A stretch of DNA of 27,161 nt from a virus. Every line of letters starts with the position of its first letter. Within the stretch, counting starts at the first letter, position 1. The translations under genes were made by a program, and so were the position numbers. The notes beneath the pieces are model-generated. The model worked only from the letters and a program-made list of their open reading frames with translations. It was not told where the DNA came from and did not search any database. Shown here one piece after another: positions 1 to 27,161 of this stretch. The stretch covers positions 1 to 27,161 of the IMG/VR virus record IMGVR_UViG_3300025860_000073. One strand, given 5' to 3'.

Positions 1-33
1 ACAGGTATGCCTGTTAAAAGAAAAAGGAAGTAA
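1..33 (+). CDS. C-terminal end of an upstream gene (partial)
   Basis: Frame 1 is open from the left edge to a TAA at 31-33 and ends in the basic residues PVKRKRK. Only the last ten codons are inside the window, so the product cannot be identified. The very basic end resembles the ends of the next two genes, so it may belong to the same kind of protein. An ATG at position 7 would give only an 8-residue peptide, so a longer gene entering from the left is the more likely reading. Confidence 0.4.
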   Translation, partial: TGMPVKRKRK

Positions 34-35
34 CG

Positions 36-161
36 ATGGCCAGTACTGAATTCCCGCATAGTAAAAAACAAGCTGCCGCGCAGGTTGCTAAGTTGAAAGC
101 TGCTGCCGCTGCTAAGAAGAAAGCTAAGCCCAAAGCTAAACCAAAGAAGAAGCCCTACTAA
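36..161 (+). CDS. Small lysine/alanine-rich basic protein (41 aa)
   Basis: The ORF is 41 codons, from ATG at 36 to TAA at 159-161. A good Shine-Dalgarno AGGAAG lies at 25-30, five bases before the start, and the stop overlaps the next ATG by one base (TAATG). The first third is mixed (MASTEFPHSKKQ), the middle is Ala-rich, and the C-terminal half is a Lys/Ala/Pro tail (KAKPKAKPKKKPY). Such tails resemble histone H1-like or other nucleic-acid-binding tails, but no fold can be assigned. Its place just before the large terminase would fit a packaging or DNA-binding role, which is inference. The tight coupling to its neighbours and the clear ribosome binding site argue that it is a real gene. Confidence 0.65.
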   Translation: MASTEFPHSKKQAAAQVAKLKAAAAAKKKAKPKAKPKKKPY

Positions 162-496
162 TGCCCGCGCCTATAGTAGGAGTTCTCGGTATAGCAGCGC
201 GTGAGGCAGTTAAGCACGGTATAAAAAGAGCTGCTAGCAGCAAGCTCAAAAAGAAGGTTAAGACAGAAGCGCGCAACACCATAGAAGGTATCGCACTTAC
301 GAAAGCGGAGATAGCTGTATTTCGCGCAGCAAAGCAAAGACAAAACCATGAGAGTAAAGAACGAAAGAAGCGAGGCGGCTCTAAGGTAAAACCTAAAGCT
401 AAAGCTAAAGCTAAAGCTAAGCCTAAAAAAACAGCTGTCCAGAAGCTCGGGTCAGTAAGAAACAAAGCGTACAACCCTGTAAAGAAAAGAATGTAA
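161..496 (+). CDS. Basic KA-repeat protein upstream of terminase (111 aa)
   Basis: This 111-residue protein is strongly basic throughout. Residues 1-20 are mildly hydrophobic (PAPIVGVLGIAAREAVKHG). The middle (about 20-65) looks helical and rich in Lys, Arg and Ala. Residues about 75-95 form a low-complexity KPKAKAKAKAKPKK tract encoded by a perfect tandem AAAGCT repeat. The ATG overlaps the previous stop, and the TAA at 494-496 abuts the terminase ATG, so translation is probably coupled. I do not recognise a family. A small terminase subunit often sits here, but this protein lacks the length and mixed composition expected of TerS, so I do not call it that. A DNA-binding or condensing role is suggested only by composition. 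Confidence 0.7.
   Translation: MPAPIVGVLGIAAREAVKHGIKRAASSKLKKKVKTEARNTIEGIALTKAEIAVFRAAKQRQNHESKERKKRGGSKVKPKAKAKAKAKPKKTAVQKLGSVRNKAYNPVKKRM
395..418 (+). repeat. Tandem AAAGCT hexamer, four perfect copies
   Basis: Four uninterrupted copies of AAAGCT are flanked by the degenerate units AAACCT (389-394) and AAGCCT (419-424). They encode the Lys-Ala alternation in the basic protein upstream of the terminase. A similar but imperfect run (AAAGCTAAGCCCAAAGCT) occurs in the preceding small gene at about 120-137. The hexamer keeps frame, so copy-number slippage would change only the length of the basic tail. Confidence 0.85.
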
Positions 497-2140
497 ATGA
501 CTGAGATCACGAGGATCGAATGCATACGCTGTAAAGCGTCTCACCCTGAGTCTCTGTACTCGGGTGACGATCGACTCTGCGTGTATTGCAAAGCGGAGAT
601 CGCGGAGCGTGGACCATTACCCGCGACTCCCGAACCGGAGCCCTCGAAAGCCGATACGGTAGAAGAAAAGGCGCGCGCGGAACTTGCTCTACGGTTCCTG
701 ACGCGTAAACGGTTATTACCCTTTGTAGAGAGGTTCAATCCTGACTATTCCGCAGGGTGGGTACACAAAGATATTTGTAATCGCTTAGAGGAGTTCTCAA
801 GGGATGTTGCTGATAAGAAGTCTCCGAGACTTATGCTATTTATGCCGCCACGACACGGTAAAAGCACGCTTGCATCAGTGGCGTTCCCAGCGTGGCATCT
901 CGGGCGGCACCCCCAACACGAGTTTATTAGCTGTTCTTACTCTGGCTCTCTCGCTATGGGCTTCTCACGTAAGGTACGTGGCCTGCTGCGTGAAGAGGGA
1001 TATAAGTCAGCTTTTAAGACTCGTCTCGATCCGCAGTCTCAGTCTGCTGAAGCATGGCTTACTACTTCTGGCGGCGGTTATGTTGCTGCCGGTGTTGGCG
1101 GTGGTATTACTGGTAAGGGTGCTCATATCCTTGTCATTGACGATCCGGTAAAGAACCGTGACGACGCCGAATCCGCGAACGCACGTGAGAGTGCTTGGGA
1201 CTGGTATACATCTACGGCGTACACACGTCTTGCGCCTGGTGGTGGTGTGTTGGTTATTCTCACTCGCTGGCATGACGATGATCTTGCGGGACGGTTACTT
1301 AAAGCAGCAGCAGATAATGGCGAGCAATGGGAAGTTGTTAACTACCCAGCCCGCGCAGAAGTCGACGAAGAGTTCAGACTCCAAGGAGAAGCACTCCACC
1401 GCGAGCGATACGACGAAGAAGCACTTGCAAGAATTGAGAAAGCTGTTGGCCCAAGAGACTGGTCAGCACTGTACCAACAGAATCCAGTAGCTGATGACGG
1501 TGATTACTTCACCAGAGACATGATCAACTACTACGACCGCGAAGATGTGGACGAAGACCGTATGCGTTACTACTGCGCATGGGATTTGGCTATTGGTAAG
1601 AACGATCGAAACGATTACACCGTCGGTATGGTTGTAGGCGTCGATGAGCATGATCAGATATTCATAATGGATATGGTCAGAGGCCGGTTTGATGGATTTG
1701 AACTGGTTGAGCAGATCTTAGATATGTACGAGGTCTGGAAGCCTTCGATCATTGGTATCGAGAAAGGGCACATCGAGATGGCTTTAGGGCCGTTCCTCGA
1801 GAAGCGTGTTCGTGAGCGCGGATTATACGAAGCGTACTTTAGAGATTTAAAAACTGGCCGCAGGGATAAAGAAGCGCGGGCCAGAGCAATCCAAGGACGA
1901 ATGCAACAGGGCATGGTGTTCATGCCGAGAGATGAAGAATTTACAGGCCCTCTGGTAGCAGAGTTATTGCGCTTTCCGAATGGGGTACACGACGACCAAG
2001 TAGATGCGTTGGCTTGGGTAGGTCTCATGATGACGGAATTCAGCACATTTGTTGAACGCGTTGAGCATGTGCCGACCTGGCGAGACAGATTACCTGGCCT
2101 ATTCAAGGGCGAAAAAACCAAATCAGCAATGAGCGCATAA
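497..2140 (+). CDS. Terminase large subunit (TerL), with N-terminal zinc-finger-like motif
   Basis: This is the packaging motor: an N-terminal ATPase that drives DNA into the prohead through the portal and a C-terminal RNase H-like nuclease that cuts it. In the 547 aa, Walker A is PPRHGKS at 117-123 and Walker B is ILVIDD at 211-216, followed by a motif region around LTRWHDDDLAG (255-265). The conserved LYQQNPV lies at 325-331. The nuclease carries D363 (in CAWDLAIG), E422 (in GIEKG) and D499/D500/D503 (in GVHDDQVDALAW). Residues 1-35 hold C9-x2-C12 and C28-x2-C31, a zinc-ribbon-like motif that is not part of the usual TerL core. The ATG abuts the previous stop, and the portal gene follows two bases after the TAA. 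The family assignment is very secure. Which subfamily, and hence the mode of DNA-end formation, cannot be read by eye. Confidence 0.97.
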   Translation: MTEITRIECIRCKASHPESLYSGDDRLCVYCKAEIAERGPLPATPEPEPSKADTVEEKARAELALRFLTRKRLLPFVERFNPDYSAGWVHKDICNRLEEFSRDVADKKSPRLMLFMPPRHGKSTLASVAFPAWHLGRHPQHEFISCSYSGSLAMGFSRKVRGLLREEGYKSAFKTRLDPQSQSAEAWLTTSGGGYVAAGVGGGITGKGAHILVIDDPVKNRDDAESANARESAWDWYTSTAYTRLAPGGGVLVILTRWHDDDLAGRLLKAAADNGEQWEVVNYPARAEVDEEFRLQGEALHRERYDEEALARIEKAVGPRDWSALYQQNPVADDGDYFTRDMINYYDREDVDEDRMRYYCAWDLAIGKNDRNDYTVGMVVGVDEHDQIFIMDMVRGRFDGFELVEQILDMYEVWKPSIIGIEKGHIEMALGPFLEKRVRERGLYEAYFRDLKTGRRDKEARARAIQGRMQQGMVFMPRDEEFTGPLVAELLRFPNGVHDDQVDALAWVGLMMTEFSTFVERVEHVPTWRDRLPGLFKGEKTKSAMSA

Positions 2141-2142
2141 CA

Positions 2143-4245
2143 ATGGCTAAGAAAAAGATCGATCCTGCAAAGGAAGAAGAAATTACCCGCACCCAGTGGG
2201 CTCGTTACGAGCGCGCGCGGGACAACGGGCACCTAGACTATGTCGAGATGGCCCTAAAGTGCGACGAGTACTACCGAGGGGACCAGTGGGACTTGGACGA
2301 TCAGTCTGCTCTTGAGGCAGAAGGGCGTCCCGCGCTTACTATTAATACGATTCTACCTACTGTTAATACCATCCTTGGTGAGCAGTCGACGCGTAGAGCT
2401 GACATACAGTTTAAACCCCGCAGAGGGGGTGATGCTGAAGTGGCACACACCCTGACTAAGTTGTACATGCAGATCGCCGATAACAATAAGCTCGACTGGG
2501 TCGAGCAACAGGTGTTCAGCGACGGTTTGATTATGGACGGTCGCGGTTATTTCGACGTACGTATGGACTTCAGCGATCACGTTGAAGGCGAAGTTCGGAT
2601 CACGGCCAAAGATCCACTAGACATACTTATTGACCCAGATGCTAAAGACTCAGACCCTAAGACTTGGAACGAAGTGTTCGAGTCTAAATGGATGACATTG
2701 GATGAGATCTCAGAGTTGTACGGAGAGAAGCAGGCTGAGCGCCTATTGTTTGTCGCTGAGAACGGTATGAGTTTCGGCCCTGACTCTGTTGAGTATCAGG
2801 AAACCCGCTTTGGTGATACGGAAACTAACGACGATTACTTCGGCGCAGGAGTTCCTGGTGACGAAGAGTACCGTAATGTAAAAGCCTTACGAGTGATTGA
2901 ACGCCAGCACAAGAAGTTGAGCCGTGCTCAGTTCTTCGTTGACCCTGATACAGGTGACCAGCGACAAGCGCCCGATGAGTGGAGCGACGCTAAGAATAAA
3001 AAGTTTGCTAAGCAGTATAACCTCACCCTTATTAGTAAGGTTGTTAGGAAGATCCGATGGACCGTAACCTGCGACAAAGTTGTGCTGCACGATGATTGGT
3101 CTCCGTACAACCAGTTCACCCTTATACCATTCTTCTGTTACTTCCGTCGCGGTAATCCCTTCGGTGTTGTACGTAACCTTCTATCCCCGCAGGAGCAGCT
3201 GAACAAGATTGCGTCTCAAGAGCTGCATATCGTTAATACTACAGCTAATAGTGGTTGGATGGTTGAAGCAGGCTCACTGGTCGGTATGACCGCGGACGAC
3301 TTAGAAGAGCATGGCGCAGAGACAGGTCTTGTACTCGAATATGCCCGCGGTACTTCACCCCCTAGTAAGATTCAACCTAACCAGATACCTACTGGCCTTG
3401 ATCGTATTGCTATGAAAGCAGCAGCAAACATTAAGACTATATCTGGCGTGAACGACAGCATGTTGGGCACGGACAGTGCCGAAGTATCCGGCATTGCAAT
3501 CCAAGCCAAGCAGAACCGTGGCGCGATTATGATCCAAGTACCTTTGGATAATTTACGCAAGTCACGTCAATACCTTGCTGAAAGTATCTTGAACCTCATT
3601 CAAGCATTCTACACAGAGCAACGTGTGATCCAGGTTACTAACGAAGCTGACCCAATGAAGCCTCGTGAAGAGATGATCGTCAACGAGATGACCCCTGAAG
3701 GGGCGATTATTAACGACCTTACTCTTGGAGAATACGACGTAATTGTAGCCACTGCGCCCGCGAGAGACAGCTTTGACGAGACTCAGTTCGCAGAAGCGCT
3801 CAGCTTGAGACAGGCCGGTGTTGTCATCCCAGACGATGCAATCATTGAGTACAGCCACCTAGCGCGTAAGGGAGAACTTGCTACACGCATCCGTCAGATG
3901 ACTGGGCAAGAGCCCCCGACTCCAGAGCAGCAAGAAGCACAGGCACAGCAGCAGCAGATCCAGATGCAGCAGCTACAGCTTGAGATGGCTAAGCAGGATG
4001 CCGAAGTTAAGAAGCTACAGTCTGAAGTTGCCTTGAATATAGCGAAAGCGCAAGACGCTACAGACGTTGATCCTCAAGTACGTATGGCAGAGATACAGGC
4101 CAAGCTAGAAATCAACGAGCGTCAGCTAGAGCTTAGACGCGAACTTGCCAACCTAAATAACACAGCTAAAGAAACACAGTCACAAACCTCTGCGGCAACG
4201 AAGTTAGCCACCGCAGCTTTTAGTAACACCAATAGGAACAAATAG
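2143..4245 (+). CDS. Portal protein, P22-like
   Basis: This is the dodecameric ring at the capsid vertex through which DNA enters and leaves. The 700-aa length fits the P22-type portals, and the N-terminal pattern is typical of them: a helical start with CDEYYRGDQWD (about 40-50), then RPALTINTILPTVNTILGEQ (about 61-80) and the D-P-x-D segment ILIDPDAKDSDP (about 160-172). Residues about 590-640 are a glutamine-rich coiled coil, corresponding to the C-terminal barrel or tail region of this portal class. The gene starts two bases after the TerL stop, has only a weak ribosome binding site, and is probably translated by coupling. The order TerL, portal, scaffold, capsid supports the call. Confidence 0.93.
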   Translation: MAKKKIDPAKEEEITRTQWARYERARDNGHLDYVEMALKCDEYYRGDQWDLDDQSALEAEGRPALTINTILPTVNTILGEQSTRRADIQFKPRRGGDAEVAHTLTKLYMQIADNNKLDWVEQQVFSDGLIMDGRGYFDVRMDFSDHVEGEVRITAKDPLDILIDPDAKDSDPKTWNEVFESKWMTLDEISELYGEKQAERLLFVAENGMSFGPDSVEYQETRFGDTETNDDYFGAGVPGDEEYRNVKALRVIERQHKKLSRAQFFVDPDTGDQRQAPDEWSDAKNKKFAKQYNLTLISKVVRKIRWTVTCDKVVLHDDWSPYNQFTLIPFFCYFRRGNPFGVVRNLLSPQEQLNKIASQELHIVNTTANSGWMVEAGSLVGMTADDLEEHGAETGLVLEYARGTSPPSKIQPNQIPTGLDRIAMKAAANIKTISGVNDSMLGTDSAEVSGIAIQAKQNRGAIMIQVPLDNLRKSRQYLAESILNLIQAFYTEQRVIQVTNEADPMKPREEMIVNEMTPEGAIINDLTLGEYDVIVATAPARDSFDETQFAEALSLRQAGVVIPDDAIIEYSHLARKGELATRIRQMTGQEPPTPEQQEAQAQQQQIQMQQLQLEMAKQDAEVKKLQSEVALNIAKAQDATDVDPQVRMAEIQAKLEINERQLELRRELANLNNTAKETQSQTSAATKLATAAFSNTNRNK

Positions 4246-4255
4246 GAGTTCTTAA

Positions 4256-5269
4256 ATGAGTAAGCAAAACGAAGAAGTAGAAGATAAAGCCCTAGATTTT
4301 GACGTAATGCCAGGAGCAGATCGTGTTGAAGACGACGATATGCCTAACTTGGACTTGAGTTTTGACACTGTTGCAGAGGAGCCAGAAGTAGTTGAAGAGC
4401 CAGCAGAAGTTATGGCAGAGGATGCAGAAGAGGAAGCCGCCACTGAAGATTCTGAAGAAGCCGTGGCCGAAGACGAAGGGGATGAACCCGAAGCAGAGCT
4501 CGACGAAGAATTAGAAGAGGAAGAGCCTGTAGCCGAAGAACCAAAAGCTAAGAAGAAGCCAATGGTGCCCAAGGCTAGACTTGATGAAGTCCTCGCCAAA
4601 CAGAAAGCTCTGCAAAAACAGCTTGATGAAATGAATGCAGCTAATGTCAAAGACGAAGAAGCGCCTGAGACCTACGATTTTGACGCAAAAGAAGTCGAAT
4701 ATCAGAATATGGTACTGGATGGTGAGTCGGCCAAAGCGGTTGCCCTGCGCAGAGAGATCAGAAAGGCGGAACGCGCCGAGCTAGAGTTCGAAATGCGCCA
4801 AGAAATGTCGCAGACAGTCAATCAAGACCGTCAGCAGACTGCCCTTCAGCAAGCGGCAAACGCTATGGAAGAGGCTTACCCTGTTTTTGATCGTAACTCG
4901 GATACTTTTAGCGAAGATATGACTAATGAAGTCGTTGAACTGCGCGATGCTTTCATGATGAAAGGGTATGAAGCTGTAGATGCGCTGTCGAAGGCTGTTC
5001 GATATGTTGTAAAAGACAACGATCTGGGCGAGTCCGGCCAAGAAGCACCCAGTTTGGCCGGAAAAGCTGCAAAAACAGACGAGCTGTCCAAAAAGAGAGC
5101 GGCTGTAAGCCGTAAATTGAAGGCTGCAGATGCTCAACCCCCTGAACTTCCTGGTGAAAGCTCATCGATGCATGGCGAGAAGGCTTTAGATGTAGCTTCC
5201 ATGACTGAAGAAGAGTTCAACGCCCTGCCTGAAGCCACTTTAAGACGTCTACGCGGCGATATTATTTAA
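4256..5269 (+). CDS. Capsid scaffolding protein
   Basis: The 337-aa protein shows the composition usual for phage scaffolds. It has an extremely acidic, low-complexity N-terminal third (about 41-95, mostly Glu, Asp, Ala and Val). This is followed by a short basic patch KAKKKPMVPKARLDE (about 97-111) and helical, coiled-coil-prone segments rich in Lys, Glu, Gln and Ala up to about 200. The C-terminal end is charged and helical. It lies between portal and major capsid, the standard scaffold position. The ATG at 4256 follows AGGAG (4245-4249) at a good distance. The stop overlaps the next start by one base. Sequence similarity between scaffolds is low, so the call rests on composition, length and position. 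Confidence 0.82.
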   Translation: MSKQNEEVEDKALDFDVMPGADRVEDDDMPNLDLSFDTVAEEPEVVEEPAEVMAEDAEEEAATEDSEEAVAEDEGDEPEAELDEELEEEEPVAEEPKAKKKPMVPKARLDEVLAKQKALQKQLDEMNAANVKDEEAPETYDFDAKEVEYQNMVLDGESAKAVALRREIRKAERAELEFEMRQEMSQTVNQDRQQTALQQAANAMEEAYPVFDRNSDTFSEDMTNEVVELRDAFMMKGYEAVDALSKAVRYVVKDNDLGESGQEAPSLAGKAAKTDELSKKRAAVSRKLKAADAQPPELPGESSSMHGEKALDVASMTEEEFNALPEATLRRLRGDII

Positions 5270-5442
5270 TGGCAACGGACTGCTGGGCATGTGGCGGCGA
5301 GCTTATATGGGGAGGTGACCATGACCTCGAGGAAGATGACTCCGAAGAGTTCTCCATTATCACGAATCTAAGCTGTCCGAATTGCAACGCCTTCGTTCAG
5401 GTCTACCACGGCCTGCGCGAGGGGTATACAGAAGAGGGATAA
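5269..5442 (+). CDS. Small zinc-ribbon protein (57 aa)
   Basis: ATG at 5269 overlaps the scaffold stop (TAATG), and the TAA is at 5440-5442. The product is 57 aa with two CxxC knuckles, CWAC at 5-8 and CPNC at 36-39, separated by an acidic segment (DHDLEEDDSEEF). This is a classic zinc-ribbon arrangement. Small zinc-ribbon proteins of this type occur in structural regions of environmental phages, but I know of no established function. The gene is coupled upstream and downstream (the next ATG is four bases after its stop), so it is probably co-expressed with scaffold and capsid. It is easily missed because of its size. Confidence 0.85.
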   Translation: MATDCWACGGELIWGGDHDLEEDDSEEFSIITNLSCPNCNAFVQVYHGLREGYTEEG

Positions 5443-5446
5443 AACT

Positions 5447-5737
5447 ATGGCAGTTAAAAAAGACCCACGATTAGCCCGAGCAGGAGTCTCCGGCTTTAAT
5501 AAGCCTAAACGAACGCCTAGCCACGCTAAAAAATCCCACATTGTTGTAGCAAAAGAGGGCTCTACAATCAAAACAATTCGTTTTGGTGAGCAGGGCGCGT
5601 CGACCGCTGGCCAACCCAAGGCTGGTGAGTCTGAAAAGATGAAGAAGAAGCGCGCGAGCTTCAAAGCACGACACGGAAAGAACATAGCTAAGGGAAAAAT
5701 GTCGGCGGCTTACTGGGCTGACAAAGTGAAGTGGTGA
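5447..5737 (+). CDS. Small basic protein, DUF6321-like
   Basis: The 96 aa are very basic. The N-terminal half is variable and rich in Lys, Arg, Pro and Ser (VKKDPRLARAGVSGFNKPKR). The C-terminal 35 residues match a pattern I remember as the conserved core of DUF6321 proteins, widespread in marine phages: KRASFKARHGKNIAKGKMSA followed by AYWADKVKW. The function is unknown. The basic charge and the position next to the capsid gene suggest a virion or DNA-associated protein, but that is inference. GAGG at 5434-5437 is a plausible ribosome binding site for the ATG. The DUF number is from memory and should be confirmed by a profile search. Confidence 0.85.
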   Translation: MAVKKDPRLARAGVSGFNKPKRTPSHAKKSHIVVAKEGSTIKTIRFGEQGASTAGQPKAGESEKMKKKRASFKARHGKNIAKGKMSAAYWADKVKW

Positions 5738-5937
5738 AACAGCTTGTTTTTGCCCTAATAGTGTCTGTGAGCGGAGATATAACGGATACAAAAAGCTATT
5801 GGGAGTCTTTAGAGCGGTGTCGGTGGTTTGCGCAGAAGTTAACTACCCAGGGCAGACCAGTGACGCATGCGACGCCAGTATTCGCGTACTGCGTCCCTGA
5901 GTATGTAGATAATGAAAAAACGACTATCCATCGATAG
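5734..5937 (+). CDS. Short conserved-type phage protein with hydrophobic N-terminus (67 aa)
   Basis: The start is probably GTG at 5734, overlapping the upstream stop by four bases (GTGA); another GTG lies one codon earlier at 5731. The first 15 residues (VKQLVFALIVSVSGD) are hydrophobic and could be a signal or membrane segment, though they are short. The rest contains RCRWFAQKLTTQG and a second cysteine in FAYCVPEYV near the end. The spacing of an RCxxFAxxL motif and a late YCVP motif resembles small unannotated proteins I associate with marine phages near the capsid gene. The two cysteines could pair if the protein is exported. The function is unknown. The gene closes the operon before the non-coding capsid leader. 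Confidence 0.7.
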   Translation: MKQLVFALIVSVSGDITDTKSYWESLERCRWFAQKLTTQGRPVTHATPVFAYCVPEYVDNEKTTIHR

Positions 5938-6193
5938 TGGTTGCATTATAATATTAGCTGTACTAATATTATGATACGTCTATCAGTACGATAACTGGTC
6001 GGCCCGTAGCCGTAAAAAACGTACCCCTTCGCCTGCACAGGCGTGAAACCTGCCGAGGGCGACCCTCGTTAATCAACGCTAAACGTTCTTCTACACGATA
6101 GTAGAAAAACGGATTAGCCGCTCCTTAAGTCGGCTTGTAAGGCGGCGTGTGCCGCACTAATTATTTGCCCATTTAATTATCAAGGAGCCAATC
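5938..6193 (+). promoter_or_regulatory. Structured non-coding 5' leader of the major capsid gene
   Basis: No ORF of useful size exists in these 256 bases, the largest non-coding stretch in the window. It can form a chain of stems:
- a palindrome at 5949-5971;
- GTACG (5986-5990) with CGTAC (6020-6024), enclosing CGGC/GCCG (6000-6012);
- CGCCT/AGGCG (6030-6043);
- CGAGGG/CCCTCG (6054-6068);
- a 10-bp stem with one mismatch at 6084-6111 (CGTT-C-TTCTAC with GTAGAA-A-AACG);
- AGCCG/CGGCT (6116-6135);
- GCGGC/GCCGC (6142-6155).
It ends in a strong ribosome binding site AAGGAG (6182-6187). A TATAAT box at 5947-5952 could place a promoter at its 5' end. This suggests a structured UTR or small RNA that adjusts capsid expression; no known RNA family was recognised. 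Confidence 0.6.
5949..5971. promoter_or_regulatory. Palindromic element copy 1 with TATAAT box, upstream of capsid gene
   Basis: TAATATTAG (5949-5957) and CTAATATTA (5963-5971) are a perfect 9-bp inverted repeat around a 5-base centre, and the symmetry extends imperfectly outward. TATAAT, a consensus -10 hexamer, lies at 5947-5952 and also reads on the opposite strand at 5950-5945. No convincing -35 box is seen 16-18 bases upstream. The core ATATTAGC-N4-CTAATAT (5951-5969) recurs at 20719-20737. It could be an operator overlapping a promoter, or an RNA hairpin. It lacks a T-run, so it is not a standard terminator. Confidence 0.55.
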
Positions 6194-7345
6194 ATGGCTG
6201 TAACAAATTTCGGTACGCTTACGGGCGACCAACTCCAAACTTGGAGCCGCGACTTCTGGAAAGTAGCTCGCAATCAATCTTTCATCAACCAATTTGCTGG
6301 TAGCGGTTCAAACGCTATGGTTCAGCGCGTAACTGAGTTGACCAAGAACAACAAAGGCACTAAAGCTAACATCACTTTGCTAGCTGACATGACCGGCGAC
6401 GGTATCACTGGTGATTTTACTCTGGAAGGCAACGAAGAAGCCCTCCGCGCGTATGACATCAGCATCGAGCTAGACCAGTTACGTTTCGCTAACCGCATCG
6501 CTGGCCGTATGACTGACCAGAAGACTGTTGTTAACTTCCGTGAGCAATCTCGTGACGCACTTGCTTATGCAATCGCGGATCGTTGTGACCAGTTGGCATT
6601 CTTGACTTTGTCAGGTGTTGCTTACACTCACAAGAACAACGGTGGCCTTCGTACTGTAGTTGGCGGCGCTGTAAACGGACAAGAGCTTGTTGATCTTGAG
6701 TTTGCTTCTGACGTTTCTGCACCTACTGCTTCACGACACCGTCGTGTTGATGGCGACAACATCGTTGCTGGTGACACTACTGCTTTGGTAGCTGGTGACA
6801 AACTCAAGTACAAGCACATCGTTAACTTGAAAGCCTATGCTAAAGATCAATACATCCGTGGTATTCGTGGTGCTGGTAACCAGGAAACTTATCACATGTT
6901 TGTTACTCCATCACAGATGGCTAACTTGAAGCTAGATGCTGACTTCATCGCTAACGTTCGTAACGCTGGTGTACGTGGTGCTTCTAACAGCTTGTTCGCT
7001 GGTTCTTCTAGCCTGATGGTTGACGGTGTAATGATCCACGAGTTCCGCCATGTGTTTAACACTTCTGGCGCTACTACTGGCGCTTCTGGTAACGCTGGTG
7101 CAGCTGGCTACAAGTGGGGCGCAGACGCTTCTATTGTTGGCGGTCGTGCTTTGTTCTGTGGTGCTCAGGCTCTAGCTCTAGCTGACATCGGACTACCTGA
7201 AATGGTTGAAGATACTTTCGACTATGGCAACCAGTCTGGTATTTCTGTCGGTAAGATCTTCGGATTCCGTAAGCCTAAGTACAACAGTGATATCACTGGT
7301 GACGTACAGGACTTCGGCGTTATCTGCTTAGATACTGCACAGTAA
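6194..7345 (+). CDS. Major capsid protein, N4 gp56-like (DUF4043 / Phage_capsid_3 type)
   Basis: This is the shell-forming protein of the icosahedral head. The 383-aa length and the motifs fit the N4 gp56-like capsid family: an N-terminal SRDFWKVARNQSFINQFAGS (about 19-38) preceding MVQRVTELTK, then GNEEALRAYDISIELDQLRF (about 78-97) and a following NRIAGRMTDQKTVVNFREQS. A helical stretch REQSRDALAYAIADRCDQLAF and a C-terminal KYNSDITGDVQDFGVI are also present. Cleavage is not apparent. The ATG has the best ribosome binding site in the window (AAGGAG, seven bases upstream). The gene sits between a long structured leader and a strong terminator, so it is probably a separately tuned, highly expressed unit. 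The order after portal and scaffold supports the call. Confidence 0.93.
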   Translation: MAVTNFGTLTGDQLQTWSRDFWKVARNQSFINQFAGSGSNAMVQRVTELTKNNKGTKANITLLADMTGDGITGDFTLEGNEEALRAYDISIELDQLRFANRIAGRMTDQKTVVNFREQSRDALAYAIADRCDQLAFLTLSGVAYTHKNNGGLRTVVGGAVNGQELVDLEFASDVSAPTASRHRRVDGDNIVAGDTTALVAGDKLKYKHIVNLKAYAKDQYIRGIRGAGNQETYHMFVTPSQMANLKLDADFIANVRNAGVRGASNSLFAGSSSLMVDGVMIHEFRHVFNTSGATTGASGNAGAAGYKWGADASIVGGRALFCGAQALALADIGLPEMVEDTFDYGNQSGISVGKIFGFRKPKYNSDITGDVQDFGVICLDTAQ

Positions 7346-7356
7346 GTAAGACAATC

Positions 7357-7386
7357 GCCCCCTTCTTCGGGAGGGGGCTTTCTTTT
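7357..7386 (+). terminator. Rho-independent terminator after the capsid gene
   Basis: A 9-bp G+C-rich stem, GCCCCCTTC (7357-7365) with GGAGGGGGC (7370-7378), contains one G-T wobble. It closes on a TTCG loop with a C-G closing pair (the stable UUCG tetraloop type), and TTTCTTTT follows at 7379-7386. It lies 12 bases after the capsid stop. The next gene starts 15 bases further on, so some read-through or a promoter elsewhere must supply the downstream genes. Confidence 0.93.
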
Positions 7387-7401
7387 ATATAGGAACTAAT
7401 C

Positions 7402-7803
7402 ATGAAGATTGTAAGTAGCAAGTCATTACGAGTGACCACGATGGGCGGAACAGCCGTCTTGTTTGAAGCAGGCGTGCCTCGAGAGATGTCTGAAGAAATT
7501 GGCCTATTAGCTATACAGATGGGCGCAAAAGAATACACCACCAAATTTGTTGAAGAGGCTGCAGCTGAAGAAGCAGTGTTCGAAGAAGTAGACAAAGTAA
7601 TAGATGAACTTTTTGTCGCGCCGACAGAAATAAAGCACAACACCGTCCTCGTTACTGCTCTTGAAAGAATGATGGACGAAGGCGACCCAAAGAATTTTAA
7701 AGCTGACGGCTACCCCAAAGCCGCGGCAGTGAACAAGGTTATGGGCGAGACGATCGACACTGACGCCCGAGAAACCGCGTGGGAATCAATACTAAACTCA
7801 TAG
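7402..7803 (+). CDS. Small head-region protein, function unknown (133 aa)
   Basis: The protein has a beta-rich N-terminal half (KIVSSKSLRVTTMGGTAVLFEAGVPREMSE, about 2-31), a Glu/Ala-rich helical linker (about 50-70), and a C-terminal segment RMMDEGDPKNFKADGYPKAAAV (about 89-110) leading to GETIDTDARETAWESI. The GDPxNFxxDGxPK pattern recalls a small helix-extended-helix (HeH-type) DNA- or protein-binding module, but that is only a resemblance. Proteins of this layout follow the capsid gene in other phages I associate with this architecture. A head decoration or completion role is possible but not shown. The start has a modest ribosome binding site (AGGA at 7391-7394). Confidence 0.75.
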   Translation: MKIVSSKSLRVTTMGGTAVLFEAGVPREMSEEIGLLAIQMGAKEYTTKFVEEAAAEEAVFEEVDKVIDELFVAPTEIKHNTVLVTALERMMDEGDPKNFKADGYPKAAAVNKVMGETIDTDARETAWESILNS

Positions 7804-7813
7804 GTATAAGATC

Positions 7814-8509
7814 ATGGCAGTAACAGTACAAAGCGTAATAGACAGAGCGCAGACAGTGCTTCAAGACACCACTGGTGTTAGATGGCCTGTTGTTGCAGAG
7901 CTCGTTTTGTGGATCAACGACGCGCAAAGGGAGATAGCCTTACTAAAGCCCGATGCTAGTGCTACTAACGCCACAGTCACACTTGATACTGGGACCAAGC
8001 AGGATATTCCTTCTGGTGGGAACCGCCTGTTGAAAGTTGTACGTAATATGTCTGCGGCGAGTAACGGAAACGGAAAGCGAGCAGTACGTTTAGTTGACCG
8101 TGAAGTACTTGACGCACAGACACCTGACTGGCATGACCCCACTGTTGCGGGCGATGCTGCTCATACAACGATTGTTAAGCACTACATTTATGATGAGTCC
8201 AACCCCCGCAATTTTTATGTCTATCCAGGCGTAGCTGGCAGTGCGTTTTTAGAAATAATTTACAGTTCGAATCCTGCGACTGTTGCCCAGAATGCTAACT
8301 TATCAATACCAGATATCTTCGCCAACGCGGTCATGAACTACGTCTTGTACATGGCCTACATGAAAGACGCGGAATATGCAGGTAATGCGCAAAGAGCTAG
8401 CAGTCATTTTCAGATCTTTACTACATCTGTTACTGGTAAGGGGCAGATTGACGCCATTACTAATCCGAATATGGAACGAAGAAATCCAGCACAGCAACGG
8501 CAGGGATAA
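7814..8509 (+). CDS. Head-tail adaptor-like protein (DUF6682 type)
   Basis: The 231 aa begin with VTVQSVIDRAQTVLQDTTGVRWPVVAELVLWINDAQREIALLKPD, a helical opening typical of phage connector proteins (gp6/gp4-like) that dock under the portal. It continues with GTKQDIPSGGNRLLKVVRNM (about 56-75), and PTVAGDAAHTTIVKHYIYDESNPRNFYVYPG in the middle. The C-terminal helix, about 180-200, holds NAVMNYVLYMAYMKDAEYAGN. I recall this pattern as DUF6682, annotated as a phage adaptor, but the label needs a profile search. It probably closes the portal after packaging and joins head to tail. It precedes a second connector-like gene by six bases. Confidence 0.8.
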   Translation: MAVTVQSVIDRAQTVLQDTTGVRWPVVAELVLWINDAQREIALLKPDASATNATVTLDTGTKQDIPSGGNRLLKVVRNMSAASNGNGKRAVRLVDREVLDAQTPDWHDPTVAGDAAHTTIVKHYIYDESNPRNFYVYPGVAGSAFLEIIYSSNPATVAQNANLSIPDIFANAVMNYVLYMAYMKDAEYAGNAQRASSHFQIFTTSVTGKGQIDAITNPNMERRNPAQQRQG

Positions 8510-8515
8510 TAACGT

Positions 8516-9193
8516 ATGGCGATTTCCTATGAGACGCTACTACCTGAAATACTACCAATGGTTCCAGGCTGCCCTGACTCCCTAATCCAAAACAATATTA
8601 GAGCAGCTGTGGTTGAGCTGTGCGAACGCGCGAGTGTTTATCAGCAAGAGCTAGACCCTTTAACTACGGTAGCTAATATTTATGAGTACGACTTAGAAGC
8701 ACCCTCGGGTACTAGTGTCCAAAAGATCCTGTGGGTTACTCATGCAGGCGTTGATTTAGAGCCTATTACTAGTTCCTTGTTGGAGCAGCGTATACCCAAA
8801 TGGCGTACGGAAGCGGGCGTACCTGAATACTTTCTACAGCAAACATCAAGCCTGTTTTCGCTAGCGCCTGTACCGGCAGCTACCGCGGTAAGCAGTACTG
8901 TTATAAGAGCTGTTTTAAAACCGTCACACTCAAGCACTGCATGCGACAACGACGTGATGAACGACTATCGAGACACGATCGTAAATGGCGCACTTTTTAG
9001 ATTACTAAGAATTCCAAACAAAGACTGGTCTGACATTCAAGGTGCATCAGTCTATGGACAATTATTTAACCAAGGTGTAGAAGCCGCTGAGCGTAGAGCG
9101 CGAAACGCGGACACCGGAGTACGCAGGAGCGTTAGGTATGGCGGAACAGGCGCATGGCGAACAAGACGCAGACGTTACGGTAACGGCGGTTGA
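8516..9193 (+). CDS. Second head-tail connector / tail adaptor candidate (225 aa)
   Basis: The N-terminus (ISYETLLPEILPMVPGCPDSLIQNNIRAAVVELCERASVYQQELDPLT) matches the helical opening of phage head-completion and adaptor proteins. A beta-rich centre follows (VQKILWVTHAGVDLEPITSS, SLFSLAPVPAA), then a helix with MNDYRDTIVNGALFRLLRIPNKDW. The C-terminus is very basic and Gly/Arg-rich (RRSVRYGGTGAWRTRRRR). Gene order and layout suggest a connector or tail-nozzle component; no firm family assignment is possible by eye. The next gene begins inside this one, 56 bases before its stop. Confidence 0.75.
   Translation: MAISYETLLPEILPMVPGCPDSLIQNNIRAAVVELCERASVYQQELDPLTTVANIYEYDLEAPSGTSVQKILWVTHAGVDLEPITSSLLEQRIPKWRTEAGVPEYFLQQTSSLFSLAPVPAATAVSSTVIRAVLKPSHSSTACDNDVMNDYRDTIVNGALFRLLRIPNKDWSDIQGASVYGQLFNQGVEAAERRARNADTGVRRSVRYGGTGAWRTRRRRYGNGG
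9125..9129 (+). promoter_or_regulatory. Internal Shine-Dalgarno AGGAG for the overlapping gene at 9138
   Basis: AGGAG sits eight bases before ATG 9138 and lies inside the coding sequence of the upstream gene. It decides this start: in the frame of the downstream protein no other usable ATG or GTG occurs before the conserved-looking region begins. The 56-base gene overlap is therefore likely to be real. Confidence 0.7.
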
Positions 9194-9590
9194 ACCAGTA
9201 CTTGCCCACATACGTGAAGAATGGAATTGGGTAAAACGCGGTATCGAAGAGATTTTAGCTGAGCAACCTCAGCTTACGTTCAGAGCAGAAGATGTTTATG
9301 CAGCTTGCCTGAATGAAGAAGCGCACCTCTGGGTTGCACCCGAGGGATTTGTAATTAGCACCGCAGAGCGGGATGAGTTTACAGGGGCGAGAACGTTCTT
9401 TCTCTGGTTGGCCTGGACAAAGGACCGCGGACAAAGTTGCGCGATTAAGTACATACCTTTTTTCACCAATGTAGCGAAAGAAAGTGGGTTCAAGACCCTT
9501 GAAACGCGAACGCCAGTTACAGCCCTAGAAAGATATTTCTTGGCAGACGGCTGGAGAAAGGAAACAGTGGTTTACACGAGAGAACTGTAA
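9138..9590 (+). CDS. GNAT-like virion protein, possible T7 gp13 analogue (150 aa)
   Basis: The pattern resembles a small GNAT acetyltransferase fold. There is an N-terminal helix after residue 20 (HIREEWNWVKRGIEEILAEQ) and a region PQLTFRAEDVYAACLNEEAHLW. Strands follow in WVAPEGFVISTA and ARTFFLWLAWTK, then helices around KYIPFFTNVAKESGFKTLET, and a final PVTALERYFLADGWRKETVVYTREL. The GW...YTR ending is like the last strand of GNAT-type proteins. T7 internal virion protein A (gp13, 138 aa) is of similar size and lies at the same place before the gp14/15/16 genes, but I cannot prove homology. The classic acetyl-CoA loop (Q/RxxGxG/A) is not seen, so catalysis is doubtful. Confidence 0.65.
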   Translation: MAEQAHGEQDADVTVTAVEPVLAHIREEWNWVKRGIEEILAEQPQLTFRAEDVYAACLNEEAHLWVAPEGFVISTAERDEFTGARTFFLWLAWTKDRGQSCAIKYIPFFTNVAKESGFKTLETRTPVTALERYFLADGWRKETVVYTREL

Positions 9591-10288
9591 TGAGCAGCAA
9601 ACCTAAAAAATCCGAATATAAACCTTCTGCTGCTGAGAAAGCGTCAGCTGCTGTTGCGTTGGCCGAGAACAAATACTTCAAGCAAAAGTACGACCCTCTT
9701 CTCCAGAAAATGCGCGATACGTCTACAAACGATAATAGCGTTGAGACACTTAGGGGTCGAGCTAACGCGGATACTATGCAGACACTTGCAGGTAAAGCGA
9801 GCTATGACCGCGCGGCGACTGGAGCAAATGGTGGAGCAGAAGCTCAAGCCTACCAAGCGCAGTTGGGGCTAGCAGATAAAGCGGGGCTCGAAAGAAAAAA
9901 CAATATGCAGCTTGGCGTACTAGGTACAGCTAGAGGGCAGGCTGCAGACGCAACCACGGGCATGACTGCAGCGGCAAACATGGGCGCGTCGAGAGTACTG
10001 ACCCAGGCGAAAGCGAAGCAAGAAGTTCGTTCAGCGAAATTCGGTGCATTAGCAGAAGCAGGCACTGCTTTTGTTATACAGGGCGCTAAGAATATGAAGT
10101 CAGAGGGCCAGCGTCAAAAGACCGATGCAAACGGTAACAAAATGACCAAGGCAGGCCCTGACGGAAATCAAGTACCAGATATGGAAACGGTAAAGGGCAG
10201 CTTTACGTCTCCAGTCGATGGCGCGGGCAATAAAGTCTCCGGCTTGGGTAATCGACTATCGTACTCAAACGCGTTTAGCACATATTAA
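9590..10288 (+). CDS. Probable internal virion protein, Ala/Lys-rich (232 aa)
   Basis: The ATG overlaps the previous stop by one base (TAATG). The protein is helical and rich in Ala, Lys, Gln and Gly. A long stretch (about 60-160) is prone to helix formation with repeated AQA/AGA patterns (AQAYQAQLGLADKAG; AANMGASRVLTQAKAKQEVR). The C-terminal third is polar and glycine-rich (DANGNKMTKAGPDGN). No enzyme motif is seen. The composition and position before the 197-, 757- and 2169-aa genes resemble the small internal core proteins of T7-like virions. No family was recognised. Confidence 0.7.
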   Translation: MSSKPKKSEYKPSAAEKASAAVALAENKYFKQKYDPLLQKMRDTSTNDNSVETLRGRANADTMQTLAGKASYDRAATGANGGAEAQAYQAQLGLADKAGLERKNNMQLGVLGTARGQAADATTGMTAAANMGASRVLTQAKAKQEVRSAKFGALAEAGTAFVIQGAKNMKSEGQRQKTDANGNKMTKAGPDGNQVPDMETVKGSFTSPVDGAGNKVSGLGNRLSYSNAFSTY

Positions 10289-10301
10289 GGAGCGCTAAAA
10301 A

Positions 10302-10895
10302 ATGTCACGAATAGCAATGGATTACAGCAGAGGCGGGGCAGGGATAGGCAGTGTTGGCGGCGATTTTGTTTCCCAGTTGCCAGAAGTTACCGACCCCGAC
10401 AAGACCTACGCGAGCATTACTCGCAACGACTACATGGATTATGTGAGCCAGTATCGCGGCTTCGAAGAGGACCTTCTTGATAGAGCGCAGAATGACACCT
10501 CACTAATTGATGACGCGCGAGTTAACGCCAAAGAAGCTCAGGGGCTTATGGCCGGAGTAGCTAATCGCAACGCAAACAGATATGGCGTATCACTAACTCC
10601 AGCACAGCAGCAAGAACAGTCACGCGGCCTAGCGCGCGCGAATAATCTTGGGGCGGCTCAATCAGTAAACGATGCGCGCATTGCCCAAAAAGATTTAAAC
10701 CAGGCTGCTATAGGCGACCTTATTAACATCGGACAAGGGGTCAATCGCTCCTCACTTGGTCAGATGCAAGGCGCGGCGCAGAGCGCGACTCAACGCAAGA
10801 ACGCATACGACTCTGCTAAGGCGGCTTCTAAAGCGCAAACTTATAGTGCAGTAGGTGGTCTCGCCGCTGCCGCAATTTTCGCATTCGCATTTTAG
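10302..10895 (+). CDS. Probable internal virion protein, T7 gp14-like in size and layout (197 aa)
   Basis: The 197 aa are close to T7 gp14 (196 aa). The centre is helical and rich in Ala, Asn, Gln and Arg (ARVNAKEAQGLMAGVANRNA; TPAQQQEQSRGLARANNLGA). The extreme C-terminus is hydrophobic (TYSAVGGLAAAAIFAFAF, 180-197), which could insert into or sit at a membrane. T7 gp14 is ejected and forms an outer-membrane pore at infection; the hydrophobic tail here would fit such a role, but homology is not shown. A strong ribosome binding site (AAGGAG, 10287-10292) precedes the ATG. Confidence 0.7.
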   Translation: MSRIAMDYSRGGAGIGSVGGDFVSQLPEVTDPDKTYASITRNDYMDYVSQYRGFEEDLLDRAQNDTSLIDDARVNAKEAQGLMAGVANRNANRYGVSLTPAQQQEQSRGLARANNLGAAQSVNDARIAQKDLNQAAIGDLINIGQGVNRSSLGQMQGAAQSATQRKNAYDSAKAASKAQTYSAVGGLAAAAIFAFAF

Positions 10896-10905
10896 GTAAC
10901 TACCG

Positions 10906-13179
10906 ATGAGCATAGCAGCAGGAATAGAACGAGCAGTGTCAGGCGCGCAAGCATCCTACCGTGACCAACGTGACTCTAACCGCCAACGCGAATCGCTAAA
11001 ACTGGCTCGTGAACAGCAAGACATCATTAATACCGAAGAAAACGAGAGGCTCAACGTACAGGGCTTTCGCGAGGTTATAGGTACTATTGCTCAGCACACT
11101 GGCAATATTACTGAGAAGCAAGACTACCTTTCGGTATATAACGAACGCCCAGAGGAGATTGTTCGCCTTAGTAACTTACGGCCTGAGTTTAATACATTCT
11201 TAAAATCTGACGGTACTCTGGGAGAAGCAGAACTACATAGTTTTAAAAAAAGAGGTGACCTAATAGTTCCGATGGTCAAGCGAAGGGACACTGGCGAAGT
11301 TGTTCCAATGACGAGAGGAAAGTCTGAAGCTGGTGATGACGAAGTAGTAGAGCTAACCGAGCAACAGTTTAATGACCACTTTAAAAGCCGGTGGGAATCA
11401 GGTATCAGTAAAGGGGCACTACGAGATAACGATGGAGTCCTCTACACAGGCGCGCAAGACATGGCCAGATGGCAAGCCCAAGCCCAGAGCTCAGCGCTTA
11501 GAGAGAAGTCGCTGGATATTGTTGGCGGAGATCCCGAAAGAAGTCCTGCCCAGAAAGCGCAATTTTACCAACTTGTAAATGACACGGACGATGTAGACGC
11601 TTTAAAGCAAGTCTATGCGTCTGTTGGCGGCGACGTGGACGCATTAATTGCTGACGCTGAAGCAGCCGCAACAGCTGAATGGGAGAATAGCGTTCAAGGT
11701 AAAGCAGAGCGTGAGAAACAAGACTCAGAGGAGGATCGCACCCCGCTACAGCGCGCATTAAACCCCCGAAACCAAAGAGCTATGGGACGCACTGTCGGCG
11801 ACCAAATGTCTGTCTTAGGTATAACAGATCCCGAAGAATATGACATGTTGCAGACTGTAACGACTGCGGTCGAGGAGTCTGGAATCAACGCCGCCGGTGG
11901 TAAGTCAGGGTTTTTATTCCAAAACCAAACTAACGAAGTTTATGAAAAAAACACTGCAGCTGAAAAATTCTACGATAGGCAGACCAATACTGTCGCTGTG
12001 GCTAAGGCGCTATTCCGTAACCCAGAGCTAAAAACCGAGTTCGACAAACTCGGCCCGATGGCGTTTTACGAGAAGTATGGGGACAATATTCAACAGCTTG
12101 GCAAGCCTGAGCGTACTCCACCAGACCCTTCGCAAGGCGGGTACACGCCAAAAGGTACAACTGTTGGTGGCAGACCCTCTGGGAATGCGACTACCGCACC
12201 CCAGCTGAAAACCCAACCGCCGTTCGAGCTGACTGCGGGGAACATACGCATGGCTATCAAGAATAAGACGGAGAAGGTTACAGCGGAGCAGACTGCTGAA
12301 ATCGGTTCGTTCCTTGATCGTAATGGTATTAATACCGACCAAGAATTAATTGAAGCGGCTAACAACGGCACAATAGCGCCTGAAGATGCGTTCAAAACCG
12401 CCTACATAATGGGTATGACGCATAAGGGTTCAACAACTGAAAGGATGGGTGAGGCACAAAAACTCATAAACGCCTTTACGTTTGGTGACCGAGACGTTGG
12501 TATAGCGGAAAAATCAACAATGGATTACAACGCCGCCAGCTCTGCAAGGGCCGGTGCGACTTTGCGACTTCAATACGAGCAGCACAACCTAGCCGTCAAG
12601 CAGTACGATACAGAAGCTGGACAGCAAATAGTTGAGGACACGCAGGCTTGGTCGAATGAACTGTTTGCTACTATCGGCTATATGGAAAAAGGTGATGACG
12701 GCGAATACTCAGTAGTCGAAGGTGCCACCTTTGACGGGACAAAAGATGAAGCGACTGCAATAGGTAACTTAATTAGCAGGCTAATCCCAAAAATCAATCA
12801 GGCATCTTCATCAGGTGTCTACACCGACGCAAATGGAGAACCTATCGCAAGTCCGCAGTCGCAGGCATACCTTGACCGTCTAAACCCCGCTTTAAATTTT
12901 TATGCGCAGGCAATGGCAAACGCCGATGAGGGAAGCATCTTTGGAGGACAGTTTTACGCAGACTTCTTTAGGCCAAATGCTGATGGCACTACTGACTTTG
13001 ATTTAAAAAGAATTCGTATTGCCCGTAAGGGGCCAAAGGGCGTTATACAGAGAATCGCATATGTTGATGAAGACGGTGTAAACAGCCAAGAAATCGACAT
13101 GAGCGATATCCAGAGCGACAACCCCATCGTCGCTAGACTTTTGGCCAAAGCAGCCACCGTTAACGGTATGGTTAAATAG
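10906..13179 (+). CDS. Large internal virion protein, T7 gp15-like in position and size (757 aa)
   Basis: The 757 aa are close to the length of T7 gp15 (747 aa), and the gene takes the same position between a gp14-sized and a giant gp16-like gene. The N-terminus is a charged helical region (RAVSGAQASYRDQRDSNRQR; LKLAREQQDIINTEENERL). The middle contains long polar helices. A linker rich in Pro, Gly and Thr (about 400-435: ERTPPDPSQGGYTPKGTT) divides it in two. The C-terminal half includes NFYAQAMANADEGSIFGGQF and ends in a mixed region. No catalytic motif was recognised. The predicted role is in the internal core and ejection channel, by context only. Confidence 0.7.
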   Translation: MSIAAGIERAVSGAQASYRDQRDSNRQRESLKLAREQQDIINTEENERLNVQGFREVIGTIAQHTGNITEKQDYLSVYNERPEEIVRLSNLRPEFNTFLKSDGTLGEAELHSFKKRGDLIVPMVKRRDTGEVVPMTRGKSEAGDDEVVELTEQQFNDHFKSRWESGISKGALRDNDGVLYTGAQDMARWQAQAQSSALREKSLDIVGGDPERSPAQKAQFYQLVNDTDDVDALKQVYASVGGDVDALIADAEAAATAEWENSVQGKAEREKQDSEEDRTPLQRALNPRNQRAMGRTVGDQMSVLGITDPEEYDMLQTVTTAVEESGINAAGGKSGFLFQNQTNEVYEKNTAAEKFYDRQTNTVAVAKALFRNPELKTEFDKLGPMAFYEKYGDNIQQLGKPERTPPDPSQGGYTPKGTTVGGRPSGNATTAPQLKTQPPFELTAGNIRMAIKNKTEKVTAEQTAEIGSFLDRNGINTDQELIEAANNGTIAPEDAFKTAYIMGMTHKGSTTERMGEAQKLINAFTFGDRDVGIAEKSTMDYNAASSARAGATLRLQYEQHNLAVKQYDTEAGQQIVEDTQAWSNELFATIGYMEKGDDGEYSVVEGATFDGTKDEATAIGNLISRLIPKINQASSSGVYTDANGEPIASPQSQAYLDRLNPALNFYAQAMANADEGSIFGGQFYADFFRPNADGTTDFDLKRIRIARKGPKGVIQRIAYVDEDGVNSQEIDMSDIQSDNPIVARLLAKAATVNGMVK

Positions 13180-13189
13180 AGGGCAGTAC

Positions 13190-16100
13190 GTGTCTAATCT
13201 TGGAGTCCGTAACAATAATTGGCTGAACATACGCTACAACCCCTCTAATGATTGGGTCGGGCAGACTGGCGGGGATGGTAATAACTACGCCAAATTTGAT
13301 GACCCAGTGAACGGGCTTCGAGCAGCAGACATCGTCCTAAAAAACTATGGGGCAAAGCACGGCATCGACAATCTAAACGATGCTATATTCCGCTTCGCCC
13401 CTCCCGCAGACAATAACCCGACTCCTGCATACGCAAAGTTCGTAGCGGATAAGATGGGAATCGGTGCTGACGACAAGATTGATTTAGCTGACCCCAATAC
13501 GCGTGAAAAGATGATTTCTGCGATGGTGCAGTTTGAAACGCCTGATGCGACGGATATGTACTCGTCAACTTTATTGGATAAAGCTAGAGGAGTAGATACG
13601 AGTGCTAGCTCAAAGCCAGGACTTGTCGCTAGTTTTAAACAACAAACCGCTCAGCCTACGAAAGCCAAGCAGTCTATAGAAGTAGACCAGTCAACCGACG
13701 TGGTTAGTAGTTTTAGGAAGCAGCCAAGAACACCTGAGCAAGCAGTGCTCGACACTCTTGGTGAAATGCGTGGTGATTCAAACAACTCCGTCGATGGATT
13801 GCGTAGCGGTAGACTCCAAGCTGATGACATAACTTTTGCACCCTCTGGATTAGTTGAAAGTTTCAGGCGTGGTGTTACTAGCGGCGCGCAGTCGCTTTCT
13901 TCGGATTTAACTTATATGGGCGCGGGTATTGACGCGCTTCTAGGTGATAAAGAAGGTGTCGCTACATCTATTGAGAACGCGCGAATCCAAGAAGAGTTTG
14001 CTGCTATCCCGATGGAAGGGATGCAAACCTTCGGAGAGTTTGTAGACGAGCCGACAGTCGGCGGGTTCTTTGAGCAAGTTACATCGGGTACAGGCCAGCT
14101 AGTACCTAGCGTAATTTCTACTATTTCTGGGGCAGGCGTCGGCAGTGTCGCCATGCTTCTTGGTAAGGAAACTCTAAAACAAAGTAGTCGCCAAGCCGCT
14201 AAAAACCTCATTAAAGATTCTTTGGTTGCAGTCTCCAAAAAGCAGGCTACTCCTGACCAGACGGATATTGCACAAGCTGCATTCGAAGCGACAAAAGAAG
14301 CACATGTACTAGCTAGAAATGGGTATCTACGAAATAAGACCGCTAAGCAGGGCGGCCTTATAGGCGCGGGCTTGTCTGAGTACGCCCCGTTATCAGGTTC
14401 AAATGTTAGCGAAGCGCTAGAGTCAGGCCGCGAGCTCGACGCAGGGCAAGCTGTCCGTGCAGGACTAGTCGCATTACCCCAAGCAGCTGTTGGCCTCTTT
14501 GGTGAAGTAGGCTTGTTGAAGTTAATCGCCAAGCAGGCGTCGGCAAAATCGGCAGGGCCAAACTCTGTCATGGGTAGACTAGCTGCTGCTGCTGGTGGAG
14601 GTTACGTCAAAGGTGGTGCGCTGGAAGGTGGAGCTGAACTCGTACAAGAAGAGATCGCAATCCGTAACCGTATGGATATGGACGATACTTTCACTGATGC
14701 TGACGCAAATCTCCGGCGCATGAATGCCGGTTTCGTTGGGTTCTTCGGAGGCGGTGCTGCAGGCGGAGTAGGTTCACTCGCTGTACAAGGAGCACAAGAA
14801 ATTGGCGGTGCCCCGTTGCTAGATACCGCAGCGGCAGTTGCCGAAAAAGCGTCTGATATGACGGACAGTATCAAAGAATTTATGACTCGCGCAAAAGCGC
14901 AAGACGATATAGCCGGTGCAGACGCGGACCAAACTACGCAAGAATCTGAGCGTGACATCAATGCGCAAATAGGCGCAATGCTTGACCCCTCTAGTTCCAA
15001 GGAAGCCGTTTGGATAAGCGGGACTGAACCTGATCCTAAATATAGTAAGCGCCCTAATAAAGTTAAGCAGATATTTATTAACGGCAAAGAGGTATACACA
15101 GCTTTTATACCTGGCCGCGGAACTATTATTTCGCCAGATGCAGGTGTTGTAGAAGCTGTCGTTAAGGGGCAAGCGTCTGATGCCGTACTAGCCTCGGCCC
15201 TCGGTTATAGCGCCGTAAAGACCGGCACAGAAACCGGCGTTTTCCGAGTGTATGACAGAGATGGTGGTATCGTTTCAGAGCAAGTAGTTGATGTAGCACC
15301 TGAGTCAATGGCCTCTGCTCAGAAGGCAGCCGAAGGGCTAAAGCCTGATGGTGGGCGTGTAGAGTTTATGACGACTGAAGACGCTATCGCTGATAGAGCG
15401 CGCCGCGCTGAGCCCGATGTAAAGTTTATGGATGATGACGAGGACGCAGACGCGCTTGAGACTGACCAAGATTCTAACGAGACGCAAGGCGACCAAGCGT
15501 TCGAACCTGAAACTCGTACACACAGTTTTGAAAACAAAGGCGAGACCATCGAGTCATACCAAGCTGTCGAAGGCGACAATAGCTTCGATGGCGTCGAGGA
15601 GGCTCGTACAGCATATAGCGAGATGCTTGGGTATGCCGTTGATTTCAGTACACCGTTTTATAAGCGCATGTCTAAAAGCATGCTCAATACCGCCGTTGCA
15701 CTACAGAAAGCTAATACTGATGAAGTAGTTCAAATTGCAGTTAATAGCAACGGCTCTTACCGCATTGATATTGAGACTACCCCTGACACACAAAAAATAA
15801 GAAGCCGTAACGGAAAAGGCGTGGAAGAAGAAATCTCCATGTCGGAGTTTGTACGGCGGTCGATTAGTAAGGCCGCGAGTAGTTTATCTAAGTTCAGAAC
15901 CGTAAACATTACGGCCCCTGGGTCAGATAAAGCTACCACCGTAAATCCTGTTGATTTGATGAACGCTGGACGGCGGATAGAAGAATCGGTATCGGGTAGT
16001 TTTACGGGTGGTGGTGCAACACAGTCATCGCGACAAGGGCTGCTTGCTATGTTGGGCGAGTTGCAGACGCGTGGGTATGAGGTAGATATTCAAGGCGTGC

Positions 16101-19100
16101 CTATAGCTGACATTATGGCAAACTTAGCTGACCCCACTAAAGATTTAGACCCCGCAATATCAGGACTAACTGTAGGCTTTAACGACGGCGGTAAGCCCGT
16201 TAAATTAGGCTCATTACTGAAGCCTTATGTCCCAGGTGCGCCAAAAGTGACTATGCTAGAGGAGATCACTGATGAGCTAGGCGATATAACGTTAGTAGCA
16301 GAAGAAGACGCCCGCGAAGCTGCGCAAGATGCAGACCCTATCGAACCTTACGATATGGCTGAAAACAATGCCCGCACACCTGACGGCATCCCCCTTACTA
16401 CAATGAACATCGAAGATGAGCGCAACGTAAATACTACGCAGAATCGCCCAGTAGGAAGTGCTCCGCTTACAGGACCCGCGAGAGATCCGAAGCCTCAGTT
16501 AAACTTAAAGTCAGGTGTGACATTCCCATTTGGCGAGGTCAATGAGCTAGTAGCCTCGTTAGTACGACGGCTATCTCGACGCCTAAAGTTAAAGAATCCA
16601 GTGGCGATGATAAGCCTAAAGAAGTTTAACGAGTCTACTCGTGCCCAGCTCGCTAGCTACATCACTGCTAAAGGTAAAAAGTCTGCCAAAGGCAAGATCG
16701 CAATGCGCACGCTGATGGGCGATACCAAGACGAAGCCTTTAGACCTAAGTGACAAGAAAGCGGTCGGCGAGTTTGGGCAGCAGCTACAGAAAGATGGGTT
16801 GTTGAAAAAGACTATGGATGTTGAGGTAGCTAAAGTTACTGACCCAACGCTTGTTGGCCACAGCATAGTTCAGCGCGCGGCCTTTGAAGTATTGCAACCT
16901 CTGACTAATTCTACGCTGGTGGCTAAAGAGCTGGCAGAGTACTTAGTCGATAGCTTTGGTAAACAGAGCCGGAAAGGGTTCCACAAAAAGTATGACGGCG
17001 CGACAGTGATCATGCTCAATGATTTAAACAATATCAACGAAGCAGCGATTGCTATGACCGCGGCCCATGAGATGGGGCACGCGCTGTTTAATGAAGAGAT
17101 CGACGGCGTTATTACTAACAAGCAGTTATTTAGTCGATTGGTTAAGAGGTTTGAGCGAGATAGGCAGGCAGCCCGAGACGCGGGTAAGCCGATACCGCAG
17201 TGGGAAACTGTCGGGTTCGAAGAGTGGTATGCAGACCAAGTTGCGGCATGGGCAAAGAAAGATATGCTGGCAGACAAGCGTACCGCAAACGATGCTGTGG
17301 ATAGCCACTTCAAGCGTGTTGCACGTCGCTTCAAGCAGCTGTGGCGGGAAGTTAAATCCCACAACATCTTTAAGCGTACAGATAAAGTCGCGCCTGAATT
17401 CGACAAGTACATGACCGCCGTGACGAAAGCGCGGAGAGCGAACCGCGAAGTAATAACAGCACCCGTGCGTAACGAGGCGGGTGAGATCGTTGCGTATGCT
17501 GCGGCACTTAGGTCGGCGCAACTCACAGCTCCAGTACAAGAAGCCCCCAACGCCGAAAGCCCAACAGAGCAAGCTCCGTTAGATTTACAGCCGCAAGAAG
17601 GCGGAGGTTCAGGTAACGACGGCTATGACGGCCCACCGCCACAACTGCCTGTCCCAGACGAGCCTTCTTGGGAGCAAAAGGCCCTTGTTATAGCCCTTAA
17701 AAATCAGATTAATATTCAGTCTGGCGCACAGGCGCGAGCTGAAGCATGGCGTAGAAAATTCGAAAAGTGGCAGAAAGCCTTCTTAGAGAACAACCCTCAC
17801 GCGACTGCGATTTTAGGCATTATCCGCACAGCGGATGGCATGCTTCGGATGACTGCTGGCGACACTTTTGCTGATATGTTCTATGTAAGATCGAACACTA
17901 GATCAGGTCTAGGGTTTGTGCAGGCTAGACAGCTGGCTCGAGATAAGTGGCGCGCAGGATTGTTCGATGCGATAGGGACGGATTGGACTACGAAAGAAGT
18001 GGAAGATGCATTGGGAGAAGCGCAGAGCAGAACACCTACGTCGGAACTTAAGGGCAAAGCAAAAGCTATTCGTGAGTATCTTGAGAAGATGCACCGTGAG
18101 TATGTAGAGCCGTCCAACTCGGACATCGGCTTCCGTGAGAATTATTTCCCCGTTCTATTAAGTTTGCCTGAAATAGCAAACGATCCAAAAGCATTCGTTG
18201 ACTTGGTAATGCAGTACAACCCAAAAGCAGACCGTAAAGCTGTAGAAAAAACCGTCGCTCGTTTAGGTAAGTACCAGCGGATTATTGAGTCAGACCAAGA
18301 TGTACCAAGTGATCTTGACGCGCTGAACCCCGCTGCTGCTGTTGAGAAGAGCATACAACTAACACGAGATATTCCTCTAGATGTGCTAGCGGAGTTAGGG
18401 TTTGCACAATCTCCAGAAGTCGCTCTCATGAGCTATGTCGACAACATCACTAAGCGCGTCGAGTGGAACCGTGCGACCAAAGGTGCAGATGGTAAAGATA
18501 AGGTCGGTCCTGCGTTAGCCGCTATGACAAAAGCACAGCGCGCGAATGCTGAGTCTGTACTTAACGCTTATGTCGGTAACGTTACGCATCTGTCACCTTT
18601 CTGGCGCAAGACGAATAGTTACCTCGCTACCTTAAACCTAGTCACTTTATTGCCTTTTGCTACGCTAGCGTCGATCCCCGACTTTGCAGGCGCGGTTGTA
18701 CAGACTAGAGAGTTCAATGGTTTTGGTATGGCGCTCAAGCAGATCATGAGCACGATACAAGACAAAGAAGCGGCGAAACGTTTAGCTAATGACATCGGTG
18801 TAGTCATGCCGGAAGCTGCTGCAAATGCCTGGATGTCGCAGGCAGATAGCGACATGCTTGATCCTACTGCAAGAATGGCGACTGATAAGTTCTTTAAGTG
18901 GACTGGACTTAGCGGATTAACCAACCTGTCTCGGGAGTTCGCATCAGGTATGGGTAAGCGCTTTTTAATTGAACATGCTAACAACCCTTCAGAACGCTCA
19001 GAGCGTTATCTTTCTCAGCTCGGCGTAACGTACGATCAGGTACGCCGATGGGAGGCTAATGATTTCTCCTTCGACGGCCAAGACGGTCAGGCAGTTAAAG

Positions 19101-19699
19101 AGGCATTGCAGCGTTTTGTAGAAAGTTCTGTGTTGCGTCCTAATGCTGCTGAGAGACCTATCTGGGCATCAGATCCACGTTTCGCTTTGATCTGGCAGAT
19201 GAAGTCTTTCATATACGCTTTCAACAGCGTGATCCTAACCGGCCTAGAGCGCGAAGGCTTTATGCGTTTCTTAGAAGGGAAAGGTATGGTGCCTGCGATG
19301 GCACCTCTGCTGTTGATGACGCTTGCTGCGTTTATGCCATTAGCGGCGCTGGGCCTAGAGCTACGCGAATACGCGAAGGTCGGACTGTCTTACGCAATTC
19401 CTGGGATTGATGGAAGCCTTAAATACCTCAGAACCGACCAGATGGATTACGGCACATATTTCATTGAGCTGTTCGGACGCGCAGGTTTAGACGGCCCTCT
19501 AGGTCTTATTACTATGGCTCAACGGTCGGGTGATTGGGGTGGCTCATCTTTAGCAACAATACTTGGCCCAACAGCTGAGCTAGTGGACAAGGTTATTCAA
19601 GATGGCCCGTTCGATGGCGCATACACGCGCATGAACTCACCGCAAGAAGCGGCTGGGACAATCCTAGGAATTGGCGCAATCGCGAGAACTTTACTATGA
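13190..19699 (+). CDS. Giant virion protein: lysozyme-like N-terminus, HExxH metallopeptidase motif, membrane-prone C-terminus (2169 aa)
   Basis: The start is GTG at 13190, with GAGGG at 13179-13183. The next in-frame Met is about 90 residues later and would remove a conserved domain. Residues about 5-140 carry the VRNNNWLNIRYNPSNDWVGQ, GLRAADIVLKNYG and FAPPADNNPTPAYA motifs of phage structural proteins with the NNPGNI-like lysozyme fold, presumed to cut peptidoglycan. Gly-rich membrane-like helices follow (about 320-345, 505-525). H1293-E1294-x2-H1297 in AAHEMGHALF, with Glu residues around 1345-1350 (GFEEWYADQ), is a zincin-type site. Hydrophobic segments lie near 1815-1840 and 2030-2058. 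The C-terminal 300 residues resemble large polyvalent proteins (LPD38-like, from memory). It holds the place of T7 gp16 but is far longer. It is probably ejected into the host. Confidence 0.85.
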   Translation: MSNLGVRNNNWLNIRYNPSNDWVGQTGGDGNNYAKFDDPVNGLRAADIVLKNYGAKHGIDNLNDAIFRFAPPADNNPTPAYAKFVADKMGIGADDKIDLADPNTREKMISAMVQFETPDATDMYSSTLLDKARGVDTSASSKPGLVASFKQQTAQPTKAKQSIEVDQSTDVVSSFRKQPRTPEQAVLDTLGEMRGDSNNSVDGLRSGRLQADDITFAPSGLVESFRRGVTSGAQSLSSDLTYMGAGIDALLGDKEGVATSIENARIQEEFAAIPMEGMQTFGEFVDEPTVGGFFEQVTSGTGQLVPSVISTISGAGVGSVAMLLGKETLKQSSRQAAKNLIKDSLVAVSKKQATPDQTDIAQAAFEATKEAHVLARNGYLRNKTAKQGGLIGAGLSEYAPLSGSNVSEALESGRELDAGQAVRAGLVALPQAAVGLFGEVGLLKLIAKQASAKSAGPNSVMGRLAAAAGGGYVKGGALEGGAELVQEEIAIRNRMDMDDTFTDADANLRRMNAGFVGFFGGGAAGGVGSLAVQGAQEIGGAPLLDTAAAVAEKASDMTDSIKEFMTRAKAQDDIAGADADQTTQESERDINAQIGAMLDPSSSKEAVWISGTEPDPKYSKRPNKVKQIFINGKEVYTAFIPGRGTIISPDAGVVEAVVKGQASDAVLASALGYSAVKTGTETGVFRVYDRDGGIVSEQVVDVAPESMASAQKAAEGLKPDGGRVEFMTTEDAIADRARRAEPDVKFMDDDEDADALETDQDSNETQGDQAFEPETRTHSFENKGETIESYQAVEGDNSFDGVEEARTAYSEMLGYAVDFSTPFYKRMSKSMLNTAVALQKANTDEVVQIAVNSNGSYRIDIETTPDTQKIRSRNGKGVEEEISMSEFVRRSISKAASSLSKFRTVNITAPGSDKATTVNPVDLMNAGRRIEESVSGSFTGGGATQSSRQGLLAMLGELQTRGYEVDIQGVPIADIMANLADPTKDLDPAISGLTVGFNDGGKPVKLGSLLKPYVPGAPKVTMLEEITDELGDITLVAEEDAREAAQDADPIEPYDMAENNARTPDGIPLTTMNIEDERNVNTTQNRPVGSAPLTGPARDPKPQLNLKSGVTFPFGEVNELVASLVRRLSRRLKLKNPVAMISLKKFNESTRAQLASYITAKGKKSAKGKIAMRTLMGDTKTKPLDLSDKKAVGEFGQQLQKDGLLKKTMDVEVAKVTDPTLVGHSIVQRAAFEVLQPLTNSTLVAKELAEYLVDSFGKQSRKGFHKKYDGATVIMLNDLNNINEAAIAMTAAHEMGHALFNEEIDGVITNKQLFSRLVKRFERDRQAARDAGKPIPQWETVGFEEWYADQVAAWAKKDMLADKRTANDAVDSHFKRVARRFKQLWREVKSHNIFKRTDKVAPEFDKYMTAVTKARRANREVITAPVRNEAGEIVAYAAALRSAQLTAPVQEAPNAESPTEQAPLDLQPQEGGGSGNDGYDGPPPQLPVPDEPSWEQKALVIALKNQINIQSGAQARAEAWRRKFEKWQKAFLENNPHATAILGIIRTADGMLRMTAGDTFADMFYVRSNTRSGLGFVQARQLARDKWRAGLFDAIGTDWTTKEVEDALGEAQSRTPTSELKGKAKAIREYLEKMHREYVEPSNSDIGFRENYFPVLLSLPEIANDPKAFVDLVMQYNPKADRKAVEKTVARLGKYQRIIESDQDVPSDLDALNPAAAVEKSIQLTRDIPLDVLAELGFAQSPEVALMSYVDNITKRVEWNRATKGADGKDKVGPALAAMTKAQRANAESVLNAYVGNVTHLSPFWRKTNSYLATLNLVTLLPFATLASIPDFAGAVVQTREFNGFGMALKQIMSTIQDKEAAKRLANDIGVVMPEAAANAWMSQADSDMLDPTARMATDKFFKWTGLSGLTNLSREFASGMGKRFLIEHANNPSERSERYLSQLGVTYDQVRRWEANDFSFDGQDGQAVKEALQRFVESSVLRPNAAERPIWASDPRFALIWQMKSFIYAFNSVILTGLEREGFMRFLEGKGMVPAMAPLLLMTLAAFMPLAALGLELREYAKVGLSYAIPGIDGSLKYLRTDQMDYGTYFIELFGRAGLDGPLGLITMAQRSGDWGGSSLATILGPTAELVDKVIQDGPFDGAYTRMNSPQEAAGTILGIGAIARTLL

Positions 19700-20079
19700 G
19701 CATATTCACAGCACTACTCGGGCCCGTTGCTGAACTAGGCAAGGCTTACTTGGGCAACAAAGCTGAAGAGAAGCAGGCTATCCATCAACGCAAGATTACA
19801 TCTATAAACAACGACGCGGACTGGGAAGGCAAGATGGCTGATGCGTCAGCGGCCTCGTGGAAAGATGAGTATTTAGTAATTTTATTAACCTCGCCCGTCA
19901 TCGCAATTATGTACGGCGCAATGACAGATGACCCACAACTTATCGAACGGGTGCAATTTGGCCTGCAAACTTTAGAGCTCCTCCCTGACTGGTTTAGTTA
20001 TTTGCTAGCGGTAGCGGTAACGGCATCGTTTGGAGTTAAAGGCGCAGACAAACTTATGAAGCTGCGGAGTAAGTCATGA
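19696..20079 (+). CDS. Holin, GTA-type 3-TM family
   Basis: The start overlaps the giant gene's stop by four bases (ATGA). In the 127 aa, residues about 50-58 (ASAASWKDE) precede a hydrophobic span (about 59-75, YLVILLTSPVIAIMYGA). A second span lies at about 99-114 (WFSYLLAVAVTASFGV), ending in the family-like GVKGADKLMK. The WKDEYLV...LLPDWFSYL...ASFG pattern matches the GTA_holin_3TM family as I remember it. Holins permeabilise the inner membrane at a set time so that endolysin can reach the wall. The following coiled-coil gene and M15 peptidase complete the lysis cassette. The third membrane segment is less clear by eye. Confidence 0.82.
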   Translation: MSIFTALLGPVAELGKAYLGNKAEEKQAIHQRKITSINNDADWEGKMADASAASWKDEYLVILLTSPVIAIMYGAMTDDPQLIERVQFGLQTLELLPDWFSYLLAVAVTASFGVKGADKLMKLRSKS

Positions 20080-20357
20080 TCGACGAAGAGTCTAGCCGTC
20101 GGTTCGATCGTATAGAAACGAAGATCGACAAGCTGACTGACATCCTCGCGAGCGTGGCGCGGGTGGAAGAAAAGATGATAGGCGCGGATGCGCGATTGAA
20201 GCGCCATGAATTCCGGCTCGATGAGAATGAGAGGAAGGTAGACGACCTAGCAGAATCGGTAGCTACTAATTCGCAAGTTGTTAAGGTCGGCCAAGGCATA
20301 GTCGCATCAATGTGGGCTGCTTTTATCGGCGCTGTTATTTATATAGTAAAGGATTAG
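20076..20357 (+). CDS. Coiled-coil protein with C-terminal membrane segment, XhlA-like lysis accessory
   Basis: The ATG overlaps the holin stop by four bases (ATGA). In the 93 aa, residues about 5-65 are a highly charged heptad-type coiled coil (RRFDRIETKIDKLTDILASV; RLKRHEFRLDENERKVDDLA). One transmembrane helix follows at about 72-91 (GQGIVASMWAAFIGAVIYIV), and the last residues are VKD. This layout is that of the XhlA/hemolysin-type small proteins that assist holins. A spanin is less likely because the membrane helix is C-terminal and no lipobox is seen. The position between holin and endolysin supports a lysis role. Confidence 0.75.
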   Translation: MIDEESSRRFDRIETKIDKLTDILASVARVEEKMIGADARLKRHEFRLDENERKVDDLAESVATNSQVVKVGQGIVASMWAAFIGAVIYIVKD

Positions 20358-20359
20358 AA

Positions 20360-20707
20360 ATGTTTAAATATTTTAAGATCGAAGATTTTGATTGCCAGGA
20401 AACAGGCGAGAACGAGATGAGTGAAGCGTTTATCTGGAAGCTGGACCACCTAAGAGAGATTTGCGGATTCCCCTTCGTGATAACTAGTGGGTATCGTGAT
20501 CCCAGCCACAGCATTGAGCGAGATAAACCGAATGGCGGGGGACAACACACAAAAGGGCTGGCCGCTGATATTCGCGCCCGTAACGGCTCGGAGCGATATC
20601 AAATACAGAAGCACGCGTATGCGTTAGGTTTTACTGGGGTAGGCGTACACAAGGCATTTATCCACCTAGATATCCGCGATGCAGAGCCAGTATCTTGGCC
20701 ATATTAA
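20360..20707 (+). CDS. Endolysin, peptidase M15 family (D-Ala-D-Ala carboxypeptidase-like)
   Basis: This is a zinc peptidase that cleaves the peptide cross-bridges of the wall. The 115 aa carry the M15 signature: SGYR at 43-46, QHTKGLAADIR at 62-72 (zinc ligands H63 and D70), and HLDIR at 102-106 (H102 as third ligand, D104 nearby). No signal peptide is present, so export depends on the holin. An in-frame upstream ATG at 20312 lies inside the preceding gene and would add residues unlike the family. The start at 20360, two bases after the upstream stop, gives FKYFKIEDFDCQETGENEM, the usual opening of M15_3 phage endolysins. Confidence 0.92.
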   Translation: MFKYFKIEDFDCQETGENEMSEAFIWKLDHLREICGFPFVITSGYRDPSHSIERDKPNGGGQHTKGLAADIRARNGSERYQIQKHAYALGFTGVGVHKAFIHLDIRDAEPVSWPY

Positions 20708-20718
20708 CTACTGGATTT

Positions 20719-20737
20719 ATATTAGCCAAGCTAATAT
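20719..20737. promoter_or_regulatory. Palindromic element copy 2 in the lysis-to-fibre gap
   Basis: The core ATATTAGC-CAAG-CTAATAT matches copy 1 (5951-5969) at 15 of 19 positions, with the same 4-base spacer length. The inverted repeat here is a perfect 10 bp: TTATATTAGC (20717-20726) and GCTAATATAA (20730-20739) around CAA. TATAAT lies at 20735-20740, 23 bases before the next ATG, so it could be a -10 box with a short leader. No good -35 box was found. There is no T-run, so a standard terminator is unlikely. The gap 20708-20763 holds nothing else but an AGGT ribosome binding site. Confidence 0.55.
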
Positions 20738-20763
20738 AATCAACCAATCTATAGGTATATAAC

Positions 20764-21138
20764 ATGGCATATTCTGACACTTTAAAACTAGTCACTGGCG
20801 ATACGCTACCAGAGCTGACTTTCACATTGAAAGACAGTAATACAGCGGTGGCGGGCTTAAATCTAGACGAGTCTAACAGCGCCACTTGGGCACCAATCAA
20901 CGTTGCAGGTGCGACTGTAAAGCTAAGATTACGAGAGCTAGGTAGTACTGCTGTGAAGGCTACTTTAACCTGCTCGGTAACTGACGGTGCTGCTGGCAAA
21001 GTAGCGACAGATTTTCCTGCGGGAACTTTAGATACTGCCGGTACTTTTGAAGGCGAGTTAGAATTAACCTTCCCTGGCGGCGGCATACAGACTGTTAATG
21101 ATTTAATCAAGTTTAAAGTACGCAGTGACTTTGATTAA
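20764..21138 (+). CDS. BppU-like (DUF2479) baseplate/fibre-associated protein
   Basis: The 124 aa have the beta-sandwich pattern of BppU N-terminal domains: LKLVTGDTLPELTFTLKDSN (about 7-26), GATVKLRLRELG (about 48-59), VTDGAAGKVATDFPAGTLDTAG (about 71-92) and FEGELELTFPGGGIQTV (about 94-110). This domain anchors receptor-binding proteins to baseplates in Gram-positive phages and occurs as a stand-alone adaptor in many others. It opens the tail-fibre block and is preceded by a possible promoter. The stop abuts the next ATG directly. Confidence 0.75.
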   Translation: MAYSDTLKLVTGDTLPELTFTLKDSNTAVAGLNLDESNSATWAPINVAGATVKLRLRELGSTAVKATLTCSVTDGAAGKVATDFPAGTLDTAGTFEGELELTFPGGGIQTVNDLIKFKVRSDFD

Positions 21139-22065
21139 ATGGCCTATAGAGTTGTAGTCGAGAAACCACAACGAGTTCGTGCTCTAGCTAGTAGCGCGAA
21201 TATTGTTGTTGCGGACGCACAACTTGTAAAGACACAAGTATTAGTAACAAAGGCATCATACGCTGCGTCAATTAGTTCTCGCGTCGCGAACGTTTTTTCT
21301 GCGTATGTCTATCCTGTTACCGAAATCTACTATCGAAATGTTTCTGCTGAAGACGTAGCGCTCGACCCTTTCTCGCTTAACAAGTACTTTCGCTTGGACC
21401 AGGCTGTAATGGCCGAGGCGCTAAGTGTGCTTGCTAGTAAAGGGGTTGATGATGTAAGTGGACTATCCGACCGGCAAGACTTCCTAATTGGAAAAGGTAT
21501 TTCGGATGGTTTTGCTATGGGCGACGAAGCTGTTGTTCTTTTAGAGATACTACGAGAATTTACAGAAGACGCTTTTGTAACAGACTCACAGGAGCGGTCG
21601 TTAGGGGTTGTTAAGTCGGAAGCGATAGGGGTTGCCGATATAGCGGTAACGCTTACAACCAAGTCTTTATCTGACGGTACAGATCTTTCTGAACAAGCTA
21701 TCTTTGATACTGCCAAACCGCTAATTGAATCAGCTAGCCTCTCAGACCAGTTCACTAGAGCCGCAGTATTTCAACGCTCCTTCTCTGACGCTTTAGTGCT
21801 AGATGATTTCACAGACGTCAACGCGGTCCAAAAGGACACTATAGCTACCAAAACTAACGTTATTGGGTTCTCTGACACGCAAAATTTTGCTACAGATAAG
21901 ACCTTTGCTGATGCGATTAACTTTGCAGAACAAACAGTAGCTGCTTTTGAAAAGAGTCTTTTAGACAGCGCAACAATAACCGAATCAATACAAATATCAG
22001 TTTCTTCACTGGCGTCATCTGTACTAAATGCTTCTGCGCTAAACAGTGCGCCACTTAACAACTAG
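21139..22065 (+). CDS. Repeat protein of the tail-fibre region (308 aa)
   Basis: Residues about 100-290 consist of about ten degenerate repeats of 15-24 residues, roughly K-[ST]-[LF]-x-D/E-x-hydrophobic-x-hydrophobic-[ST]-[DE]. Examples are KSLSDGTDLSEQAIFDTA, KPLIESASLSDQFTRAAVFQ, RSFSDALVLDDFTDVNAVQ, KTFADAINFAEQTVAAFE and KSLLDSATITESI. Such regular repeats suggest an elongated or solenoid-like shaft. The first 60 residues (VVVEKPQRVRALASSANIVV) are beta-prone and may attach it to the baseplate. No signal peptide or enzyme motif is seen. Similar repeat proteins occur in environmental phage fibre regions; the function is inferred from position. Confidence 0.75.
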   Translation: MAYRVVVEKPQRVRALASSANIVVADAQLVKTQVLVTKASYAASISSRVANVFSAYVYPVTEIYYRNVSAEDVALDPFSLNKYFRLDQAVMAEALSVLASKGVDDVSGLSDRQDFLIGKGISDGFAMGDEAVVLLEILREFTEDAFVTDSQERSLGVVKSEAIGVADIAVTLTTKSLSDGTDLSEQAIFDTAKPLIESASLSDQFTRAAVFQRSFSDALVLDDFTDVNAVQKDTIATKTNVIGFSDTQNFATDKTFADAINFAEQTVAAFEKSLLDSATITESIQISVSSLASSVLNASALNSAPLNN

Positions 22066-22076
22066 GAGTCAACCTA

Positions 22077-22502
22077 ATGCTACATGATAATTTCAACATG
22101 ATCGGACACTTGTCTATCTCTATTAATGACGAGGTCGTTCAAGAAGTGCCTAACTTGGTAGTTACCGATGGAAAAGAGTATGTCGCTAGCCGCATGAAAG
22201 ACACAACTAAAGCTGCGATGTCACACATGGCTATCGGCACAGTTTCGACTGCTGCGGCAGCAAGTGACTCTGCGCTTGGCGGTCAAGCCAATCGTGGAGC
22301 TCTCACCTCAGCTACCGTTACTGGCACAACCATTACTTACATCGCTACATTTGGCGCGGGCAGTGGTACCGGAGCAATAACTGAAGCAGGTTTATTCAAC
22401 GCTAGCAGTGCCGGTGACATGCTTTGCCGCACAGTGTTCGCGGTTATTAACAAGGGATCTAGCGATTCGATGACTATTACTTGGACTGTAACAGTAAGTT
22501 AA
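22077..22502 (+). CDS. Tail-fibre-associated protein (141 aa)
   Basis: The pattern is PNLVVTDGKEYVASRM (about 25-40), MSHMAIGTVSTAAAASDSAL (about 49-68), TYIATFGAGSGTGAITEAGL followed by FNASSAGDMLCRT, and the end SDSMTITWTVTVS. This is a family of small phage tail-fibre or collar-adjacent proteins known to me from many phages, usually next to the main fibre gene. It is beta-rich and lacks enzyme motifs. GGAG (22064-22067) is a likely ribosome binding site for the ATG. It may cap or decorate the fibre, or be a short fibre itself. Confidence 0.78.
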   Translation: MLHDNFNMIGHLSISINDEVVQEVPNLVVTDGKEYVASRMKDTTKAAMSHMAIGTVSTAAAASDSALGGQANRGALTSATVTGTTITYIATFGAGSGTGAITEAGLFNASSAGDMLCRTVFAVINKGSSDSMTITWTVTVS

Positions 22503-22529
22503 TCCAACTAATATCCTGAGGTATCTAGC

Positions 22530-25500
22530 ATGGCAGTAGTTTTTTCAAACAACGCCAAAACAACGTTGGCATCTACCGTATCTACATCTGCGACGAGCAT
22601 AACAGTCGCGGATGGTAGTGTGTTTCCTGCACTTAACGGTTCAGATTACACATACGTCACTTTTGAGGACTCTAGTGGCAACGTTGAGATCGTAAAGGTT
22701 ACAGCACTTAGCGGTAACACGCTTACGGTTGTCCGAGCGCAAGACAACACTTCTGCCAGAGCATTCAGTTCTGGCGGCAAGTGCGAACTTCGCTTAACTT
22801 CGGCGGGGCTGAATGACGTAACTACTACTACGGCTTCGGTAACTGCCGCAGGCGCGTTAATGGATAGCGAAATTAGTAACATTGAGGCTATCAAAACGCT
22901 TAACCAAAGCGTAAGAACTGTAGACAGCGTTAACTTCGGTGCTGTGAACACCACAGGCGATATTGAAACTGGATCTAAGTTAATTTTCGGAACCCACGAC
23001 AGCGAGCTAGGCAATAACTATCTTCAGTTTAACGCCAACTCTCATGCTTTTATTGGTCATAATGTTGTTGGAAAAACTTTAAGTTTTAAAATCTCTGTAG
23101 CTGCGCCACTGGATACCACACCATTCACCTTGACGCAATATGGAATGACCATCAACGGCACGATGGCCACGACCGGCTCAATCACTGGCGGCGGTACAAT
23201 AAAAACCGGCAACGATACCGGCAAAATTATGCTGGGTACGTCGAACGACCTCCAAATCTATCACGATGGAAATCACAGTCACCTTCGCAACGCTACCGGA
23301 GACTTACGAATCAGAAGTGACGGATTTAAAATCCAAAATTATGGAGCAAATAGCTCCTATATGACTGGCGTTAATGGCGGTGCTGTTAGCTTGTACTTTG
23401 CCGGTGTGTCTAAAGTAACAACGACAGCCAACGGCGTTACTGTAACGGGAAGCCTTTCAGCAGCAGGCGGCAGCTCCACCAACTGGAATGCAGCCTACGG
23501 CTGGGGTAACCATGCATCTGCGGGTTACTTAACAAGCTACACCGATACAAACACAACTTACTCTATCCAAGATGGAGAGCTTTCGCAGAACAACTTTACA
23601 AACGCAGACCATACGAAACTCAATGGCATTGCTGCTAATGCAAACAACTATGTGCTGCCATTTACAAACAACTCTACCAACTGGAATACTGCATACGGTT
23701 GGGGTAACCACGCTAGTGCTGGGTACTACGCTGCGAGCAACCCTAACGGTTACACCAACGACCAAACTGCCGCTGAGATACTTACTGCTATTAAGACTGT
23801 TGACGGCTCAGGCTCTGGCTTAGATGCTGATTTGTTAGATGGGCAACATGGTTCTTACTATGCAGCTAATTCTTCACTAAACAGTTACATGCCTATAAGG
23901 ATGTCTACCCCCTACGCTGTGATACCTACTGGCGGCTGGGCTGGCTATAACTTAGGCAATGGAACCATGTTGCAGGCGAGTTCTACTGGACTCCCATCTG
24001 GAGGAACGCATGGTTACTGGCATGTTACTGGTAGACGAGATACCAGCGGCGGCTATGTTGGTCTCTATTTCCAAGATTACAGCGCATCGTCTGGCATGTG
24101 GATTGGTAAAAGTTTAACTAGTGCTGATCCAACATGGGAGAGAGTATGGAGTGCTGGTACAGACGGCTCAGGCTCTGGCTTAGATGCTGATCTACTTGAT
24201 GGGCTTAACAGCACTTCATTTGTACGCTCTGATGCTAACGATACAATGAATGCCCTGTTGACAATAAACACAACCAACGATGCTCAACTTAGCTTAACGT
24301 CTGCCAATGGCTGGACAGGAATATCGTTTAACGATGGGGCTGCGCGAGGTGCTGAGTACCTTTGGCACAACGGCAATCACGGAACCTTTGCTTTGGGCGG
24401 CGGCGGTTCCGATGTAGCAGGCAAAAAACTTCATGTAGATGGCGGATTGTCAGTAGGCGCTAGCTCGGATACCACAGCAACTCCTGCTAACGGTATATAT
24501 TCAGAAGGCAATGTATCTGCCAATGGAACTACTATAGGAGCGGACGGGACATACGCAGGATACAGCGTTACAGGATTTGGCGGCACGACCAATGGTTACA
24601 ATAGAGTGTTCGGACACAACAGCAACGCTGACGGCTTGTATTTAGCTGCTGCTTCTGGGCGAGGTATAATCTTCAGGGTAAACGGCTCTGGTGCTAACTC
24701 TTTTGCGTTTAATTCTACGGGACATTTCCAACTCAACAACACCACAGTAATAGACTCAAGCCGCAACCTGACTAACATTGGCACTATCTCCAGTGGCGTA
24801 ATAACAAGCACAGGTGCAATTACATCTGCTGACTTCTTTAAAGCGACAGGTAGCAACTTAAAGTTTAGTGCTGGTGGGAATCACATCTTTAACGTGGATT
24901 TAAACGGAAAGATCTATCCACAAACGCACAATGCGGTGGATATAGGTTTTAATAATACTACTGCGTTTAGAAATCTATACTTGTCTGGAACTGTTAATAG
25001 TACTAGCGGTAATTATACTACTACTACTTCTAGGAATAGATTTACAACCAGTTCGGGCTACATAGAGCTTGGCCCAATGAACGCAACTTGGGCGCATATT
25101 TACACTGATAGAGCAAACTTTTACTTTAACAAAAACCTATATGTTTTAGGTAGCAAAGTCTGGCACGCAGGCAACGATGGCTCTGGCTCTGGTCTTGATG
25201 CTGATTTATTGGATGGACAGCAGGGTTCTTACTACTATAGCTCGGCTAACCCGCCACCTTTAACTGCCGACCCCACTCTAACTTTGACTGGAGATGTTAC
25301 AGGCTCTGCTACGTTTACTAATTTAGGTAACGCTACACTAACCGCTGTAGTTAACAACGATAGCCACTACCATTCACAAGTATACATACCAGACACTCGT
25401 GGAGCGCAGAGAGCGCCTAGTTACTATAATGATAGATATGCTCAGTGGGATTTTCAGCAGAACACTGATACTTTAGCTGGTGGAGATTCATGGCACGCCC

Positions 25501-26714
25501 TTCAGACCGTTGCTCCGTGGTCGGTTTATAACAGCGCCCATCGTCAACAGCAGCTTGCTTGGACTGGAACTGGCGGATTAAAGTTTCGATACGCAACTAG
25601 CGAAAGCGCATGGGCAGGGTGGCAGACACTTTGGACATCTGGCAATGACGGTTCAGGTTCTGGCTTAGATGCTGATACGCTTGACGGGATTCAGGGAGCA
25701 TCATTTTTACGAAGTGATGCATCAGATTCTATTGCGGCGGGAACCACCTATACTTTTGGGACTTCTAATGCAGAAGGATTCAGATTTACAAACAGTTCTT
25801 ATAGTAAATCACTTTATATTGGTGGTTGGTCTGGTTCCTTAAATTCATCTGGTATCTCAAGAATACGAAACTCTAATGATAATTTGCACATTGACTGTGG
25901 CTCTGCGGGCAATTTGTATTTTAACCACTACGCTACTGGCAACATCTATTATCGCGGATCTACTCTTTGGGGCGCGGTAAACGATGGCTCAGGCTCTGGT
26001 CTTGATGCTGATACGGTTGATGGAATACAAGGTGCTTCATTCCTGCGCTCCGATGCTACTGACTATCAGAACAACACTATCTACCAACGTGGTTACTTAG
26101 TAAATGAAACTGCTTATCGCAACAGAGGCGTTTATGGTAACTATAACTCAAGCAAAACTAACCACATCTGGTCTATGGGTGTTGCATACAAAAACCATGC
26201 CTCTGGAACTAACTTTGGCAACCTCTACGGTCTAGCTTATAAGCACACCAATAACGGAACTGGTGGCACTATGGCTGGTGGGCATCAGATGGTGTGGTGT
26301 CAGAACGGTACTGGTTATGCTGCAATGGGTTCAAACATCTGGACTTCAGGTAACGTGACGGCTTACTCAGATATTCGAGTTAAAGAAAACCTAAAAGTAA
26401 TCCCTAATGCCTTAAATAAAGTAATGCAACTTAATGGGTATACATACGATAGGACTGATTTAAGCCCTGCAACCACTGAAGAAGAAGACATTACCTACGC
26501 CCACAACCCAACAGGTAGACACGTTGGTGTAATTGCACAAGAAGTTCTAAAGGTGTTACCTGAAGCAGTAACTGGTGGCCCGAACAGTATGGATGGGACT
26601 GATGATGACCACTATTCAGTTGCCTACGGTAATATGGTTGCACTGCTAATAGAGTCCATAAAAGAACTTAAAGCCGATGTCGATGACCTCAAAACCCAAT
26701 TGGAGAATAAATAA
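22530..26714 (+). CDS. Large tail fibre with C-terminal S74 intramolecular chaperone (1394 aa)
   Basis: This is the main receptor-binding fibre, expected to be a trimer. Residues 1-100 are a virion-attachment-type domain (TSATSITVADGSVFPALNGS, VTALSGNTLTVVRAQDNTSA). Next come LQIYHDGNHSHLRNATGDLR (about 243-262), two NW-AYGWGNHASAGY modules (about 318-333 and 384-399) and five DGSGSGLDAD modules (starting at 425, 545, 883, 1040 and 1152). The last 115 residues are the S74 peptidase/chaperone: YSDIRVKENLKVI with S1280 as the likely self-cleavage serine, HVGVIAQEVLKVLPEAV, and a final coiled coil (LLIESIKELKADVDDLKTQL). After trimer folding, the chaperone domain is normally released. GAGG at 22518-22521 is the ribosome binding site. 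Confidence 0.93.
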   Translation: MAVVFSNNAKTTLASTVSTSATSITVADGSVFPALNGSDYTYVTFEDSSGNVEIVKVTALSGNTLTVVRAQDNTSARAFSSGGKCELRLTSAGLNDVTTTTASVTAAGALMDSEISNIEAIKTLNQSVRTVDSVNFGAVNTTGDIETGSKLIFGTHDSELGNNYLQFNANSHAFIGHNVVGKTLSFKISVAAPLDTTPFTLTQYGMTINGTMATTGSITGGGTIKTGNDTGKIMLGTSNDLQIYHDGNHSHLRNATGDLRIRSDGFKIQNYGANSSYMTGVNGGAVSLYFAGVSKVTTTANGVTVTGSLSAAGGSSTNWNAAYGWGNHASAGYLTSYTDTNTTYSIQDGELSQNNFTNADHTKLNGIAANANNYVLPFTNNSTNWNTAYGWGNHASAGYYAASNPNGYTNDQTAAEILTAIKTVDGSGSGLDADLLDGQHGSYYAANSSLNSYMPIRMSTPYAVIPTGGWAGYNLGNGTMLQASSTGLPSGGTHGYWHVTGRRDTSGGYVGLYFQDYSASSGMWIGKSLTSADPTWERVWSAGTDGSGSGLDADLLDGLNSTSFVRSDANDTMNALLTINTTNDAQLSLTSANGWTGISFNDGAARGAEYLWHNGNHGTFALGGGGSDVAGKKLHVDGGLSVGASSDTTATPANGIYSEGNVSANGTTIGADGTYAGYSVTGFGGTTNGYNRVFGHNSNADGLYLAAASGRGIIFRVNGSGANSFAFNSTGHFQLNNTTVIDSSRNLTNIGTISSGVITSTGAITSADFFKATGSNLKFSAGGNHIFNVDLNGKIYPQTHNAVDIGFNNTTAFRNLYLSGTVNSTSGNYTTTTSRNRFTTSSGYIELGPMNATWAHIYTDRANFYFNKNLYVLGSKVWHAGNDGSGSGLDADLLDGQQGSYYYSSANPPPLTADPTLTLTGDVTGSATFTNLGNATLTAVVNNDSHYHSQVYIPDTRGAQRAPSYYNDRYAQWDFQQNTDTLAGGDSWHALQTVAPWSVYNSAHRQQQLAWTGTGGLKFRYATSESAWAGWQTLWTSGNDGSGSGLDADTLDGIQGASFLRSDASDSIAAGTTYTFGTSNAEGFRFTNSSYSKSLYIGGWSGSLNSSGISRIRNSNDNLHIDCGSAGNLYFNHYATGNIYYRGSTLWGAVNDGSGSGLDADTVDGIQGASFLRSDATDYQNNTIYQRGYLVNETAYRNRGVYGNYNSSKTNHIWSMGVAYKNHASGTNFGNLYGLAYKHTNNGTGGTMAGGHQMVWCQNGTGYAAMGSNIWTSGNVTAYSDIRVKENLKVIPNALNKVMQLNGYTYDRTDLSPATTEEEDITYAHNPTGRHVGVIAQEVLKVLPEAVTGGPNSMDGTDDDHYSVAYGNMVALLIESIKELKADVDDLKTQLENK
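23475..23726 (+). repeat. Pair of 54-bp GWGNHASAGY repeats in the fibre gene
   Basis: Copies at 23475-23528 and 23673-23726 encode nearly the same residues (STNWN-AYGWGNHASAGY). They share runs such as ACCAACTGGAAT and TGGGGTAACCA, with mostly third-position differences elsewhere. They are 198 bases (66 residues) apart, in frame. Confidence 0.85.
23802..26024 (+). repeat. Five dispersed 42-bp DGSGSGLDAD-LDG repeats in the fibre gene
   Basis: Copies start at 23802, 24162, 25176, 25647 and 25983, all in frame. Copies 1 and 2 are identical over the first 31 bases, and copy 5 differs from them mainly by synonymous changes. The repeats tend to follow a Trp-containing turn (WSAGT, WHAGN, WTSGN, WGAVN). 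They lead into variable segments ending GSYY or FLRSDA, so they look like linkers between exchangeable fibre modules. Confidence 0.88.
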
Positions 26715-26989
26715 TGTCAGTAACTTACGAGCTACTAGAAGAATACACAGGCACTCGCACCACTGAAATGCCTGACCCCGATAACGAAGGTGAGACTGTT
26801 TCTACTGAAACTGATTGCCGTGACATTCAGGTTCGCTTTACTTGTGGTGATACCGATTGCGTCCATGAGCGTTCTGTAAATGTCTGCTTTGATGCTGACG
26901 GTGCATACGATGCAGCGGCTACCTTAGTCCGTGTTGGTGAGGTTGCTATGGGCGTAGAGCAGAAAATAGCCTGCGGTGTAATTAGTTAA
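26714..26989 (+). CDS. Small cysteine-containing protein after the fibre (91 aa)
   Basis: The ATG overlaps the fibre stop by one base, and the stop overlaps the next ATG by one base (TAATG). The protein has four or five cysteines in the central and late parts (TDCRDIQVRFTCGDTDCVHE, NVCFDADG, KIACGVIS) and an Asp/Glu/Thr-rich first half. The pattern CGDTDCVHERSVNVCFD looks like strand-forming residues with a possible metal or disulphide site. No family was recognised. The tight coupling to the fibre suggests a tail or fibre accessory. Confidence 0.75.
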   Translation: MSVTYELLEEYTGTRTTEMPDPDNEGETVSTETDCRDIQVRFTCGDTDCVHERSVNVCFDADGAYDAAATLVRVGEVAMGVEQKIACGVIS

Positions 26990-27161
26990 TGGCTCTACCA
27001 ACGTCAGGTGCCATATCGTTTGCTAACCTACAGTCTGAGTTTGGAGGCTCTAACCCTATAACTATGGGGGAGTATGCAGCCTTCCGTGTGTCTGGCAGTG
27101 GCAACACAATTAGCATGAACCAGTTTTATGGTGCAGTCGGTACTGACACACAGACTGTAAC
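26989..27161 (+). CDS. Start of a further tail-region protein (partial, cut by window edge)
   Basis: The ORF opens at ATG 26989, overlapping the previous stop, and stays open for 57 codons to the window end. The opening LPTSGAISFANLQSEFGGSN, followed by PITMGEYAAF, is a pattern (GAIS-F-x-x-[IL]-Q-x-EFGGSNP...EY) that I know from tail proteins of marine phages. The rest (VSGSGNTISMNQFYGA) is glycine/serine-rich. The full length and function cannot be judged here. Confidence 0.75.
   Translation, partial: MALPTSGAISFANLQSEFGGSNPITMGEYAAFRVSGSGNTISMNQFYGAVGTDTQTV

Follow-up and report, generated by a model that had tools for sequence, protein, structure and literature searches.

In RNA phages, translational feedback by the capsid protein is well established, and in phage T7 the gene 10 cassette combines transcription by T7's own polymerase with a short simple stem and a leaky terminator. 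Structured leaders that control a Shine-Dalgarno (SD) sequence and belong to genes for abundant nucleic-acid-related proteins are exemplified by the ribosomal-protein autoregulatory leaders and the leader of T4 gene 32, which is also pseudoknotted, and phage transcripts that open with small hairpins by HK022 put and lambda nut/boxB. By genomic role, the nearest catalogued RNA to the leader described here is Mu-gpT-DE (RF03012), which we take to be a candidate structured RNA tied to gpT, the major head gene in Mu-like phages; our locus differs in that its capsid protein is of the N4-gp56 type. PMC7657543 mentions RF03012 by name alone (Mu-gpT-DE).

Our locus lies in a viral sequence of 27,161 nt, hereafter the window (the whole stretch of DNA that was analysed), in which a gap at 5938-6193 is flanked by a 68-aa open reading frame (ORF; 5731-5937) and the gene for the major capsid protein (MCP). 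Within the gap no ORF reaches 60 aa, a tRNA scan found no tRNA, and the MCP is identified by profile matches to PHROG 334 (E = 1.2e-80), PF13252 (E = 2.3e-45) and TIGR04387 (above cut-off). The arrangement resembles the T7 phi10-gene 10 cassette, with its own promoter, a folded 5' end, a strong SD, the major capsid gene and a terminator behind. Unlike that cassette, as it is generally known, the window has a sigma-70-like promoter, a long conserved fold, a pseudoknot and an SD that is predicted to be buried. The ribosomal-protein and gene 32 leaders differ from it in their genes and folds, the protein ligand in the window being only putative, and the Rfam ribosomal leader families gave no match to it; put and nut differ in that the element in the window abuts and matches the MCP SD, in a terminator context that differs between clades.

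A conserved promoter and the leader that follows it

The 5' edge of conservation upstream of the MCP gene is a promoter, not the stop codon of the preceding gene (Table 1). T5942, T5964, A5965, T5967 and T5969 are shared by 112/112 leaders, T5941 and G5943 by 111/112, and the consensus across clade 1 (the clade of the window) is TTGC(A/T)T - 17 bp - TAATAT. A standard promoter scan missed this element because TTGCAT and TAATAT score under its cut-off, and it was found through conservation instead. Leaders of the sister clade (clade 2) have a consensus promoter (at least 9/12) upstream in 23/57 cases, against 3.7% of shuffles. From promoter geometry, the transcript is predicted to start at about 5976, at helix P1. 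The preliminary description had taken all 256 bases for a leader; the gap is indeed non-coding, but its first ~38 bases are promoter, and the transcribed part, which would reach the MCP start codon, is predicted to be ~218 nt long. A palindrome (ATATTAG-N5-CTAATAT, 5950-5970) that overlaps the -10 box is frequent, not universal, in clade 1 and could serve a regulator of the MCP promoter as its operator.

Table 1. Features of the MCP locus in the window (all on the + strand)
Feature	Position	Strand	Basis
Sigma-70-like promoter: -35 TTGCAT 5941-5946, 17-bp spacer, -10 TAATAT 5964-5969	5941-5969	+	conservation
P1, closes three-way junction with P2 and P3	5975-5979 with 6019-6023	+	alignment
P2 hairpin, hexaloop ACGAUA	5982-5999	+	covariation
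P3 hairpin, loop CCGUA	6000-6012	+	covariation
P4 hairpin, CGCCT/AGGCG (6030-6034 with 6039-6043)	6030-6043	+	alignment
PK1 pseudoknot, P4-loop GCA 6035-6037 with UGC 6051-6053	6035-6053	+	alignment
P5 hairpin, CGAGG/CCUCG, loop NCGNN	6054-6068	+	alignment, sister-clade comparison
P6, outer GCUA/UAGC (6078-6081 with 6115-6118) and CGU/ACG (6084-6086 with 6109-6111)	6078-6118	+	alignment
P7 hairpin, AGCCG-[CUCCUUAAGU]-CGGCU	6116-6135	+	invariant in 55/55
Putative anti-SD GCUCCUU, in P7 loop	6120-6126	+	predicted pairing with SD
P8 hairpin, GCGGC/GCCGC, optional	6142-6155	+	doubly changed pairs; absent in L209
SD of MCP, AAGGAGC (AAGGAG 6182-6187)	6182-6188	+	sequence
MCP, N4-gp56 family, 383 aa	6194-7345	+	profile matches
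Intrinsic terminator, directly 3' of MCP	7357-7378	+	strong; conserved in clade 1

The leader is a conserved structured RNA

The decisive evidence is comparative and confirms that the leader is a conserved structured RNA. In a plain MAFFT alignment of 55 sequences made without structure (A1), 94.8% of the cells pair, 18/40 pairs show double-sided changes and 226 cells are doubly changed (71.5 in shuffles); when the structures are shifted by 1-3 columns, pairing falls to 28-39%. Covariation was scored on 102 distinct rows (G-test with average-product correction) against a null in which the substitutions on a FastTree tree were replayed on random columns. The three top pairs, in P2 and P3, lie above every null value, the next three (P6, P3) correspond to 0.1-0.5 expected null pairs each, and each of the six is a Watson-Crick pair that belongs to a predicted helix. 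Over 112 distinct homologous leaders, P2, P3, P4, P5 and P6 are maintained via compensatory changes. Folding energy points the same way: 5938-6193 has z = -4.5 (0/200 dinucleotide shuffles as good), a value inflated by the AT-rich palindrome (~5947-5972) inside the promoter, and the predicted transcript 5976-6196 has z = -2.9 (3/200 as good). Covariation, conservation and a folding energy better than that of shuffled sequence, the three things whose absence was to count against the structure, are thus all present.

Helix by helix, the strongest covariation of the leader is that of P2, where 5985-5996 and 5986-5995 exceed every tree-based null and 5/6 pairs are doubly changed. In P3, 6002-6010 is likewise above every null and 6003-6009 is doubly changed too (GC/UA/CG and CG/GC). 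P5 is 100% paired, with doubly changed pairs at 3/5 positions, and in P6 all 4/4 pairs of the inner hairpin (loop ACGAUA) are doubly changed and the outer pairs are kept in 100% of the sequences. P4 is 99.6% paired (one doubly changed pair), and PK1 is 91.5% paired, its 6035-6053 pair being GC 31, AU 15 and GU 8 times, with GCU/AGC in one leader (L096). The least certain helix is P1, in which 84.6% of cells are paired and one pair is doubly changed (TACGT/ACGTA to TTCGT/ACGAA); RNAalifold offers an alternative to it, pairing CGU 5977-5979 with ACG 6109-6111.

On P7, covariation is silent because the hairpin does not vary, and part of this invariance comes from selection, since the conserved 3' part of the leader that was used for the pattern scan (see below) chose for the P7 region; the pattern is present in 199/207 sequences then gathered, most MCP-selected loci included. 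P7 and outer P6, both invariant, share 6116-6118, an overlap that, as read from the sequence, would make them mutually exclusive and the pair of them the best candidate for a switch.

The stems named in the preliminary description are found where it drew them: a 10-bp stem with one C.A mismatch at 6084-6111 (loop ACGAUA), CGAGGG/CCCTCG at 6054-6068, and AGGCG at 6039-6043, which pairs upstream with CGCCT at 6030-6034. Of its proposal that some pairings exclude each other, the complementarity of CAGG (6038-6041) and CCTG (6049-6052) is real, but covariation favours the pseudoknot of GCA 6035-6037 with TGC 6051-6053, for which the alternative pairing was dropped.

The leader is fixed upstream of one gene family

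The leader stands directly upstream of a single gene family, that of N4-gp56-type MCPs. Among the best 80 of 419 viral-contig matches to the MCP protein query, its intergenic length is nearly constant (mostly 248-327 nt), and at clade-1 loci the leader stays when the gene directly 5' of it differs. A DNA pattern made from the conserved 3' part of the leader occurs in at least 119 contigs, and wherever the sequence reaches far enough 3' for a test, a relative of the MCP (identity down to 58%) starts 45-64 nt 3' of the motif. A covariance model (R1) matches nearly all loci from a third query, whose MCP is ~69% identical to that of the window. Twelve clade-1 contigs of 34-59 kb have a single copy of the leader each. 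Its carriers are related marine and freshwater phages; a search of bacterial genome contigs gave a single match, on a 7.5-kb contig of a metagenome-assembled genome (MAG), and no MCP relative was found among them.

At the same place in the sister clade, two distant homologues (L292/L289) are recovered by the clade-1 model (E = 7.6e-5 and 4e-4), which has no match in KPP25, phiA008, AP1, MW202615, KLEP18-1 or LASTA. KPP25 retains a promoter, and in phiA008 and AP1 short pieces like the sister-clade CCU..AAAAGUC block are too little to claim a leader remnant. Two of these genomes show other arrangements. In Klebsiella phage LASTA (L087), a gene annotated as a CsrA-like regulator (2648-2857) lies directly 5' of the distant MCP homologue and would be a possible protein-based alternative for MCP control there. 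In Paracoccus phage KLEP18-1 (L086), the upstream gene and the MCP gene are separated by an inserted HNH endonuclease gene (2208-2786) that lies on the other strand.

Rfam 15 covariance models gave no match at the gathering threshold and none up to E = 5 (Mu-gpT-DE included), and no description of the leader was found in the literature searched, a scope outside which lay most subscription journals and a 2017 survey of 224 candidate RNAs. We rate the leader as a new RNA family within a known kind, that of cis-regulatory leaders.

As for the neighbours, the gene at 4256-5269, between portal and MCP, is scaffold-like by position, and a 57-aa ORF between it and the MCP gene (5269-5442; CWACGG...CPNC) encodes a zinc-ribbon-like small protein. 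This ORF was rejected as the regulator, as was the 68-aa ORF next to the gap: they occur in 4/80 and 16/80 clade-1 loci, respectively, and in none of the clade-2 loci. Downstream, 56 bases separate the MCP gene from the next ORF (7402), and since they contain no obvious promoter, the virion genes that follow probably rely on read-through of the terminator.

Predicted pairing of the Shine-Dalgarno sequence

The folding model predicts that the leader hides the MCP SD by pairing it with an upstream anti-SD, a conclusion that is supported but not proven. In the window, the modelled pairing probability is 0.99-1.0 for the five core pairs (6184-6188/6120-6124) and 0.82 and 0.29 for the outer two. 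In clade 1, the same model pairs CUCC with the SD at P > 0.5 in 36/56 non-redundant leaders and at less than 0.1 in 9/56; in a few leaders (L115, L118) the SD is weaker and a poor fit to CUCC. The SD is less exposed than when the sequence upstream of it is shuffled, in clade 1 (unpaired 0.15 vs 0.27, p = 4e-8, 56 leaders) and in clade 2 (0.19 vs 0.29, p = 6e-4).

A swap test, in which near-duplicates were removed but tree and relatedness were otherwise left uncorrected, asked each SD to choose between its own leader and others. In clade 2, the SD fits the leader it comes with better than foreign ones (p = 2e-4), and the two strands show matched changes (such as CCUCCUAA/UUAGGAGG, ACCUCGU/ACGAGGU and CGCCUCUCU/AGAGAGGCG). 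In clade 1, there is no significant match (p = 0.39), and at the pair flanking CUCC:SD the association is weak (TA 57 and AT 21 vs TT 16 and AA 11); both the swap test and SD covariation are weak there because CUCC and SD are nearly invariant. Pairing of the SD to an upstream anti-SD is thus indicated in clade 2 by the swap test and by predicted folding, and in clade 1 by predicted folding and invariance only.

The sister clade and its repeated loops

A common plan underlies the leaders of 57 non-redundant KPP25-side phages. They have a promoter and a 5' hairpin whose loop is NCGANA; next there is often a hairpin with a CCUCC-type 3' strand and AAAAGUCG behind it, and then a second NCGANA hairpin, which in many leaders is enclosed by a long helix. 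As a rule, the putative anti-SD lies on the 3' strand of the P5-like hairpin or else in the linker that precedes the 3' hairpin. In six leaders (L220-L223, L234 and L266), the P5-like hairpin repeats the SD sequence on its 5' strand (GGAG); this strand and the SD would then be rivals for one and the same CCUCC.

In both clades, the leaders contain CGANA-core hairpins at a density of 4.1-4.4 per kb, which is ~35-fold that in the rest of the same loci (0.12 per kb). In clade 1, CG is invariant at loop positions 2-3 of P2, P3, P5 and P6, and the loops of P2 and P6 are NCGANA. The presence of several copies of one loop per leader suggests recognition by a protein. A resemblance of UACGAUA to the tRNA T-loop was also considered.

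Competing explanations

The explanation we favour, and hold to be fairly probable, is a structured 5' UTR that acts in cis, is made from its own promoter and sequesters the MCP SD. The next one, unlikely but deserving attention, is a leader that boosts expression and stabilises the mRNA, like that of T7 gene 10, its fold protecting the 5' end or aiding ribosome loading without response to a ligand. The layout in clade 1 fits, from own promoter, folded 5' end and strong SD to MCP and terminator (7357-7378), which is found in 47/48 clade-1 loci. Yet it is missing in clade 2 (1/70 loci have a terminator directly after the MCP gene), which argues against a T7-type cassette; a stabiliser would need neither invariant loops nor a pseudoknot nor ~160 nt of conserved sequence, and it leaves unexplained why the predicted exposure of the SD is lower than in shuffled leaders and why, in clade 2, SD and anti-SD match. 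The same difference between clades weighs on an antitermination element (put-like or nut/boxB-like), whose hairpins would load a factor onto RNA polymerase for read-through past the post-MCP terminator into the virion genes. That the RNA is predicted to begin at the promoter and carries at least two small hairpins with conserved loops, and that in clade 1 a strong terminator follows the MCP gene with no obvious promoter in the next 56 bases, agrees with such a role. The sister clade, however, has related hairpins with no terminator directly after the MCP gene, the SD matching is left unexplained, and the distance from the start codon, constant at 45-64 nt, suggests translation; we regard antitermination as quite improbable.

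A trans-acting RNA, i.e. a small RNA released from the MCP message by processing (the preliminary description had also suggested a processed small RNA) or a packaging/scaffold RNA, would suit a compact, conserved element with invariant loops. It is very unlikely, since the element is never away from the MCP gene in the collections searched, extends into the MCP SD and has no terminator at its 3' end. The combination of junction, pseudoknot and SD-sequestering end recalls riboswitch anatomy, but a metabolite sensor would here be confined to a capsid gene, lacking from bacterial genomes except one MAG contig and without a match to any Rfam riboswitch, and we give it hardly any credence. Any 256-base gap allows some stems, and chance hairpins in an ordinary intergenic gap could be invoked on that ground; covariation, conservation and folding energy refute this, and we set it aside with near certainty. 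What stands of the preliminary description is therefore its other two suggestions: a new RNA family of phage capsid leaders, borne out by compensatory changes in the helices, linkage to the MCP and the blank Rfam search, and a structured UTR controlling capsid translation, which compensatory changes, MCP linkage, the predicted burial of the SD and anti-SD variation in clade 2 support, the control itself being inferred.

Proposed mechanism and outlook

By computation, the leader RNA begins beside its own promoter and forms the three-way junction P1-P3, the P4/PK1 hairpin-plus-pseudoknot and hairpins P5-P7. In the sequestration reading, as the nascent leader folds, the anti-SD would cover the MCP SD, and it could be diverted by alternative pairing (outer P6 vs P7 in the window, P5 vs SD in the sister clade). 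The repeated hairpin loops may be recognised by a protein that, once bound, locks or opens the SD, and MCP output would then follow the demand for shells. Since the SD appears hidden, the leader probably controls the amount of shell protein, at the level of translation. Candidate ligands are the MCP (autogenous control, which is a guess) and the 4256-5269 protein. Unlike the genes immediately 5' of the leader, which vary, these two recur in both clades, and this makes the MCP the most economical candidate.

A bolder version, tentative and in our view rather doubtful, is that these leaders are widespread autogenous capsid-control RNAs of N4-gp56-type podophages: free MCP would bind the array of NCG(A)N(A) hairpins cooperatively and lock the SD, and assembly would drain MCP and thereby reopen translation. 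If true, this would be translational feedback by a capsid protein as in RNA phages, but with an HK97-fold capsid and in a DNA phage.

Phages of this kind make more MCP than any other product, and its amount has to keep step with scaffold, portal and genome copies. If the control is real in these marine, freshwater and Pseudomonas-associated lineages, capsid dosage control in tailed DNA phages would become directly testable. The leader would (i) supply RNA catalogues, from which it is missing, with a family that has a clear host gene, a pseudoknot and a repeated loop motif and (ii) give annotators a marker of the true MCP start and promoter.
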